From assembly GCF_000092905.1 (NCBI RefSeq), contig NC_014098.1, forward strand, positions 2,542,001-2,606,000: 64,000 bases of DNA, in the 5' to 3' direction. The position numbers and the translations under genes were made by a program. Below, one piece after another: positions 1 through 64,000 of this stretch. The DNA comes from Kyrpidia tusciae DSM 2912 (GTDB taxonomy: Bacteria; Bacillota; Bacilli; Kyrpidiales; Kyrpidiaceae). The notes beneath the pieces were generated by a model. It had not been told where the DNA came from. It did not search any database and was given only the letters and a program-made list of their open reading frames with translations. Position 1 is the stretch's first letter; each line of letters begins with the position of its first letter.

Positions 1-238
1 TGCCGGAGGGATTTTCTCTCTGTTGGACCAACTTCCGCACCGTGTTGTCAATGGCGGCGATGTGGTCGGCGTCAAAAGCGTGACGAAGCCCGAAGGTGTA
101 AGCCAGGAATCCCATCCCCAGCACGGCCGGATTATGGCCGGCACCCACCAGCAACAAGAGAACTCCCAGCAGGTGAAGGATCCCGACGCCGAGCGCATAA
201 GGCCACCAGGGATAACGGATATCGGTGCCGCTGTGCAT
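1..238 (-). CDS. Nickel/cobalt permease, NiCoT (HoxN/NixA) family, N-terminal part
   Basis: A reading frame opens at an ATG at 236-238 and runs off the left edge, so only about 79 residues are visible. After a short polar start come two hydrophobic segments and then the motif RHAFDADHI, the HAxxxxDH nickel-binding signature in transmembrane helix II of the NiCoT family. These permeases import Ni2+ or Co2+ through the cytoplasmic membrane. The gene is the last visible member of the hydrogenase operon, 37 bp after hypD, so nickel supply for the [NiFe] active site is the likely job. The C-terminal part cannot be assessed. Confidence 0.85.
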   Translation of the reverse strand, partial: MHSGTDIRYPWWPYALGVGILHLLGVLLLLVGAGHNPAVLGMGFLAYTFGLRHAFDADHIAAIDNTVRKLVQQRENPSG

Positions 239-275
239 ACGCCTTGCCTCCCTTATCGTATTGCCCTTCTCCCCA

Positions 276-1388
276 TCATTCCCCCGCCGCTTCACGCAGG
301 TAGACATGGTGGTAATAGGCTGCACAGGCACCCTCCGACGACACCATCAGAGCGCCCACGGGATGCTCCGGCGTACACTCCTTGCCGAAGAGTTTACATT
401 GATGAGGCTTGAGAACTCCTTTCAGCACCTCTCCGCACTGCGCCGCCTTGGGATCGGTCACCCGAACCCCCTGGACGGAATAGCGCATTTCGGCATCCCA
501 GGGAGCAAACGCCTCTCGGAGTTTTAAGGCCGATTGCGAGATAAATCCCAGGCCGCGCCATTCAAAAAACGGCCGGACTTCAAACACTTCGGCCATCGCT
601 TGTAAGGCCGGGCGATTGCCCTCCCAAGGAACCACCCGGGCATATTGATTCTCCACCTCGGATCTCCCTTCGCGCAACTGCCGGATCAACATCAGAATGG
701 ATTGCAGCAAATCCAGCGGTTCAAAACCGGAGATGACCACCGGCTTGCCGTACTCCCGAGCGACAAACTCGTAAGGACGAGCGCCGATGACGCTGGACAC
801 ATGGCCGGGGCCGATAAAACCGTCAATGCGCATGTCCGGGGAGTCCAAGATGGCCCGAATGGCCGGCAGGATCAGCACGTGGTTGGAAAAAACGCTAAAA
901 TTGCGCACCCCCGTCTCCCGGGCTCGGAGAAGGGTCAGTGCCGTGGACGGCGCCGTGGTCTCAAAACCAATGGCAAAAAACACAACCTGACGATCCGGGT
1001 GCTCGAGAGCGAGCTTCAGGGCATCCAAGGGAGAATACACCATGCGCACATCGGCTCCCTTGGCGCGCAATTCCAAGGGGCTCCCCCGGCGCCCCGGCAC
1101 CCTCATCACGTCCCCGAACGCGGTAAAAATCACCTTCGGCTGCTCGGCGATGGATAAGCCGTCGTCCATGCGCCCCATCGGAAGAACGCAGACCGGGCAG
1201 CCCGGCCCATGGATGAGCTCAATGTTATCCGGAAGCAAATTTTGTAATCCAAAACGATAAATGGAAAATGTGTGCCCTCCGCACACCTCCATCAACCGAT
1301 AATGACGATTGGGGTCCACCGCGCGCCGGATCTCCTCAGCGGTTTTTTGAATCAATTCCGGATCGCGAAATTCATCGACGTATTTCAT
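276..1388 (-). CDS. hypD: Hydrogenase formation protein HypD
   Basis: A 370-residue protein of normal HypD length. It carries the conserved motifs CGGHTFSIYRFG near residue 36, GPGCPVC near residue 62, GFETTAPSTA around 140 and a C-terminal cysteine-rich region that holds the [4Fe-4S] cluster. HypD works with HypC as the scaffold on which the Fe(CN)2CO group of [NiFe] hydrogenases is assembled in the cytoplasm. Its ATG overlaps the stop of the upstream variant hypC in an ATGA, which implies translational coupling. HypE and HypF, needed for cyanide synthesis, are not in the window. Confidence 0.95.
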   Translation of the reverse strand: MKYVDEFRDPELIQKTAEEIRRAVDPNRHYRLMEVCGGHTFSIYRFGLQNLLPDNIELIHGPGCPVCVLPMGRMDDGLSIAEQPKVIFTAFGDVMRVPGRRGSPLELRAKGADVRMVYSPLDALKLALEHPDRQVVFFAIGFETTAPSTALTLLRARETGVRNFSVFSNHVLILPAIRAILDSPDMRIDGFIGPGHVSSVIGARPYEFVAREYGKPVVISGFEPLDLLQSILMLIRQLREGRSEVENQYARVVPWEGNRPALQAMAEVFEVRPFFEWRGLGFISQSALKLREAFAPWDAEMRYSVQGVRVTDPKAAQCGEVLKGVLKPHQCKLFGKECTPEHPVGALMVSSEGACAAYYHHVYLREAAGE

Positions 1389-1645
1389 GGTTCCACATGC
1401 ACCTCCAAGGCCCGACCGATGGCCACACCCAAGTGAACCAGGAGAATCTCGCCCACCCGGACATCGGGCACAAAGTCGACCGCCACCTCGGCCCGCTGCC
1501 CCTTGCGGTCTTCCACCACCGCTTCATTCCCCCGAACCTCCAGCACCTGCACGGGAACGGCCACGTCGCCGCACACGGCACAGCCGTCCTCCGCCAATGT
1601 GGCGCTTCCAAACCGTTCCCATTCAGGACTCGGAAATGGCTTCAT
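1385..1645 (-). CDS. HypC/HupF-family protein, variant without the N-terminal Met-Cys
   Basis: An 86-residue protein that resembles HypC over its beta-barrel part (VPVQVLEV, then a GEILLVHLGVAIG stretch matching the end of HypC). Canonical HypC begins with Met-Cys, and that cysteine binds the iron precursor. Here about 21 residues precede a CAVCGD segment, so the first cysteine is internal and paired. It overlaps hypC upstream and hypD downstream by 4 bp each. I infer a second chaperone, possibly specific for this hydrogenase type. A paralogue with another role is possible. Confidence 0.75.
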   Translation of the reverse strand: MKPFPSPEWERFGSATLAEDGCAVCGDVAVPVQVLEVRGNEAVVEDRKGQRAEVAVDFVPDVRVGEILLVHLGVAIGRALEVHVEP

Positions 1646-1980
1646 GATCGAACATTCCTTTCCTCGGCATCCGGAATGTCCTCCCCGGACGCCAACCCGC
1701 CCGGTGCAATCTCTTCAAAACGGTATCCGCGAACCTCTTCCTCGGCCTGTGCCGCTTCCCCCAACATCGTCAGCAGCCGGATCTGTTCTTCCGCCTGTTC
1801 CTCACTGATCTTGCTCATGGCGAAGCCCACGTGGATCAGCACCCACTCACCCAGCTGCATCCCTTCGTGCCGGAGCAACCCGATATTGATGGTTCTGCGC
1901 ACTCCTGACACATCCACCACAGCGTATTGCTGTTCCTCATCGAGCAACTCCACGATCCGACCCGGTATGGCCAAACACAT
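1642..1980 (-). CDS. hypC: Hydrogenase assembly chaperone HypC
   Basis: A 112-residue protein starting MCLAIPGRIVEL, the canonical HypC/HybG/HupF start with Cys2 exposed after Met removal. The first 75 residues match the family, ending in the VLIHVGFAMSKISEEQA helix. The remaining acidic tail of about 35 residues is longer than in most HypC proteins. HypC carries the Fe(CN)2CO unit with HypD and delivers it to the large subunit. A good Shine-Dalgarno (AAGGAGGAA) precedes the ATG. It is followed by a second HypC-like gene with a 4-bp overlap. Confidence 0.95.
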   Translation of the reverse strand: MCLAIPGRIVELLDEEQQYAVVDVSGVRRTINIGLLRHEGMQLGEWVLIHVGFAMSKISEEQAEEQIRLLTMLGEAAQAEEEVRGYRFEEIAPGGLASGEDIPDAEERNVRS

Positions 1981-2043
1981 GGGCGATTGTTCCTCCTTTT
2001 TTCACGGCTTGTCGCGGCCCGGCGGAACTGCATCCGCGCTCCT

Positions 2044-3144
2044 TCAACTCAGTGCCAGCCGCCACACCAACACGCGATTGTTGCCGGAGTCGGCGACGGC
2101 CAGCAGGTTCTTGTGACACCAAAGGCCGTAAGGCCAACAAAGGGTATCCCGTCTCACCGCCTGCCAGCGGTTCTCTCCGGAATCGTCAAAATTGCTTTGC
2201 CCGATCACACCCGTTGCGGCCGGATACATCCCCTCCCGGGGCGGTCCGGGAAAAAGGAGCACCCGGTTGTTGGCCGTATCCGCCACCGCCAAGTGCTCGC
2301 CGCATAAGGCCGCACTATATGGAAAGCGGAGCCGCCGCGGGCCTTGGGGGATATGGGGAAGCTCGAAGGCCCGGTCAAAGCCTTCCTGGCCGAGGAGCAA
2401 ATCCGCGGGTCGGTCCGCATCCGGCGGAGGAGTAAAGCCGAGAACCCGGTGATTCCCGGCATCGGCCACGTATAATGTGGCGCCGTCTCCCACCACCGCA
2501 TGGGGCCAACGAAAAGTGTCGGCACCGACACCGCGGCCGCGATTTTCCGCATGGCTGTACATATCGGGCTGGCCCAATACCAGATCGGGGGGGCCGTGGC
2601 CGTCCGGCAGTCCCCGCCAGCCGAGCACCCGCCGATTGCCTGTGTCCGCCACATAGAACCATCCGTTGACATAGGCAAACCCGTACGGCCAATAAAACCC
2701 CAAGGGGCCCGCCTCTGCCCCCCGATTGGGCTCCGTGGAATCCAAATCGGGCTGACCCAAGACCCGGTCCGGCGGTTGGCCGTTTTTCTCGGGCAGGGCG
2801 TCCCAAATCAGGATGCGATGGTGCCAAGCGTCCGCCACAAACAGCCGTCCCTCCACCACCGCCACCCCGGTGGGAAGGTGCAGGAGGCCCGGTCCCTCCG
2901 CCTCGAAATCGGCATGGCCCACCACCACGTCGGCGGGTTGATGGTCCGTTTCCGGCCATCCATGCCAGATGAGAATCCGATGATTGCCCGTGTCCGCCAC
3001 CACCACGGCGCGATCATCCACATAGACCCCCCGCGGCGCATAGAGCTGAACCCGGTTCGGGCGGGCGGCCGGAAGCGCCAGCCCCCCCGGGGCCGGGGCC
3101 CCCAACCACCGCAACGGTTCCGCCGTCAACCGGGGCGTACCCAT
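2044..3144 (-). CDS. NHL-repeat protein of the hydrogenase operon
   Basis: About 366 residues from the ATG at 3144. The sequence is built of at least five copies of a V(A/V)DTGNHRI(L)-type repeat roughly 60 residues apart, which is the NHL six-bladed propeller pattern. Several blades also contain a VLGQPD-like element. There is no signal peptide, so a cytosolic propeller is expected. Such proteins occur in operons of group 2a hydrogenases, but their role is not established. An interaction or assembly platform is my inference. The start overlaps the end of the NifU/Rieske gene by 19 bp, and the Shine-Dalgarno is weak. Confidence 0.8.
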   Translation of the reverse strand: MGTPRLTAEPLRWLGAPAPGGLALPAARPNRVQLYAPRGVYVDDRAVVVADTGNHRILIWHGWPETDHQPADVVVGHADFEAEGPGLLHLPTGVAVVEGRLFVADAWHHRILIWDALPEKNGQPPDRVLGQPDLDSTEPNRGAEAGPLGFYWPYGFAYVNGWFYVADTGNRRVLGWRGLPDGHGPPDLVLGQPDMYSHAENRGRGVGADTFRWPHAVVGDGATLYVADAGNHRVLGFTPPPDADRPADLLLGQEGFDRAFELPHIPQGPRRLRFPYSAALCGEHLAVADTANNRVLLFPGPPREGMYPAATGVIGQSNFDDSGENRWQAVRRDTLCWPYGLWCHKNLLAVADSGNNRVLVWRLALS

Positions 3145-3959
3145 ACCCGCTGCTCCTCCACCCGCACGGGAAACGGTTCCAGCTGCACATGAGGGGCCGT
3201 CAGGCACTCTCCCGTCGACAGGTCATAGCGGAACCCGTGCCACGGGCAGGTCAGGACTTCCCCCTCCACCAGGCCCTTGTCGAGCGGCATCCCCATGTGG
3301 GGACACTGATTGCGATACGCCATGATCTTCGGCCCCACGCGAATCAACAGCACATTGTGGCCCCCCTGCTCGAATCGGAAGGGCCGACCGTCCGCCAACA
3401 GTTCCACCGGCGGGCCCTCCAGCCAGCCGCTGTTCCCCAGGCCGTCGACGTCATCTAAAGGAATGAATCCCGCCACCGTCTCGTCCTCAGCCACCTCGAC
3501 GCGCCGGACCTCGGGAACGCGGGCCTTCACGGCTTCTTCCACGCCGTCCCTCAGCGTCAGTGCCGAGAGAGAACACCCCGAGCAGGCTCCGTGAAGGCGC
3601 ACGTACACCACATCCGCCTCCACCTTCACCAGCTCCACGTCCCCGCCGTGAGAACGCATGTAGGGCCGCACTTCTTCCAGAACGGCGGCCACCCGGGTGA
3701 AGAGATCCTGCTTGATGATGCCGTGCATCAGAAACATGGCGTAAACAGCGGGATCCTCCACCGCCTGCAACAACAGTTCTTTGCCGGACTCCGTCGTCCG
3801 CAGGGTGCGCACCAGCCGGCGCAGGGCATGTTCATGAAAAGCTTCGATGGCCTTTTTCATCTCCATGGCCTTTTGCCGCGCATCCTCGGACAACCCCTGG
3901 ATCGCTTCCGCCGCACGGTCCACATTGGCGGCCAAAACACCGAAATCATCGAGTTGCAT
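3126..3959 (-). CDS. NifU-like domain fused to a Rieske [2Fe-2S] ferredoxin domain
   Basis: A 277-residue fusion. Residues 1-80 are helical and unassigned. Residues about 85-160 form a NifU C-terminal domain with the CSGC cluster-binding pair, and residues about 175-277 form a Rieske domain with CPHMG and CPWHG ligand boxes (two Cys, two His). NifU-type domains carry Fe-S clusters for delivery, while Rieske domains transfer electrons. The fusion lies in the hydrogenase operon between the 125-residue protein and the NHL protein. A cluster-delivery or electron-transfer partner for the hydrogenase is my inference. No Tat signal is visible. Confidence 0.9.
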   Translation of the reverse strand: MQLDDFGVLAANVDRAAEAIQGLSEDARQKAMEMKKAIEAFHEHALRRLVRTLRTTESGKELLLQAVEDPAVYAMFLMHGIIKQDLFTRVAAVLEEVRPYMRSHGGDVELVKVEADVVYVRLHGACSGCSLSALTLRDGVEEAVKARVPEVRRVEVAEDETVAGFIPLDDVDGLGNSGWLEGPPVELLADGRPFRFEQGGHNVLLIRVGPKIMAYRNQCPHMGMPLDKGLVEGEVLTCPWHGFRYDLSTGECLTAPHVQLEPFPVRVEEQRVWVRPG

Positions 3960-3967
3960 CGCGATCC

Positions 3968-4345
3968 TCAGTCACCTCCGAAGACCAGGGTCCGCTCCAA
4001 CGCCTCTTCCGTTTTCTGCAGCAACAATGCTCCGAACGCTGTCTTTGCCGCGCGTTGCACCATCTCGCCGATCGTCGTCGGCTCCGAATCAACACCCCCG
4101 GCCTCCCAGCGGCGGTTGGCGAAAGCTTGGAGAATGAGACACGATCCGGCCGGCGTGTCGAGCAGACTGTCCCGGAAAAACGCGTCGACAAACTCCCCCA
4201 CCCAGATGCCTTCCCCCTGGGGATCGGACCGCAATCGGCTCAGTGCGTGGACCGCGCCCCCGTTTCGTTGAACAATGCGCTCGGCAAACTGATCCACGGC
4301 CATCGCCAACAGGACATCAAGATATTGCCGCTCATGGGGCTCCAC
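3968..4345 (-). CDS. Hydrogenase-operon protein of unknown function, 125 residues
   Basis: The start chosen is the GTG at 4345, preceded by GGGGAGG at good spacing. It overlaps the end of the TPR gene by 14 bp. The product is a small soluble protein, mostly helical by composition, with no cysteine pair, signal peptide or membrane segment. I do not recognise the family. Position between the TPR protein and the NifU/Rieske fusion places it in the accessory block of the hydrogenase operon, where it may help assembly. Confidence 0.65.
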   Translation of the reverse strand: MEPHERQYLDVLLAMAVDQFAERIVQRNGGAVHALSRLRSDPQGEGIWVGEFVDAFFRDSLLDTPAGSCLILQAFANRRWEAGGVDSEPTTIGEMVQRAAKTAFGALLLQKTEEALERTLVFGGD

Positions 4346-5579
4346 GGCGCACCTCCCCTTTTTCGGCCGCTGCATCGCCCTCCGATTGTTGACGTAGGCG
4401 CCGGATCTCCTGGAGAATGCCGTCCACCGCCCCGGCCGCATCCTCTTCCCCATGTTCCAGGAAGCGTCGGCGGGCTTCTTCCAACCGCGGAACCGCTCGA
4501 GAGAAAGCTCCCAGGTGGGCCAGCGCGTTCCCCTGGTTCGCCAGGATCCGGGCATATCCCACCGGGTCGTCCTCCTCCCGGCGCACCTCCATCACCTCTT
4601 CGTACAGAGCCACCGCTTCCCAAAGATTCGCTTCGGGATGGGAGGTGGACACATGCTGTAAGGCGTTCGCCAAATTCATGGTGGCACTCGCCCAAAGATC
4701 CGGATGGGTGTCCTTTTGAAAGATCCGCAGCGCCTCCCGCAATCCCTGGACGGCGAGCGCGGCGCGCAAACGCGATCCGCGGTCCGTGGACGGCATCGCC
4801 AGATACGCCAGGGCCAAATTCATGTGGACCATGGCATACGCATCGGGGTGGCTCTCCCGCCGGAACACCTTGAGCGCCTCGTGATAACATTCCATCGCTT
4901 TCATCAAAAAACCCTTGCGGCCGTCCGCCCGCTCCTGATACGCCGTTCCCAGTTGAAACCACAATTCCGCCCGCACTTCGCCGAATGCCGTCCCTTCCAT
5001 CAGGTCGAGCGCCTTCCGGTAGGCGGCGATGACCGCCTCCTCGTCATCTCCCCGCATCTGCTTGGAGGCGGCCCATTCGGTATAAAGACGGGCGGCAAAA
5101 ACCGGGGAAACCCCCTCCGCCGCCTCCGCCGCAGCCTGAAGCCGCTCCAACCCCGCCTCCCAACTTCCGCGATGAATGGCGTAGTACCCCTGGGCGGCTG
5201 AGACAAACGCGCGAATTTCCCCGTCCGCCTCAGGGAGTTTCGGCGGCTCCGGGCACAGGCCCATCTGCCAGGCCACCGCATCCAACAACAGTACATAATC
5301 GCCCGCCAGTCGTTCCCTGGCCCATCCGTAAACGTCCGCCTCCGGCTGCAGGATGAAGCGATTGTAGATCCCTTCGGGACCTTCCGGCACAGCTTGCAGG
5401 ATGGTTTCGACGCTGGCCCCGCTCACACCGAGAGAGAAAAACTCCCACTCCTCCGGCCACCGTTCCGGAAGATACCCTCGCAAAAGTGCGGGCATCAACG
5501 TTTGGGCTTCCGGAACGGGGGGCAACATCAAGAAACCCGCCGTTCCGGGAAAAACGCCAATCGCCTGCGGACGTAACAT
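4332..5579 (-). CDS. Tetratricopeptide-repeat protein of the hydrogenase operon
   Basis: About 415 residues from the ATG at 5579, which has GGGGGGAG three bases upstream. An N-terminal domain of some 130 residues of unknown fold is followed by TPR-like helical pairs (for example WFQLGTAYQERADG, MNLALAYLAMP, MNLANALQ and ILANQGNALAHLG). It has no signal peptide. TPR arrays mediate protein-protein contacts. In this operon a role in holding subunits or maturation factors is likely, but the sequence does not prove it. The end overlaps the following 125-residue gene. Confidence 0.8.
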   Translation of the reverse strand: MLRPQAIGVFPGTAGFLMLPPVPEAQTLMPALLRGYLPERWPEEWEFFSLGVSGASVETILQAVPEGPEGIYNRFILQPEADVYGWARERLAGDYVLLLDAVAWQMGLCPEPPKLPEADGEIRAFVSAAQGYYAIHRGSWEAGLERLQAAAEAAEGVSPVFAARLYTEWAASKQMRGDDEEAVIAAYRKALDLMEGTAFGEVRAELWFQLGTAYQERADGRKGFLMKAMECYHEALKVFRRESHPDAYAMVHMNLALAYLAMPSTDRGSRLRAALAVQGLREALRIFQKDTHPDLWASATMNLANALQHVSTSHPEANLWEAVALYEEVMEVRREEDDPVGYARILANQGNALAHLGAFSRAVPRLEEARRRFLEHGEEDAAGAVDGILQEIRRLRQQSEGDAAAEKGEVRRGAP

Positions 5580-5613
5580 GTTCTCCCCCCTTTGCCGCCG
5601 CCACACGCCGGCT

Positions 5614-5916
5614 CTACGGTTTCGCCGCGGGCCTGGGGAGCCCGAGCGGGATGCGCAGGGCGGCCCGCTCGCCATCCCACGACGCCTCGCGCATTCCCGG
5701 CTCAACCCCTTCGGGCAACAGCTCTTCGACGAAAAGACTGCGATCCCCCCGGGCGTTGCGCCACTTCAACAACAGCCCGCCGGCGCCCGGGTGGCTGACC
5801 GGCATCAGCCACAGTTCTCCGCCGCGCACCAAGGCGATGGCGGTTCCCGTCGGGAACCGCGTCGCCTCTTCGGCGGAAAGATACACATATCCGGTCGGGG
5901 TAATCTCAACCTTCAC
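5614..5916 (-). CDS. Hydrogenase-operon protein of unknown function, 100 residues
   Basis: A small protein starting at a GTG (5916) with GGGAGG eight bases upstream and overlapping the end of the protease gene by 11 bp. The sequence alternates hydrophobic and polar residues (VEITPTGYVYLS, IALVRGGELWLMPV), which suggests a compact beta fold. It has no cysteines and no signal. I do not recognise a named family. Conserved placement after the maturation protease is the only functional clue. Confidence 0.65.
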   Translation of the reverse strand: MKVEITPTGYVYLSAEEATRFPTGTAIALVRGGELWLMPVSHPGAGGLLLKWRNARGDRSLFVEELLPEGVEPGMREASWDGERAALRIPLGLPRPAAKP

Positions 5917-6382
5917 GGTTTTCGCCTCCCAAGCGCCGAATCAGATCCGCCGCCACTCGCTCCATCGCCGTTTCCACCGCCGGAGAGAGACCCACACCCG
6001 GCTCCAGCGTTTCCGCTTCAATGAGCACAACCGTGACTTTTTCCGGGAATCGATCTTTCAGCAGCCAACGGCCGAAAGCAATGGCGTGATCCCAGCGAAA
6101 ATCGTGTAGGTTCACCGCCGTCAGAGGAGGCGTTTCCACCTCCTCGCCGGGGATCTCGAAAACGGTGCCCGGCGCAGCCCCCGTCTTGCAGGCATCGACC
6201 AAGATCAATTCTCGAGCGTCTCCGATCTGAAAAGCCACATCCATACCGGCGGTACCGCCGTCGGCGAGCCGAACGCCGGGAGGCGGCCCCAAATCCCAGA
6301 TCTTCCGCACCAACAGAGGGCCCACTCCATCGTCGCTCCGAAGTAAGTTGCCACAACCGATGACGAGCGTCACCCTCTCCAT
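5906..6382 (-). CDS. Hydrogenase maturation protease (HyaD/HybD/HupD family)
   Basis: About 158 residues. It starts with LVIGCGNLLRSDDGVGP, the family hallmark whose Asp binds nickel, and continues with DGGTAGMD and a VNLHDFRW histidine region, which complete the metal site. These endopeptidases remove the C-terminal tail of the large subunit after the Ni site is filled. The gene follows the large subunit directly (stop at 6387, start at 6382 or the GTG at 6385), fitting a dedicated protease for that subunit. Confidence 0.93.
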   Translation of the reverse strand: MERVTLVIGCGNLLRSDDGVGPLLVRKIWDLGPPPGVRLADGGTAGMDVAFQIGDARELILVDACKTGAAPGTVFEIPGEEVETPPLTAVNLHDFRWDHAIAFGRWLLKDRFPEKVTVVLIEAETLEPGVGLSPAVETAMERVAADLIRRLGGENREG

Positions 6383-6386
6383 CACC

Positions 6387-8060
6387 TCACGCTTTTCGCA
6401 CGTAAACAGCGCCGGATGCCCCGGGGGCTACAGAAACCGGCCCCACCTCATAGCGTGCCAACTGTTTGTGCGTTTTGGCATCGTAAGCGTGAACCGTGCA
6501 CACGAGGCAGGAATCGTAACTTTGGGCGATATTGGCCAATTCCACCGGATCATCGGGGTCGTTCACCGGAGTGCCGATCATCGCCGTCTCGATCGGTCCA
6601 CGATTGCCGTGGCGATCTCTCGGGCCGATATTCCAGGCCGTCGGTGTGATGACCTGGTAGTTTTCAATTTTGCCGTCCTTGATCTCAATCCAGTCGGCCA
6701 ACGCGCCGCGCGCCGCCTCCGTCGCCCCGAATCCTCGCCCTTCCGGCAATTCCTGCGGTTTGATATAAAACTTCTCATTCAGATCGATCTGCCGCAGCCA
6801 GTCCCGCACGCGCAGGTAGTATTTTGCCGATTCATGCATGCGCGCCAAAACCCGCACCATGACGCTGGGTCCAATCTCCTTTACGATGTCCAAAAACAGC
6901 GGATCGTAGTCTTGCCACGACTGAGCCCCCGGGCGGCCCGCCACCACCTGGCGCGCCAGCGGACCCGCTTCCAGCGAGACCTCTCCTACCCCGGGCAAAT
7001 CGTACCGGGGCGCTTTCGCCCACGTGTATTTGCCCTCCGATTGTGCCGCCACCGGATCGAGCGGCTCCGTCAGCCCTTCGAACGGATGGAGCGACGCTCC
7101 GCCGCGGAAGAACGAGTGGGTATGATCCTCCCGAATTCTATTCTGATCAAAGTCGTGGAAATTCTCCCCGTCGTATACCCCGGAACGGGCAATCAGCGCA
7201 TCGTTGCGCCCCTCAATGCTCGGGTAGCGGTATTTTTCCGGATTGAAGAAGCTCCCGGCCGCCAGATACCGCCCCGGACCGCCGCCGATCTTGTCGAGAC
7301 CCACATCCATGCTGTACCGGATAAACAAGCCCAGGTCCGAATCGCGATGTTCCGGTTTCTCATCCAACCAGTTGAGGACGTCCTTCCACGTCTTGTTCTC
7401 CAACCACCGCTCCAGCGAACACCCCAGCCACACCTTCTCCAGCCAGGCTTCCCGATAATATTCCAGGATGGAGATGGAACGCGTGACGTCCGAAAGCGTC
7501 GGTCCGCACATCACACCCCCGGGAACCATGAAGCTCGAATGCGGCCATTGACCCCCGAAAATGGCATAAATCTCCACCGGCTTGCTCGACACCGCCACTC
7601 CGGCCTCGTAGCTCGTGCCTTCAAAGGGCGCCCAGCGGCGAACGACCTCGTCGTACAGCTTGGAGGAAGCATACTTTCTGTGGGTCAAGCCGATGGCAAA
7701 AAGGGCATAAAACCACCTTGGAATGCTCTGCAGCGTTTCCGATGCCTGGGCGATATTGCGAACGAGGGTTGCATTGGGCGGGACCTCGGTGTGCCACGCC
7801 GTATCCAGGGCATACACCGCTTTGGTGAGGTGGCTCCCTCCGCAGATGCCGCAGATCCGCGGCGTCACGATGAGCCCCGCCTGGGGATCCTTGCCCTTGA
7901 GGATAATTTCAAAACCCCGGAACATGGTGGCTTCGGTCCAGGCATCCACCACCACGCCGTCCTCAATCGCCACCCTGACGTCCAGATCTCCTTCCACACG
8001 CCCCAGCGCGTGAACTTTGGTTTCCATCTTCCTGCCCGCCTGGGTCATGGATTTGCTCAT
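6387..8060 (-). CDS. [NiFe] uptake hydrogenase large subunit, group 2a-like
   Basis: A 557-residue large subunit. The N-terminal L1 motif RICGICG (near residue 69) and the C-terminal L2 motif SYDSCLVCTVH supply the four cysteines of the Ni-Fe site. After the final His a tail of about 33 residues starts AYDAK and should be removed by the protease encoded next. The Ser in DSC and the AYD after the cleavage point are features I associate with group 2a enzymes. It oxidises H2 together with the small subunit encoded upstream. The ATG at 8060 has a GGGGTG ribosome site. Confidence 0.95.
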   Translation of the reverse strand: MSKSMTQAGRKMETKVHALGRVEGDLDVRVAIEDGVVVDAWTEATMFRGFEIILKGKDPQAGLIVTPRICGICGGSHLTKAVYALDTAWHTEVPPNATLVRNIAQASETLQSIPRWFYALFAIGLTHRKYASSKLYDEVVRRWAPFEGTSYEAGVAVSSKPVEIYAIFGGQWPHSSFMVPGGVMCGPTLSDVTRSISILEYYREAWLEKVWLGCSLERWLENKTWKDVLNWLDEKPEHRDSDLGLFIRYSMDVGLDKIGGGPGRYLAAGSFFNPEKYRYPSIEGRNDALIARSGVYDGENFHDFDQNRIREDHTHSFFRGGASLHPFEGLTEPLDPVAAQSEGKYTWAKAPRYDLPGVGEVSLEAGPLARQVVAGRPGAQSWQDYDPLFLDIVKEIGPSVMVRVLARMHESAKYYLRVRDWLRQIDLNEKFYIKPQELPEGRGFGATEAARGALADWIEIKDGKIENYQVITPTAWNIGPRDRHGNRGPIETAMIGTPVNDPDDPVELANIAQSYDSCLVCTVHAYDAKTHKQLARYEVGPVSVAPGASGAVYVRKA

Positions 8061-8139
8061 ATCGATTCACCCCGCTTGAAATGGCTCAATCAATCGACGC
8101 CGTCGTCCCTCCGGGTTTAAAAAGCCGAACACAACCTCA

Positions 8140-9111
8140 TCACGGCACAAACATGTCTTCTTTGGCCCATTTCGGCGCCGCGGCCCGGGCCACCGCCGCA
8201 TGAACGGAATAGCTGAGCGGATCGGTGCCCTGAGGCACTTCCTTGGGGATGGCTCCCAGCACCTTTTGCGTCTTAAAGACCGTTCCCGGAGCCAAATCAA
8301 AGAACGGAAATTGCGGTTCCGTACACCCCACGCAGGGCATTCCGGCCCGCGTTTTGGACGATTGCCGGTTCCAAAGAATGCGGTTGCACGGGGAATGCGT
8401 CAGCGGCCCCCTGCAGCCCTGCTCATAAAACAGGCAACCTTTTCGCGTGCCCTGACCGAATTCCTCCACGGGTTCTTTCCATTCGAAATATTGCACGCGG
8501 GTGCATCCCGTCTGGGTAAAGGTCTTAAAGAATGTTTGGGGACGTTGCAACTCATCCAACATGACGTCCTCCGCCCGCCCGGTGGCGACGGCGACGAGGA
8601 TTTGAGTGACCCAATCGGGGTGGGCCGGACAACCGGGGATGTTGATGACCGGCAGCCCCGCCTTGGAGCGGAAATCCGCTCCGAGAAAACCGCCTTTCTC
8701 CCCCTTGAGATATTGCAATCCAACGGATTCACTGGGATTGGGCTTGGTCGCCGGAATCCCGCCCCAACAGGCGCAGTCGCCGATGGCCACCACGTACTGG
8801 GCCATGTGGGCGAGTTCCCAAACCCAATCTTTCTTCGGGCGATCCATAAACATGTCGTAGTGGCCGGTGCCGTTGGGACCCTGGATGACTGTTCCTTCAA
8901 ACACGAATATATCTAACGGAATTGCTCCAGCAAGTACACTATCAAGCATCTGATGAACTTGATTGCCGAATTCCATGGAAAGGGAATGATGATACAACAG
9001 ACGGATGCCAAAATCGGTCACCAAATCCACAGCCGTGGGTTCTTCGGCATTTAAAAAGGATTGCGTGTTCCCATTGCATGCACCGCCGTGCATCCAAAGC
9101 ACGTTGGCCAT
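8140..9111 (-). CDS. [NiFe] uptake hydrogenase small subunit, group 2a-like, without Tat signal
   Basis: About 323 residues from the ATG at 9111 (GGGGAG upstream). The protein begins MANVLWMHGGACNGN directly, so there is no Tat signal peptide and a cytosolic enzyme is expected. At the proximal cluster the usual CxxC is reduced to one cysteine, because the residue three after Cys is Asn. Further ligands follow in GDCACWGG, IPGCP, the CLFYEQGC region and MPCVGCTEP. The protein relays electrons from the active site to an unknown acceptor, probably on the path to quinone. It pairs with the large subunit 79 bp downstream. Confidence 0.94.
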   Translation of the reverse strand: MANVLWMHGGACNGNTQSFLNAEEPTAVDLVTDFGIRLLYHHSLSMEFGNQVHQMLDSVLAGAIPLDIFVFEGTVIQGPNGTGHYDMFMDRPKKDWVWELAHMAQYVVAIGDCACWGGIPATKPNPSESVGLQYLKGEKGGFLGADFRSKAGLPVINIPGCPAHPDWVTQILVAVATGRAEDVMLDELQRPQTFFKTFTQTGCTRVQYFEWKEPVEEFGQGTRKGCLFYEQGCRGPLTHSPCNRILWNRQSSKTRAGMPCVGCTEPQFPFFDLAPGTVFKTQKVLGAIPKEVPQGTDPLSYSVHAAVARAAAPKWAKEDMFVP

Positions 9112-9282
9112 CTCTCTCCCCACCTCCAACAAGGTTCAGGACGATACACTGGACAGCACTGTGACACAAATCGGCACAAGCGTTCACCGCCCCTCCGACA
9201 CCCGAGAAGACCTGTTCCCTCTACACACGATGGTACGGCTCGACTCGAGAACACCACCGAGCGAAATCACGGTATGGATCGA

Positions 9283-9972
9283 TTAACGATGCGTGATCTC
9301 CCTTTTCTGAATAGACGCCTTTCCGGACTCCAAGTGCGCAAGCCAAGAGGACAGTCCCTCCCCAGTCCGAGCGGACACCTCAAACACCTGTATCCCGGGC
9401 CTGGCTTGATGCAACCCTTCATAAAAACGATCCCGCTGAAATCCAACCGCTTCAGCCAAATCGATCTTCGTAACGACGGCAACATCGGCACTGTTGACAA
9501 TCGTCGGATATTTCAACGGCTTGTCTTCTCCCTCTGTGACAGAAAAGAGGACTGCACGCTGATGCTCTCCCAGATCATAACTCGCCGGGCATACGAGATT
9601 GCCGACATTCTCTATAAAGAGAAAATCGAGTTCGGCCAGATTCCACCCGTCAAGCGCTCGGCTGATCATATCCGCCTCGAGATGGCAAACCGTTCCGGTG
9701 GTGATCTGACGCACCAATGCCCCGCTCTCTCGCAAACGCTCCGCATCATTTTCCGTAGCCAAGTCTCCGACTAACGCCGCCACGCGATAACGTTCGCCGA
9801 GGCGGAGGAGCGTTTCTCTGAGCAACGCTGTCTTCCCGGTCCCCGGGCTGGACACCAAGTTCACCACATAAACGCCGGCTTCACGAAAACGCTCGCGTAG
9901 TTCCCCCGCCAACAGATCGTTCTTCTTGAGCACGTTCTGCCTGATCTCGACAATCCGAGGCATCCTTTCCAT
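9283..9972 (-). CDS. hypB: Hydrogenase nickel incorporation GTPase HypB
   Basis: About 229 residues. It has a P-loop (SSPGTGKTALL), the metal site GTVCHLEADM of HypB GTPases, and TKIDL as the guanine-recognition motif. The N-terminal histidine-rich stretch and the CxxCGC nickel site of some HypB proteins are absent. HypB hydrolyses GTP to drive nickel transfer with HypA. Two ATGs compete (9972 and 9963), both near GGAGGGAG. Either start lies inside hypA, giving an overlap of more than 80 bp. Confidence 0.93.
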   Translation of the reverse strand: MERMPRIVEIRQNVLKKNDLLAGELRERFREAGVYVVNLVSSPGTGKTALLRETLLRLGERYRVAALVGDLATENDAERLRESGALVRQITTGTVCHLEADMISRALDGWNLAELDFLFIENVGNLVCPASYDLGEHQRAVLFSVTEGEDKPLKYPTIVNSADVAVVTKIDLAEAVGFQRDRFYEGLHQARPGIQVFEVSARTGEGLSSWLAHLESGKASIQKREITHR

Positions 9973-10321
9973 CTCCCTCCTCTCCCTCCAAACTATAAAG
10001 CTCCACCTCTCTCCCATGCAACAGTTCCGCGGTCCGCGTTCCGCAAACTGGACAACGCATGGGTAATGGCTCCGGCAGTGTGCGCTCTTCTTGGCATTGG
10101 GGACAGTAGACAACCACCGGAACGTCTTCGATGATCAGTTCGGCCCCCTCCATTGGGGTATCCTGCACCACGACGTCGAAGCAAAACTGAAGGGCTTCTT
10201 TGACAATACCGGAGAGCACACCCAGCCTTAAATAAACCGCCCGCAGCCGCCGTACGCCCAGTTTTTCCGCTTCTTCCAGGGCCAGTTCCGCCAGGCTGTG
10301 AGCGATGGAAAGCTCATGCAT
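9881..10321 (-). CDS. hypA: Hydrogenase nickel incorporation protein HypA, C-terminally extended
   Basis: The start at 10321 gives MHELSIA, the family start with His2 as nickel ligand. Two CPxC pairs (CPQC and CPVC) form the zinc site. Typical HypA ends at about residue 115, near LYSLEG. Here the frame continues with about 30 charged residues, all read from DNA that also encodes the first part of HypB. The overlap with the DUF1641 gene upstream is 8 bp. HypA hands nickel to the large subunit with HypB. Confidence 0.93.
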   Translation of the reverse strand: MHELSIAHSLAELALEEAEKLGVRRLRAVYLRLGVLSGIVKEALQFCFDVVVQDTPMEGAELIIEDVPVVVYCPQCQEERTLPEPLPMRCPVCGTRTAELLHGREVELYSLEGEEGDGKDASDCRDQAERAQEERSVGGGTTRAFS

Positions 10322-10847
10322 GATTGAACTCCCGGGACAGGTTTCGAGCGAAGTTAATAACAAAGTTCAAAGCAGGTTGCACTTCGGGATCTCCGAGAGC
10401 GCGCATCAGTCCAACAAGTCCGACCCTTTTGGGTCCACCTTTTGAGACATCCTCGGAGGCCTGGATCATCGCCCGAGCCATCTTTCCGACCACGCGGATT
10501 GAACGAACATCCATCACGTCGGACCCAGTCAAAGACATCACCTGGGGTGAATCGAGAAACTCTTGAATACGCCGAGCCGCATACAGCACATTCTGCCAAC
10601 GCATAGTTCCCTTTGCATCCGCAAAACTCTGCCGGGCCAGGACCACCATGTCATTGATCGAGTCGGCCAGCTCCGGGCCTCGGCGCAAAAAATCTTCTAG
10701 CACGTCAAGCAAAAACACCACTTGATCCAACTTATCGAGAAGTCGAGTCAGTTGGTCGATAGTATGTGGATCTGCCAGACGCTCCGTCAACATCTGATCG
10801 GGAAAGACTTCAGCAACTCCCCCTTGACCGCTTTCCCCCATGCTCAT
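10314..10847 (-). CDS. DUF1641 family protein, first gene of the hydrogenase operon
   Basis: About 177 residues from the ATG at 10847, which follows GGAAGGAGGG. A helical N-terminal half with leucine heptads (LTRLLDKLDQVVFLLDVLEDFL) precedes a conserved GPKRVGLVGLMRALGDPEVQPAL block, which I recognise as the DUF1641 signature. DUF1641 proteins often sit beside sulfide:quinone oxidoreductases, formate dehydrogenases or hydrogenases, and no reaction has been assigned. As first gene of this operon it may be a docking factor for a membrane or quinone partner. That is inference. Confidence 0.8.
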   Translation of the reverse strand: MSMGESGQGGVAEVFPDQMLTERLADPHTIDQLTRLLDKLDQVVFLLDVLEDFLRRGPELADSINDMVVLARQSFADAKGTMRWQNVLYAARRIQEFLDSPQVMSLTGSDVMDVRSIRVVGKMARAMIQASEDVSKGGPKRVGLVGLMRALGDPEVQPALNFVINFARNLSREFNHA

Positions 10848-11208
10848 CCCTCCTTCCCCTACAGGGCGCCGCCAACAAAGCTTTGTTGATCGCCACCCCT
10901 CTGGGTATATTCCGTATTTAATGGTTATACTATCACAACAGGCGGCCAATGTAATATAAAAAATAAATTATAAGATTCATAACAAATGCATATAGAAGCC
11001 GTCTCGAAACCGTGCGTGAGCGACCTGCAACCCGCACCGGCAAACCTTCTCAGCGCCCAACATTTTTTTGGACTACACACGCGGGCTGAGGGCTGACGGT
11101 CGAGTCGACATGCTTGGACATAGGCCGCATCTGAGCTCACCGCTCCTCGCCGCACGGTACTTTCCTCAGTCGTCATGTACCACGGGCCGCCGCGGCTTGT
11201 CCCCCACC
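10848..11208 (-). other. Gene-free leader of the hydrogenase operon
   Basis: No convincing gene lies here. The stretch 10915-10990 is strongly AT-rich against the surroundings and holds a minus-strand TATAAT at 10967-10972, but without a recognisable -35 box at 16-18 bp. A second TATAAC lies at about 10925-10930. The hydrogenase promoter is probably in this stretch. An open frame from 10925 to 11512 crosses it, but it is antisense-frame noise over pstA. Confidence 0.4.
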
Positions 11209-12054
11209 CTATCGCCCAACGCCCATCCGGTCTCTCAAAGCCACCCGGGCTACGATGTTGATCACCAGCACGATCAACACTAGCGTCAAGGCCCCGGTCC
11301 AGGCCTGCTGCTGCCAGTCCGGATAGGGCGAAATCGCGTACACGAACACTTGAAGTGGCACGGCGGCAATGGGTTTGAAGATACTCGACGGCCAGAATCC
11401 GCTGCCGAAGGCGGTTACAATCAGCGGCGCCGTCTCCCCCATCACCCGGGCCACTGCCAGCATCACGCCGGTCAAAATTCCCCTCCTGGCCGCGGGCATG
11501 ACCACCCGCCACACCGTCTGTGCCCAGTTCGCCCCGAGGGCCAGCGACCCCTCCCGCAGCGCCACCGGCACCATGCGCAGCATCTGCTCCGTGCTTCGCG
11601 CCACGGTGGGCATCATGAGCACCGCCAGAGCAAGTCCTCCGGACAGGGCCGAAAACCCCTGCATGGGTACCACGACGATACTATAGATGAATAGCCCCAC
11701 CACGATGGAAGGAGCCCCGGAAAGCATGTCCGCCACCCAGCGCACCAAATCCCCCAGGCGCCCCCTCCCCCACTCCGACAGAAAAATGCCCGCCCCAATT
11801 CCCAGGGGCACGCTGACCAATGACGCAATGGCCACCAGGATGAGCGAGCCGAGAATGGCGTTGCCCATACCTCCCCCGGGTACCCCCGTGGGGGCGGGGA
11901 TATTGGTGAAAAATGTCCACGACAACCCCGGCAACCCGTGCCCGAGTACGTAAAACAACACGTGAAACAGAGGTATGACCGCCAGAATGACCATCAGGGC
12001 GCTGATGATTGCGGCCAGGACATTGGCCACCTTTCGTCGCAAGTGCCTCCCCAC
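11209..12054 (-). CDS. pstA: Phosphate ABC transporter permease PstA
   Basis: About 281 residues from a GTG at 12054, which has GGGAGG seven bases upstream. A TTG at 12060 is an alternative and would overlap the pstC stop. Six hydrophobic segments and the permease EAA-type loop (REGSLALGANWAQTVWRVVMPAARRGI) identify a PstA/PstC-type subunit. MGETAPLIVTAFG is typical of PstA. It forms the inner-membrane channel for phosphate with PstC. It is the last gene of the pstB-phoU-pstC-pstA block. Confidence 0.95.
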   Translation of the reverse strand: MGRHLRRKVANVLAAIISALMVILAVIPLFHVLFYVLGHGLPGLSWTFFTNIPAPTGVPGGGMGNAILGSLILVAIASLVSVPLGIGAGIFLSEWGRGRLGDLVRWVADMLSGAPSIVVGLFIYSIVVVPMQGFSALSGGLALAVLMMPTVARSTEQMLRMVPVALREGSLALGANWAQTVWRVVMPAARRGILTGVMLAVARVMGETAPLIVTAFGSGFWPSSIFKPIAAVPLQVFVYAISPYPDWQQQAWTGALTLVLIVLVINIVARVALRDRMGVGR

Positions 12055-12056
12055 CT

Positions 12057-12992
12057 TCAAACCTCCCTTCCGGCCCTCGCCATCAGCCTGACCACCAGCC
12101 AACGGGACAACAGGCTAAACAGGGCCGTCACGATAAAGAGCGTAAACCCGATCTCCGAAAGAGCCGACAGATAGAGGTGTGATGTGGCCTCGGTGAACTC
12201 GTTGGCGATGACGCTCGCCATACTGTGACCCGGTGCAAACAGAGAAGCGGACACCTCCGGACGGTTGCCGATCACCATCGTCACCGCCATCGTCTCCCCG
12301 AGAGCCCTTCCGAGCCCCAACATTAAGGCGCCGATGATCCCCGGCCATGAGTACGGCAACACCGTGGAACGAATCATCTCCCAATGGGTGGCACCCAGGG
12401 CCAGTGCCCCCTCTTTGATCGCCGAGGGGACCACGGCCATGATATCCCGGGAAAGGGAGGTTACCGTCGGCAGGATCATGATCGCGAGGATAAACCCGGC
12501 CGTCAGCAGCCCCACCCCGTAGGGCGTCCCCTGAAACAAGGGCAAGAATCCCAGGTGCGCCCCGAGCCAAGGCTCCACGCTGGTGCGCATCCACGGCGCA
12601 ATGGCAAAAATCCCCCATAATCCGTATACAACGCTCGGAATTGCCGCCAAAAGCTCAATGATAAAGCCCACTACCGATGACAGCCATCCCTTGAGGTACT
12701 GGGTCAGAAATATCGCCGATCCGATGCCCACGAAAATCACCAAAATCAGGGCGATCAATGATGTAACCACGGTGCCGTAAACAAAGGGCAGCGCCCCGAA
12801 TTCATTGTTGACCGGGTCCCACTGCCGCCCGATAAAAAAGCCCAGTCCAAACTCGCGGAACGAAGGCATCGCCTGGATCGCCAGCAACACCACGAGAGCT
12901 GCTGCCGTCAAGAGCAAAAGGATCGCCATAGCCGACACGCCGACCCGAAACAACGTGTCGGCTTGGCGCGACAAGAACCGCAGTCGTCCCAC
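12057..12992 (-). CDS. pstC: Phosphate ABC transporter permease PstC
   Basis: A 311-residue membrane protein with six main hydrophobic stretches. It has the conserved EFGALPFVYGTVVTS and AAIPSVVYGLWG segments of PstC and an EAA loop at KEGALALGATHWE. It pairs with PstA to form the phosphate channel. It lies 29 bp after phoU and touches pstA, so co-transcription is near certain. Expression should follow the Pho promoter ahead of pstB. Confidence 0.95.
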   Translation of the reverse strand: MGRLRFLSRQADTLFRVGVSAMAILLLLTAAALVVLLAIQAMPSFREFGLGFFIGRQWDPVNNEFGALPFVYGTVVTSLIALILVIFVGIGSAIFLTQYLKGWLSSVVGFIIELLAAIPSVVYGLWGIFAIAPWMRTSVEPWLGAHLGFLPLFQGTPYGVGLLTAGFILAIMILPTVTSLSRDIMAVVPSAIKEGALALGATHWEMIRSTVLPYSWPGIIGALMLGLGRALGETMAVTMVIGNRPEVSASLFAPGHSMASVIANEFTEATSHLYLSALSEIGFTLFIVTALFSLLSRWLVVRLMARAGREV

Positions 12993-13021
12993 CGCTCGAC
13001 ATCCTTTCCTTTAGCGTCCCA

Positions 13022-13684
13022 TCACAGGTTGAGGTCTCGACGCTCTCCCGTCACCATGTAGATGGTCCATTCCCCGATGTTCGTGATGTGGTCCGCCACC
13101 CGCTCTAAGCTCTGGGCCACAAACAGGAGTTGGGTTGCTTGGCGAATCGTAGAGGGATCTTCGATCATCAAAACCAGGAGTTCTCGAAAAATCTGGCTAT
13201 ACAGGTGATCCACATCGTCATCCCGGTCGGCCAACGTCTGGGCGAGTTCGGCATCCCGGTCCACAAAGGCCCGGAGGCCGATACCCAACATCTCTTGGGC
13301 GATCTCCCCCAGGCGCGGAATGTCGATCAAGGGCTTGATCAACGTCTCCCCGGACAATTTCAGCGCCGTCCGGGCAATGTCGACCGCGTGGTCCCCCATC
13401 CGCTCCAGATCGGTGACCATTTTCAGCACCGTCCCGATGGTCCGAAGGTCCCCGGCCATCGGTTGCTGCAGGGCAATGAGGCGCAAACAGCGGTTTTCGA
13501 TCTCCACCTGCATGTCGTCCAATTGGTCATCCCGTTCGATCACCTGCTCCGCCAAAGGCTGGTTCAGCTCTTTTAAGGCGGTTACACTATCGCGCACGGC
13601 CTGGCTGACCAGCCCGCCCATCGCCAAAAGACTCTGCTCCAGGGACTCCAACTCTTCGTGAAACCCGCTGCGCGTATCCACCAC
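13022..13684 (-). CDS. phoU: Phosphate-signalling protein PhoU
   Basis: A 220-residue all-helical protein with two PhoU repeats, each ending in a metal-binding box (ERMGDHAVDIART and ERVADHITNIGEW). PhoU links the Pst transporter to the Pho two-component system and dampens phosphate uptake. The gene order pstB-phoU-pstC-pstA is unusual compared with the pstSCAB-phoU order of many bacteria. The gene starts 12 bp after pstB ends. Confidence 0.94.
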   Translation of the reverse strand: MVDTRSGFHEELESLEQSLLAMGGLVSQAVRDSVTALKELNQPLAEQVIERDDQLDDMQVEIENRCLRLIALQQPMAGDLRTIGTVLKMVTDLERMGDHAVDIARTALKLSGETLIKPLIDIPRLGEIAQEMLGIGLRAFVDRDAELAQTLADRDDDVDHLYSQIFRELLVLMIEDPSTIRQATQLLFVAQSLERVADHITNIGEWTIYMVTGERRDLNL

Positions 13685-13696
13685 GGTCGCCTCCTT

Positions 13697-14473
13697 TCAG
13701 CCGAAGCGGCCGGTGATGTAGTCCTCCGTGCGTTTATCCTGGGGTTTTGTGAACAATTCGTCCGTGCGATTCACCTCCACCAGTTCACCATTCAGGAAAA
13801 ACGCCGTGTAGTCCGACACCCGGGCCGCCTGCTGCATATTATGGGTTACGATCACAATAGTATAACTCTCTTTTAGTTCTGTAATCAATTCTTCAATTCG
13901 AAGAGTCGAAATGGGGTCCAGGGCGGACGTCGGCTCGTCCATGAGCACCACTTCCGGTTCCACCGCCAAAAGTCTCGCAATGCACAGTCGTTGCTGCTGA
14001 CCCCCGGAAAGGCCCAGGGCCGGCTCGTGGAGTCGATCTTTGATCTCGTCCCAAAGGGCCGCCCGGCGCAGGGAACGCTCCACAATCTCGTCCAGCTTCT
14101 TCTTGCTCCGGGTACCGTGGATGCGCGGCCCGTAAGCCACATTGTCGTACACCGACATCGGAAACGGGTTTGGACGCTGAAACACCATCCCCACCCGCTT
14201 TCGCAAATCCACCACATCAATGCGCGGCCCGTAGATATCTATCCCGTCGATTCGCACCGTTCCGGTGATACGCACCCCGGCAATCAGGTCGTTCATTCGA
14301 TTCAACGTGCGGAGAAACGTCGATTTTCCGCACCCGGACGGGCCGATCAGGGCCGTGATCGCCCTCCGGTGGACGCCCATCGATACATTGAACAACGCTT
14401 GCGCCGATCCATAGAACAGATTCAATTGTTCCACATCGATTTTGACTTCACCCGCAGCCGGCAAGGCGTCCAT
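13697..14473 (-). CDS. pstB: Phosphate ABC transporter ATP-binding protein PstB
   Basis: About 258 residues from the ATG at 14473, which is spaced 7 bp from GGGGAGGA. An earlier in-frame ATG at 14479 sits too close to that site. Walker A is GPSGCGKST, the signature LSGGQQQR and Walker [13 protein letters not shown]. The LNRMNDLI segment after Walker A is specific to PstB. It powers phosphate import through PstC/PstA. As first gene of its operon it lies directly behind the Pho-box promoter at 14530-14583. Confidence 0.96.
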
Positions 14474-14529
14474 GACCATTCCTCCCCGCGCCGCCACCTA
14501 CCGTGCACAGCCGGCGGCACACTGCTTTT

Positions 14530-14583
14530 AGTCTATCGAACAAACGTAAATAGATCATGAACCGAATGTGAACCTTGGGTAAA
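14530..14583 (-). promoter_or_regulatory. Pho-box promoter of pstB-phoU-pstC-pstA
   Basis: Read on the minus strand there are four 11-bp tandem units: TTTACCCAAGG (14583-14573), TTCACATTCGG (14572-14562), TTCATGATCTA (14561-14551) and TTTACGTTTGT (14550-14540). Each starts with TT(T/C)A. The -10 box TAGACT (14535-14530) begins 15 bases after the start of the last unit, so the repeats replace the -35 box. This is the design of PhoB/PhoP-activated promoters. Binding by the regulator encoded divergently at 14685 is inferred. Confidence 0.8.
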
Positions 14584-14684
14584 TACAATTTTACAGACCA
14601 TCTATACAAATCTCACAACGAGACAACATAAAACTATTACAATAAGAAGACACAAGCACGTTTCGTTCTGGGAGGCTGGCCGAG

Positions 14685-15416
14685 GTGGAGCGAATCCTGG
14701 TGGTCGATGACGAAGAAGCGATCCTCGCGGTCCTGCAGTTTCATCTTGAAAAAGCCGGATATGTGGCCGAAACCGCAACCCACCCCGAAGAGGTGTTTCA
14801 GCGCCTCCGGGAGGGGGAGCCGGTGGACCTCATTATTCTGGATCATATGCTTCCAGACATGAGTGGATTGGACATCTGTAAAATTCTCCGGCAAGAAGGA
14901 ATCACGATCCCGATTATTTTTCTGACCGCCCTGGACGACGAAGTGGAGCGGGTCCTGTGCTTGGAGATGGGCGCCGACGACTACATCACCAAACCCTTTC
15001 GCCCCCGGGAACTGGCGGCCCGGATTCGGGCCGTCCTCCGAAGGTACCAACTGTCCGGCAACGGGGAGCAGCGCACTGCGGACGTGCTCCACGCGGGACC
15101 GGTCATCATTGATTTGGCCAAACATACCGTGACCGTATTCGGGCAGGATGTTTCCCTGACCTTAAAAGAGTTTCAACTGTTGCACCATCTTGCTGAACAC
15201 GCCGACAAAGTGGTCACCCGGGACACCCTCCTCGATCATATCTGGGGATTTAAATACACCGGCGACACCCGGGTGGTGGATGTGCACATCAGCCACTTGA
15301 GAAACAAGATCGAACCGAACCCCGCTTCCCCCCAATTGATCAAAACGGTCCGCGGGGTCGGTTACAAGTTGATCACCGGGAGGGCGGTGCCGGGAAATGA
15401 CCCGGCGGATGAATGA
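14685..15416 (+). CDS. PhoB/PhoP-type response regulator (OmpR family)
   Basis: A 243-residue OmpR-family regulator starting at a GTG with GGGAGG nine bases upstream. The receiver domain has DDEE (acidic pocket), the phospho-acceptor Asp in LIILDHMLPD, the switch Thr in FLTAL and the Lys in DDYITKPF. A winged-helix DNA-binding domain follows, ending with VVDVHISHLRNKIEPNP and TVRGVGYKL. Position between pstB and pstS and the Pho boxes on both genes point to the phosphate regulator. No histidine kinase gene follows, which is unusual for phoBR/phoPR. Confidence 0.88.
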   Translation: MERILVVDDEEAILAVLQFHLEKAGYVAETATHPEEVFQRLREGEPVDLIILDHMLPDMSGLDICKILRQEGITIPIIFLTALDDEVERVLCLEMGADDYITKPFRPRELAARIRAVLRRYQLSGNGEQRTADVLHAGPVIIDLAKHTVTVFGQDVSLTLKEFQLLHHLAEHADKVVTRDTLLDHIWGFKYTGDTRVVDVHISHLRNKIEPNPASPQLIKTVRGVGYKLITGRAVPGNDPADE

Positions 15417-15464
15417 GCGGCGGATCTCCTTCCACGCCGGCTCCGGGCACCGGGCACTCGCCGG

Positions 15465-17915
15465 TTAGGTTCTAGCCACGAGCTCACCAGGCTCCTCAAC
15501 CGGGATAGACCCTCCCGTGCCCGGCTCGGGCACCTCGATCTCTGCGGAGGAGACTTCCCGAGTGGCCGCCGTATTCTCCCCCACCCCGGAGTCCGGCTCA
15601 GACCCCGTTTGTTGCGCATTCTCGGAATCCGGGGGAGATGCGGACGGTATCGATGAGGACGTGTTCTGCAATCCCCAAAACGAGATCACGTCGAGTAAGG
15701 ACACGCCGAGGCCTTCCAGATTTTTCATCTCCTGTTGCAAGAGATGGAACAAGTGGTGTTGCTCCCCGAACCCCGACGACAACTCCTGGGTGGCCGCCGA
15801 CGTCTCCCGAGCGACCTCCAGCACCCCCCGCATGTTCTCCACCATGGACTCCCGGGCGACGGCCATCTGCGTCTGGACGCCGGCCATCTCTTCGATCCGG
15901 GTCGCCACCCCGCCGAGAGCCGCCACCACCTCGTCAAACGCCCTCTTGGCGCGTCCGGCCGTCTCCACCCCTTGAACCAGGCCCCGACGGCTTTCCTCCA
16001 TCGCCTGGCGGGCTTCGGCAGCATCCTCCCCGACCTGCGCCGCTCGCCGCTGAATTTGGGCGGCATTCTCCCGGCTCTGTTCCGCGAGACTTCTGATCTC
16101 CTCCGCCACTACCGCAAATCCCCGACCCCCGTCCCCGGCCCGGGCGGCCTCGATCCCGGCATTGAGCGCCAGGAGCTCGGTCCGGCGCGCCAACTTGCTC
16201 ACCATCTCCACCGCCTCGGAGATGACCACACTGTGGTCGGCCAGGCGGCCCACACGGGCTCTGGCCTCTTCCATCTTTGCAACGAGACTTTGCCAGCTCC
16301 TCTCCCAGGCCTCCATGGTCGCCCGAGCATCCTGTGCCACGCCCCGGCCTTCGACGGACTGTTTCACCACCCCGCGAAACTGCGCCTCCCAGCCGGCCAA
16401 AAGCTGGGCCAGCACCTCCAGTTCCTCCCGAGCCCGGGCCACCTGCTCCGCCTGATGAGCCGCACCCGCGGCAATCTGTTCCGTCGACAAGGAAAGGCTG
16501 ACCGCCACCTCCTCGGCCGTGGAGGTACTGCCTCTCGCCCGACCAATTCCTGTACCCAGAGTGTGGGCCGCCTCCCGAAGGCGCGCGGATACCTGAGTCA
16601 ACTTTTCCACCATCACCAGATATCCCCTGGCGAGGTCTCCTACCTCATCCTTTCGCAGAGCTGTCCGCTTCATTCTCGTTCTCTCCATGTCAGAGAGACG
16701 CAACTCCCCCCGGGCCACCCGGCGGATCCCCCGGGCGGCCAGCTGAATCGGCCGAGCCAACCCTCCGGCGGTCAAGGCGCTGAGCACCATCGAAATCACC
16801 AAGAGCACCGCGGTGGAAACGAGCAACGTCCGCTCCAGCACCGCGGCCCCCTGGGTCAGGTCCGAGACCGGCCCGCCAGCCGCAATGACCCAGCCCCAGT
16901 CGGGAACCGTATCATAGGCCGCAAAATGCGCTTCAACCCCTTCCCCCGGCGCAGCCCACTGATATTCCATCGTTCCGCGACCGGTCTGCACCATCTTTTG
17001 CAACCATGAACCATCGCCGGGGGGCATGGGCATGCCGCTGGGCGGGACCGCGAATGTCGGGGCCTGACCGCCTGTGGCCCCATCGCCCGCCTTCAGCGCA
17101 AAAGCATATCCCCGGGAACCGATATGTACACTCCGGATATGATCGGCCAGCCGGTCCATATACGGTTGCAGGGCGACCTCAATACCGATGGCGCCCACCA
17201 CGTTCCCTCGATCATCGGCCAAGGGCATGTCGTATACTTGATACAGCCGCCCTTGAATCATGACGACTCCGGAGTAGTAGGCCCCTTGTCTGAGAGACTG
17301 AAGTTCCTGGGGGGACAGGGGCGCCTCTCCCAACACCCGTCCCTGGCCGTCCTTTAACGAGGTGAGCGTTCGGACGAAAGAATCCCCCCGACGCACCGCG
17401 ATGCTCACATCCGTACCCGTAAACTGGGTGAGCTGGGCCAAGAACTGTTCATTTCCGCTTACTTTTTGGTTGCCGAAGTAAAGGCCGTCATCCCGGGCCG
17501 CCGGGGCTCCCTCATCGGCCCGGAGGCGCGAGATCAAAAAACTGGCTTGCTGATACCCCTGATTCGCCCTTTGTACCGCCACGTCTTGAAGTTCTTTCCC
17601 CGACTGCACCAAGAGCCCCACAATCTGTGTGGTCTCCTCCGCCGCTCTATGCTGGGCCTCCTGTTTGACCAAGATGACCGAGAGAACGCCCAAGCATCCC
17701 AGTGCAACCAACAGCAAAAGACCTGTCACTGCAGACAGCCGCCAGCGTAGCGACGAAAACCCCTTACCCCATTTCACCCCGACCACCCCGCGCCAAAAGA
17801 TGACGTCCACGTCACAGCGAAGGAACTTTCGGATCGAACGGTGTTCACCGTCAAAAAAACGGCGGACGAACGAGAACGTCCTCCCGCCCGTCCGCCGCAC
17901 GATCCGCTTAGGCAC
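15465..17915 (-). CDS. Methyl-accepting chemotaxis protein with Cache-like sensor domain
   Basis: Up to 816 residues. The true start is unsure, because the first 45 residues look non-native and GTGs at 17786 or 17777 would start just before the first membrane segment (residues 61-85). A periplasm-facing Cache-like domain (about 90-365) contains TGTDVSIAV and [10 protein letters not shown] second membrane helix, a HAMP segment and a signalling domain follow, with the hairpin [25 protein letters not shown]. Kinase control via CheA/CheW is expected. A link to phosphate taxis is suggested only by its position between the phoB-like gene and pstS. Confidence 0.9.
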
Positions 17916-17955
17916 CGATCACCGCTGCCGAAACCCTGCCTCAGGCGTCCGATCG

Positions 17956-19065
17956 TTATTGCAACACCGGCTGGCCGCTTGCCGTAATTTGCTTCAACAG
18001 CCCCACCGCCATCTCCTGCACATTTTGCGGCAGGGGAGCGTACTGAATGGTGGTCGCCAACTTCTGGCCGTCGGTCACCACGTACTTCATCACGTCCAAC
18101 AAAGTCTTGGCTTTGTTGGCGTCTTTCTGGTCTTTCCAGAGCAGCACCCAGGAGTACCCGGCGATGGGGTAACTGCCGTCTCCCGGCGCGTTCACGATGG
18201 AGAAGTTATCCGCGCTGACGTTCGGGAACTGGGAGGCCGCCGCGGTGACCGATTCCAAGGTTGGAGCCACGTATTTGCCCGCCTTGTTCTGCAGGGCCAC
18301 ATAACTCATCTTGGTCTCCAGCGCATAAGCCAACTCCACGTATCCGAAAGCACCGGTGGTCTGCTTGATCTGGCCGGCCACGCCTTCGTTCCCCTTCGCG
18401 CCCAGGCCGCCAGGCCACTGAACCGATTTACCTTTGCCAATCGAGGACTTCCACTCCGGGCTCACGGCGCTCAGATAGTCGGTCACGATGTAGTTCGTGC
18501 CGCTGCCGTCCGACCGATGAACCGTGGTGATCGGGGTGTCGGGCAACTTGACGTCTGGATTCAACGATTGGATCGCGGGATCATTCCAGTTTTTGATCTT
18601 GCCGAGGAAAATCTTCGCCACAACATCCGGGGTCATCTTGAGTTGCTGGGTGACCTCCGGCAAATTGTACGCCAGGGCCACACCGCCCAAAGCCACCGGG
18701 ATCTGCACCACATCGCCACCCGCCGCTTTGGCTTTGGCGTATTCATCTTTGTTGAGCGGCACGTCAGTGGCGCCAAAATCAACCAACTGTTTCGTGAACT
18801 GCTCGATTCCGGCTCCGCTGCCCACAGACTGATAATTCACTTCGACATTGGGATGAGTATTCTTGTATTCCGCAAAGGCCTTGGAAAAATACGGGAAGTC
18901 AAAGGACGATCCAGCACCAGTCAATTGGACCTTGGCCTGATTCGACTGGCCGCCACCGGTTTGATTAGTGTTGCCCGGGGTGGCACTGCTTCCGCACCCG
19001 GCCAACAAAGTGGCCGTGAGAGCAAGAACCCCAAAGGGCTTCCAAACCCGTTTCACAATTTGCAT
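17956..19065 (-). CDS. pstS: Phosphate-binding lipoprotein PstS
   Basis: A 369-residue precursor with a lipoprotein signal (hydrophobic stretch, then LLAGCGSS) that anchors the protein outside the membrane. Phosphate-binding elements are visible: GAGSSFDFPYFSKAF, the DFGATDVPL loop and HRSDGSGTNYIVTDYL. It delivers phosphate to PstC/PstA. The gene is separated from the other pst genes by the regulator and a chemoreceptor and has its own Pho promoter. Its ATG is preceded by AAGGAGG. Confidence 0.96.
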   Translation of the reverse strand: MQIVKRVWKPFGVLALTATLLAGCGSSATPGNTNQTGGGQSNQAKVQLTGAGSSFDFPYFSKAFAEYKNTHPNVEVNYQSVGSGAGIEQFTKQLVDFGATDVPLNKDEYAKAKAAGGDVVQIPVALGGVALAYNLPEVTQQLKMTPDVVAKIFLGKIKNWNDPAIQSLNPDVKLPDTPITTVHRSDGSGTNYIVTDYLSAVSPEWKSSIGKGKSVQWPGGLGAKGNEGVAGQIKQTTGAFGYVELAYALETKMSYVALQNKAGKYVAPTLESVTAAASQFPNVSADNFSIVNAPGDGSYPIAGYSWVLLWKDQKDANKAKTLLDVMKYVVTDGQKLATTIQYAPLPQNVQEMAVGLLKQITASGQPVLQ

Positions 19066-19100
19066 GCTGTGCGCTCCTCCTTATTATCATTTCGTCCCCA

Positions 19101-19154
19101 AGTATAGCGGCCCGATCTAAACGCAACATGAACGCATTTTAAAACTTATGTAAA
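19101..19154 (-). promoter_or_regulatory. Pho-box promoter of pstS
   Basis: On the minus strand four 11-bp units follow each other: TTTACATAAGT (19154-19144), TTTAAAATGCG (19143-19133), TTCATGTTGCG (19132-19122) and TTTAGATCGGG (19121-19111). The -10 box TATACT is at 19106-19101, again 15 bases after the start of the last unit. The architecture is the same as at pstB. The pstS start codon is 36 bp downstream of the -10 box. Confidence 0.82.
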
Positions 19155-19164
19155 GATCGGGCCG
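19108..19164. repeat. 11-bp perfect inverted repeat flanking the pstS Pho boxes
   Basis: CGGCCCGATCT at 19108-19118 is exactly inverted as AGATCGGGCCG at 19154-19164, with 35 bp between. The arms enclose the central Pho repeats, and the inner arm overlaps the last repeat and abuts the -10 box. The outer arm abuts the presumed right end of the tnpB element. It could be an operator, or a match between the element's guide region and the promoter. Confidence 0.6.
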
Positions 19165-19179
19165 AATGTGAATCCTCCC

Positions 19180-19365
19180 CCCACTGAAGTGGTGGGCATC
19201 CATCCATAGGCGCGGGAGAAGCCTCGGCATCCGGCAGCGGGGCTGCCGCCCAGGCTTTCCTGACCCCTTAGGCTGGACGGGTTCCTGGATTCCCGGACAC
19301 CTGCCGGGAACGTCGTCCCGCAGGCGACCCCTCCCTTTCGGGAGTCGCAGGCTTTCGCAATGTGG
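19180..19365 (-). ncRNA. Putative omega RNA (right-end guide RNA) of tnpB
   Basis: The 186 bp between the tnpB stop and the right-end hairpin are GC-rich and full of short inverted pairs (for example GGCAGCCCCGCTGCC and CTCCCGAAAGGGAG). TnpB proteins use an RNA made from the 3' end of their gene and the right end, with the guide taken from flanking DNA beyond the element. If the scaffold ends near 19173, the guide would begin ATTCGGCCCGATC. The boundaries are inferred from family knowledge. Confidence 0.5.
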
Positions 19366-20748
19366 TTAGGCGCTCTTTTGTTGCAACCGCTTTTCCTCCC
19401 GGATGAACCAGGCCATGCCGATGTTGATGGCGGCATTCACGTGGCTGTTGTGAACGGTGCCGCAGTTCCTGCACGCCAAGATGTTGCCGGCCCTCGAAGT
19501 CTCCAGCGAGCCGCACAGCGAACACCGGGCGCTGGTATCCTTCGGAGAGATAAGAGCAACCAGAATTCCCCGTGCCTTTGCTTTGTACGTGGTGTATTTC
19601 ATCACCCTCCGGTGCAGCCAGTAACCGATCCTCTGCCTCATCCTGGCCGAACCGTGCTTGTTCCTGTCCGGCCTGAAGTGCTTCAAGTTCTCGAACACAA
19701 TGACCCGAGCATCCCACTCCATCGCAAGGTCCACCAGGCGTTTGCTTACATGGTGGGCGTAATTGTCGTTTGCCGCGTGAACCTTGCGCCAGAGCTTTTT
19801 GCAGGGCCGGTGACCCTTCGGGACGATCCCCAGGCCGCTCACGTTCCGGGCAATGAGCCCCAGCAGGTGGTGGACATCCGTCGTGTTACACGCCGTCAGG
19901 CCGATGTGCCTGACTTTGTGAACCGTACCGTCCTTCCCCACCAAGGCGCACACCGCCCGGTTCTTGCGGCCCAGGTTCAGGTCCACGGCCAGCACCTTCG
20001 GCCTCTTGGACCGGTAGTAGTCGGTGAACTTCATTACGTTGGACTTTTTCTCGAAAGCGGTCACCAGGTGGAAGATACCCTCTCTTTCATAAACGGTGGG
20101 CACCGTCATCTCCCACGAATCATCCAGATGGAGCTTCCTTGAATGACGGGTGGGTTCCACTTCCACGGTGATGAACCGCCAGTCGCTCCCGTCCCAGACT
20201 TTTAGCTGAATCGTGTTGGCCTTGAGCGAAAGATTCTTGAAGTCGCCTTTGTAAAAGGTGATGCCCACGTTGCCCGCCGCCGGATACTTCGGCGGGTGTT
20301 CGTCGAAAGGGATTGGTTTTTTGCCTTCGGCAACACGACTTTCGTTTCTGTTCTGTATCCTTTCTTTTTTTCTGAGCCACCGCTGGTAGTTGGAATGCCA
20401 GCTCTTCGCCATGCCGATCGCCTTGGCGATAATCACCCGGCGCAGATATGCCGGAAACTTCGGCCAAACGGCGTCGATCGGGTAAGGCGGGTTGGGATTG
20501 CCACCGAATGGTTTCCCGGTTTTCCTGTTCATTCGCGGTTCTGTCCGAACCGTCAGTCTTTCCAGCGCCCTTGTGCCGGAATTCCTGTCCCACCCGGGCA
20601 GTTTGTCGAGATTGTCATGGATCACGTCCAGGTAAAACCCCAAGACGGCCCGATAGATTTCTTCCGTCCGTCGGATCATCTCCGGAGAACCGGTGATAAA
20701 TCTCCCAATACGCTGTTTGGTCGAGATTATGTTTTTGACCACTGGCAT
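19366..20748 (-). CDS. tnpB: TnpB-family RNA-guided nuclease with altered catalytic triad
   Basis: 460 residues from the ATG at 20748 (AGGTGAAGAG upstream), or 484 from an ATG at 20820. I use the longer numbering. RuvC motif I has Asp280 (VLAVDLNLG), motif II has Glu377 (VIVFENLKHF), and a zinc ribbon has Cys433/436 and Cys450/453. Motif III, normally (D/A)D-x-NAA-x-NI, reads NSHVNAAINI, so the third acidic residue is His460 (codon CAC at 19443-19441). Nuclease activity may be lost, or carried by a rearranged residue. The frame is otherwise intact. Confidence 0.88.
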   Translation of the reverse strand: MPVVKNIISTKQRIGRFITGSPEMIRRTEEIYRAVLGFYLDVIHDNLDKLPGWDRNSGTRALERLTVRTEPRMNRKTGKPFGGNPNPPYPIDAVWPKFPAYLRRVIIAKAIGMAKSWHSNYQRWLRKKERIQNRNESRVAEGKKPIPFDEHPPKYPAAGNVGITFYKGDFKNLSLKANTIQLKVWDGSDWRFITVEVEPTRHSRKLHLDDSWEMTVPTVYEREGIFHLVTAFEKKSNVMKFTDYYRSKRPKVLAVDLNLGRKNRAVCALVGKDGTVHKVRHIGLTACNTTDVHHLLGLIARNVSGLGIVPKGHRPCKKLWRKVHAANDNYAHHVSKRLVDLAMEWDARVIVFENLKHFRPDRNKHGSARMRQRIGYWLHRRVMKYTTYKAKARGILVALISPKDTSARCSLCGSLETSRAGNILACRNCGTVHNSHVNAAINIGMAWFIREEKRLQQKSA

Positions 20749-21054
20749 TCTCTTCACCTGCCACGGTTTTATTGTACCATTGAAGGAGATTACAAGGATT
20801 TGGCCGCCTTGACTCCCCATTAAAATGGGGAGGATCCGGCGGCTGGTTTCTCAAAAAAAGCCGGGAATCACCGATAGGACAGGTGCGTTTCTGTGCGTAA
20901 ATCGAGGCCCGGACCCTCTTCCACCGGTGGAGTTCCTTGTGGTTTTTGAGAATCCCCGCGCCGATTTGCTAGAATAGACCCGTGCCCTTCCGGGCATCCA
21001 CCCGTTCGACCGCTGTACGGCACCCTTCGGGGGAGAGAGAGGAGGTCCTGATCG
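20749..21054. other. Gene-free region between tnpB and mscS
   Basis: It holds the left end of the tnpB element (hairpin 20813-20832) and, from about 20840, the leader of the mscS-family gene with a sigma-A-like promoter. A short hairpin GCCCTTCCGGGC lies just after the promoter. No open frame here looks coding. Confidence 0.5.
20946..20975 (+). promoter_or_regulatory. Sigma-A-type promoter of the first mscS gene
   Basis: TTGAGA (20946-20951) and TAGAAT (20970-20975) are separated by 18 bp, each one base from consensus. They lie 80 bp before the ATG, which is itself preceded by GAGGAGG. Confidence 0.6.
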
Positions 21055-22062
21055 ATGCCCCTCGATTCTCAGGAAAAATCTAGATTCCCTTGGAAACAGA
21101 CCCTGGTCGCCTTTTTTCTCCTGATCCTTTTGGCCGTCCTGCTGGAACTGGGGTCAGACTTCGTCACCAGCCGACTCGCCAAGGAATACCGCACCGTTTT
21201 TGCCACGGGGATGGCAGTCTTGTGGGTTGTCATCGGTTTTCTCCTGGTCAACCGAATGCGGCACATCCTCATGAGCATCGTCTATCACACGCCCCGACAC
21301 GCCAGCATGTGGAACCTCGGGGTCAACGTCCTGACGGGATTTGCGTACTTATTCGTGGCGGTGTTCAGCCTCCGCATGGCCAACACCTCGGTCAGCAGTC
21401 TCCTGGTCAGCGGCGCGGTGACCGGCGTCATCGTCGGAATCGCCGCCCAGTCCACCTTGGCCAATATTTTGGCGGGCCTCGTGATCATGACCTTGAGACC
21501 TTATACGCTCGGCCAGCGCATCACCTGCCGTTCCTGGATGTTCTCCGGCACAGAGTACACCGGTGTCGTCGAGGAGTTGAACCTGTTTTATACCGTTCTC
21601 CGGGATGGGGAGATCACCCGGGTTCTTCCGAATTCTACCACCGTGGTGGCCGCCGTCACGATTCACTCCGAAGACACCGCCTACAGCACCTTCACCCTCG
21701 GGCTCCCGTATCATTGTCCCCTGTCCGCCGCCCGGGAAAAACTTCGGACCCTGGCCGGGCCAGAAACAGACCTTTGGGTAGACTCCTTCGGTGAGAAAGC
21801 GGTCCAGTGCCGCGCCCGCATCCCCGCCGGCGACCCCGACGCGTTGCGGCGTCTTATGGTATGGGCCGAAACTTTTTCGCGAGATGCAGGGGCTGCGGAA
21901 CGTGAAGACCTGCAGCTTGGCGTCCAATCCAGCGGTACCGGAGAGCGCGAAAAAAGTCTGTCAAAGGATCTATCCCCCGATGGTGACGGGATACAAGCTC
22001 CGGACCCGGCCCGGCCACGGAGTCTTAACTCCCCTGGAAACCGAGGGCTCGACGAATCATGA
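21055..22062 (+). CDS. Small-conductance mechanosensitive channel, MscS family
   Basis: A 335-residue membrane protein. Three or four hydrophobic helices (residues about 17-36, 50-65, 86-105 and 115-150) lead into the MscS pore helix (SGAVTGVIVGIAAQSTLANILAGLVI) and the beta domain with VVEELNLFYTVLRDGEITRVLPNS. The last 50 residues are polar and look unstructured. MscS channels open on membrane tension to release solutes during osmotic downshift. The stop overlaps the next gene in an ATGA. Confidence 0.9.
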   Translation: MPLDSQEKSRFPWKQTLVAFFLLILLAVLLELGSDFVTSRLAKEYRTVFATGMAVLWVVIGFLLVNRMRHILMSIVYHTPRHASMWNLGVNVLTGFAYLFVAVFSLRMANTSVSSLLVSGAVTGVIVGIAAQSTLANILAGLVIMTLRPYTLGQRITCRSWMFSGTEYTGVVEELNLFYTVLRDGEITRVLPNSTTVVAAVTIHSEDTAYSTFTLGLPYHCPLSAAREKLRTLAGPETDLWVDSFGEKAVQCRARIPAGDPDALRRLMVWAETFSRDAGAAEREDLQLGVQSSGTGEREKSLSKDLSPDGDGIQAPDPARPRSLNSPGNRGLDES

Positions 22063-22325
22063 CGTTCCGACAGTTTCTTCTGCGAGCGGCCCTTTTGGCG
22101 GCAGGTTGGATCCTGATCCTCGCCCCGGCCACCGGGAGCCGGGATGTCTTCGATACGCCGTCTCGAACCTTGCTCATGGCCCTTTTGTTGGGCGCAGCGA
22201 GCTCCCTCTTATGGTTTGCCCTCAAAAGGTCGGTCAAAAAACGCCGGCGCCGCAGACGACACAAAAAGAACCCGGTCAGACGCGGAAAGAAAACAGGCAC
22301 TCGAACCACCAAAAGCCGGCGGTAG
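22059..22325 (+). CDS. Small membrane protein with highly basic tail
   Basis: An 88-residue protein whose ATG overlaps the mscS stop (ATGA), so it is probably co-translated. Two hydrophobic segments (about 9-22 and 37-54) are followed by a tail of Arg/Lys-rich sequence from residue 58 to the end. I do not recognise a family. By the positive-inside rule the tail is cytoplasmic, where it could touch nucleic acid, lipid head groups or the channel. Confidence 0.6.
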   Translation: MTFRQFLLRAALLAAGWILILAPATGSRDVFDTPSRTLLMALLLGAASSLLWFALKRSVKKRRRRRRHKKNPVRRGKKTGTRTTKSRR

Positions 22326-22482
22326 AGCAGTACCCGCCATCCCCCTGGCCTGGAACGATCATTATGTTTCCCATGGGCCGGGGGATGCCGCCGGCACCCA
22401 TGTTCCTCCCCTCTTCGGAGCATACCGGGATGAAGGGAGCATGATGGGAATCAGAGGATTGAAGTGAATTGGCCGATAATGT
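22326..22482. other. Short region with no convincing gene
   Basis: A 157-bp gap between the basic membrane protein and the terminator. A short methionine-rich frame on the plus strand near 22362-22441 is open, but it has no clear ribosome site, so I do not call it. Confidence 0.3.
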
Positions 22483-22512
22483 AAACAGGGGCGCCCGAAA
22501 GCGCCCTTGTTT
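22483..22512. terminator. Bidirectional intrinsic terminator between mscS unit and acnA
   Basis: AAACAGGGGCGC and GCGCCCTTGTTT form a stem with one G-T pair around a CCGAAA loop. The AAAC on one side and GTTT on the other supply short U-tracts in both directions, which suits the convergent genes. Confidence 0.65.
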
Positions 22513-22570
22513 CGTGAGTTCACCCGTACCGAACTGCTCGCACCGCCCCGCCCGGGCGGGAGCAAGCCGT

Positions 22571-25282
22571 TCAACCGTTCAGCAGTTGCCGCAACACCGT
22601 TTGCAGAATCCCGCCATTCCGGTAGTATTCAATCTCCACCACCGAGTCCAGGCGCACCAAGGCGTCGAACTCTAGGCGCCCGCCATCTTCATCCACCGCG
22701 GTCACCCGGACGGTGGACAGGGGCTGGATGTCATCAGAGAGGCCTTGAATGTCAAACCGCTCTTTCCCGGTCAACCCCAAGCTCTTCCAACTCTCTCCTT
22801 TGGTGAACTGGAGGGGCAATACCCCCATCCCCACCAGATTCGAACGGTGGATCCGCTCAAAGCTCTCAGCCAGGACCGCTTTGACACCGAGGAGCATCGT
22901 GCCCTTCGCCGCCCAGTCCCGGGAACTTCCGGTGCCGTACTCTTTGCCCGCCAAGACCACGAGGGGCGTGCCGTCCGCCTGGTATTTCATCGCCGCATCA
23001 TAAATCGGCATGGTCTCGCCGGTGGGCAAATACACCGTCACCCCGCCCTCGGTGCCCGGGGCCAACAGGTTTCGAATCCGGATATTCGCGAAGGTTCCCC
23101 GCATCATGACCTCGTGGTTGCCCCGCCGGGAGCCGTAGGAATTGAAATCCCGGCGCTCCACGCCGTGCTCCATGAGGTATTTGGCCGCGGGGGAATTCGG
23201 CGCGATACTCCCCGCCGGGGAAATGTGGTCGGTGGTCACCGAATCCCCCAACAGAGCCAGAACCCGTGCACCGCGAATATCCGCGATATGACCAGCTTCC
23301 CGGCTCAGATTGACAAAGAAGGGCGGTTCTTGGATGTAGGTCGAATCGGCGTCAAAGTGATACAGTTCCCCTTCGGGAGTGGGCAGGGCGTTCCACCTCT
23401 GGTTCGCCGTGAGCACATGGGCGTACTCCTCGGAGAACAATTCCGCCGTCACCGCCTGTTGAATCGCGGCTTGGACCTCTTCGGAAGACGGCCAAATGTC
23501 TTTGAGATATACGGGGTTGCCGTCGCGATCCGTCCCCAGGGGTTCTTTTGACAGGTCGATATCCACCGTTCCGGCCAGGGCGTAGGCCACCACCAAAGGC
23601 GGAGACGCCAGATAGTTCGCCCGGACGAGGGGATGAATCCGGCCCTCAAAGTTTCGGTTGCCGCTGAGTACCGCCGCCACGGTCATATCCTTCTCCTGGA
23701 TGGCCTCGGCCACCTCGGGATCCAGGGGGCCGCTGTTCCCGATACAGGTGGTGCACCCGTATCCCACCACCGCAAAACCGAGCTGCTCCAAGGCCGGCAA
23801 CAGCCCCGCCCGCTTCAAATAGGCCGTGACCACCCGGGAGCCGGGAGCCAGGGAACTTTTCACATAGCGCGGCTTTGTCAGCCCTTTTTCCACGGCCTTT
23901 TTCGCAAGCAAGCCCGCACCGATCATCACCGAGGGATTGGAGGTGTTGGTACAGCTGGTGATGGCGGCGATGACCACCGCGCCGGTGCGCAGAGTCTCCC
24001 GGCCGCCGTCCGGGTATTTTACATCCGAAGTACGAGCCAGGCCCTCTTTGCCGAATCCAAAGCCGCCCTGATCCACCGGCGATTCCACCGCTTTTTCAAA
24101 GGACGCCTTTAAATCCGGCAACGGCACCTTGTCCTGGGGCCGCTTCGGACCCGCCAACGTCGGTTTCACAGTGGAGAGATCCAGTTCCACGATGTCGCTG
24201 AATACCGGCTCGGGAGCCTCTTCGGTATGAAGCAGCCCCTGGGCTTTCAGATACGCCTCCGCCAAAGCGACATCTTCCGCCTTTCTCCCGGTCAACCGCA
24301 GGTAATCCAACGTTCTTTCATCGACGGGAAAATACCCCATCGTCGCGCCGTATTCCGGCGCCATGTTGGCGACCGTCGCCCGGTCCGCCACGGTGATAGA
24401 GGATAATCCGGGGCCGAAAAACTCGACGAATTTCCCCACCACGCCCTTTTTGCGCAGAAGGTTCGTCACCGTGAGCGCCAGATCTGTGGCCGTCGACCCC
24501 TCTGGCAGGCGGCCGGTCAGCCGGAACCCGATCACTTCGGGGATGAGAAAATACAGCGGCTGGCCCAGCATCCCGGCTTCCGCCTCGATGCCGCCAACGC
24601 CCCAACCGAGAACGCCCAGGCCATTGATCATGGTGGTGTGGGAGTCGGTGCCGACCAAGGAATCGGGAAAGAGAACCGTCTCCCCCCCTTCTTCCCGCCG
24701 TCCCACCACAGAAGCCAAGTACTCCAGGTTCACTTGGTGGACGATGCCCGTCGACGGTGGGACCACCCGGAAGTTCTCAAAAGCACCCTGGGCCCAGCGC
24801 AAAAACCGATAGCGCTCTTCATTGCGCTGAAACTCCAGCTCCACATTGCGCTCCAGAGCCTCGGGGGTGCCGTACAGGTCGACTTGAACCGAATGATCGA
24901 TCACCAGGTCCACCGGGACCAAGGGGTTGATTTTGCCCGGATCGCCGCCCATCTCTTTGACCGTTCGCCGCATCGCCGCCAGGTCCACCACCGCAGGCAC
25001 GCCGGTGAAATCCTGGAGAACGATGCGGGCCGGCTTAAAGGGGATCTCCACCGGATGACGGTGACTCTCCTGCCAATTGGCCAACTTCTTGACATGTTCC
25101 TCGGTGACCCCTTTGCCGTCCACCTGCCGAAGTGCCGCCTCCAACAACACCCGAATGGAATAGGGGAGTCGAGAAATCGGGCCCACGCCCTGTTTGTCCA
25201 GGGCGGGCAGGCTGTAATAGACGTAACGCTTCCCTCCCGCCTCAAGCGTCCGCCGGGTTTGAAATACGTCCTGACTTGCCAT
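22571..25282 (-). CDS. acnA: Aconitate hydratase (AcnA/IRP1 type)
   Basis: A 903-residue AcnA-length enzyme. The [4Fe-4S] cysteines lie in [11 protein letters not shown] and [12 protein letters not shown], and the C-terminal swivel domain contains [13 protein letters not shown] with the catalytic Ser. It interconverts citrate and isocitrate in the cytosol for the TCA cycle. The ATG at 25282 follows a GTG and is spaced 8 bp from GAGGTG. The gene is monocistronic, with its own promoter and the terminator at 22483-22512. Confidence 0.97.
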
Positions 25283-25335
25283 CACTTTGCACCTCGCCTT
25301 TTACCATGATCGGTGTCCCTGTTGCAAACAGCTAT

Positions 25336-25364
25336 AGTGTAGCGCATTTCCTCTTTTTCGTGAA
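25336..25364 (-). promoter_or_regulatory. Promoter of acnA
   Basis: On the minus strand TTCACG (25364-25359) and TACACT (25341-25336) are 17 bp apart, 54 bp before the acnA ATG. Confidence 0.5.
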
Positions 25365-25518
25365 CGTTTTACCAAGCTGTTTCGTCAAACCCGGACTGCT
25401 GTGCCTATTCCCAGTGTGTCGATTCGCCCTTCGGATCATCCCGAAAGCGCGACTTTGGAGCTATAATGGATTTTGTAAGTCGAATCCCGAGCCTTGGCGA
25501 AAGATGGGGAACAATGGC

Positions 25519-26142
25519 ATGGAAACAGACGCGTTGGAGAACTTCCTAAAGGAGAGAAAACCGAGGATTCTGGGCAGCGAAGGGATGGTGCAGGCGGCCG
25601 TGGCCCTGCCTCTCCGGGAGGGAGACGGAGGATGGCAGCTGGTCTTTGAAGTGCGCTCCCACCGGCTTCGCCGCCAACCCGGCGAAATCTGTTTCCCCGG
25701 AGGGCGGGTGGAACCGGGAGAAGATCCGGCGATGACGGCCATTCGGGAGATGGGGGAAGAGCTGGGGATGCCGGAAAATCGCATCAAGGTGTTGGGGCCG
25801 CTCGACATTCTTGTAAACCCGTGGCGGACCATCGTCTACCCCTACGTGTGCCGGATTGCCCCCGAGCCCCTGCATCCAAACCCGGATGAAGTCGAAGAAG
25901 TATTTTGTGTACCCGTGAATTACTTTCTCCGTCATCCCCCGGAGGTGCACCACGTCCACCTGGACGTGCACCCCGAGGAAACTTTCCCCTTCCACCGTAT
26001 TCCCGGCGGACGCGACTACCCCTGGGCCCGGGGACAGACACCGGAGTATTTTTACGAGTACAAAGGGAAAGTGATCTGGGGACTCACCGCCCGGATCCTG
26101 AAACATTTTCTCGATCTTATGACAGCAGGTAAAAGCCGGTAG
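25519..26142 (+). CDS. NUDIX hydrolase, CoA pyrophosphatase (NudL/YeaB) type
   Basis: About 207 residues from the ATG at 25519 (GGGGA 8 bp upstream). An ATG at 25504 is an alternative. The NUDIX box reads GGRVEPGEDPAMTAIREMGEELGM and is complete. The preceding RLRRQPGEICFPGG matches the NudL/CoA-diphosphatase signature. The likely reaction is hydrolysis of CoA or its derivatives to phosphopantetheine and 3',5'-ADP. A TATAAT at 25462-25467 may be its -10 box. Confidence 0.85.
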   Translation: METDALENFLKERKPRILGSEGMVQAAVALPLREGDGGWQLVFEVRSHRLRRQPGEICFPGGRVEPGEDPAMTAIREMGEELGMPENRIKVLGPLDILVNPWRTIVYPYVCRIAPEPLHPNPDEVEEVFCVPVNYFLRHPPEVHHVHLDVHPEETFPFHRIPGGRDYPWARGQTPEYFYEYKGKVIWGLTARILKHFLDLMTAGKSR

Positions 26143-26180
26143 ATGGGGGCATCCGGGGCCCGAGACCGGACGGTTTCGGC

Positions 26181-27215
26181 TTACCCGTCCTCAATGTGGA
26201 TAAAGGCATATCGGGTTTCACGGGTCCAAGCCGGGCTGTCGCCATAGTCCCAAAGTCGATGGTAACTCGCGGTGGTGTGGGCGTTCACCAAGGGCTGTCC
26301 CTCGGGATCAAAATCAACAACGACAGCGGCGTGCTGCCACGTTCCATCCCCGTTCCAGTCGTAGAGGATGATGTCCCCCACGTATAAGCGTTGGGGAAGG
26401 TCCACAAACCGCACTTTCCCTTCCCTGGCCTTCTGCACCATATACCAATACAGACTGTGGGAGACAGCCCAACTCAGACTCCAGCGGTCCTCACCGCCTT
26501 CCTTCCAGGCGTACCACCACCCTTGCTCCGGCCGCTCGGCGGGCTCCATGGCGAGACCCCCATGCCACAGGCATTGGGAAACAAAGTTGGTGCAATCGAC
26601 CCGAAAGGCGCGAAAACGTGGATTGTACCCGTCCCACCAGAGTTCGGCATATTTGAACACCTGCAGGCGGTCAAAGCGGCGGAAAGAAAACAACTTGCGC
26701 CAGCGCTCCCTCCACCATCCCGGAGCCCGGTCCGCACTTTTCCCCTCTTGCTCCTGGGGGGAAGTTCCCCAAACCGCCCGATCCGCATCATTCAGCGGCC
26801 GCTCTTCCACAATTGTCCATGTGCCACCCGCCGGAAGGAGGGAGAGACGCCAAGGATAGATTCGCCGTTCTTCTCCAACGTCTTCCCCGGTCCGGTACAG
26901 CAGTTGCACGTGTTCCAAGACGTCCACCCACAGTTTTTCAGTGGATATGCGCAGAGACGCCGGTTTTTGACTTTTGGGATCACCAGGCCCGTTTGTCAGT
27001 TGTCGGTGAACCCGGCGGGTGTCGACCCGAGTAACGGATTGGAGGACCGTCCGGCGCCGACGGGCCAATCGTCGGTACCACAGCAGGGCTTCCTGACAAC
27101 CGTGGACGCGAAAGGACGCCACCATCCGGCTGAGCCCCGTTCCGCCCCGGAACCAGAGTTGATTTTTCTGTTCATAATACGTGCGAATTGCGTCGGCCCA
27201 CCCCGGGTGGTTCAC
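26181..27215 (-). CDS. Putative amidase-domain protein (Amidase_6 type)
   Basis: A 344-residue protein. The C-terminal 165 residues carry an NlpC/P60-like Cys-His fold: YNPRFRAFRVDCTNFVSQCL with the presumed catalytic Cys, and GTWQHAAVVVDF with the His. The N-terminal half resembles a linker of unknown fold. No signal peptide is visible, so export is not supported. Family members in Bacillota often occur as spore- or wall-associated proteins, and the substrate is unknown. Confidence 0.78.
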   Translation of the reverse strand: MNHPGWADAIRTYYEQKNQLWFRGGTGLSRMVASFRVHGCQEALLWYRRLARRRRTVLQSVTRVDTRRVHRQLTNGPGDPKSQKPASLRISTEKLWVDVLEHVQLLYRTGEDVGEERRIYPWRLSLLPAGGTWTIVEERPLNDADRAVWGTSPQEQEGKSADRAPGWWRERWRKLFSFRRFDRLQVFKYAELWWDGYNPRFRAFRVDCTNFVSQCLWHGGLAMEPAERPEQGWWYAWKEGGEDRWSLSWAVSHSLYWYMVQKAREGKVRFVDLPQRLYVGDIILYDWNGDGTWQHAAVVVDFDPEGQPLVNAHTTASYHRLWDYGDSPAWTRETRYAFIHIEDG

Positions 27216-27362
27216 CGCCCCCGCCTCCTCGCGACCGCCTCTCCTTTTTTCATATGCGGCAAACGGAACGGTTCATCCCTTTTCAGCTGATAAAAGGCTG
27301 TGATAAACTACGGAATGAAACCAAGTTTTGTAAGGTGAAACAGGGTCGGGGAGGATGCGGGC

Positions 27363-28118
27363 GTGGCGGAGGGACAACGTGGCACAGTCCGAGCAGTGGA
27401 GCGGGCGATGGACATACTTCTGTGTTTCTCCAGTACCGAGATGGAACTGGGTTTGAGCGAAATTTCAAAGCGGGTCGGTCTGCACAAAAGCACGGTTCAC
27501 CGGCTTTTGGCCTCGTTGGAAAGCCGGGGGTTCATCCGCCGGGACCCCCGCACAGACAAGTACCGCCTGGGTTGGAGCATTCTCGAACTGGTTAGCAATA
27601 TCCACCAATCCGGGGATCTCTCCACGTTAGTTTTGCCGGAGATGACCCGGCTGCGTGACTTGTTGGATGAAACGGTGAGCCTCTACATTCGCTCTGGCAC
27701 GGAACGGATTCGCATTCAGGCGGTGGAAAGCCATCAACCGGTCCGCCGGGTGGCCAATATCGGCCAGCGCCTTCCTTTGTACGTCGGCGCATCCGGGAAA
27801 GTCCTTCTGGCCTGGTCGCCCCCCGAAGTGGTGGATGAAACGCTCAACGATCCGAGAGTCCCGGACCGTTTCGATCGAGAAGAGTTCCTCCGCCAATTGC
27901 AGCAGGTTCGGGAGAATGGGTACGCCGTCAGTATCGAGGAGCGGGAGGCGGGAGCAGCGGCGGTGGCGGCGCCCGTTTTCGATCGGGGCGGTGCCCTCGT
28001 TGCCGCCTTGTCCGTCTCCGGGCCAGCGGATCGGTTCACTCCGGAAGCTATGAACCGTTTTGCGCCCGCCGTCATGACCTCCGCCCGGGTGATTCGCCAA
28101 CTCCTCACCGCCGGCTAA
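27363..28118 (+). CDS. IclR-family transcriptional regulator
   Basis: A 251-residue regulator starting at a GTG with GGGAGG upstream. The N-terminal winged helix (VERAMDILLCF, LSEISKRVGLHKSTVHRLLASLESRGFI) is followed by the IclR effector domain (RRVANIGQRLPLYVGASGKVLLA and SIEEREAGAAAVAAPVFD). IclR proteins sense small carboxylates or aromatics. The dehydrogenase 68 bp downstream is the obvious target. A promoter-like TTTCAG, 17 bp, TAAACT pair lies near 27280-27310. Confidence 0.92.
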   Translation: MAEGQRGTVRAVERAMDILLCFSSTEMELGLSEISKRVGLHKSTVHRLLASLESRGFIRRDPRTDKYRLGWSILELVSNIHQSGDLSTLVLPEMTRLRDLLDETVSLYIRSGTERIRIQAVESHQPVRRVANIGQRLPLYVGASGKVLLAWSPPEVVDETLNDPRVPDRFDREEFLRQLQQVRENGYAVSIEEREAGAAAVAAPVFDRGGALVAALSVSGPADRFTPEAMNRFAPAVMTSARVIRQLLTAG

Positions 28119-28186
28119 CCCAAACGGCAGAAACCGGGGCACGCTAAAACCGGGTGGAAATTATGCAGATTTCAGGGGGTAATACA

Positions 28187-29278
28187 GTGGCTGAGAAAAC
28201 GGTGATCGTCATGGAAGGAGACCAGACCGGGCAAGAGCTGTTAGAAGAGGCGCTTCGAGTGCTCGATGCCTCGGTCATCGGGTTTGAGATCGAATTTCGC
28301 CGCTTCGACCTGAGTCTTCAACACCGCCGGGATACGCGGAACCACGTGGTCCACGAGGCCGCAGCGGCGATGCGGGAAACCGGCCTGGGAATCAAGGCGG
28401 CCACCATCACCCCGGAAGCGAAAGGAGACGTGGGGAGTCCAAACGCGATTCTACGGGAAGAGATCGACGGAACGGTCATCGTGCGCACGGGTCGCCGGAT
28501 CCCCGGGCGGGCCCCTCTAACCGGGGTCTACGCACCGATCTCCGTGGTGCGGATGGCGGTGGACGACGCCTACGGAGCGAAAGAATGGCGGGAGGGAAAC
28601 GGTCTTGATGAGGTGGCGTACCGAACCGAACACATCTCCCGAAGGGTCTGCCGACAAGTGGCGGAATTCGCCTTCCAGCAGGCCAAACGGATGAAGGCAA
28701 AAGTTTTTGGTGGGCCCAAATACACCGTGAGCCCTGTGTACGAAGGAATGCTCAAGGAGGAACTGGATGAGGCGGCAAAGCGGCACCCGGAGGTCCGCTA
28801 CGAGCCGCAATTGATCGACGCCACCTACGCCCTCCTGTTAACCACCAGCGGAGAACCCTTGGTGATCCCCACCCTCAACCGGGACGGGGATTGCATGAGC
28901 GACCTCGTTCTCCAGATGTTCGGTTCCATCGCGGGGTCGGAGTCCCTCCTGTTATCCGTGGATGATCATTTGCGGCCCAAAGTGGTGATGGCGGAGGCGC
29001 CCCATGGCACAGCGCCCGCTCTGTACGGAAAGAATGTCGCCAACCCCATGGCCATGATCTTGGCCGGGGCAGCCCTTTTAAGCTACTTCGACACGGAGAA
29101 TGCCACGGCAGCCAGCCGGGCGATCTACGAAGCTGCCCTGGAGGCGGTGGCGGACGGAGTGCGAACGGCAGATTTGGGGGGCAGCACCAGCACAACGGAA
29201 TTCACCGACGAGGTCATCCGCCGGGTGCGCACCAAACTGGAGGTCTGGGAAACTTTGGGCGAAGCCGGCGCCCGGTGA
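28187..29278 (+). CDS. Isocitrate/isopropylmalate dehydrogenase family protein
   Basis: About 363 residues from the GTG at 28187 (AGGGGG 7 bp upstream). Earlier in-frame starts exist at 28154 and 28163. The substrate loop VIVRTGRRIPGRAPLTGVY, the metal-binding DATYA region, the cofactor loop EAPHGTAPALYG and the C-terminal LGGSTSTTEFTD define the beta-decarboxylating dehydrogenase superfamily. The usual GDGIGPE near the start is EGDQTGQE. The substrate (isocitrate, isopropylmalate, tartrate, homoisocitrate) cannot be fixed by eye. Control by the upstream IclR regulator is likely. Confidence 0.88.
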   Translation: MAEKTVIVMEGDQTGQELLEEALRVLDASVIGFEIEFRRFDLSLQHRRDTRNHVVHEAAAAMRETGLGIKAATITPEAKGDVGSPNAILREEIDGTVIVRTGRRIPGRAPLTGVYAPISVVRMAVDDAYGAKEWREGNGLDEVAYRTEHISRRVCRQVAEFAFQQAKRMKAKVFGGPKYTVSPVYEGMLKEELDEAAKRHPEVRYEPQLIDATYALLLTTSGEPLVIPTLNRDGDCMSDLVLQMFGSIAGSESLLLSVDDHLRPKVVMAEAPHGTAPALYGKNVANPMAMILAGAALLSYFDTENATAASRAIYEAALEAVADGVRTADLGGSTSTTEFTDEVIRRVRTKLEVWETLGEAGAR

Positions 29279-29352
29279 GGGGCGACCGTCTATACCGCCG
29301 CCCTCCGGGCTTCATAGGCTACGATGATGCCGATGCTCGGAGGTGACTTTCC

Positions 29353-30798
29353 ATGGCCGAATCCATCCCACCTTGGCTAAAACATTTATGGAAAGAATTT
29401 ACAACTCCCCCCGCCTTCCTGGCGAAGGCCGGTGAAGCCCCTGAAAAGGGCAATTCGGCCAAGAACCAGGCAAAGGCCGTCAAGAATGGAACGGGGGACA
29501 AGAAGAAGCCATCTTGGGCAAAACCCGCTCCTTCCACTCCCGCCTCAGAACCGGAAAGCCCCTGGGACGAGGAAGAGGGGGAGGGGGACCTGCCCGAGGT
29601 CCACGTGCGGCCGAAGCCCTCGAGGCCGCCGTCCCCCACGAGAAAGCCAAAACAATCGGCCTCCCCGGCGGCCGGCCACGCCGGGGATTCGTCTCCCCCC
29701 CGCCCCACGCCCCGTCCAACGGCCAAATCTTCGGAATCCATCGCCGTTACCTCCCTGGGGGTGCGGACAGAGTTGGAGCGGTGGGGCTTCGACTCCAGCG
29801 TATTGGCCGCCTATCCCTATGTCTTTACCCGGGTGTCCCGACACGGCAGCGCCCTCCGATTGCAAAGCGCCCGGACCACCCTCGTCTTAAAGCGTTCCCC
29901 CCACAGTCCCCTCCATGTGGAGGCGATGCACCGCGCGCTGGATTACGCCTCTCGCCGGGGCGGCCCGGTGCCCCGCTGGATCACCCCTCGGCACACCGGC
30001 TCGACCCGGGCTTCAGACACGCCCTTTGTCCGGGGGGATGACGGATTGTACTACGCCATGGAGTGGATCGACGGTCGGGAGGTGGATTTGTCTTCAGCGG
30101 CGGACATGGCAAAAGCCTCGCAAAGTCTCTCCAAGTTCCACCAACTGACCCATCGCTGGGTCACCGATGAAAGCACCGGGGAAGAGCGCCATAACCTCCC
30201 CTCTGCTTTCGACATTGTCAGCCGGCTCTCCCGGCGAACCGAAGAAATGGAAAAGGCGCTAAAACGAGCCGAAATCAACGAAGAGCCGGACGATGACCTC
30301 TTCTATCTGGAGCACGCCCCGGTGTTCCTCCGCCAGGCCCATGAAGCTCTCGACCGGCTCCTCGCCCCGGAGTGCCAGCGCCGCCTCGAGCAGGAACGGG
30401 AGAGCCCGGCGGTGTGCCACATGGATATGACTCCATCCAACCTGATCCGCAAAGGTCAGGTGGTGTACTTGGTGGATTTTGACTACCTCGCCTACGCCCC
30501 CCGCACTTTGGATCTGGCCCACCTGTTGCGACGGGGCCTACAAAAGGCCAATTGGGCGCCAGAACTGGCGTTGACCGGCATCCTGCAATACAATACCGCC
30601 GTCACTTTGACCCGGGTCGAATACCGCCTTCTGCAGGCCTTCTTGGCGTTTCCCCACCGCTTTTGGCGCACAACCCACCGCTGGCAGCAGGGGGACCGGC
30701 ACGACGACCAGGTTCTCAGAGAATTTCGCCGCTGCGTCCGGGAGGAGCCGGCCCGGAAAAAATTCTTAGAGTGGTTTCGCCGGCAAGCCCTGTTGTGA
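29353..30798 (+). CDS. CotS-like spore coat kinase-fold protein
   Basis: A 481-residue protein. Residues 1-130 are low-complexity, rich in Pro, Ser and Lys, and probably disordered. Residues 140-481 form an aminoglycoside-phosphotransferase/CotS-type kinase fold: YYAMEWIDGREVDL as hinge, VCHMDMTPSNLI as catalytic loop and YLVDFDYLAYAPRTLDLAHLLRRG as the metal motif. CotS, CotI and YutH in Bacillus are coat-associated. A sporulation role is therefore likely. Its 3' end overlaps queG by 33 bp, tail to tail. Confidence 0.8.
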   Translation: MAESIPPWLKHLWKEFTTPPAFLAKAGEAPEKGNSAKNQAKAVKNGTGDKKKPSWAKPAPSTPASEPESPWDEEEGEGDLPEVHVRPKPSRPPSPTRKPKQSASPAAGHAGDSSPPRPTPRPTAKSSESIAVTSLGVRTELERWGFDSSVLAAYPYVFTRVSRHGSALRLQSARTTLVLKRSPHSPLHVEAMHRALDYASRRGGPVPRWITPRHTGSTRASDTPFVRGDDGLYYAMEWIDGREVDLSSAADMAKASQSLSKFHQLTHRWVTDESTGEERHNLPSAFDIVSRLSRRTEEMEKALKRAEINEEPDDDLFYLEHAPVFLRQAHEALDRLLAPECQRRLEQERESPAVCHMDMTPSNLIRKGQVVYLVDFDYLAYAPRTLDLAHLLRRGLQKANWAPELALTGILQYNTAVTLTRVEYRLLQAFLAFPHRFWRTTHRWQQGDRHDDQVLREFRRCVREEPARKKFLEWFRRQALL

Positions 30799-32043
30799 AA
30801 GCAAAGCCTCCATCCGGGCCCGCACCCGGGAGTCCGTCTCCTGTTCGGCGGCCTTCGCCAGGGCGGCCCACCCTTCGGGGGTGCCGATCCGGGCGAGGGC
30901 CCAGGCGGCGGCGCTGCGCACCTCGGGCCGCCCATCGCCCAGCCGATCGATCAACGGGGGGACCGCCCGGGGATCCCGCCAGGTTCCGAGCGCCGAGGCG
31001 GCGTTTCGGCGAAGGGTGTGCACCCCCCGCCACGCCGCCGCCGTAACCCCGAACCTCCGCTCAAAAGATCGCCGGGACATGGTGAGAAGCTCGACCAGGT
31101 CGGGATAAGCGCGATCGAGGAATTCCCGGTCGGACTCAGGCCCGGGTTCACCGATCTCTTCCAGGTGCTCCGGCGCGCAGGCCGCCCGGCGATTGATCGG
31201 GCAGACCGCCTGGCAGATGTCGCACCCCCAGATTCGCGTGCCCATGGGGGCCTGAAATTCCTCCGGAAGAAGGCCTTTCATCTGGGTCACATACGATAGA
31301 CAGCGATTGGCATTGAGAACTCCCGGCGCCTCAAAGGCGTCGGTGGGGCAGGCCCGCAGGCAGCGATCGCAGGTCCCGCACAAGGCGAAAACGTCCGGGT
31401 CAGCCTGACCGTCCACACGGGGACCTTCATTCCGCCAACTCCCCACTTCCCCAGGTGGATCGGTCCGTTCAGGTTCAATCCGCAAATCCGTCAGCAAGAG
31501 GCCCAGAAACACCCAGGAACCGTAAGGTTCCACGTACAGACATCCGTTCTTGCCAACCCGCCCGAGACCCGCCGCTTCCGCGAAGGCCCGCTCCACCAAA
31601 GGGCCGGTGTCCACCGCCGCCCGCACGGTGATTTCCCGGCCAGCCGTCGTCGCCAACCGGTCCGCTAAGGCCCCCAGTCGCCCGCGCAACACCCGGTGGT
31701 AGTCCTCTCCCCAGGCGTACTTGGAAAGCGCGCCCCTGAGACCCGGGGGGCGAGGGGTATCCCACCGCCGGTTGCGGTAGGGCATGGCCACCGCCACCAC
31801 CGATTGCGCGCAGGGAAGGCTCCTCAAGGGGTCGATGCGATCCGCCGTATTCTCCGCTTCAAACTCGCACATCCACCCGGCCTGCCGGCGTTTTTCGAGA
31901 ATCCGGCCCAAAGATCTGAGGGGGAGCGCCGGCATGGCCGCCGCCTTCAATCCCAGCTCCGCCGCCATCCCGGCCAACTGTCGGCGCGAAATCTCCCATT
32001 CTCCTGGACCGGCCTCCTGGGCCCGGGCTTGGTCTTTGTTCAT
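30766..32043 (-). CDS. queG: Epoxyqueuosine reductase QueG
   Basis: A 425-residue enzyme with the QueG layout: a cobalamin-binding N-terminal domain, then two ferredoxin-type 4Fe-4S motifs (CGTCDRCLRACPTDAF and WGCDICQAVCPINRRA), then HEAT-like repeats (RSAAAWALARIGTPEGWAALA). It reduces epoxyqueuosine to queuosine at tRNA position 34. Its ATG overlaps the rnhA stop (ATGA), so the two are co-transcribed. Confidence 0.95.
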   Translation of the reverse strand: MNKDQARAQEAGPGEWEISRRQLAGMAAELGLKAAAMPALPLRSLGRILEKRRQAGWMCEFEAENTADRIDPLRSLPCAQSVVAVAMPYRNRRWDTPRPPGLRGALSKYAWGEDYHRVLRGRLGALADRLATTAGREITVRAAVDTGPLVERAFAEAAGLGRVGKNGCLYVEPYGSWVFLGLLLTDLRIEPERTDPPGEVGSWRNEGPRVDGQADPDVFALCGTCDRCLRACPTDAFEAPGVLNANRCLSYVTQMKGLLPEEFQAPMGTRIWGCDICQAVCPINRRAACAPEHLEEIGEPGPESDREFLDRAYPDLVELLTMSRRSFERRFGVTAAAWRGVHTLRRNAASALGTWRDPRAVPPLIDRLGDGRPEVRSAAAWALARIGTPEGWAALAKAAEQETDSRVRARMEALLSQQGLPAKPL

Positions 32044-32510
32044 CGCTGGGGTGAAGGACCGCCACCGGCCCTTCCTCCCGGTGAAGGCGTGGCGGCCCGG
32101 GCCAAGGCGTCACACCGCTCATTCCACGCGTCGCCGGCGTGGCCCTGTACTTTTTCAAAATCCACCCGGTGCACGTCGGTCAGCCGCAGGAGTTCTTCCC
32201 ACAGCTCCCGATTCTGAACGGGCTCCTGCCGGCTGTTGCGCCACCCATTGGCCCGCCATCGCCGGTGCCATCCTTGGCGGAAGCAATTCACCAGATACGC
32301 CGAATCGCTAAAGAGCCGCACGCGACAGGGTTCTTTGAGGGCCCGAAGGGCATAGATCGCCGCCAGGAGCTCCATCCGTTGATTGGTGGTATGTTCTTCC
32401 CCGCCGGCCATTTCCCGCACGTGATCCCCATACAACAGGACCGCCGCCCAACCCCCGGGGCCCGGATTTCCCGAACAGGCACCATCTGTGTAAATCGTCA
32501 CTTCTTTCAC
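32040..32510 (-). CDS. rnhA: Ribonuclease HI
   Basis: A 156-residue type 1 RNase H. TDGACSGNPGPGGWAAVL opens the fold, ELLAAIYAL holds the Glu, SDSAYLVNCF the second Asp, and GHAGDAWNERCDALA the His and last Asp, so the DEDD site is complete. It cuts the RNA strand of RNA-DNA hybrids. It is the first gene of the rnhA-queG pair. Confidence 0.95.
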   Translation of the reverse strand: MKEVTIYTDGACSGNPGPGGWAAVLLYGDHVREMAGGEEHTTNQRMELLAAIYALRALKEPCRVRLFSDSAYLVNCFRQGWHRRWRANGWRNSRQEPVQNRELWEELLRLTDVHRVDFEKVQGHAGDAWNERCDALARAATPSPGGRAGGGPSPQR

Positions 32511-32911
32511 GACCTCACCTCATCCCCGATTATAACAAACCGCTGCCGCCGTCCGCTCTATCCGTGCAACAGCCAAATTTACATAGGCGGCCAACCGGCT
32601 GGGAAATCTGAAGGGTGAGAAGGGGGAATCGAGATACCGCGTGCCCGAAAACTGGCCGGCCTATCTCCGTATATTTTTGCACAACTGGACGAGCGCGTGT
32701 ACCGCCTGGGGGAACCAGGCGTCGCGGATACCGTTGATCTCGGGAAAGCGGACCCCGATCACCAGAGCCCGGACGCCGTGGTTCAACGCCTTCTGAGCCA
32801 ATCTTCGGAAGCCAAGAAGCGGCCGGTCCCCCGGACCCGCCGGAGCAGATCTGCAGCGACGACCTTTACCCAGCGATCCTTCTGAAATCGCCGATAAGGG
32901 AGGAATGCCCG
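32511..32911. other. Intergenic region holding an aminotransferase remnant and the yhcN-type leader
   Basis: The 400 bp between rnhA and the sporulation lipoprotein contain no intact gene. The middle part (about 32628-32810) retains a recognisable aminotransferase N-terminus. The last 25 bp hold the GGGAGGAA ribosome site of the lipoprotein gene. Confidence 0.5.
32628..32810 (+). pseudogene. Remnant of a class I/II aminotransferase gene (DapL/AspC-like N-terminus)
   Basis: Reading from an ATC at 32628 gives IEIPRARKLAGLSPYIFAQL, then a stretch with LDERVYRLGEPG, TVDLGKADPDHQSP and DAVVQRLL. This matches the start of LL-diaminopimelate/aspartate-type aminotransferases (usually M-x-IPRARRLEGLPPYLFA...VIDLGxGDPDxPTP). 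The expected ATG is ATC, and similarity stops after about 60 codons, where the frame continues with unrelated basic sequence to 32885. The rest of the gene is absent, so this is a decayed fragment. Confidence 0.55.
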
Positions 32912-33505
32912 ATGAAATGGTTCCCCACCCTCCTGATCCCCCCCTTGGCCGCAACCCTGTTGACCGGTTGTGCCGAGCGGGCCAAGGAATTGCGGGAACA
33001 GGCCATTCCCAGTCAGCCCCGGATCTTGAACGACAGCCCCAACCTCAGCCGGGTCCCCCACGACAGCCGCGGCGTGTATGGCGATCCCCGATCCGGCCTC
33101 CTGTCTGCCCGGGCTGTGGCAGACCAGCTCAACCGCCTGCCGGGCATTCGGGGAGCCGTGGTGTTGCTTCAGGGTCGCAACGCCTACGTGGGATTTCACC
33201 AGATCGGGCCGGACGACAGTCCGGAAGCCAAACGAATCGCCCAGGAGGGGCTCGATCCAACCCGGCCGGTCATCCCGCCCCGAGGGGCGGACACGGGAAA
33301 ATTGGACCACCCCACCGCAGCCCGGGTGGAGAAGATCGTGCGCCAAGCCCTACCCGAGGTCAAAGTTGTGCGGATCACCACCGTCACTTCTTCCGTGGCG
33401 GAGTTGCAAGGTTATGCAGCTTATATTGAGGATGGCGGTAATCCGGCCCGGTTTGTCGGCCGCTTTCAGCAGGCTGTCTCGCGAATTTGGAAAACCGGGG
33501 GCTGA
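32912..33505 (+). CDS. YhcN/YlaJ-family sporulation lipoprotein
   Basis: A 197-residue protein with a lipoprotein signal (hydrophobic stretch, then LLTGCAER). The remainder matches the YhcN/YlaJ domain: LNRLPGIRGAVVLLQGRNAYVGF, later ARVEKIVRQALPEVKVVRITT. Members are found in the forespore inner membrane and influence germination or outgrowth. GGGAGGAATGCCCG precedes the ATG. This supports a spore-forming host. Confidence 0.9.
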   Translation: MKWFPTLLIPPLAATLLTGCAERAKELREQAIPSQPRILNDSPNLSRVPHDSRGVYGDPRSGLLSARAVADQLNRLPGIRGAVVLLQGRNAYVGFHQIGPDDSPEAKRIAQEGLDPTRPVIPPRGADTGKLDHPTAARVEKIVRQALPEVKVVRITTVTSSVAELQGYAAYIEDGGNPARFVGRFQQAVSRIWKTGG

Positions 33506-33630
33506 GCCGGCCCGGACCAATCCGGGCGATGGCGATTCAGGGTCACTGCCGACGCGAGAATCCTGCGGGTTGGGATGGATTTTCCCGACCCATGTGTTCA
33601 TAATGGAGGTGAAGCGCTTGTACGAGGGAG

Positions 33631-33936
33631 ATGGACCCGGTGAAACTGAATCGCTTGCGCAACATCGCTCTTCTCCTCATGCTCGTCTCCTTTGCCGTGA
33701 TGTACCTGGGGGTGTTCTGGCCTCACACCGTGTTGCCCTTTACCTTGGCTGCAGGATTTCTAATCCTGATGTGGGCCATCGGGATTTATTTTCGCGTGGG
33801 AGCTGTTTCCATGCGGCTCCCCCAGGTGGAATGCCCGAACTGCCACCGGGTAACGAAGATGATCGGCCGGGAGGATGGATGCATGTACTGCGGGACACCG
33901 GTGCACTTGCCGGAGGAACAACAGGGGCCGCGTTAA
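33631..33936 (+). CDS. ygzB: YgzB-like DUF2614 zinc-ribbon membrane protein
   Basis: A 101-residue protein with two membrane helices (about 11-30 and 35-53) and a C-terminal zinc ribbon with CPNCHRVTKMIG and GCMYCGTP (two CxxC pairs). This matches DUF2614/YgzB, found across Bacillaceae-like genomes. Function is unknown. The start at 33631 has GAGGGAG immediately upstream. A GTG at 33640 is an alternative with better spacing. Confidence 0.85.
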   Translation: MDPVKLNRLRNIALLLMLVSFAVMYLGVFWPHTVLPFTLAAGFLILMWAIGIYFRVGAVSMRLPQVECPNCHRVTKMIGREDGCMYCGTPVHLPEEQQGPR

Positions 33937-34078
33937 ACCGGCGGGAAAGGGGCTACGAACGGGGAATCGACTTGGCTCGGTTCCTCGATTTTTTGTGCTG
34001 GTGTCACCCCCAGGCAGGTGGGTGCATTCTCTAGAAGGGAGAGTCGCAACGCCCGATGAGGAAGGGGAGTCGTCCGCC

Positions 34079-35098
34079 ATGAGGCCGAAAACGGGCGCAT
34101 CCGGGAAGGGCAAAACCAAAGCGTCACCCGGCCACTTTCGCGTCCCCGGGGATTTGATGCGTCGCATGCGCCGGGAAGCGGCGGCATTGAACCTCGATGT
34201 GTCGGAATACATGGCCCTGATTGTCCACGGGTCTGAAATGATCCGCCGATCCTTGATTCCGGAGGGTCTGGAAAATTCCGATTTACTGCGAAAAGTTCTG
34301 GGGACCCCCATTCTGCTCGATATGGTGAAATCGACGGCCCACGCGGTGATCAAGGACGCTGTAAAAGAGTATTTGCCGGATTGGCGTTCGAAAGACGTCA
34401 CTCCCGAACAGCTGATCGAATGGCTGCGCGGGATTGGAGCAAAAAAATCCCGGCCGGAAACGCGTGCGGCACACGGGCCCGGGCCCGGCGGCCCCGGCGT
34501 GGGAGGTCCCATCCCCGGGCAGATGCCCTGGGGGGTGCCCGGGCCGGGCTACTGGCCACCCGCCCCAGGCTCCTGGCCGCCGGGGCCCGGAATCCCGCCC
34601 GGGCCCGGCAGCCCTCCCGGTTCTCCGCGGTTCTCTCCGCCCGGGGTCAGCGCGGAGCCACCGGGCCTCCCCCAGTCGTCTCCGGCCCCTTCCACAGGCC
34701 GAAGCGACCGGCCCTCCTCGGGAAGGACAGCCTCGGGACCGGGGTCTGGCTCTGGTCAAAATCCACCGTCCTTCCCATCGCCGGGTAACCGGGCGGGCCC
34801 TTCCGAGGCACCGGCGCCCCTCAGACCAGCTGCTCCAGAGTTCGGTCCCCACGGCCCGGCCATGGGATCGTGGCCCGGGGTCGAATCCTGGCCCGGGCCG
34901 GGATGGACGGGATACGGTTACCCGCCGGTACCCGCAACCCCACCAAGAGAGCGGCGCCCATTACCAGGACCGGCCCAGGGAAACGCAGGGCCCCGGGCCG
35001 CCGGGCAGCAACCCAAGCCGGGTGCTAAGCCCCACACCGCCTCGGTACAAAGGTCCATCTACGACTTACCCTGGCCGCCGCCCGACCTTCTGCGGTGA
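34079..35098 (+). CDS. Unknown protein: helical N-terminal domain with long Pro/Gly-rich tail
   Basis: About 339 residues from the ATG at 34079 (GGGGAG upstream). Residues 15-110 look folded: FRVPGDLMRRMRREAAALNL resembles a ribbon-helix-helix or basic helical start, followed by DVSEYMALIVHGSEM and VTPEQLIEWLRGIG. Residues 120-320 are almost only Pro, Gly, Ser, Ala and Trp. The last residues, SIYDLPWPPPDLLR, look like a conserved tail peptide. I do not recognise a family. Position beside yhcN- and ygzB-type genes suggests a spore- or envelope-linked role, which is inference. Confidence 0.65.
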   Translation: MRPKTGASGKGKTKASPGHFRVPGDLMRRMRREAAALNLDVSEYMALIVHGSEMIRRSLIPEGLENSDLLRKVLGTPILLDMVKSTAHAVIKDAVKEYLPDWRSKDVTPEQLIEWLRGIGAKKSRPETRAAHGPGPGGPGVGGPIPGQMPWGVPGPGYWPPAPGSWPPGPGIPPGPGSPPGSPRFSPPGVSAEPPGLPQSSPAPSTGRSDRPSSGRTASGPGSGSGQNPPSFPSPGNRAGPSEAPAPLRPAAPEFGPHGPAMGSWPGVESWPGPGWTGYGYPPVPATPPRERRPLPGPAQGNAGPRAAGQQPKPGAKPHTASVQRSIYDLPWPPPDLLR

Positions 35099-35175
35099 GA
35101 GATTTACGGGGACGGCCTCCCCGGGGCTGCGTCCCCGTCCGGCCGGTCCATTTCACACCCGAGGAGGTGACTCCC

Positions 35176-35280
35176 GTGACATTGCCGGCCTTCTTGCGAT
35201 GGGGCGTTATCTTTATGATCCTGTTTGTCGTCTACTTTTTTCTGGTGTCTGCCCGCGGCCCGGGAGCAAATGCCGCCTAG
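35176..35280 (+). CDS. 34-residue single-pass membrane peptide
   Basis: A GTG at 35176 follows GAGGAGGTGA at proper spacing and opens a 34-codon frame with one hydrophobic helix (WGVIFMILFVVYFFLVSA) and a short polar end. The strong ribosome site and the clean membrane segment argue for a real small protein. Function is unknown. Confidence 0.55.
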   Translation: MTLPAFLRWGVIFMILFVVYFFLVSARGPGANAA

Positions 35281-35452
35281 CGATCCCAGGCGCAAGGAGC
35301 GATCCCGCACCAGGCCGAGTGGACCCAGGGCAGGTACACCTCCTCCGCGGCGAAAACCGCGGTCAGGCAGGAGGGGGACTCGTCCGGGCATGATTCAAGC
35401 TTCGAGACGCATCTCCCGGCAAAAACGGAATTTTCGGCACCAGGCCCGTTGA
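35270..35452 (+). CDS. Possible small basic protein
   Basis: An ATG at 35270 opens a 60-residue frame, rich in Arg, Pro and Ser with RISRQKRNF near the end. It overlaps the stop of the 34-residue peptide. GGGAG is only 3 bases upstream, which is close. High arginine content can arise by chance in GC-rich DNA, so this is a weak call. Confidence 0.3.
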   Translation: MPPSDPRRKERSRTRPSGPRAGTPPPRRKPRSGRRGTRPGMIQASRRISRQKRNFRHQAR

Positions 35453-35562
35453 GACGAAACTCAGTTCACATCATCGGCGTGGCTCGGGCCGGTCCGGCCG
35501 GCACCCGCCTCGCCCCGGCCCCGGCCAGGGCTCCACGGGCACAGAGGGGAACGCCACCCACC

Positions 35563-36264
35563 TCAGCCTTCCGTGATCCCTCCGGCCCCCGCTCTCGACC
35601 TTTGCGGCCGCCGTCCTTGGGCCAACTCCTCTCCCCGTCTCCTTTCCCGCGCAAAGCGGCAGTAACGGGAGAGCGGACAGCGATCACAGCCCGGGGAGCG
35701 GGCCGAGCAGATCTGGCGCCCGTGGTGGATCAACCAATGGTGAGCCGCGGACCATTTCGCCTTGGGGATGCGCTTCATCAGTTGGCGTTCCGTTTCTTCG
35801 GGAGTTGTGGCATCGGCCAGCCCCAGGCGGTTGGCCACCCGAAACACGTGGGTGTCCACCGCAATGGCGGGCACCCCAAAGGCGTTGCTGAGGACCACGC
35901 TGGCCGTCTTTCTCCCCACTCCGGGCAGGGCCTGGAGCGCTTCGCGGCTCTTCGGCACCTGGCCACCGTACTCCTCCACCAGAATCCGGCAAGCCGAGAC
36001 GATATTTTTCGATTTAGTCTTATACAGTCCACACGACTGAATGTGGGGCTCGAGCTCCTCGGGCGAAAGCCGAGCGAAATCCTCAGCCGTGGGGAACTTG
36101 GCAAAGAGCGGCCCGGTGACGAGGTTCACCCGCTCGTCGGTGCACTGGGCGGACAAGATCGTGGCCACCAGTAGCTCAAAGGGATTCCGGTGGTCGAGGG
36201 CACACTTGGCGCCGGGATACGTTTGTTCCAACACTTCTAAGATTCGCTTTACAGGCACCTGCAC
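35563..36264 (-). CDS. nth: Endonuclease III
   Basis: About 233 residues. The helix-hairpin-helix LPGVGRKTASVVL with its catalytic Lys, the Asp in VDTHVFRVANRLGL and the [4Fe-4S] motif CSARSPGCDRCPLSRYC are all present. It removes oxidised pyrimidines and nicks the DNA. I prefer the GTG at 36264, spaced 6 bp from GGGAGGGG, over an ATG at 36279. The last 25 residues are basic and extend past the Fe-S loop. Confidence 0.95.
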   Translation of the reverse strand: MQVPVKRILEVLEQTYPGAKCALDHRNPFELLVATILSAQCTDERVNLVTGPLFAKFPTAEDFARLSPEELEPHIQSCGLYKTKSKNIVSACRILVEEYGGQVPKSREALQALPGVGRKTASVVLSNAFGVPAIAVDTHVFRVANRLGLADATTPEETERQLMKRIPKAKWSAAHHWLIHHGRQICSARSPGCDRCPLSRYCRFARERRRGEELAQGRRPQRSRAGAGGITEG

Positions 36265-36435
36265 CGAAACCCCTCCCATCTCCTATATCCGTATGATACC
36301 GGATTTTCTCAAGCTCTGAGAAGGGGCCTTCAACAGCCTGGAACTTCGCAAACCATGACCGCCGAGCAACTTGGACAGACAAGGGGCCCGCATCACCCTG
36401 CGGGCGATCGAGAAAAGGCTCACCGGTCTTATCCG

Positions 36436-37728
36436 TCATTCTTTCCTGAGCGACAAAACCGCCATCAGCAACGCACCGAGCAAGCCCAGTGCGACAAGAA
36501 AGAACAGCCCTCCGTTATACGAACCGCCGCTCCACTTGATAAAATATCCGATGATCGTTGGAACCAAAGCCGTAAAAATCATCCCGACGCCGTTCATCAC
36601 CCCGGCGGCGGCGCCGATGACGGAACGGCGAACCATCCGCTGCAAAATAGACCAATAAGACGACAGGCCAATCCCTAAGCTGCCGACGCCCAGCGAGAGG
36701 AAATACGCGCTCATCCGGTTGTCCGTCACGACGGCGGCGCCCCATATGAATACGGATGCCGACGTCAAGCCTGCGGCGATAAACGGCGCCCGCCTTTTCA
36801 CCCGGTCTGCTAAATAACCGAACACCACCAAAAATACCACAGCAACCATATAAGGCAAGGAAGCAAACACACCTAAGGAAGAAAATGAAAATCCGCGAAT
36901 TTCCTGGAGGTATTTAGGAAGCCAGGCCGTAAGACCAAAGAATATGCTTTGCGACGACATATATGCCACGGTGAGAAACCAAAAACGATAATCCGTCAAG
37001 TAATTTTCCACTGCGCTGTGATGGGCGACATCGGTCTGCGCCGCGGGTGCGCCCTGCCCGCCGCCTTCAATATAGGCCCTCTCGGACGCGCCGACAAAGC
37101 GAGACTGCGATGGACGCGCATTGACAAACCATGCGATCAACAGGATGGCGAGAACATTTAGAACGCTTAGAACGAAAAAGTTGCTGCGCCATCCCCAATG
37201 GCTGATGATGTACACAAAAGAGGGGGCGGCGATCATCGGTCCCACGAACAGGCCCAAAAGCCAAGCGGCGTTTGCTTTCGTCCGTTCCGACTCGGGGAAC
37301 CAATGGGTTACGATAATGCTTTGCATGGGCCAGTGCAGCCCTTCACCGATGCCGAGCAAAATACGGGTACTCATAATCATGGCAAAACCGGTCGCCGCGC
37401 CGCCCAATGCCATTGCAACGACCCAGATGGCCACCGCAATGAGCATCGCCGTCTTTGCCCCGACCCGTTCACCGACCCGTCCTAAAACGATGTTCGCGAT
37501 GCCGTATGTAAGCAAAAATGCCGTATTCAACAGTCCGATGCGAACCGCATTGCCGATCATGTCCATATCTTGAAGAAACTGTCTGTCGGCGACGAGCACG
37601 GATACATTGACGCGGTCCAAATAAGCGATAAGCAGCGTCACAAAGAGAACGGCAGCGACGACAAAGCGATAATGGGTTACACGTTCGATAGACATCCCAG
37701 GATGAGTCGACTCGTGTTGTGTTGACAT
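36436..37728 (-). CDS. MFS transporter, anion:cation symporter (ACS) type
   Basis: About 430 residues from the ATG at 37728 (GGGAGG nine bases upstream). Twelve hydrophobic helices, an early IAYLDRVNVSVL motif in helix 1 and the GEGLHWPMQSIIVTHWFP segment in helix 4 are typical of the ACS family (hexuronate, glucarate and aromatic acid carriers). The substrate is probably an organic acid. GC content and codon use are lower than in flanking genes. It diverges from the hydrolase gene at 38207, and both may be controlled from the space between. Confidence 0.85.
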   Translation of the reverse strand: MSTQHESTHPGMSIERVTHYRFVVAAVLFVTLLIAYLDRVNVSVLVADRQFLQDMDMIGNAVRIGLLNTAFLLTYGIANIVLGRVGERVGAKTAMLIAVAIWVVAMALGGAATGFAMIMSTRILLGIGEGLHWPMQSIIVTHWFPESERTKANAAWLLGLFVGPMIAAPSFVYIISHWGWRSNFFVLSVLNVLAILLIAWFVNARPSQSRFVGASERAYIEGGGQGAPAAQTDVAHHSAVENYLTDYRFWFLTVAYMSSQSIFFGLTAWLPKYLQEIRGFSFSSLGVFASLPYMVAVVFLVVFGYLADRVKRRAPFIAAGLTSASVFIWGAAVVTDNRMSAYFLSLGVGSLGIGLSSYWSILQRMVRRSVIGAAAGVMNGVGMIFTALVPTIIGYFIKWSGGSYNGGLFFLVALGLLGALLMAVLSLRKE

Positions 37729-38206
37729 CCTTATCCGCCTCCCAGAAACGAAGTCTGATGATTGCAATAAAACTAAATCGTCCGGATGTCACAGACGCGC
37801 ATTTCACCCCCCTTACTTCAGCGATTATTTTTAACTCTTATCAGACATCAGATATATTGTCAATCAAATGAAATCCGCATCCGTTCCGGCCATTGAACCG
37901 GAAGCCCTTGGGACTCCTGACTTCGGGAAGCATCCACAACTTGCGGATTTCACGACCAGATCATGGTCGTGCCGAACTCACGCCGATCTGCTTCGTGCCG
38001 AGGTTCGGGGAAAAAGGGACATCGAAAAAGGCTCGCACAAAGAAGGACTTGATCTTTAAAACATTATCAGCTATCATCATTAACCAATTAAGGTTTAGTT
38101 TTTTAAATTTATCAGTAAGGCGCGTGAGTGTGAACAGTATAACCACTTTCGGGGCCGGTTCTCGGAGTGCTGTTTGTTTAGTTTGTTTGGGAGGAAGGGG
38201 ATTGTG
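37729..38206. other. Divergent promoter region between the MFS gene and the hydrolase gene
   Basis: 478 bp without an intact gene. It is AT-rich at both ends. On the minus strand a consensus TTGACA (37863-37858) suggests an MFS promoter, but the -10 box is unclear. The palindromic element TATCAGACATCAGATA lies at 37838-37853, and a larger inverted repeat at 37869-37952. A short frame at 37868-38059 shows no recognisable similarity. Confidence 0.4.
37869..37952. repeat. Inverted repeat with nested hairpin upstream of the hydrolase gene
   Basis: TGAAATCCGCA (37869-37879) is exactly inverted as TGCGGATTTCA (37942-37952). Inside lies a second hairpin with TTCCGG and CCGGAA arms around eight bases. 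The whole could fold as a branched RNA or be a small mobile remnant. It is unlike the surrounding AT-rich DNA. Confidence 0.5.
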
Positions 38207-39070
38207 ATGGCATCGAAAACCCAAGTGACCGAAAAGCGTGTGGAAGCGAGAGGATTGACTTCGCACATTTTGCTCGCCGGTGATTCCGGCAAACCGGCGG
38301 TGCTGTTGCTGCACGGCGCGGGCCCCGGCGCCAATGCGGCCTCCAACTGGCGGCATCTGATGCCCGATTTGGCCGAGAACTTTTACGTCGTCGCCCCCGA
38401 TCTCATCGGCTTTGGCCAATCCGCGATCCCCGATCCAATTCCGGGCAACATCATGGCCTGGATCGGCATCCGGGTCGAACAGGTCCTCGGTCTCATGGAT
38501 CATCTGGGCATCGAGAAGGCGCACATCGTAGGCAACTCGATGGGCGGAGCGCTCACCCTCCAGCTGCTCAGCGAGGCGCCGGAGCGCTTCCTGAAAGTTG
38601 CATTGATGGGCTCGATCGGTGCGCCGGCGCCGCGCACTCCGGAGCTCACTCGTCTCCTGTCCTTCTATTCCGATCCACGTCCCGCACGGTACCGGGAGAT
38701 GATGCACAGCTTTGCTTATGATCCGGACAAGTTCGAAGGGATGGATCAGATCGTCTCCGAGCGGTACAAGATCGCGACCAACCCGGACGTGATGCCGATC
38801 GCGGAAAAGATGATCGATTCCATGAGGACCGGGATAGAAAGCCTCGTGATGCCGCCTTCCGTGCTGGGCAAGCTTCCGCACGAAGTGCTGCTCTTCCACG
38901 GCCGCCAGGATCGCATCGTGCCGCTGGATACAAGCCTTTATCTGCTGCAGCACCTCAAGCACGCGGAACTCATTGTGCTCGACCGCTCCGGTCACTGGGC
39001 GCAGCTCGAGCGATGGGACATCATGCGGCCGATACTCGAACGGCATTTTGGGGCCAAGAGCTGGAACTAA
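38207..39070 (+). CDS. Alpha/beta hydrolase, meta-cleavage-product (MhpC/BphD-like) type
   Basis: A 287-residue hydrolase with GGAGGAAGGGG before its ATG. The oxyanion segment LLLHGAGPGANAASNW, nucleophile GNSMGGA, acid GRQDRIVP and His in SGHWAQLE complete the triad. The HGAGPGA and ANAASNW features are typical of enzymes that cleave C-C bonds in meta-ring-cleavage products of aromatics. It is followed 23 bp later by a broken gene of the same kind of pathway. Confidence 0.88.
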   Translation: MASKTQVTEKRVEARGLTSHILLAGDSGKPAVLLLHGAGPGANAASNWRHLMPDLAENFYVVAPDLIGFGQSAIPDPIPGNIMAWIGIRVEQVLGLMDHLGIEKAHIVGNSMGGALTLQLLSEAPERFLKVALMGSIGAPAPRTPELTRLLSFYSDPRPARYREMMHSFAYDPDKFEGMDQIVSERYKIATNPDVMPIAEKMIDSMRTGIESLVMPPSVLGKLPHEVLLFHGRQDRIVPLDTSLYLLQHLKHAELIVLDRSGHWAQLERWDIMRPILERHFGAKSWN

Positions 39071-39093
39071 GAGCAGCGGGAGAGAGGATCGTG

Positions 39094-39678
39094 ATGCTTG
39101 ACGAAGGTTTGGTCACACAATTGGCCGCTCAGCTGCATGCCGCTGAGCAGCAGCGCATTCAAATCGAGCACATCGGTGCACATGGAATACAAGTTCCCCA
39201 AATAGAAACTTTTGATGAAACAGTTGGAATTGTAAATTCCGCAAAATATTTCCCATTGGGGAATCGGGGAGGAGCTTTGACCAGATCTGCAGACTATGGG
39301 AACATTCCTCCTGGAGAATATTTCAGGTTGGCCAATGAACATACGATTCTTGTGATTCAATGTGAAACGAAACAAGCCTTGGATAACCTTGAGTATATTG
39401 CACAAGTGCCGAACATAGATGTGATCTTTTTAGGGCCCTTCGATATGTCCATATCCCTGGGTGTGCCCTCAGAAATCAATCATCCAAAAGTGATTGAAGC
39501 CGAAGAAAAAGTTCTTGAAGTTTCTCTTAATTATGATAAAATTCCGGGTATTTATGTGCGAAACGCAGAACAAGCGATGCAAAAAATGGGTAAAGGTTTT
39601 AGATACATCGTGATGGGCACAGACAACCGAGTGATCGTCCAAGCGTATAAAGAATTAATTTCTCCATTAAAATTGTGA
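39094..39678 (+). pseudogene. Chimeric remnant: HpaH-like N-terminus fused to HpaI/HpcH aldolase C-terminus
   Basis: The frame is open for 194 codons with a good ribosome site. Residues 1-27 (MLDEGLVTQLAAQLHAAEQQ...) match the start of 2-oxo-hept-4-ene-1,7-dioate hydratase (HpaH). From about residue 28 the sequence is the C-terminal two thirds of an HpcH/HpaI aldolase (IQVPQIET, YFPLGNRGG, ILVIQCETKQALDNL, FLGPFDMSISLG). About 80 residues of the aldolase barrel and nearly all of the hydratase are missing. Base composition falls sharply at the join near 39170-39183, where GCACAT is repeated. Activity is unlikely. Confidence 0.75.
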
Positions 39679-39792
39679 AAAGTTAATAGAGGGCGCCGGT
39701 GTTGGCGCGGGCCCGGCATCGCACTTGCGGAGCGCCATTGGTTGCTTGACCGCCCTTGGCCCCGGCGGCGGCCCCATCTTCCGCTGTCGGCA

Positions 39793-41307
39793 TCACTCCG
39801 CCGTCTTCGCCGACCCCCCAGCCGTCCTCCGCCCGCCACGCAGCGAGGACACCACCGCCCCCAGCACACAGGTGACCGCAGCGGCCCAGAACACCGTGTG
39901 CATCGCACCCATAAACACCTCCGGAGACGGCTGCACAACTCCGCCCGCCTCCACGGGACCAATGTCCCCGGGACCTGCGTCCGTTGCCCCGGACAGAACC
40001 CCCAGCCGGTAGGTGAACAACGACACCGACAGGGAGATCCCGAAGACCATTCCCAGATTTCGGGTCAGCGCATTCAACCCCCCGGCCAGCCCTACCTTCG
40101 AACGGGGCACCGAGCCCATGATGCTGGAGTTGTTCGGGGACTGAAATAACCCCTGGCCCAGTCCGAATACGGCGAGATGCCCCGCCACCACCCAAGGACT
40201 GACTTCGGGCGACAACATGTTCAAAGCGACAAATCCAAGAGCATTGAGCGTCAACCCCCCGGTGGTCAACACATAGGGGCCAATACGGTCGGACAACCAC
40301 CCGGCCAGCGGCGCCGTCACCGCCATCACCACCGGGTTCGCCGCCATGACATACCCCGTCACCGCCGGGGATTGGTGCATCACCGTCTGGATGAAAAAGG
40401 GCATCATCACATTGACGCAGAACAACGAAACAAAGGACAAAAACGCCGCGGCGCTTCCAGTGGAGAACATGCGAATTCGGTACAGACTGAAATCGAGCAT
40501 CGGATGGGGGATATGCACCTCGCGCAGGTAAAACAACACCAGGACCAGCAGGGAGGCTCCGATGCCTCCCAGGGTCGGCCAAGACGTCCAGCCCCGACCC
40601 TCCGCCCCGGAGACAGCGAACAACAGGGCCGTGATCCCCACGGCGAACATCCCGGCCCCCACCAGATCAAAGGGCTCTCTCCCGCCGCCCCTCTCCCGGG
40701 GAAGAATCCGCCAACCCGCAAAGAATGCCACGGCACCGATCGGTACGTTCACCCAAAAAATCGCCGGCCATCCGAAATGCTCGATCAACAACCCACCGAA
40801 CGCCGGGCCGCTGAGCGTCCCCAGGGAAACGGTGGTACCGATCATCCCCAGCGCCCGTCCCCTCTCCCGGGGGCCGAAGGTGGTGGCCACCAGCCCTTGA
40901 CCGTTGGCCATCAAAAACGAAGCCCCCACTGCCTGCACTACCCTCATCCCGATCAGCATCCCCACCGATCCGGACACCGCACAGAGGGCCGACCCAATGG
41001 CGAACAGGGCAAACCCGAGATTGTACAGCCGCCCCCGTCCGAGCAGGTCGGACAATTTTCCGACTGTGGGTAAAAGGGCGCAGATCGTCAATAGATACGC
41101 TGTGACGACCCACTGGACCGAGGCCAAGGGCACATGAAAACTCTCCGAAATCGTCGGGAGCCCCACATTGGCGATACTTCCGTCCAGGTTGGCCATAAAG
41201 GTGCCGACCGCCACATTCGCCAATACCAACCATTTGCGGACTCCGCCGATGTCCTCACTGCCACCGGAAGTATCCAACAAGCTGTGCTCCCGTCTGACCT
41301 GCTCCAC
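39793..41307 (-). CDS. MFS drug efflux transporter, DHA2 (EmrB/QacA) type
   Basis: About 504 residues and 14 hydrophobic helices. I chose the GTG at 41307, which has GGGAGG seven bases upstream. An ATG at 41322 overlaps the stop of the permease gene. Motifs ANLDGSIANVGLPTI (helix 1), GKLSDLLGRGRLYN (loop 2-3) and GTLSGPAFGGLLIEHFGWPAIFWVNVPIG (helix 5) define the DHA2 family. It is the last gene of a marR-ABC-ABC-MFS operon. Confidence 0.9.
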   Translation of the reverse strand: MEQVRREHSLLDTSGGSEDIGGVRKWLVLANVAVGTFMANLDGSIANVGLPTISESFHVPLASVQWVVTAYLLTICALLPTVGKLSDLLGRGRLYNLGFALFAIGSALCAVSGSVGMLIGMRVVQAVGASFLMANGQGLVATTFGPRERGRALGMIGTTVSLGTLSGPAFGGLLIEHFGWPAIFWVNVPIGAVAFFAGWRILPRERGGGREPFDLVGAGMFAVGITALLFAVSGAEGRGWTSWPTLGGIGASLLVLVLFYLREVHIPHPMLDFSLYRIRMFSTGSAAAFLSFVSLFCVNVMMPFFIQTVMHQSPAVTGYVMAANPVVMAVTAPLAGWLSDRIGPYVLTTGGLTLNALGFVALNMLSPEVSPWVVAGHLAVFGLGQGLFQSPNNSSIMGSVPRSKVGLAGGLNALTRNLGMVFGISLSVSLFTYRLGVLSGATDAGPGDIGPVEAGGVVQPSPEVFMGAMHTVFWAAAVTCVLGAVVSSLRGGRRTAGGSAKTAE

Positions 41308-41321
41308 TTTCGCACCTCCCA

Positions 41322-42140
41322 TCAAGCCGCCATCCGCCGGGGAAAGAGAACTGTACTAAGAATGAGCATCACCGCACCCGCCCCGGCGAGAACCGCCCAA
41401 TCCACCCCGAGGTGCGCCGGAGTCCCAAGGAGCAGTCCCCGCAGTCCATCTACCAAATAACTCATCGGATTAATCGTCGCAATCACCCGGAGCCAATCCG
41501 GCATGATGGTCGTGGGGTAAAGGGCGTTGGATGAGAAAAAGAGCGGCATGGTGATGACCTGGCCGATGCCCATCATCCGCTCCCGGGTGCGGAGCAGCGC
41601 CGCCAGCACCATCGACATCCCGGAGAAAAAGGCCGCACCGAGGACCACCGTGGCCAGGGCGCCCAGAATCCGCCCGGGGCCCCACAAGATGTGCACCCCG
41701 AGCAACAAAGCCAGGATCAGCACCATCACCGCCTGGCCGATGGAGCGGACTGAGGCACCGAGCATTTTGCCCAAAAAAATCGCCGAACGCCGCATCGGCG
41801 TCGTGAGAAATTTTTGCAATTGTCCCGTCTCCCGCTCCCAGATGATCGAGATCCCGTAAAAAATCGCTATAAAAGTGACAGATTGGGCGAGGATCCCCGG
41901 GGTGAGAAAAGCGAGGTATGTGGTCTTGCCCGTAGGAATCATCCCGATGCGGCTGAAAGCCTGCCCGAACACCAGCAGCCACAACGCCGGCTGCACCGCC
42001 CGCATGAACAGCTCGGTGGGATCTTTGCGCAGTTTGAGGATCTCCAGTTCGATCAGCGTCCAGACGTGAAGCAGGTACAACCCCGGAGCCCCTGCTCGTT
42101 TAACCGAGGCGCCTGGCCGTACGTCGGCTTCGGAGAACAT
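41322..42140 (-). CDS. ABC-2 type permease (DrrB-like)
   Basis: About 272 residues from the ATG at 42140 (GGAGGG 8 bp upstream). An N-terminal amphipathic stretch with LIELEILKLRKDP is followed by six membrane segments. The SNALYPTTIMPDWLRVIATINPMSYLVDGLRGLLLG segment near the end is the ABC-2 signature. With the ATPase encoded upstream it should export a lipophilic compound. It overlaps the ATPase gene by 41 bp. Confidence 0.88.
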   Translation of the reverse strand: MFSEADVRPGASVKRAGAPGLYLLHVWTLIELEILKLRKDPTELFMRAVQPALWLLVFGQAFSRIGMIPTGKTTYLAFLTPGILAQSVTFIAIFYGISIIWERETGQLQKFLTTPMRRSAIFLGKMLGASVRSIGQAVMVLILALLLGVHILWGPGRILGALATVVLGAAFFSGMSMVLAALLRTRERMMGIGQVITMPLFFSSNALYPTTIMPDWLRVIATINPMSYLVDGLRGLLLGTPAHLGVDWAVLAGAGAVMLILSTVLFPRRMAA

Positions 42141-43005
42141 CCCGCATCCCTCCCCCCTGCTCTTCAAAGGCGCCGGCATAATGGACGAACACGTCCTCCA
42201 AGGTACCCTCGGGCTTGCCGGCGGCCAGCCGCAGCTCCTCCAGCGTGCCCTGGGCGGCGATGCGCCCCCGGCTCATCATCGCCACGCGATGGCAGAGAGA
42301 TTCGGCTTCCTCCATATAGTGAGTGGTCATCACCACCGTCATCCCTGCCTCCTGCTGAAGCCGGCGGATGTGATCCCAGACCCCCTGCCGGGCGACGGGG
42401 TCCAGCCCCACCGTGGGTTCATCGAGAAACAGCACCTTGGGGCGGTGCATCACCGCCTGGCCGATCTCCAGCCGTCGGATCATGCCCCCCGAATACGTCC
42501 TCACCGGCCGGTGGGCCGCTTCGGCCAGACCCATCGATTCCAGCGTCTCCTCCACCCGCTCCCGGCGCACCCGGCGGGGGAGACCAAAAAAGCGGGAAAA
42601 TAGCAACAGATTTTCATAGCCGGTGAGGGTGGCATCCACGCTCAGCATCTGAGGCACGTACCCGATGGCCCCCCGCACCCGGCCTGCCGCCCGACGCACG
42701 GAATATCCCGCCACAAAGGCCTCCCCGTCATCTGGGCGCAAGAGGGTGATCAACATCTTGATCGTCGTGGATTTTCCCGCGCCATTGGGGCCGAGAAGAC
42801 CAAAACACTCCCCTTCCGCCACGGCAAAATCCACCCCGTCCACGGCGCACACTTCGCCGAATCGCTTTCGTAAACCCTGTACCTTCACCGTCCATTCTGT
42901 CCCCGACACACCCCGGCTCACCGGAGAATCCTTCAGCCCGGAGACGGCCACTCCTTCCCCACCGTGCGATCTTTCCCGCCCCTCGAAATCCGAGGTCATC
43001 CTCAT
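42100..43005 (-). CDS. ABC transporter ATP-binding protein (DrrA-like)
   Basis: A 301-residue ATPase. Walker A is GLLGPNGAGKST, the signature YSGGMIRRLEIG, Walker B VLFLDEPTVGLDP. The first 37 residues before the ABC domain are polar and not usual for this family. A start further inside cannot be excluded, although the ATG overlaps the marR stop in an ATGA. It energises the permease encoded next. The last 35 codons overlap that gene in another frame. Confidence 0.92.
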   Translation of the reverse strand: MRMTSDFEGRERSHGGEGVAVSGLKDSPVSRGVSGTEWTVKVQGLRKRFGEVCAVDGVDFAVAEGECFGLLGPNGAGKSTTIKMLITLLRPDDGEAFVAGYSVRRAAGRVRGAIGYVPQMLSVDATLTGYENLLLFSRFFGLPRRVRRERVEETLESMGLAEAAHRPVRTYSGGMIRRLEIGQAVMHRPKVLFLDEPTVGLDPVARQGVWDHIRRLQQEAGMTVVMTTHYMEEAESLCHRVAMMSRGRIAAQGTLEELRLAAGKPEGTLEDVFVHYAGAFEEQGGGMRDVLRSRRTARRLG

Positions 43006-43451
43006 CGCCCCTCTTCCCTGACGAACTGGGCCAATTTATCCATCAACGCCAAAAGTTGTTTTTGCTCGTCGGACTCCAGGCGGGCAAAGGGCTTTGCGAG
43101 CCGCCGAATCCACTCCTGCTCCACCGCCCGAACCACCTCTTCCCCCCGGGGCGTCAGGCGGACGGTCCGACCCCGGGCATCCCGGGGATCCGGCTCCCGG
43201 CTGAGCCATCCCACCCGTTCCAGACGGTCCAACATCTGGGACATGGCGCTGGGGCCGACATCCACCCTCTGGGCCAACTCCCCCACCGAACACCCGCCAG
43301 TCCGCTGGAGCTTCCTTAGAATTATCCACTGCACCCGGGTGGGTTGCCGGCGGGGCTCGCCGAACCATCCCCCCCGAACGTATCGATTCACTGCTTGCAA
43401 ATGTTCAAAGAAGCGCTCCAACCCCGCCGGATCCGGTTCCATCTGCTTCAT
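43002..43451 (-). CDS. MarR-family transcriptional regulator
   Basis: A 149-residue winged-helix protein with the MarR recognition region (GGCSVGELAQRVDVGPSAMSQMLDRLERVGWLSREPDPRDARGRTVRLT). It heads the efflux operon, so ligand-relieved self-repression is likely. A TATAAT at 43475-43480 (minus strand) lies just before it, in an AT-rich region that could hold the operator. Confidence 0.92.
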   Translation of the reverse strand: MKQMEPDPAGLERFFEHLQAVNRYVRGGWFGEPRRQPTRVQWIILRKLQRTGGCSVGELAQRVDVGPSAMSQMLDRLERVGWLSREPDPRDARGRTVRLTPRGEEVVRAVEQEWIRRLAKPFARLESDEQKQLLALMDKLAQFVREEGR

Positions 43452-43551
43452 CTGTGCCCCTTCCTTTCCGATCCATTATATCACGAACTAAAATATTGGG
43501 TCGAGAGATGGGCCGGTCATCCGGTCGGCCCCGCCCGGTCGCTCGCTCCCC

Positions 43552-43923
43552 TCAGATCTTGCCACTCCCGAGCCACAGCCCGAGGCCACCCGCCAAAAGC
43601 CCGAGATACAGCGATGTGGCCACATATACCACGGCCTTTTTCCGATTTCCTTCCCACCAGAGAAAAAACGCCTCATAACAAAAAGTCGAAAACGTCGTAT
43701 AGGCCCCGCAAAACCCCGTTCCGAGCAGCGCATACCAAGTCGCGGACAGGGCGCCCCCGGCTTCCCGCCCGGCCAGCACGCCGAGGAAAAACGCCCCGGT
43801 CAGGTTAATGATCCACGTGCCATACGGAAACAGCGGCATCCACTTCCGAGCCACCCAATTCCCGAGGGCAAACCGGGCCCAGGTGCCGAGAACCCCGCCG
43901 ATCGCCACCCACAACGACATCAT
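43552..43923 (-). CDS. crcB: Fluoride exporter CrcB/Fluc, second subunit
   Basis: About 123 residues from the first of two adjacent ATGs. Four membrane helices and the motifs GTWARFALGN, NLTGAFFLGVLAG and GTGFCGAYTTFSTF are diagnostic for Fluc channels. Many Bacillota carry two different crcB genes whose products form an antiparallel heterodimer. The start overlaps the stop of the first crcB gene (ATGA). Expression is controlled by the fluoride riboswitch upstream. Confidence 0.93.
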   Translation of the reverse strand: MMSLWVAIGGVLGTWARFALGNWVARKWMPLFPYGTWIINLTGAFFLGVLAGREAGGALSATWYALLGTGFCGAYTTFSTFCYEAFFLWWEGNRKKAVVYVATSLYLGLLAGGLGLWLGSGKI

Positions 43924-44303
43924 ATTTGACCCCTCCGATGTATCCAGCCCATCGCCGTCTGATGGCCGGCATAGGCTAACAACAACCCCCCCGCTGCACT
44001 GACGTGGAGATAGAGCAGGGCTTCCCAAGGATGCCCCCCTGTCACCAAATGCAAGGTTTCAAGCACGAGGGTGGAAAAGGTGGTATACGAGCCCACGAAT
44101 CCCGTCCCGACTCCCAGGCGCACCGCCGCGGGCAGTGACCACCGTTCCAAAGCCAGGGTGAGGAAGAGGGCCAGCACATACGCCCCGGAAAGATTGATTC
44201 CAAATGTCGCCCAGGGCCAGCCCGTGGAGGGCTGTAGCAACGATAACCCGTAGCGCGCCAGACTTCCCAGGATGCCGCCTGCCGCCAGAGCCCACCACAA
44301 CAT
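43920..44303 (-). CDS. crcB: Fluoride exporter CrcB/Fluc, first subunit
   Basis: A 127-residue Fluc subunit with GILGSLARYGLS, INLSGAYVLALFL and GTGFVGSYTTFSTLVLE. The Phe and Asn residues lining the fluoride path and the central GSYTTFST break are present. It is the gene next to the riboswitch and is followed by a second, divergent copy, which suggests a heterodimeric channel for F- export. Confidence 0.93.
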   Translation of the reverse strand: MLWWALAAGGILGSLARYGLSLLQPSTGWPWATFGINLSGAYVLALFLTLALERWSLPAAVRLGVGTGFVGSYTTFSTLVLETLHLVTGGHPWEALLYLHVSAAGGLLLAYAGHQTAMGWIHRRGQI

Positions 44304-44360
44304 TTTTCTACCGCCTCCCGCTCCAAGACCCCAAGACCCGGCAAACGCCCGGGCTCTTTC

Positions 44361-44395
44361 AAAAAGAAACTCCTACTGACCACTGTCAGTAGGAG
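44361..44395 (-). terminator. Riboswitch-controlled terminator before crcB
   Basis: On the minus strand CTCCTACTGAC and GTCAGTAGGAG form an 11-bp stem with an AGTG loop, followed by TTTCTTTTT. The 5' arm is shared with the 3' end of the aptamer, so fluoride binding should prevent the hairpin and allow readthrough. Confidence 0.85.
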
Positions 44396-44440
44396 CCATC
44401 ATCTGCGCAGCGCAGCCATTGGTGAGCTCCATCACCCTGG
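44389..44440 (-). promoter_or_regulatory. Fluoride (crcB-motif) riboswitch aptamer
   Basis: Minus-strand reading: GGTGATGGAGCTCACC, then AATGGC, a short GC hairpin and GATGATGGCTCCTAC. These are the conserved GATG core, the H-type pseudoknot elements and the closing CTCCTAC of the fluoride riboswitch family. Placement before two crcB genes fits the class completely. Confidence 0.92.
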
Positions 44441-44455
44441 AGTTCTCTCATCCCC

Positions 44456-44484
44456 AGTGTACGCAGAAAGGCTTGTCCCTGCAA
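44456..44484 (-). promoter_or_regulatory. Promoter of the riboswitch-crcB transcript
   Basis: TTGCAG (44484-44479) and TACACT (44461-44456) are 17 bp apart on the minus strand, about 15-20 bp before the aptamer. Confidence 0.6.
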
Positions 44485-44489
44485 CCCGC

Positions 44490-45356
44490 CTACTCGTACG
44501 TATAAAACCCTTTGCCGGATTTTCTCCCGAATTCTCCCCGCTCGAACTTCTCTCGCAGGATTTCGGGCGGCTTCATGGCCGGGTCCCCGGTTTCGGCGTA
44601 TTGTTGCTGCATGACATAATAATTGACATCAAGCCCCGTAAAATCCATGAGCGTAAAGGGACCCATGGGGTGGTTCAGGGCCTTGGTCGCCGCCAAGTCG
44701 ATGTCTTTAAAATCGGCGATCCCCTGTTCATAGAGATACATCGCTTCCTTAAACAAAGCCATGAGCAGCCGATTCGCGACAAATCCCGAGATCTCTTTTT
44801 TTAGGAGAATCGGGGTTTTGCCGATTCGCCGACACAGTTCCACCGCCGTGTCTGCCGTATCCTCAGAAGTTTGGGGGTTCATCACCACTTCGACGAGTTC
44901 CATGACCAGGACCGGATTGAAAAAATGCATGTTGCATACGTTCTCCGGCCGCCTGGTGGCATCGGCGATTTTTGAACTGACAATGGTGGAACTGTTGGTG
45001 GCGAGGATGGCGTGGGCCGGTGCCAGCTCATCCAACCGAGCGAACAGCTCCCTTTTGGCATCGAGCTTCTCCACGATCGCCTCAATCACGTAGTCCGCAT
45101 CCCTCACCGCTTCGCCGAGATCCGTCGTCCAGGACAACCGGCTCCAGGCTCCGTCCACCTGTTCCCGGGATAATTTCCCCTTCTGTACCCGTTTCTCCAA
45201 CTGCTCGGTCAGCACCTGCCGGGCCCGTTCGAGGCTCTCGGTCGCGATATCCTGCACCTTGACCGGATACCCGGCCAAAGCGCACACCGCCGCAATCTGG
45301 GTTCCCATCGCTCCGGAACCCACCACGCCGATTCGTTTTACCGCATCGATGGACAC
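44490..45356 (-). CDS. 3-hydroxyacyl-CoA (3-hydroxybutyryl-CoA) dehydrogenase
   Basis: About 288 residues from the GTG at 45356 (GGGGAG 8-9 bases upstream). The NAD fold opens with IGVVGSGAMGTQIAAV. The catalytic segments LATNSSTI and CNMHFFNPVLVMELVEVV (His) and GFVANRLLMALFKEA follow. It oxidises (S)-3-hydroxybutyryl-CoA, or runs in reverse, in fatty acid, butyrate or phenylacetate routes. It stands alone with no thiolase or crotonase nearby. Confidence 0.92.
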   Translation of the reverse strand: MSIDAVKRIGVVGSGAMGTQIAAVCALAGYPVKVQDIATESLERARQVLTEQLEKRVQKGKLSREQVDGAWSRLSWTTDLGEAVRDADYVIEAIVEKLDAKRELFARLDELAPAHAILATNSSTIVSSKIADATRRPENVCNMHFFNPVLVMELVEVVMNPQTSEDTADTAVELCRRIGKTPILLKKEISGFVANRLLMALFKEAMYLYEQGIADFKDIDLAATKALNHPMGPFTLMDFTGLDVNYYVMQQQYAETGDPAMKPPEILREKFERGEFGRKSGKGFYTYE

Positions 45357-45491
45357 CTTTGCGTCTCCCCTTCGCATCCTATTCGTTGCTACGACTTCGG
45401 TGATTGGTTAACGCCGGTGAACAGATCGGTTCAATCCCCACCTCACCCTTGTTCGTTTCCGCCCCCAGAGACCATCACCCGGTTCGACAGA

Positions 45492-46271
45492 TCACATCAC
45501 ACTGGAGCCCCCGTCCACCGTCAGGACATGGCCGGTCACATAGCTCGATGCCGGTGAGGCTAAGAAGATGGCCGCACCTTTTAATTCACCTTCCTCGCCA
45601 AATCGCCCCAGAGGCGTCCCCCGCAGAATGGTGTCTCCGTTTCGTTCGAGGATCACCCGGCTCATCTTGGTCGGGAAAAATCCCGGGGCAATGGCGTTCA
45701 CCAGGATGTTGTACCGGGCCCATTTTACAGCCAAATCCCGGGTTAAACTGATGATCGCCCCTTTGCTGGCACTGTACCCCACGGCATCGAGCACCTCCGG
45801 AGGAGATCCGACAAGACCCGCCACCGAGGCAATGTTGACGATTCGCCCGCCTTGCCCCCGCTCAATCATGTGCCCCCCCACCGCCTGGGACATCAAAAAC
45901 GTGCCTGTGACGTTGGTCTCCATGACTTTACGCCAGGCGTCCAGGGGCATATCCACCGCTGGCGCTCCCCAGGATGCGCCACTGTTATTCACAAGAATAT
46001 CGATGTGGCCAAAGGTCTTCAGGGACTCATCCACCACCCGGCGCACATCCTCCGGTTCCGCCACGTTACACGCCAAGGGCAGGGCCTGTCGTCCCAAAGC
46101 CCGCACCTCTTCGGCCACCTGCTCACAATTCTCCACCCTTCGGGAACACAGCACCACATCGGCCCCCATCTCCGCGTACCCCAGTGCGATCTCCCGGCCC
46201 AATCCCCTCCCCCCACCGGTGATGATCGCCACTTTCCCAGTTAAATCAAACAGATCCCGGGCGTGTACCAC
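45492..46271 (-). CDS. Short-chain dehydrogenase/reductase
   Basis: A 259-residue classical SDR starting at a GTG with GGGAGG upstream. It has the NAD(P) motif TGGGRGLGREIA, NNSGASWG and the active site Ser, Tyr and Lys (IASVAGL, VGYSASKGA). The C-terminal YVTGHVLTVDGGSSVM is typical of FabG/gluconate dehydrogenase-like enzymes. The Arg in CSRRVENC after beta-2 suggests NADPH. The substrate is unknown. Confidence 0.9.
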   Translation of the reverse strand: MVHARDLFDLTGKVAIITGGGRGLGREIALGYAEMGADVVLCSRRVENCEQVAEEVRALGRQALPLACNVAEPEDVRRVVDESLKTFGHIDILVNNSGASWGAPAVDMPLDAWRKVMETNVTGTFLMSQAVGGHMIERGQGGRIVNIASVAGLVGSPPEVLDAVGYSASKGAIISLTRDLAVKWARYNILVNAIAPGFFPTKMSRVILERNGDTILRGTPLGRFGEEGELKGAAIFLASPASSYVTGHVLTVDGGSSVM

Positions 46272-46404
46272 CCAAACCTCCCCCCAGCCTCAACCAAATG
46301 GTCGTTTCATTGTGCCTGGTTCTCACCGGGGCCTCGCCAGAACCCCGGCTTTCCCATTGCCCTTGGCCTCCTTATTAGTTCGACACCAAAGCCGCGAATC
46401 CTTT

Positions 46405-46770
46405 TTACTCTCGCCAATGGTACAAACAATCCAGCAAGACCACCGCGTGGTTGTGGACCTCGTCCTTGGCCGCATAGACCAGGGTGACCGTCTCCCGCTC
46501 CGCCGCGTGCAGAATCTCCTCGACACACCGGCGATGCACGGGATCGCTCCGGAGCTCCTCCTCGTACCGACGGCGGAACTCAGGGAATCGATCGGGCTGA
46601 TGGCCAAACCACTTGCGGAGCTCAGGATTTGGGGCCACCTCCCGCATCCACTGATCGATCCTCGCCTCGGCCTTGGCGAGACCCCGGGGCCACAGGCGAT
46701 CCACCAGGATTCGTCTCCCGTCCGTCAGATCCGCCGGTTCGTATGCGCGTTTCAACCGGATCGTTCCCAT
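46405..46770 (-). CDS. DUF488 family protein
   Basis: A 121-residue protein with the family start IRLKRAYEP, then RILVDRLWPRG, EVAPNPELRKWFGH and a final VTLVYAAKDEVHNHAVVLLD. DUF488 proteins are small soluble proteins of unknown activity, also known as YeaO-like in enterobacteria. There are no clear partners here. Confidence 0.9.
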   Translation of the reverse strand: MGTIRLKRAYEPADLTDGRRILVDRLWPRGLAKAEARIDQWMREVAPNPELRKWFGHQPDRFPEFRRRYEEELRSDPVHRRCVEEILHAAERETVTLVYAAKDEVHNHAVVLLDCLYHWRE

Positions 46771-46804
46771 CTTTTACACCCCACTACTCTTTTACCGCAG
46801 TTCG

Positions 46805-47344
46805 CTACTCTTTCCAGGGTTGCCCAAAGCGGTCAACGAAAATCACCCGGTCTTTGGCATGAGGCGGTTTCCCCTCCGGCCACGCCGCCGGCCGACCCAC
46901 TCCGAGGATCGCCAAAACCCGCCGATCATCCGGCAGGTGGAGAACCTCCCGCACATAGCTCTCCCGGCGGGCCGATTCCTCGGCGTCCTGGGCGTGGTAC
47001 ACGGCGCCAAAGGCCATCCCCAGTCCCTGATCCACCGCCGCGAGCCACATAAACGCACAGGCGATGGAGCCATCCTGCACCCAGTACTTGCTCACATCCG
47101 GCCGTCCGGTTACGACAATCCCCGCCGCAGCGCCGGCCAACCAGGGCATGTACGGCGTGGTTTGGGTCAACCGAGTCAAAATTCCGCGATCTTGGATTAC
47201 AATCAGTTCTCTGGAAATCAGGTGATTCCCCGTGGGAGCCCAATATCCCGCCTCCACCACCGCCCGGAGCACCGCCGGTTCCACCCGCGCATCCAGAAAC
47301 TGCGTCAACTCGCGACGCTGCCGAATCGCCTCCAGCACATCCAC
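46805..47344 (-). CDS. Nitroreductase-family protein
   Basis: 179 residues from a GTG at 47344 that has GAGGAGG eight bases upstream. A longer frame reaches 47869 but crosses the divergent amidase gene. The sequence shows the FMN-binding RQRREL start, AGYWAPTGNH, then DGSIACAFMWLAAVDQGLGM and a final VLAILGVGRPA. It should be a dimeric flavoprotein reducing nitro, quinone or similar compounds with NAD(P)H. Confidence 0.85.
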   Translation of the reverse strand: MDVLEAIRQRRELTQFLDARVEPAVLRAVVEAGYWAPTGNHLISRELIVIQDRGILTRLTQTTPYMPWLAGAAAGIVVTGRPDVSKYWVQDGSIACAFMWLAAVDQGLGMAFGAVYHAQDAEESARRESYVREVLHLPDDRRVLAILGVGRPAAWPEGKPPHAKDRVIFVDRFGQPWKE

Positions 47345-47504
47345 ATCCGTCGCCTCCTCGGTGCATATCATAAATTCCGGTGAGTTTACTATACCATATC
47401 GCCCTCTGGAGATCGGAATCCAAAGGGCCCTACGTCTTATATTTTTGTGATAAAGTACAAGACAGGAAGTATCATAAATTGGTTCCACGAGAGGGGACAC
47501 GCCG

Positions 47505-48812
47505 ATGAACGACTCAAAGGGTAGTCCGACCGTGTTCGTGAACACATTTACGAATGGAGTGCTCGACCCAAACCAGCCGATGTTGGGGCCTGTACGGGAC
47601 GGCGGACACATTGTGGCCAACACAACCCCGGGATGTTGGGGGCCCATGATCACGCCGGCCATCCGAGGTGGCCATGAGGTGACCCGGCCAGTTTTTGTCG
47701 CTGGAGCCGAGGTCGGAGACGCTATCGCAATCCGTATCCAGTCCATCCGGGTTACCTCCATTGCAACCGCGTCCGGAAACGACCGTACGGTGGAAGGCAG
47801 TTTCCTCGGGGACCCGTTCTGCGCAGCCAAATGTCCGGTGTGCGGCACAATGTATCCGGAAACACGCATCGAAGGTATCGGCCCTCATTCGATCCGCTGT
47901 ACGAACTGTGGGGCTGACGCCTCACCATTTCAATTCACCAACGGATATACGATCGCCTTCGACGAAAACTACGAACTTGGCGTCACCCTACCCCGTGATG
48001 CGGCTGAACGGATCGCGGCAGATGGACGGCAATTCATGGCCACCCCGGAACATTCGATTCAAAATCCTATCGTAACCTTTGCGCCCCACGACATTGTTGG
48101 GGCGGTGGCCCGAGTCAGACCGTTTCTCGGGCAGTTGGGGACCACGCCGTCCCGGCCGATGCCCGACTCTCACAATGCCGGGGATTTTGGATCATTTTTG
48201 CTCGGCGCCCCTCACCAATATGCCCTGACACAAGAAGAACTGGATGAGGCGCGAACCGATGGACACATGGACATCGCCAGGGTTCGGGAAGGTGCCATCC
48301 TGGTTTGCCCGGTTAAAGTCCCCGGTGGCGGAGTCTATCTGGGTGATATGCACGCCTTACAGGGCGACGGTGAAATCGCAGGTCATACGTGTGATGTGTC
48401 GGGGGTGGTCACCCTACAAGTTCACGTGATCAAAGGCGCAAATCTTGAGGGGCCGATCCTGATCCCTAACGAAGAAGACTTGCCTTATCTCGCCCGACCG
48501 TTAACTGAATCGGAAAAGGCGCTGGCGAAAGCCCAGGCGACCAAGTGGGGATTCGACGCGATTGAGGAAACGGCCCCGGTCTCCGTTGTCGGCAGCGGTG
48601 CAACGTTGAACGCCGCTACGGACAACGCGCTCGAACGAGCGGCCCGCTTGTTCGGCATGTCTGTTCCCGAGGTCAAGAACCGCGCCACCATCACCGGTTC
48701 GATCGAGATCGGCCGGCACCCTGGCGTCGTGACGGCCACGTTCTTGGTGCCGGTCGATCGACTGGCCAAAGTAGGCCTCTTGCCGCTAGTACAAGAACAA
48801 TATCGTCTTTAG
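47505..48812 (+). CDS. Acetamidase/formamidase family protein with zinc-ribbon insertion
   Basis: A 435-residue enzyme of the FmdA/AmdA family. Recognisable parts are FTNGVLDP, NTTPGCWGP, the metal-binding DSHNAGDFG region, PGGGVYLGDMHALQGDGEIAGHTCDVSG and the late VDRLAKVGLLP. Between residues about 105 and 135 two pairs, CPVCG and CTNCG, form a probable zinc ribbon that I do not expect in standard formamidases. It hydrolyses short amides to acid and ammonia. A strong terminator follows. Confidence 0.88.
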   Translation: MNDSKGSPTVFVNTFTNGVLDPNQPMLGPVRDGGHIVANTTPGCWGPMITPAIRGGHEVTRPVFVAGAEVGDAIAIRIQSIRVTSIATASGNDRTVEGSFLGDPFCAAKCPVCGTMYPETRIEGIGPHSIRCTNCGADASPFQFTNGYTIAFDENYELGVTLPRDAAERIAADGRQFMATPEHSIQNPIVTFAPHDIVGAVARVRPFLGQLGTTPSRPMPDSHNAGDFGSFLLGAPHQYALTQEELDEARTDGHMDIARVREGAILVCPVKVPGGGVYLGDMHALQGDGEIAGHTCDVSGVVTLQVHVIKGANLEGPILIPNEEDLPYLARPLTESEKALAKAQATKWGFDAIEETAPVSVVGSGATLNAATDNALERAARLFGMSVPEVKNRATITGSIEIGRHPGVVTATFLVPVDRLAKVGLLPLVQEQYRL

Positions 48813-48860
48813 GTCGAGAGGACAAAGCAGTCGAGGAGCCTTTACACTCCTCCGACCGAA

Positions 48861-48893
48861 GGCGCCCTGGGTTCCCCTCAGGGCGCCTTTTCC
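48861..48893 (+). terminator. Intrinsic terminator of the amidase gene, inside the hemerythrin gene end
   Basis: GGCGCCCTG and CAGGGCGCC form a 9-bp stem with a short loop, followed by TTTTCC. The second arm is also the last codons of the convergent hemerythrin gene. Confidence 0.75.
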
Positions 48894-49384
48894 ATCTTGC
48901 GGTTCGCCCGGGCGAGAGCCTCCGCCACCTCCGCCCGCTCCTCCGGCGTCAGGATTCGGCTGATCATCGGGAAGAAATAATGATCCTCTTTCTCAATATG
49001 CCGCAGAACCAAATACGCCAACAGGCGCACAGCATCCCCCCAGGGCCCGGCCACATCTCCGATCCCCGCCCGGGGGTCCATCCCCGCCACCACTTCCCGG
49101 TGCCGCCTGCGGATTAAATCGTGTTCCGACCGGAGCTTCACCGCCGGCCCGGCCACGGCGGAAGGAAAATACGGCTCCACCTTGGGCAAGACAAACTTTT
49201 CCTCATGGACAAAATGATGATCGATTTCCCGCCCGAGTTCCCCGAGGGCCAGGCGGTACAACTCCGGGGATCGATCCCGGCGCACCGCCTCCATCCGCTC
49301 AGCCAGTACCCGATGTTCCAATAAAAACGTATGGAACTCCGGGGCGGTCAACTCCATAACTGCCTGCCACTGCTCCCGACTCAT
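48878..49384 (-). CDS. Hemerythrin HHE-domain protein
   Basis: 168 residues from the ATG at 49384 (GAGGAGCGG upstream). The four-helix HHE motif is visible: FLLEHRVL, REIDHHFVHEEKFVLP, LRSEHDLIRRRHREVV and LVLRHIEKEDHYFFPMI, giving His and Glu ligands for a di-iron centre. Proteins of this type bind O2 or NO or sense iron. A link to the Fnr/radical SAM cluster 1 kb away is possible but not shown. Confidence 0.9.
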   Translation of the reverse strand: MSREQWQAVMELTAPEFHTFLLEHRVLAERMEAVRRDRSPELYRLALGELGREIDHHFVHEEKFVLPKVEPYFPSAVAGPAVKLRSEHDLIRRRHREVVAGMDPRAGIGDVAGPWGDAVRLLAYLVLRHIEKEDHYFFPMISRILTPEERAEVAEALARANRKMEKAP

Positions 49385-49617
49385 CGAACCGCTCCTCTCC
49401 ACCCGGTGATGACCCTCCGCGACTTCGAACAACCCCGCCCTTGACTTCCTCACCCCGCCTATAGGCTGGGGACTCCTTCCCCCACCAAGAGCCTTGTTGC
49501 ACCCCTTGGATCGGTCGCCGAAGCAGCCGACTCGCCGGCTCTAGACCGGGGTCTATCATAAAATTACATATTAGAACAAAAATTATGAAATCTTATTTTT
49601 TTAACTTCGTGTTTCTC

Positions 49618-50034
49618 TCAGTTATCATACTCCGGTATGTGCACCGCCGCCCCTAGTTGAACAAAGTCCCGATCGAAAGGGACCACCCCTGCGTCCGCAT
49701 CCCGGCTCCGACACACCAGGTATGCGTCTGTGAAATCGACGCTCTGGTCGGAAAACATCGTGAGGCTCTCGGTTAAACGGTCCTGGTCCTCGCAAGTAAC
49801 ACCTTCGAGAAGCAAAATCTCCGCTAACGCACGAGCGACATCCGAACGGTTTCGACGATACAGGGGGCCTGTGAGTACATAAATGCACTCAGCGAGAACC
49901 ATTGGCTCAATATAGAGAACAAACTCCCCCTGCTCCGCCTGCTCAAACAACTTCACGGAGGCCTGATACATTCCGGCATGGTCCCGCAACAGATACCGGA
50001 GAATGACATTCGTATCAACGAACAGTGTTCTCAC
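49618..50034 (-). CDS. PIN-domain toxin (VapC-like)
   Basis: A 138-residue PIN protein. The acidic site residues are visible in FVDTNVILRYLL (Asp), LAECIYVL (Glu), SVDFTDAYLV (Asp) and VVPFDRDFV (Asp). It would cut RNA unless bound by its antitoxin. The start overlaps the stop of the AbrB-type gene by 4 bp, the usual antitoxin-toxin order. Confidence 0.9.
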   Translation of the reverse strand: MRTLFVDTNVILRYLLRDHAGMYQASVKLFEQAEQGEFVLYIEPMVLAECIYVLTGPLYRRNRSDVARALAEILLLEGVTCEDQDRLTESLTMFSDQSVDFTDAYLVCRSRDADAGVVPFDRDFVQLGAAVHIPEYDN

Positions 50035-50306
50035 TGGTGGTCATTGTCCTTCCCTGACAAGCGTACACCCAACTCCTCCTGCGTTATCCGGCGAGCTTCG
50101 CGAAAGGGGATGTAAGGAGTTCCGTCCTGATGCAATGAGCCAGCTAGTTCCTTTGCGGTTTTCTTTCGGATTGGATGGATAACAATCTCCCCTTGGTCCG
50201 TGTACTGAAACATAACCTTATCTCCGATTTTGAGACCATGCTTCTTACGAAGCTCCAGAGGTATGGTGATTTGATATTTGGACGTAATGGTGCTGATGTG
50301 TATCAT
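50031..50306 (-). CDS. AbrB/SpoVT-type antitoxin
   Basis: 91 residues from the ATG at 50306 (GAGGTG at good spacing). The swapped-hairpin domain reads TSKYQITIPLELRKKHGLKIGDKVMFQY. The C-terminal half (FREARRITQEELGVRLSGK) should bind the PIN toxin. It probably also represses its own operon. GC content is lower than in neighbouring genes, which fits a mobile toxin-antitoxin pair. Confidence 0.88.
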   Translation of the reverse strand: MIHISTITSKYQITIPLELRKKHGLKIGDKVMFQYTDQGEIVIHPIRKKTAKELAGSLHQDGTPYIPFREARRITQEELGVRLSGKDNDHQ

Positions 50307-50503
50307 ATTTTTCACCTCATTCCCCAAACAGTTATCGGTATGAATATTACAGCTGTTCTCCCTGTCATGTCACTGTCATACACCATCTCGAGCCTGGGAA
50401 GTGGCCGGACCACTCGTAGAGGTCTTGAAAGCATTTACATCATGAAGATTGTGCAGGTGCGTGACGATTCACATCGAGTCCGGCCTTCCTCTACCTTCAG
50501 CCG

Positions 50504-51739
50504 TCACACCCCGCCCCCGGCTTCGGACGCGCCCCTCAGGACAGCGGGCACCCAGGGGCAGCTGGGATCACTCTCCAGATAATCCCCGGTCAACGCGTAC
50601 GCCCGGGCCCGGGATCCTCCACACACCCGGCGAAACTCGCACACCCCGCACTTGCCCTTGTAACCATCGGGGTCCCTTAATGCCCGAAGCACCGATGAAT
50701 CCCGGTAAATCTCGCGCAGCGAGGTCTGGTGGACATCGCCAACCCGGATCGGCAGAAACCCGCTGGGATACACCTCGCCTACGTGTGACACAAACACAAA
50801 ACCATTCCCGTCATTGACGCCACGGGGCGCCCGCCCGGATCCGCCGAACACACCCCGCCGCGCCTCGGTTCCACCCGGTTTCCCCCCACCGGTCCCAAAC
50901 CCGCCTTCCATCCCTCGCATCGTCTGGCGCCTTTGCAACAAAACCCGCCGATAGGGCTGGGCCTCGGTGGTCTTGATGTCGAAGGGAGCCCGATCCGCCA
51001 GCTCCGCCAGCCAACGGTAGAGACCTTCCTGGGTGGCGTAATCTACAGCGTCCTCCTTGCGCCCCCGCCCGGTGGGCACGAGGAAAAAGACACTCCACAG
51101 GACCGCTCCGCTCTCCGCCACCAGCCCGGCCAGCTCTTCCATCTCCCCGACGTTATACCGGGACACCGTGGTGTTGACCTGCCGCTCAATCCCTAGCTCC
51201 GCCGCGATTTTTAGAATCCGCATCGTCTGGGCGAAGGAACCGGACGTGCCCCGGAACCGGTCGTGGGTTTCCGCCCGTGCCCCGTCCAGGCTCACGGCCA
51301 GCCGCATCACCCCGGCCTCCTTCAACCGCTCCAAAGCCTCCCGGGTCACCCGGGGCGTGGCGCTCGGGGTCACCGACATGCGCAGCCCCCGCTCAGCCCC
51401 GTACCGCACAAGGTCGAACACATCCGGCCGCTCAAACGGGTCTCCCCCGGTCAGCACCACCAACGGGACCTTCCACTCGGCCAACTCGTCCAGAAGCCGA
51501 AACCCCTCTTCCGTGCTCAACTCCCGGGGGTCCCGACGAAACTGCGCATCCGCCCGGCAGTGCAGGCAATGCAGACTGCACGCCCGGGTCACCTCCCAGA
51601 TCACCAGAAAGGGCGTTGTGGCGTAATCCAGCGAAAAGGGCCGCGGGGCGGGACCGGGAATCCTGGATTCCTCGGTCCCAAACTCCACGCCATCCCGCAC
51701 CTTCCAACCCTCCCCTTCTTCTCCCCGGCTCGCCCTCAT
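50504..51739 (-). CDS. Radical SAM/SPASM protein, TIGR04053-like
   Basis: A 411-residue protein. The radical SAM cluster motif is TRACSLHCLHC, followed by VVLTGGDPFERPD and LAVSLDGARAETHD. The C-terminal SPASM region has CGVCEFRRVCGGSRARAYALTGD and SDPSCPW. The FLVIWEVTRAC start and GFVFVSHVGEVYPSGFLP segment match the TIGR04053 type. These occur near heme or nitrite-reductase genes, and the reaction is not settled. It overlaps the upstream radical SAM gene in an ATGA. Confidence 0.88.
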   Translation of the reverse strand: MRASRGEEGEGWKVRDGVEFGTEESRIPGPAPRPFSLDYATTPFLVIWEVTRACSLHCLHCRADAQFRRDPRELSTEEGFRLLDELAEWKVPLVVLTGGDPFERPDVFDLVRYGAERGLRMSVTPSATPRVTREALERLKEAGVMRLAVSLDGARAETHDRFRGTSGSFAQTMRILKIAAELGIERQVNTTVSRYNVGEMEELAGLVAESGAVLWSVFFLVPTGRGRKEDAVDYATQEGLYRWLAELADRAPFDIKTTEAQPYRRVLLQRRQTMRGMEGGFGTGGGKPGGTEARRGVFGGSGRAPRGVNDGNGFVFVSHVGEVYPSGFLPIRVGDVHQTSLREIYRDSSVLRALRDPDGYKGKCGVCEFRRVCGGSRARAYALTGDYLESDPSCPWVPAVLRGASEAGGGV

Positions 51740-52926
51740 GCGCTCTCCCCCCGCAGCATCTGGTCGTGAATCTCTTCATCGGTCAAATAACACGCCGGAT
51801 CCGGGGCCCAAAAGTCCCCGTAGACCGCCTCGGCCCGGGTGCGAAAATTGCCCCCGCACACGTCGTAGAGCACACAATCTTTACACCGCCCGTGAAGCCG
51901 TTCTTCGCGATCCCGAAGCCCCTTGAGCAGATCGTGGCTCTCATCGGACCAAATTTCTCCGAAGGAACGCTCCCGAACGTTGCCGAAAGTATGATGCTGG
52001 GTGAACTGATCCGGGTGGACGTTGCCCTGATAATCCACATGACAAATGGCGATCCCCGATCGGTTGCCCCCGTTCATGCGCAGCCGCCGGCGGATGGCCT
52101 CAGCCCGGGCCGGATCTTTTTCCCGCATGTACAAATAGAGATACGCCCCGTCTGCGTGATTGTCCACGGTGAGGATTTCTTTGTCAATTCCCCTCTGGTG
52201 CCAATCCTCCACCTGGTCGATCAACTGCCCGACCACCTTGCGGGTGACCTCGGGCGTGACGTCTTGCTCCGCCGCCCCCCGGCCGCTGTACACCAAGTGG
52301 TAAAAGCAAGCCCGGTCAAAGGGCTCATCCTCCAAAAGCTGCAGCACAAAGGGCAGGGTGTGGACATTATCTTTGTGAATCGTAAACCGGATGCCCACCC
52401 GAATCCCCGCCTCGGCGCAGTTCCGCACGCCGCGCATGGCCCGGGCAAAAGCCCCGGCCCGGCGCCGGACCCGGTCGTGCACATCCGGCGTCCCGTCGAT
52501 GCTGATACCGACATAGCCCACCCCAATGCGCTTTAACTCCCGAGCCACCTCCGGGGTGATGAGCGTGCCATTGGTGGACAGGGTCACCCGAATCCCCTTG
52601 GAGACCGCGTACTGCATTAGGTCCAGAGTATCCGGACGGGAGAGGGGCTCGCCTCCAGACACGAGCAAGACCGGGACCTTGAACGCCGCCAAATCATCGA
52701 TAAACGCCCGGCCCTCCTCGTGGGTCATCTCTCCTTCAAACCGCCCTGGCCCGGCATTGGCATAGCAGTGCTGGCATCGCAGGTTACACGTCCGGGTGAT
52801 CTCCCACACCACCACGGGCCCCGCCCCGGGGCGCACCCCGGTGCGCGACCGCCGGGCGCCCTCCACATAGCGCAGTCCATCCCCAAACGCCGGCTCTTCT
52901 GTCAACAGACTCGTCAATCCCAGCAT
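51736..52926 (-). CDS. Radical SAM/SPASM protein, AhbC/NirJ-like
   Basis: A 396-residue protein with TRTCNLRCQHCYANAG as the radical SAM site and a SPASM end CKDCVLYDVCGGNFRTRAEA. The stretch VDNHADGAYLYLYM with RMNGGNRSGIAICHVDYQGNVHPDQF is what I know from AhbC/NirJ1, enzymes that remove side chains from siroheme-derived tetrapyrroles. No other siroheme-route gene is present in the window, so a heme d1-like or other tetrapyrrole modification is only a suggestion. Confidence 0.85.
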   Translation of the reverse strand: MLGLTSLLTEEPAFGDGLRYVEGARRSRTGVRPGAGPVVVWEITRTCNLRCQHCYANAGPGRFEGEMTHEEGRAFIDDLAAFKVPVLLVSGGEPLSRPDTLDLMQYAVSKGIRVTLSTNGTLITPEVARELKRIGVGYVGISIDGTPDVHDRVRRRAGAFARAMRGVRNCAEAGIRVGIRFTIHKDNVHTLPFVLQLLEDEPFDRACFYHLVYSGRGAAEQDVTPEVTRKVVGQLIDQVEDWHQRGIDKEILTVDNHADGAYLYLYMREKDPARAEAIRRRLRMNGGNRSGIAICHVDYQGNVHPDQFTQHHTFGNVRERSFGEIWSDESHDLLKGLRDREERLHGRCKDCVLYDVCGGNFRTRAEAVYGDFWAPDPACYLTDEEIHDQMLRGESA

Positions 52927-53102
52927 CCGTATCCCTCCCGACGCGGTCTACACCGCGCGTCATGTCCTTCTTTCTCCAGTCTATCGCCCAGGTCTTTTTC
53001 ATACAGAGGGATCACCGCCGGGATGGCGAGAAAATCTTGAACAGAACCGGACGATTTTATGGCACATAAGCTTCCGTGGGCAGCGTCGCCGTGGCCTTGC
53101 AG

Positions 53103-54434
53103 TCATCGCCGGTACATCACCCACATCGCCCCGGCGTAGACCAGCCACGCCAATACCCCGACCCCCGCCCCGATCCGGGCAAACTCCTCCCGGCCACTCC
53201 AGGCGCCCGCGGCAAGTAAAACGGCACCGCCGGCAAAACCCAACAACGCCAATATGGTGGAAACCTTGGGCATCATGTCCCGGACGCCCACCGGGCGCTG
53301 CCCGGGTGCCCGGCGAGTCACCGGAGTGAGCCCGTGGCCGTATTTGCTCATCCACCGCAGAAAAGGCAGGATTTTGGCCATATATGCAGCAATCACCCAC
53401 CCGAGAAAGCCGAAAACCACAAGCAGCATCATGCCCAGGAGCATCGGTCCCGCAGTTCGGCCGGTCCCCGCCGCTTTCCAGACCGCGGCTCCCCAGGCCG
53501 CGGTCAGCGGCCAGCCAGCCGCGAGCCCCGCCGCTATCCACGGGATGACCCACTCGAGATCCCGACGCCGCCTATACCGAAGATGCTGAAACAGATGAAA
53601 TAGAAACGATCCGTAAGCAATCAGGTACAAGACCGATCCGACCCCGACCAGGAAGCTCCCCGGGCCCCACAGACCTTTGGACACCCCTTGCCCGGGGGCG
53701 GGCACAAGGGATACCCCTGCAGCGATCAACAGGGCCCCCGCCATCAGCACAAGCTCCGGTCCCCTTCGCTCGAACCCCGGGTGGCGGGAGGAAACGAAAA
53801 CGCGAATCAGGCGGGGACTCAAAACGAGAATCAGGGTGGTGAACCAGCCGGTCACTCCAGCCACCATGTGGAGGAGAAGGCTCGCCCGACCCAAGAGAGG
53901 CACCCCCAGGGCCATTCCGATTCCAAAAAGCAGGGCGGCGAACAAAAAGACAAACACCGGCGCCGACCGGAGTGCCTCTCCGCGCTTTTTCAGCGTCAAG
54001 GCCGTGCGGCCCAAGTTCCAAAGCAAAAGCCCGTAGGCTGCAAAAACCAGAATCCCCCCTGTCGCCGCCACCGCCCACCGGCCGGACAAAAAGCCGACGG
54101 GAAAAGCAGCGGCCCCGAGCACCATGAGGACATACTGAACATAACCCAGGCGGACGGAGTACAAATGTCCCTGAAACGCCACCGGAGTGATCTGCAGCAG
54201 CGCTCCGTGAACGGTGGTCAATGCATACCCCACCACAAAAAGGTGAACGGCGGCCAGAAGGAGCGGATCGGCCCACGCCCCCCGTGCGATGGCCGGCGCC
54301 GCCCGGATCAAGCACCACCAAGCCGGCCCAAGAAAGGCAAGCCCCGTGATCATGTACACCCGGGTGATGCGAAACCGCAGTCCCAGCCCTTCACTAGCCC
54401 CGGCCCTCGCACCGGGCCCCCGGACCCCATCCAT
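53103..54434 (-). CDS. Polytopic membrane protein, NnrS/heme-copper-oxidase-like
   Basis: About 443 residues and some 12 hydrophobic helices from the ATG at 54434. An ATG at 54482 is possible. Histidines sit within helices (VHLFVVGYALTTVHGALLQ and LLLHMVAGVTGWF) and near SKYGHG, which suggests heme or metal binding as in NnrS or oxidase subunit I relatives. It lacks the full Cu-B pattern. It diverges from the Crp/Fnr gene, so NO or respiratory stress control is plausible but unproven. Confidence 0.65.
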   Translation of the reverse strand: MDGVRGPGARAGASEGLGLRFRITRVYMITGLAFLGPAWWCLIRAAPAIARGAWADPLLLAAVHLFVVGYALTTVHGALLQITPVAFQGHLYSVRLGYVQYVLMVLGAAAFPVGFLSGRWAVAATGGILVFAAYGLLLWNLGRTALTLKKRGEALRSAPVFVFLFAALLFGIGMALGVPLLGRASLLLHMVAGVTGWFTTLILVLSPRLIRVFVSSRHPGFERRGPELVLMAGALLIAAGVSLVPAPGQGVSKGLWGPGSFLVGVGSVLYLIAYGSFLFHLFQHLRYRRRRDLEWVIPWIAAGLAAGWPLTAAWGAAVWKAAGTGRTAGPMLLGMMLLVVFGFLGWVIAAYMAKILPFLRWMSKYGHGLTPVTRRAPGQRPVGVRDMMPKVSTILALLGFAGGAVLLAAGAWSGREEFARIGAGVGVLAWLVYAGAMWVMYRR

Positions 54435-54464
54435 CGTCCCCGCCCCCGCGTGGTGCAATTTCTC

Positions 54465-54496
54465 ATCAAACCCAGGCAACATCAAACCCAGGCAAC
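54465..54496. repeat. Tandem duplication of a 16-bp unit
   Basis: ATCAAACCCAGGCAAC occurs twice without spacing (54465-54480 and 54481-54496), just before the preferred start of the membrane-protein gene. It moves or duplicates possible start and leader sequences and might be a slippage site. Confidence 0.8.
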
Positions 54497-54649
54497 ATCG
54501 CCGCCTCACCCTGGAAGTTATCTTGAGGATACCAAGGGACACTTCGACCTTCCGTGACCCCCATCACAACCCCGCCTACAATGAGCTTTCCGGCCCGTTG
54601 TCCTTAGGACTGATTTTCGATATCGTTGGAACAGAGGCGGTGATTATAT

Positions 54650-55357
54650 ATGGGCATCACACAGCGAATCCCACTGTTTGCACACCTGCCTGAAAACCAA
54701 CTTCAGACAGTGGAGAATTTCTGCACACCTTTGAGCATTCCCTCCCGGGGCATGATTTTTCATCAGGGCGACCCCCTTGAACGGGTCTTTTTTCTGTCCC
54801 GGGGGCTCGTGAAAATTTATATCTACGACGTGGACGGGCGGGAGCAGATCATGGCCGTCCTCGGGGCCGGCGAAATGTTCCCCCATGCGGGGTTTTTTGA
54901 CGAGACGACCTACCCGGCCCACGCCCAGGCCATTCGGGATACCGATTTGGTGGCCCTGACCCGCCAAAAGTTGGAACGTTTGGTGCTCGATTCCCCCGAT
55001 GCCGCCATGGCCCTCATCCGGGTTCAGGGCCGCAAGATCCGCGAGCTTCAGGCGAGACTTCAGAATTTGACTCAGCATTCCGTTCTGGAGCGGGTGGCGT
55101 GGACTTTATGGCAACAGGTCTTGGAATGGGGGCGGGTCGACCCAGAAGGATATGTGATGTCCTTTCCCCTCACCCATTACGAACTGGCCAAATGGGTGGG
55201 CACCACCCGGGAATCGGCAAACCGGGCCATGAGTTTGCTCAGAAAACAGGGGGTGATCCAGGTGCAGGGGGAGCAGCTCCGCATCCTGCAACCAGACGTG
55301 TTGGAATCTTTGGCGGGCGGACTCAAAGAGGCGGGCAAAGGACGGCCCGGGAAGTAA
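54650..55357 (+). CDS. Crp/Fnr-family transcriptional regulator
   Basis: A 235-residue regulator: cyclic-nucleotide-like sensor domain (FFLSRGLVKIYIYDVDGREQIMAVLGAGEMF), a long dimer helix, then the winged helix with HYELAKWVGTTRESANRAMSLLRKQGVI. It has only one cysteine (FCTPLS), so it cannot hold an Fnr-type 4Fe-4S cluster and may sense NO by heme or respond to another signal. It is divergent from the NnrS-like gene, which is its likely target. Confidence 0.92.
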   Translation: MGITQRIPLFAHLPENQLQTVENFCTPLSIPSRGMIFHQGDPLERVFFLSRGLVKIYIYDVDGREQIMAVLGAGEMFPHAGFFDETTYPAHAQAIRDTDLVALTRQKLERLVLDSPDAAMALIRVQGRKIRELQARLQNLTQHSVLERVAWTLWQQVLEWGRVDPEGYVMSFPLTHYELAKWVGTTRESANRAMSLLRKQGVIQVQGEQLRILQPDVLESLAGGLKEAGKGRPGK

Positions 55358-55406
55358 ACGAATCCGGGCGAAAAAATGGCGGTCCGCCCGAAGAGCTCCG
55401 CCGCCG

Positions 55407-56060
55407 TCACCGGTACTGGGCCACCCGCCGCTCCAGAGCGATCCCCAGCCGGGACAACGGGAAGTTTAGGATGAAATACGCGGCAACGGCCATCAGATAG
55501 AGCAACGTGGCCTGGCTGGTGGCATTCACCCCGAGCTCTGCCCGGCGCATGATATCCATGACGCCGATGGTAAAGGCGAGAGACGAGTTTTTCACCTGCA
55601 GGACGAGAAAGCTCACCATCGCCGGCAGGATCGTCGCCAAAGCCTGGGGCAGAATAACCTTTCGCAAAGTCGTCCAGCGGCTGATCCCCAGGGCCGCTGA
55701 AGCCTCCCGTTGCTCGTGGGGAATACTGTGAAGCCCCGCCCGAAACAGCTCCACTGCATAAGCACCTCCGTAGGCCGATAACCAAATCGCCGCGGCAGTA
55801 AAAGCGTCCAACTGGATCCCGTATTGGGTCAGTCCGAAAAAGACCGCAAACAACTGTAAGATCTGTGGCGTACCACGGATCACTTCCACGTAAGCGCCCA
55901 CCACCGCCCGCAGGGGCCAAGGACCGTACTGGCGCGCCAGCGCCCCGAAGAGGCCGATGATCAGCGCCAACACTGTACCCAGGGCGGTGAGCGCCACGGT
56001 GACGAACATCCCCTGCCCAATGGGGCCAAGGTATTGAAGGACTACTTCCACCGGCGTCAC
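55407..56060 (-). CDS. Amino-acid ABC transporter permease (GlnP/HisM type)
   Basis: A 217-residue permease with the EAA loop EQREASAALGISRWTTLRKVILPQA and five or six membrane helices. YVEVIRGTPQILQLFAVFFGL is the polar amino-acid permease signature. Its start overlaps the ATPase stop by 4 bp. It forms a heterodimer with the permease encoded at 56859-57518. Confidence 0.92.
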   Translation of the reverse strand: MTPVEVVLQYLGPIGQGMFVTVALTALGTVLALIIGLFGALARQYGPWPLRAVVGAYVEVIRGTPQILQLFAVFFGLTQYGIQLDAFTAAAIWLSAYGGAYAVELFRAGLHSIPHEQREASAALGISRWTTLRKVILPQALATILPAMVSFLVLQVKNSSLAFTIGVMDIMRRAELGVNATSQATLLYLMAVAAYFILNFPLSRLGIALERRVAQYR

Positions 56061-56881
56061 CTCCGGGGACTGAGTTGGTGAGATTTTACGACGGCCGGCT
56101 CGACATCGTCAGCCGGGCCATGATTCAGCACCCGCCGCAGGAAGGTGCGCGTCCGTTCATGTTCAGGGTTGGATAACAATTTCCGCGCCGGACCGGACTC
56201 AATGATCTGCTGGTCGGCCATCACCACGATGGTGTCCGCCACGTCCCGGGCGAAAGCCATTTCATGGGTCACCAACAACATGGTCATACCGTCGGCGGCC
56301 AATTGGCGAATGACCGACAGGACATCGCCCACCAACTCCGGATCTAAAGCGGACGTGGGCTCGTCGAAGAGCATCATTTGCGGGTGCATGGCCAGAGCCC
56401 GGCAGATCGCCACCCGCTGCTGCTGGCCCCCGGACAGGTTTCGCGGATAGGCATTTTCCTTATCGCCGAGGCCCACCAATTCCAAGAGGCGCCGGGCTTG
56501 CTGGATGGCTTCCTGCTTGGACACTTTGTTCACGTCCATGGGCGCGAGGATGATATTCTCTAAAACGGTCAGGTGGGGAAACAGGTTAAACCGTTGAAAA
56601 ACCATACCCACTTTCTTCCGGATCTCCGTCAGCTCCCGGTAGCTGGGACTCCAACCGCTGTCCGTTCCCTTGAGCATGTGACCGAGCACCCGGATGGTGC
56701 CGGATTCAAAGGGCTGTAAATAGTTCACGCACCGGAGGAGCGTACTCTTTCCAGCCCCACTGGGTCCGATGATCGCCACCACTTCGCCCGCCCCGACATC
56801 CAGGTCGATATCCTTCAGGATCGTGTGATCCCCAAACCGCTTTGTCAGACCTCGAATCTCAAGCACCCGCTGCCTTGACAT
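56057..56881 (-). CDS. Amino-acid ABC transporter ATP-binding protein (GlnQ type)
   Basis: A 274-residue ATPase with Walker A (IGPSGAGKSTLLR), signature ([15 protein letters not shown]), Walker B ([14 protein letters not shown]) and a VTHEMAFARDVAD switch, all typical of the polar amino-acid family. It overlaps both permease genes, and four genes are arranged as one operon headed by the binding protein. Confidence 0.94.
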   Translation of the reverse strand: MSRQRVLEIRGLTKRFGDHTILKDIDLDVGAGEVVAIIGPSGAGKSTLLRCVNYLQPFESGTIRVLGHMLKGTDSGWSPSYRELTEIRKKVGMVFQRFNLFPHLTVLENIILAPMDVNKVSKQEAIQQARRLLELVGLGDKENAYPRNLSGGQQQRVAICRALAMHPQMMLFDEPTSALDPELVGDVLSVIRQLAADGMTMLLVTHEMAFARDVADTIVVMADQQIIESGPARKLLSNPEHERTRTFLRRVLNHGPADDVEPAVVKSHQLSPRR

Positions 56882-57518
56882 GGCGCTCCCACCTCCTTAC
56901 TGCCAGAGACAATCCATAGCAGACAATGAAATACAGCACCCCGGCGATCAAAAAGACGTTCATATACTGAAAGGTTTCGCTGCCCGCCTGGTAGGCCTGG
57001 TACATGAGTTCCCCCACCCCGATGGTGATCACCAGGGCGGTGTCTTTGACCAAATCGATGGCCGCACTGGTGCCCGGTGGCAAGATCGCCAGAAGGGATT
57101 GGGGGACGATCACCCGCAGGAGCGTGGTTTTCCGACGCAACCCGAGTGCCTCGGCGGCTTCGCGCTGGCCGAAATCCACGCTCATCAGGCCGCTGCGAAA
57201 GATCTCGGAATACAGCGCCCCGTAAAATCCCCCCAGTACGATCACCGCCGCTTCAAAGCCCGGAATGATAATCCCGATCTGTGCCAAGCTGTAATAGACA
57301 AAGAACAACTCCACAATCACCGGCGTCGATCGGACGATTTCCACGTACACGGCCCCGATCGCCCGAAGGGGGGCGATCCTGCTCATCCTCATGAAGGCCA
57401 GGACCCCGCCCACCACCAGCCCGACGATTAGGGAGGCCACCGTTAACTCCAAAGTCACCAACATCCCGTGCAAAAAAGATTCCCCATAGCGCTGCCAAAG
57501 CTCAAAAAGCGATTGCAT
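56859..57518 (-). CDS. Amino-acid ABC transporter permease
   Basis: 219 residues from the ATG at 57518 (CGGGAGGGAG upstream). An earlier in-frame start at 57545 lacks a good site. It has the signature YVEIVRSTPVIVELFFVYYSL and an EAA loop QREAAEALGLRRKTTLLRVIVPQS. It is the partner of the other permease. The substrate cannot be named from sequence. Confidence 0.92.
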   Translation of the reverse strand: MQSLFELWQRYGESFLHGMLVTLELTVASLIVGLVVGGVLAFMRMSRIAPLRAIGAVYVEIVRSTPVIVELFFVYYSLAQIGIIIPGFEAAVIVLGGFYGALYSEIFRSGLMSVDFGQREAAEALGLRRKTTLLRVIVPQSLLAILPPGTSAAIDLVKDTALVITIGVGELMYQAYQAGSETFQYMNVFLIAGVLYFIVCYGLSLAVRRWERHVKAAGA

Positions 57519-57582
57519 GACTCCCTCCCGAAAACGCTTTTCCATCAGGACGGCTTGGGCGGGTCCTTCGCGGATGGAGCGA

Positions 57583-58488
57583 TCAACTTCCTGACTGATT
57601 TCCCAGTCCTGCGAGATACGAAGGATCCGTCAGGCCGTACTTTTCAAGAATTTGTTTCAAGCCTCCGTTCGATTGTTCTTGAACCAGAAACTTGTTGAGT
57701 TCATCCAAAAATCGCTTCGAATAATCTCCCTTCGCCACGCCGTAGTACCCGGCCGGTGCCTGGTTCCCCTTTCCTGTAATCGATTCCGGAACGGGTCCCA
57801 GGACCTTAATGTGCAAGGAAGGATTCTTTTGCACCGCCCACTCGGCGTACATCACCGGTTGAAACGTCGCGTCCACCCGCCCGGAAGACCGGGCGAGAAA
57901 CGCCTCGTTGACACTGTTGTACGACTGATTCACCGCTCCGGGAATCCTCGGGACGAAGGCCTGTTCAGCCGTGCCGGTGGCGGTGGCGATCTTTTTCCCC
58001 TGTAGCCCTTCCACCGTGGCCGCCGGAATTCGCGGAAAGTCGGAATTTACAATAATTCCTTCTACATATTTAATCACAGGATTCGAGAAAGCCAGGACAT
58101 TTTCGCGCTCCGGCGTCTTAAAAATGTTTGCGGTGATGTCGTCTCGTTTCGAGGCCACCGACTGGATGGTGGCGGGAAAGGCCATGGAATGAACCTCCAG
58201 TTTTGCCCCCAGTGTCGAAGCGAATTTGCTGAGGATGTCAATATCCACGCCGGACCACTCCTGATTTGCCGGATCCTGATACTCCAAGGGAGGAAAACTG
58301 GCCACTGCCACGCTCAAAACCTTGGACGACTTCACCTTATCGAGCAGATCCCCTGTCCCCGAGCCCTGCGGCGAACTGGAGGCACCACAGGCAGTCAGCG
58401 AGAGGAGAGCCGCTATGCTGAACATGCCCGCAGCCATCCTCCGCAATAACCGTTGACCCATTATCCGTTTCAGACCCCGTGATAACAT
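57583..58488 (-). CDS. Amino-acid ABC transporter substrate-binding lipoprotein (family 3)
   Basis: About 301 residues from the ATG at 58488, which has AGGGG 7 bp upstream. A GTG at 58494 is less well spaced. The lipoprotein signal ends in LTACGASS. The solute-binding domain shows LSVAVASFPPLEY, GVDIDILSKFA and LQGKKIATATGTAEQAFV. It captures a polar amino acid or related compound outside the cell. It heads the operon behind the palindrome at 58580-58605. Confidence 0.93.
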   Translation of the reverse strand: MLSRGLKRIMGQRLLRRMAAGMFSIAALLSLTACGASSSPQGSGTGDLLDKVKSSKVLSVAVASFPPLEYQDPANQEWSGVDIDILSKFASTLGAKLEVHSMAFPATIQSVASKRDDITANIFKTPERENVLAFSNPVIKYVEGIIVNSDFPRIPAATVEGLQGKKIATATGTAEQAFVPRIPGAVNQSYNSVNEAFLARSSGRVDATFQPVMYAEWAVQKNPSLHIKVLGPVPESITGKGNQAPAGYYGVAKGDYSKRFLDELNKFLVQEQSNGGLKQILEKYGLTDPSYLAGLGNQSGS

Positions 58489-58579
58489 CTTCACACCCCT
58501 TTATGCCTCATGTCGATGCCGCACAGCCTTCAACAAGCCCTTTTCGCCAGGCAACTTCCATATAGTCCATGGCGTGTCG

Positions 58580-58605
58580 ACAACTTCATATTAACATAAA
58601 GTTGT
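58580..58605. promoter_or_regulatory. 26-bp palindrome upstream of the amino-acid ABC operon
   Basis: ACAACTT at 58580-58586 is inverted as AAGTTGT at 58599-58605 around an AT-rich centre with TTAA at the axis. Eleven of thirteen positions pair. It lies 91 bp before the binding-protein start, in the only gap ahead of the operon. It is a likely operator. The regulator is not in view. Confidence 0.6.
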
Positions 58606-58658
58606 TGAATAGACAAGGATAGACATCGTTTCTCCCGCGTAATCGGGAGTCCACTGAA

Positions 58659-59828
58659 CTATCCCCGCAGGGGAGTACGCCTTTCTTCTGTGCTCTCTGC
58701 CTCGGAGGGATCTACCGATGCAGAGGAGACATCGGGGGAGGGAGTGGAGGAAGATTCCTCGGGGTCCGGCAGTTTCATCTGGAGTGGCGTCTCAAAATAC
58801 ACCGATTGCGATGGGAAGGCGATCTCCACTCCGTGGCGTTCGAGAATTTCCATGATCTTCAAATTAATTTCCTCTTTTACCTGCAAATACTCGGACCAAA
58901 CGGTGGTTGTGGTGAAATAGTACACAAAGATATCCAAACTGCTCGCCCCGAACTGGTCAAAGTTCACCAAGATCGTTTCATTGTGGGTTTCGGGATGCTC
59001 GTGCAATAAGGCGCGAATCTCCTTCACACATTGTTCCAGTTTCTTTCTGGGGGTTCGATAGGATAGGCCGAGATGAAAGCTCACCTGGCGCTTCCCCATC
59101 CGAGCCCAGTTGGTAATGGGCTCACCGGCTAACAAGGAGTTGGGTACAGTAACCAGCGCCTGGGCAAAAGTGCGAACCTTCGTGCTCCGAAAGGTGATGT
59201 CCTCCACCGTTCCTTCTACGGAAGGCGTCTTAATCCAATCCCCGATGCTGAAGGGCCGCTCTGTAATGATCACAAACCCGGCAAAAAGGTTGGCCAGGGA
59301 GTCTTTGGCTGCCAACGCCAGAGCAAGCCCTCCCAATCCCAGCCCCGCCAGAAAGCTGCTTACCTGAAATCCCCACTCTTGGGCGACCATCATGACCGCC
59401 AGGGCCACAATGAAAAAACGAATCACCCGGGTTAAAAAAGGTGCGACAATTCGGTCGAACTGGACGCGAAGGTGTCCGCCCAGATGCAAGAACAACGGTG
59501 TCACCTGAAACAATGCGTGGGCCACGACAATGATGATGAACGTATGAAGGGCTTGACCGAACCAGCGAGGTTGCGGTTCATAAAAAATCAGAACGGCCAG
59601 GTAGAGCCCCAACCCCACCAAAAACCATCGGAGAGGCTTTTCCAAAGCCGCAAGCAGACCATCATCATACCTGTTGCTGGTCTTTCGGGCGAATCTCATC
59701 AGCGTGTGGACAACGAGTTTGCCGAACACCTTCTGAAAAACTAAAGCTGCACCTACAACGAGTAGGCTGAAAACGGCTCGCCACAGGATAGGGTCCAATT
59801 GAAGGATCTGCGCATAGAAGGCTTTCAT
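58659..59828 (-). CDS. MscS-family mechanosensitive channel
   Basis: About 389 residues from the ATG at 59828 (GGGGG 8 bp upstream). An ATG at 59834 is too close to that site. Four or five membrane helices end in the pore helix FLAGLGLGGLALALAAKDSLANLFAGFVI, followed by the beta domain (GDWIKTPSVEGTVEDITFRSTKVRT) and the LGLSYRTPRKKLE region. The last 35 residues are acidic and Ser-rich. The long leader contains a structured element resembling a c-di-AMP riboswitch. Confidence 0.92.
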   Translation of the reverse strand: MKAFYAQILQLDPILWRAVFSLLVVGAALVFQKVFGKLVVHTLMRFARKTSNRYDDGLLAALEKPLRWFLVGLGLYLAVLIFYEPQPRWFGQALHTFIIIVVAHALFQVTPLFLHLGGHLRVQFDRIVAPFLTRVIRFFIVALAVMMVAQEWGFQVSSFLAGLGLGGLALALAAKDSLANLFAGFVIITERPFSIGDWIKTPSVEGTVEDITFRSTKVRTFAQALVTVPNSLLAGEPITNWARMGKRQVSFHLGLSYRTPRKKLEQCVKEIRALLHEHPETHNETILVNFDQFGASSLDIFVYYFTTTTVWSEYLQVKEEINLKIMEILERHGVEIAFPSQSVYFETPLQMKLPDPEESSSTPSPDVSSASVDPSEAESTEERRTPLRG

Positions 59829-60144
59829 GTTCATATCCCCCACGACAGTTCGCATCTCGAACCTGTTTTTGCGATTAACTCTATCATCCCATCTACAGAC
59901 CTGATTGTCCAATAGCCGGGTGCATTCCACCGCCTTTCTCTTACCCATTCAAGCACACGGAAACTTTGGAAAGGATTTGGACAAGCGCGAACCCGCCTTT
60001 AAGCCTTTTTTGCGAAGTCTATCGTGAAATCGAAGAGATTTTCGAGGGATGGATTGTGCGCATGGATCCCGCAAGGCGCGGATTTCTAAAGGCTCCTTTG
60101 GCCGGTTCCGCGTCCATATTAACGGAAATTTTAGGTATTTCAAG
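59829..60144 (-). other. Leader region of the second mscS gene, no gene seen
   Basis: About 316 bp between the mscS start and the structured element. Small frames on both strands show no ribosome sites or recognisable similarity. No terminator-like hairpin with a U-tract was found for the minus strand, so any control would not act by a simple intrinsic terminator here. Confidence 0.4.
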
Positions 60145-60260
60145 GCTTGCTTAAGCCGCTGAAGCGACCCAAGGGGCAGATCTCCGGTTGGTCCCCAATT
60201 CACCCCGGGATTCGGGTTTCCTCAATCCGTGGCTTCGGGAGATCCCAAGGTCATGAACTC
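60145..60260 (-). ncRNA. Structured RNA candidate, possibly a c-di-AMP (ydaO-type) riboswitch
   Basis: The minus strand reads CCGAAGCC, ACGG, GAGGAAACC and GGGGTGAATT in this order, then a GGGG...CCCC hairpin, TTCAGC and TTAAGC. The ydaO class has CCGAAUCC, ACGG, GGAACC, GGGGUGAAU, a GGG...CCC hairpin, GUCAGCUAAC and GUAAGC. The 5' half matches well and the 3' half poorly. The next gene on this strand is an mscS, an osmotic-stress gene. The plus strand could also fold, so the strand is not certain. Confidence 0.35.
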
Positions 60261-60278
60261 CCGAGTGCTTTGACGCCT

Positions 60279-60304
60279 GCCCGGTCACCCGAGCCGGGTT
60301 TTTT
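60279..60304 (+). terminator. Intrinsic terminator-like hairpin on the plus strand
   Basis: CCCGG and CCGGG arms around a nine-base loop are followed directly by TTTTTT. No plus-strand gene lies upstream for 2 kb, so it may end an unknown short RNA or stop antisense transcripts before feoA. Confidence 0.5.
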
Positions 60305-60417
60305 GTCTGGATCGTGCCAATGGATGAAACTCCTCACATACAACTCAGTCACTTACGTGTTATAATAGGTTGTACAACGTTCACCTATTTTTCACAATTC
60401 GCCGCTGCCCAATCCTG

Positions 60418-60451
60418 TATACTCATGATAGGGATAATGATAACGTTTCTC
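60418..60451 (+). promoter_or_regulatory. Fur-like operator and -10 box before feoA
   Basis: GATAATGATAACGTTTCTC (60433-60451) agrees with the 19-bp Fur consensus at 15 positions. A TATACT at 60418-60423 lies just upstream, and another TATAAT with a TGn extension at 60361-60366. Iron-dependent repression of feoAB is the expected effect. Confidence 0.6.
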
Positions 60452-60468
60452 AATTGAGGTGGTTCCCA

Positions 60469-60705
60469 ATGACATTGAACGACTGCCCACCTGGAACACT
60501 TTGCACAGTGATCGATGTCCTCGCTCCTAAGGACGGACACCGCCACCGCCTCATGGAACTCGGCCTCGTACCCGGCACCGACCTGAGGGTGGTGCGCCGG
60601 GCCCCCTTCGGCGATCCGCTGGTGATTCACGTCCGCGGCGTACAGCTGGGGATCCGCCGAAAAGATGCCCGGTTCATTCAGGTGGAAACGGAGCGACGGC
60701 CGTGA
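60469..60705 (+). CDS. feoA: Ferrous iron transport protein FeoA
   Basis: 78 residues from the ATG at 60469 (GAGGTGG 7 bp upstream). The SH3-like FeoA fold is seen in GHRHRLMELGLVPGTDLRVVRRAPFGDPLVIHVRGVQLGIRRKDA. FeoA assists the FeoB permease in the cytoplasm. Its stop overlaps the feoB GTG start. Confidence 0.95.
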   Translation: MTLNDCPPGTLCTVIDVLAPKDGHRHRLMELGLVPGTDLRVVRRAPFGDPLVIHVRGVQLGIRRKDARFIQVETERRP

Positions 60706-62738
60706 AATCGGCAGCGCAGGCGGCAGAGGTTCGCGGAGCGGTGGCCCTTTCCACCATTGCCCTGGCCGGGAATCCCAACGCCGGGAAAACCTCCCTGTTC
60801 AACCTTTTGACTGGGACCCGCCAGTACGTCGGGAACTGGCCCGGGGTGACGGTGGAGAAAAAAGAGGGCCTGTGCAAAGATTTGCCGGGATGTCGGGTGG
60901 TGGACCTGCCGGGAACGTACAGCCTCGCAGCCCTGTCCCCGGAGGAGCGGGTGGCGGTGGAATACCTGTTGTACCAGGGTCCTTCGGCGGTCGTCAATGT
61001 GGTGGACGCCTCAAGTTTAGAACGACATTTGTATTTTACTGCCCAGCTGTTGGAAATGGGATTGCCCGTGGTGGTCGTCCTCAACATGATGGACACGGCG
61101 GCCGCCCGGGGCTTGACCATTGACGTTGCTCTTCTGGAACAGCGCCTGGGCGTCCCTGTGGTGCCGATGACCGCCCGGCGGGGGATTGGAAAAGACCGCT
61201 TGATTCACCGCTTGCAGGGCGGAGTGGCGCCATCCGGTTTTGTCCTGCCCTACCCCCGCTCCCTGGCGGCGGTGGTGGCCAGGACGGAGGCCGCCTTGGT
61301 TACCCTGCCAGAACCATTGGCCGAACGCCGAAGGGCCCTGGCCGTCATGGCTCTGGAAGGGAATCCGGCCGTGATGGCGGCCTTGGAACAAGCGCTCCCC
61401 CCGGCCGCGGTGGCCACTCTGGCAGGTCTGCGCAAGGAAGTTGCGGAGGCCGGGGAGCGAATTCGCCAGGTCCGGCACGAATGGGCGGCCCAAACGGCCC
61501 GGGAAGTTGTGAGAGGCAGCGGGCGACCGCCAGGAGAGCGGACGTGGAGCGATCGGCTCGACCGCTGGCTTTTGCATCCGATTCTCGGGATCCCGCTGTT
61601 CCTGGCCATTCTCTTTCTCTTGTTCCAAGTGACGTTTAGCTGGGTGGGAACCCCTTTGTCGGACGCGCTGGACAGTGCGATCAGCGGTCCCGGGGCGACG
61701 GGACTTCAAGCCGTTTTGGGGGCAATGGGAAGCCCGGGTTGGTTTACGGATCTCATGATCCAAGGCGTCTTGGGTGGCGTGGGGGCGGTTCTGGTGTTCA
61801 TTCCCCAGATCGCCGTGCTGTTTCTCGGTCTGTCCTTTTTAGAGGACTCCGGTTATATGGCCCGGGCGGCGGTGCTCACTGACCGAGTCATGCAAGCCGT
61901 GGGGTTGGGGGGGCGGTCCTTCATTCCGATGGTGCTCGGCTTCGGGTGCAACGTCCCCGCCATCATGGCCACCCGCACCTTGGAGGACCCCCGGGCGCGG
62001 CTGGTGACGGTCCTGGCCATTCCCTTCATGTCCTGCTCAGCCCGGTTATCCGTCTACGCCCTGCTTGTCCCGGCCTTCTTTGCCCGGCACCAGGCGGAGA
62101 TCGTATTTCTATTGTACTTGGTCGGCGTGGCAGCGGCCCTGGGGACGGCGTGGCTGTTGGGAAGACTGGTCGGAACCGGCGACTCGCTCTTTGTCATGGA
62201 GCTGCCGCCCTACCATGCCCCCACCGTCCGAAACCTCACTTTGCATACGTGGGACAAGGTGAAAGGGTTCTTGCGCAAGGCGGGCACGATTATTTTTTCC
62301 GTGTCGGTGTTGCTGTGGTTTCTCGGGAGATTCTCGTTTCAGGGACCCGTTCCCGTGGAACACAGCTTTCTCGCCGGGCTCGGGGGATGGATCGCCCCCT
62401 TGTTCGCGCCGATGGATTTTGCCACCTGGCAGGCCGGCGTGGCCTTGATCACGGGATTTTTAGCGAAAGAATTGGTGGTGGCCACGATGGGAGTGGCCTA
62501 CGGCGCGGGAGAGGCGGCGGGGGGACTCACGGCCCTGTTGCAAGGGGCGTTCACCCCGGCATCGGCGCTCGCGTTCTTATTTTTCATCCTGTTGTACACG
62601 CCGTGTCTCTCCACCGTGGCGGTGATGCGCCGGGAAACAGGGTCCTGGAAATGGACAGTCGCCTCGGTGGTATACAGTGCAAGTTTGGCTTGGGTGGTTT
62701 CCTGGGGGGTCTACCATATCGCCCGATGGTGGATGTGA
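60702..62738 (+). CDS. feoB: Ferrous iron transport GTPase-permease FeoB
   Basis: A 678-residue protein starting at a GTG in a GTGA overlap. The G domain has GNPNAGKTSLFN (G1), VDLPGTYSLA (G3) and NMMD (G4). The membrane part has two gating repeats, including LGFGCNVPAIMATRTL and TPCLSTVAVMRRETG. It imports Fe2+ through the cytoplasmic membrane, mainly under low oxygen, and would feed iron to the hydrogenase and heme proteins encoded elsewhere in the window. Confidence 0.96.
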   Translation: MKSAAQAAEVRGAVALSTIALAGNPNAGKTSLFNLLTGTRQYVGNWPGVTVEKKEGLCKDLPGCRVVDLPGTYSLAALSPEERVAVEYLLYQGPSAVVNVVDASSLERHLYFTAQLLEMGLPVVVVLNMMDTAAARGLTIDVALLEQRLGVPVVPMTARRGIGKDRLIHRLQGGVAPSGFVLPYPRSLAAVVARTEAALVTLPEPLAERRRALAVMALEGNPAVMAALEQALPPAAVATLAGLRKEVAEAGERIRQVRHEWAAQTAREVVRGSGRPPGERTWSDRLDRWLLHPILGIPLFLAILFLLFQVTFSWVGTPLSDALDSAISGPGATGLQAVLGAMGSPGWFTDLMIQGVLGGVGAVLVFIPQIAVLFLGLSFLEDSGYMARAAVLTDRVMQAVGLGGRSFIPMVLGFGCNVPAIMATRTLEDPRARLVTVLAIPFMSCSARLSVYALLVPAFFARHQAEIVFLLYLVGVAAALGTAWLLGRLVGTGDSLFVMELPPYHAPTVRNLTLHTWDKVKGFLRKAGTIIFSVSVLLWFLGRFSFQGPVPVEHSFLAGLGGWIAPLFAPMDFATWQAGVALITGFLAKELVVATMGVAYGAGEAAGGLTALLQGAFTPASALAFLFFILLYTPCLSTVAVMRRETGSWKWTVASVVYSASLAWVVSWGVYHIARWWM

Positions 62739-62809
62739 GACACCAAAAGGCCGGCCGTACAGTCTCAAAGGCCGGTCCCATGGGTAGGTGTCAGAAAGGT
62801 GGAGAGTCA

Positions 62810-63022
62810 ATGATCTATGTCGTGATCGCCGCCGTCCTTGGATATGCGGCCTGGCAGTTGGTCCGCCTCTTTCGCCGGACCCGCTCCGGTGGATGCGCCG
62901 CAGGATGTGACCAATGCAACGCCTGCGCCCTTGGCCAAAATGCGGGCCAGTTTCAAAACAGCGCTCGGAAATCCTTTATTCAGCTCGATGAAATCCCCCT
63001 CGACCCGGGCAAACGGGAGTAA
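62810..63022 (+). CDS. FeoB-associated Cys-rich membrane protein
   Basis: A 70-residue protein starting MIYVVIAAVLGYAAWQLV with one membrane helix, then GGCAAGCDQCNACAL, four cysteines in a compact cluster. Such small proteins commonly follow feoB. The ribosome site AAAGGTGGAG precedes the ATG. A role in FeoB regulation or iron handling is inferred from context. Confidence 0.85.
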   Translation: MIYVVIAAVLGYAAWQLVRLFRRTRSGGCAAGCDQCNACALGQNAGQFQNSARKSFIQLDEIPLDPGKRE

Positions 63023-63049
63023 CGGGCCCCGCCCAGGAAAGCAAAACCG

Positions 63050-63361
63050 TCACTTTTCTCCGACCCCGGGAGGTACGAGGACGAGAGCGAGTACTGCGTC
63101 TTCCAAGGACTCCACGCGGTGCGGTACTCCGGGTCCGACGGCGATCATTTCGGCCGGCCCCAGTGTCAGCGGCCCTCCTCCCGGTTCAAAAGCCTCAAAA
63201 ACCACTCGGCCCCGCAGAACAAAGGCGAGCAAGTGATCGTCCACCTGGTGTTTGTCTAAAACTCGTCCGGCGGGCAAGCTCAGTTGGATCACCCGGGCCG
63301 GTCCGCCTTGGGCGACTCGCCGGGTGAGCTTCTCGGCCATTTGAAAACGATGGTGTTCCAT
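63050..63361 (-). CDS. Small cupin-domain protein
   Basis: 103 residues from the ATG at 63361 (GGGGAG upstream). It has a single cupin barrel: PAGRVLDKHQVDDHLLAFVLRGRVVF as motif 1 and GPAEMIAVGPGVPHRVESLEDAVLALV as motif 2. Metal ligands would be His in DKHQVDDH and His in PHRV. It converges on the feo operon. Function is unknown. Confidence 0.85.
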   Translation of the reverse strand: MEHHRFQMAEKLTRRVAQGGPARVIQLSLPAGRVLDKHQVDDHLLAFVLRGRVVFEAFEPGGGPLTLGPAEMIAVGPGVPHRVESLEDAVLALVLVPPGVGEK

Positions 63362-63460
63362 GCCACTCTCCCCTCGGTTTGACGTCACCGTCAGGATAAC
63401 GGACGCCCATTCAGATCGTGGTGACGCCGGTCACAGAAACTATCCGTTATAGCGGTTGGC

Positions 63461-64000
63461 CTACGAGTTTAATGCCCGCCAAAGAACACTGAAATACGGG
63501 AGGTGCTTCCATTTTTCTGGATCGCCGACGACATAAATCCGCTGTTTAGCCCGAGTTACGGCTACGTTGAGCAGGTTCGGTTCGCTCGCCGCCCACCGGA
63601 ACGCTCTAGGACGCCTTGGGTTCCCTCCCAACAGCAGAATGACCGTGTGCGCTTCTTTGCCTTGAAAGACGTGAACTGTCCCAACCCGTGTCCCTAGCCA
63701 TTTAAGGACCTCTTTCCGGTTGACATGAGGACCAGCCCAGAGCCCGTACTTTTTTTTCAGCAAGTCTTTCACCTCGTTCGAAACTTCGCGGAACGGAGAA
63801 AGCACAAAGGCATCGGGCGGAAATCCGAATTCCTCGACAAGCTGCCTCAAGATCTCGATAACGCGATCCCCTTGGGCCGGAATCCAGTGCCCGTCGGCAC
63901 CATCCGACGAAACGACACTCCAGCAACTCGGTTTGTGCAATATTTTTTCCTTTGGAACCGGCGTCGCCTGGATCATCTGACCAGCATAGGCAATCTGGTT
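63461..64000 (-). CDS. Superfamily 1 helicase-like protein, C-terminal part
   Basis: The frame is open to the right edge (codons before the ATG at 63976 read NQIAYAGQ), so the gene starts outside the window. Visible motifs are VGTVHVFQGKEAHTVIL (motif V), LLNVAVTRAKQRIYVVGD (motif VI), the end of an AAA_12/UvrD-like ATPase. About 180 residues are seen. The N-terminal part with Walker A is not visible. Confidence 0.85.
   Translation of the reverse strand, partial: NQIAYAGQMIQATPVPKEKILHKPSCWSVVSSDGADGHWIPAQGDRVIEILRQLVEEFGFPPDAFVLSPFREVSNEVKDLLKKKYGLWAGPHVNRKEVLKWLGTRVGTVHVFQGKEAHTVILLLGGNPRRPRAFRWAASEPNLLNVAVTRAKQRIYVVGDPEKWKHLPYFSVLWRALNS

What the first reader, a model, noticed from the sequence alone, without database searches (positions are those of the whole stretch)
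19366..20748. TnpB with a D-E-H catalytic triad
RuvC motif III reads NSHVNAAINI, where TnpB proteins have Asp before VNAA. The codon is CAC, one base from GAC. Frame, zinc ribbon and the other two acidic residues are intact, so this looks like a selected or very recent change. Nuclease-dead TnpB relatives are known to act as RNA-guided repressors, and some TnpB lineages shift the catalytic residue.
Basis: partly seen in the sequence, partly recalled or inferred. Interest (0 to 1): 0.65.

Follow-up and report, generated by a model that had tools for sequence, protein, structure and literature searches.

The report
TnpB lineage with histidine third residue
A small jumping gene carries an RNA-guided DNA-cutting protein whose usual third catalytic aspartate is a histidine in every copy found across several bacteria, so this is a stable, selected version of the enzyme and not a broken gene, though whether it still cuts DNA is untested.

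Summary
The ORF at 19366-20748(-) is a 460-aa TnpB with intact RuvC-I Asp, RuvC-II Glu and zinc ribbon, and His (CAC, 19441-19443) where RuvC-III normally has Asp. All copies that retain this region carry His: five in this genome, and relatives in the same genus, the same family, another bacterial family (84-85% identity) and an IMG/VR contig (86%, codon CAT). No TnpB compared outside this clade has His. The clade is monophyletic (100/100) on a long stem. Purifying selection acts on the whole protein, RuvC half included (dN/dS about 0.1-0.2; dS up to about 0.65). The 3' omega-RNA region is even more constrained (divergence 0.09 versus dS about 0.6). The gene sits in a 1682-bp TnpB-only IS200/IS605-type element with exact ends, a 5' TTGAG target and an empty site in a congener. 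Each copy has a different guide; the window guide has no TTGAG-flanked target in the genome, so a fixed-target repressor is not supported. Best reading: a working omega-RNA-guided TnpB whose RuvC-III Asp is replaced by a metal-binding His, probably attenuated rather than dead. A nuclease-dead binder remains the main rival.

The parts
19168..20849 (-). Whole TnpB-only IS200/IS605-type element (1682 bp) between its exact ends
   Evidence: Alignment of the copies gives identical ends; joined flanks match an uninterrupted site in congener G001 with no duplication
20850..20854 (-). Target site / presumed TAM 5'-TTGAG at the left end (outside the element)
   Evidence: TTGAG precedes the left end in the window copy and all other copies with an intact left end
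20813..20832 (-). Left-end imperfect palindrome CTCCCCATTTTAATGGGGAG
   Evidence: Sequence; conserved in copies
19366..20748 (-). tnpB, 460 aa plus stop, the H-variant TnpB
   Evidence: PF07282 57.6 bits over cut-off 26.3; TIGR01766 48.8 over 32; AF2 model mean pLDDT 83.7 with Cas12f/TnpB fold matches
19981..19983 (-). RuvC-I Asp (D256 of 460; D280 in the 484-aa frame)
   Evidence: GAC in all copies with this region
19690..19692 (-). RuvC-II Glu (E353 / E377)
   Evidence: GAG in all copies with this region
19537..19539 (-). Asp in the PKDTS loop after the last RuvC strand (D404 / D428), candidate supplementary carboxylate
   Evidence: Conserved in the H clade except L086, a copy truncated at both ends; inferred only
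19462..19524 (-). Zinc ribbon, C433-C453 in the 484-aa frame (CSLCG...CRNCG)
   Evidence: Sequence; Pfam PF07282
19441..19443 (-). RuvC-III position: His (H436 / H460) instead of Asp, codon CAC
19168..19365 (-). Omega-RNA scaffold / right end, including 3' hairpin CCACTTCAGTGG at 19181-19192
   Evidence: JC divergence 0.09 versus coding dS about 0.6; MFE -98.8 kcal/mol, z -2.6; 4 pairs with compensatory changes
19148..19167 (-). Guide (about 20 nt of host flank immediately 3' of the right end)
   Evidence: Conservation stops exactly at 19168; no TTGAG+guide match elsewhere in the genome

Best explanation
This is a lineage-fixed active-site variant of a transposon-borne, omega-RNA-guided TnpB. 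The element carries only tnpB and its omega-RNA and is moved in trans by a Y1 TnpA. TnpB binds the 3' omega-RNA, is guided by the host flank and recognises TTGAG plus the flank, that is, the empty donor site left by excision. The RuvC-III Asp has become His. Most likely His still holds a catalytic metal (possibly helped by the nearby loop Asp D404), giving a weaker or metal-shifted nuclease that still performs TnpB's retention job. Shown here: fixed His, intact other residues, purifying selection on protein and RNA, exact element ends, TTGAG target, different guides, no TTGAG-flanked second target for the window guide. Inferred: RNP assembly, TnpA in trans, metal binding by His, residual cleavage, retention function.
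For: His in all copies that retain the region, in 4+ genomes and a viral-collection contig, with both CAC and CAT codons. dN/dS 0.1-0.2 in both halves for most pairs; Asp256 and Glu353 never lost in the clade. Omega-RNA region divergence 0.09 versus dS 0.6, with compensatory changes. At least seven copies with exact ends at different sites, empty site in G001, TTGAG target. The window guide occurs in the genome only at the element's own right end, preceded by TTCAC; so if the guides work as in other TnpBs the only target is the empty site, where cleavage is the known benefit and binding has no obvious one (PMC8612924). Precedents: Deinococcus-Thermus RuvC naturally has His as its third active-site residue and is active but weaker, H143D raising activity (PMC3834835); Cas9 RuvC-III His983 coordinates Mg (PMC8112549); a TnpB with a rearranged RuvC-II site still cuts, and a clade with rearranged RuvC-III exists (PMC10278001).
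Against: No activity data. In Cas12m2, His in a RuvC triad (at position I, together with Asp at II) goes with binding without cutting (PMC10442227). TnpB's RuvC-III Asp may align with RuvC D141 / Cas9 D986 rather than with the D138/H143/H983 position where His is naturally accepted (my reading of the motifs, not a structural test). Many copies are damaged: in G000 one is split by another IS and one has an internal deletion; no intact copy was seen in G001.
Confidence: 0.5

Rival explanations
1. Nuclease-dead TnpB: the D-to-H change abolished cleavage and the RNP acts by RNA-guided DNA binding alone (for example occupying the empty site, or repressing genes near TTGAG-guide matches), as Cas12m2 and TldR do.
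For: The RuvC-III Asp is otherwise near universal. Cas12m2 with a His-containing triad binds but does not cut (PMC10442227). TldR proteins are TnpB-derived RNA-guided transcription factors (PMC13418256, abstract; that they are nuclease-dead is from memory). A cyanobacterial TnpB lineage also lost this Asp (to Gly) and kept long ORFs.
Against: Asp256, Glu353 and the zinc ribbon are kept under purifying selection. The window guide has no genomic TTGAG-flanked target. No shared neighbourhood or shared guide between copies, unlike TldR.
Confidence: 0.3
2. Relocated carboxylate: the loop Asp (D404, PKDTS, five residues before the first zinc Cys) has taken over the third carboxylate, so the enzyme is effectively D-E-D with a moved residue and His is incidental.
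For: The neighbouring loop position (seven residues before the first zinc Cys) hosts the relocated Glu of Fanzor-like TnpBs, so the loop reaches the active site (PMC10711439). Both lineages without the RuvC-III Asp mostly carry Asp here. The one H-clade exception, L086 (Asn), is a copy truncated at both ends.
Against: Asp also occurs at this position in canonical-Asp relatives (L104, L105, L111, L082), and the Asp-less L084 has Asn. His is strictly kept, which an incidental residue need not be.
Confidence: 0.12
3. Decaying passenger: the TnpB is non-functional and hitch-hikes with element ends recognised by TnpA.
For: Several broken copies in G000, G001 and G003, and end-only remnants at 3 sites in G000.
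Against: dN/dS 0.1-0.2 for most pairs across dS up to 0.65 and strong constraint on the omega-RNA scaffold beyond the terminal hairpin; intact ORFs in at least four genomic sources.
Confidence: 0.06

Closest known systems
IS200/IS605 TnpB (e.g. ISDra2 TnpB, AmaTnpB)
   Same: Fold, RuvC-I Asp, RuvC-II Glu, zinc ribbon, 3' omega-RNA overlapping the right end, TTGAN-like target at the left end with no target duplication
   Different: RuvC-III Asp replaced by His; no tnpA in the element; about 17-36% identical to the canonical TnpBs compared here
[quoted passage not shown]
   Same: RuvC-III context NSHxN resembles NADxN/NSDxN; noncanonical RuvC-III residues are already documented in TnpB
   Different: The exact D-E-H arrangement is not described in the text I could read; the residue pattern of RIII-r4 was not available, so identity with it is untested
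Deinococcus-Thermus RuvC resolvase (Tth RuvC, H143)
   Same: Natural His as third residue of a RuvC active site, in thermophile/extremophile bacteria; active
   Different: A Holliday-junction resolvase with four active-site residues, not RNA-guided; the His may not be at the homologous helix position
Cas12m2 (type V-M)
   Same: RNA-guided RuvC effector with a His in the triad
   Different: His is at RuvC-I (HDD), CRISPR-associated
TldR
   Same: TnpB relative with a noncanonical RuvC site
   Different: TldRs are exapted with fixed host-gene targets; these copies are mobile with a different guide each

Membership tests
TnpB (IS200/IS605 accessory RNA-guided endonuclease) | RuvC plus TNB zinc ribbon fold | tested here: met
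   PF07282 57.6 bits (cut-off 26.3); TIGR01766 48.8 (32); Foldseek AsCas12f E 1e-18 and TnpB 8h1j E 9e-12. NF040570 scores 81.5, below its cut-off of 100
TnpB (IS200/IS605 accessory RNA-guided endonuclease) | D-E-D catalytic triad | tested here: not met
   D-E-H; third residue His in the whole clade
TnpB (IS200/IS605 accessory RNA-guided endonuclease) | Located in an element with a left-end target motif, no target duplication, palindromic ends | tested here: met
TnpB (IS200/IS605 accessory RNA-guided endonuclease) | Conserved omega-RNA at the right end with guide outside the element | tested here: met
   Conservation and structure; RNA not observed experimentally
TnpB (IS200/IS605 accessory RNA-guided endonuclease) | RNA-guided dsDNA cleavage | not testable with these tools
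   Needs biochemistry
TldR (exapted nuclease-dead TnpB repressor) | Loss of RuvC catalytic residues | tested here: inconclusive
   Only the third residue differs, to a metal-binding residue
TldR (exapted nuclease-dead TnpB repressor) | Immobile, conserved neighbour gene, guide matching a host target elsewhere | tested here: not met
   Copies at different sites with different guides; no genomic TTGAG-flanked target for the window guide
RuvC-III rearranged TnpB clade (RIII-r4) | Membership in that tree clade / its specific alternative residue | not tested
   The defining alignment (PNAS 2023) is not held; PMC10278001 names the clade without giving its residues
Cas12m / type V CRISPR effector | Adjacent CRISPR array | tested here: not met
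   No closely spaced direct repeats of 20 bp or more in window 14000-26000

The most novel reading that the evidence does not exclude
A natural D-E-H TnpB that is a fully functional RNA-guided nuclease with altered chemistry (single-strand nicking only, Mn2+ or high-temperature dependence, or RNA processing without DNA cutting), maintained because attenuated cutting is tolerated by the host and lets a TnpB-only element persist.
Probability: 0.25. Interest if true: 0.65.

Novelty: new variant of a known kind. Interest (0 to 1): 0.45.

Why it matters
If D-E-H cuts, it shows that RuvC-III of TnpB/Cas12 tolerates His, gives a natural attenuated nuclease or nickase scaffold, and makes the evolutionary route from cutting TnpB to binding-only effectors directly testable with a single back-mutation in a small protein whose omega-RNA and target motif can be read from the genome. 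If it does not cut, it is a mobile binding-only TnpB under selection, which would question the view that TnpB is kept only for its cleavage.

Tried and rejected
Recent point mutation: rejected, since all close relatives have His. Pseudogene: rejected for the window copy. The apparent early stops in L019 and L077 lie upstream of the real start. Compensation by the loop Asp as the proven answer: not accepted, because that Asp also occurs in canonical relatives and is Asn in two sequences. Rfam match for the omega-RNA: none. Viral-contig and phage searches for intermediate relatives: only one IMG/VR contig, no phage record above 60% identity; the stem of the clade stays long (1.28 substitutions per site). 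The PNAS 2023 TnpB census could not be read. Guides of the other copies were not searched for targets.

Full report
Observation. The minus-strand ORF 19366-20748 encodes a TnpB. Open reading continues to 20820 (484 aa), but Met25 is the likely start. It has a ribosome-binding sequence, aligns with the start of the sister clade, and follows a segment with no predicted structure. Two relatives have a stop upstream of it and an intact gene after it. RuvC-I Asp (D256), RuvC-II Glu (E353) and the four-Cys zinc ribbon are present. The RuvC-III motif reads HNSHVNAAINI. Alignment to solved Cas12f/TnpB sequences and to about 40 relatives puts His436 exactly where Asp is expected.

Is it recent or fixed? 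Five places in this genome retain the region and all have His: the window copy, two further intact copies (97-98% identical), one with an internal deletion and one split by another insertion sequence. A frameshifted copy in a second species of the genus, a copy in another genus of the family (the Alicyclobacillaceae MAG Bu37), an IMG/VR contig (86%) and two copies in a genome of another family (84-85%) also have His, with CAC or CAT. In the tree these form one clade (100/100) on a long stem of 1.28 substitutions per site. The nearest TnpBs from other Bacillota, about 30% identical, have Asp in the same context (NSDFIGS). The other recognisable TnpB families of the own genome whose motif I read also have Asp. 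A separate cyanobacterial lineage has Gly at this position. No sequence compared outside the clade has His. The change is old.

Is the lineage functional? Pairwise Nei-Gojobori dN/dS within the clade is 0.1-0.2 over most pairs, with dS up to about 0.65, and it is low in the RuvC half too. Asp256 and Glu353 are never lost in the clade. His436 is as conserved as those residues, but most sites are invariant in this clade, so its own conservation is not independent proof of selection on that residue. The 170 nt downstream of the stop, short of the terminal hairpin, differ by only 0.09 substitutions per site between the window copy and the 85-87% identical relatives, against dS about 0.6. This region folds better than shuffles (z -2.6) and has four pairs with compensatory changes, although Rfam has no family for it. 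Protein and omega-RNA have both been maintained.

What element is it? Copies share exact ends: TTGAG then AAACC...CCCCATTTTAATGGGG at the left, and ...CCACTTCAGTGGGGGGAGGATTCAC at the right. The window element is 1682 bp, 19168-20849. The joined flanks match an uninterrupted site in the congener with no duplication. It contains no tnpA; the genome has three Y1 transposase matches over the family cut-off elsewhere, which could act in trans (inference). Each copy has a different flank and hence a different guide. The window guide preceded by a TTGAG-like motif was searched with up to 3 mismatches. The only hit is the element's own right end, which is preceded by TTCAC. So if it works like known TnpB, the only target of this RNP is the empty donor site.

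Mechanism. TnpB is proposed to cut the empty donor site so that the element is restored from the sister copy (PMC8612924). A binding-only RNP would gain little there, which favours retained cleavage. A natural third-position His in a RuvC site is known in Deinococcus-Thermus resolvases, which are active but weaker, with His-to-Asp raising activity (PMC3834835). Cas9's RuvC-III His983 binds Mg (PMC8112549), and a TnpB with a rearranged RuvC-II still cuts (PMC10278001). Against this, Cas12m2's His-Asp-Asp site binds without cutting (PMC10442227). The loop Asp404 may help: the same loop hosts the relocated Glu of Fanzor-like TnpBs (PMC10711439). However, Asp404 is not unique to Asp-less lineages. 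I put 0.5 on an attenuated nuclease with His as metal ligand, 0.3 on a dead binder, 0.12 on a relocated carboxylate and 0.06 on a decaying passenger.

Comparison and novelty. It works within the TnpB scheme and belongs to the TnpB superfamily by fold, zinc ribbon, element context and omega-RNA, but it fails the D-E-D criterion. Noncanonical RuvC-III TnpBs are already known as a class (RIII-r4, PMC10278001, citing the PNAS 2023 census, which I could not read). I therefore rate it a new variant of a known kind.

Noticed in passing
L078, L079, L084 and L050 (Calothrix plasmid AP018292.1; IS607-type resolvase next to tnpB in L050): A cyanobacterial TnpB lineage has RuvC-III Asp replaced by Gly (AHSGLNAARN) and has lost the zinc ribbon, with otherwise long ORFs: a second independent loss of this residue.
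   Followed up: partly
G000:C1, 33 PF07282 places: This genome is very rich in TnpB: about 11 near-identical copies of one family (mostly 486 aa), five of a 502-aa family, and at least four others; those whose motif I could read have the RuvC-III Asp.
   Followed up: partly
L016 (G000:C1 about 2029300-2031260, minus strand): A 657-aa open frame joins a phosphoesterase-like N-terminus in frame to a TnpB whose RuvC-II reads ILVGELNG (Glu shifted by one); possibly an in-frame insertion.
   Followed up: no
L131 (G000:C1:2896500-2905500): One H-variant copy is split by an insertion carrying a transposase of IS256-like appearance.
   Followed up: partly
L127, L128, L129 (G000:C1 about 2060.7, 3265.5 and 3002.5 kb): Element right-end / omega-RNA remnants without tnpB, 69-194 bp, 88-93% identical.
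   Followed up: no
L106 (G669): A relative has lost both RuvC-I Asp (Gly) and RuvC-III Asp (Ala) in a full-length ORF; probably decaying.
   Followed up: no
L077/L135 (IMGVR_UViG_3300032111_000012): An intact H-variant element lies on a 61-kb contig classed as viral; whether the contig is truly viral was not checked.
   Followed up: no
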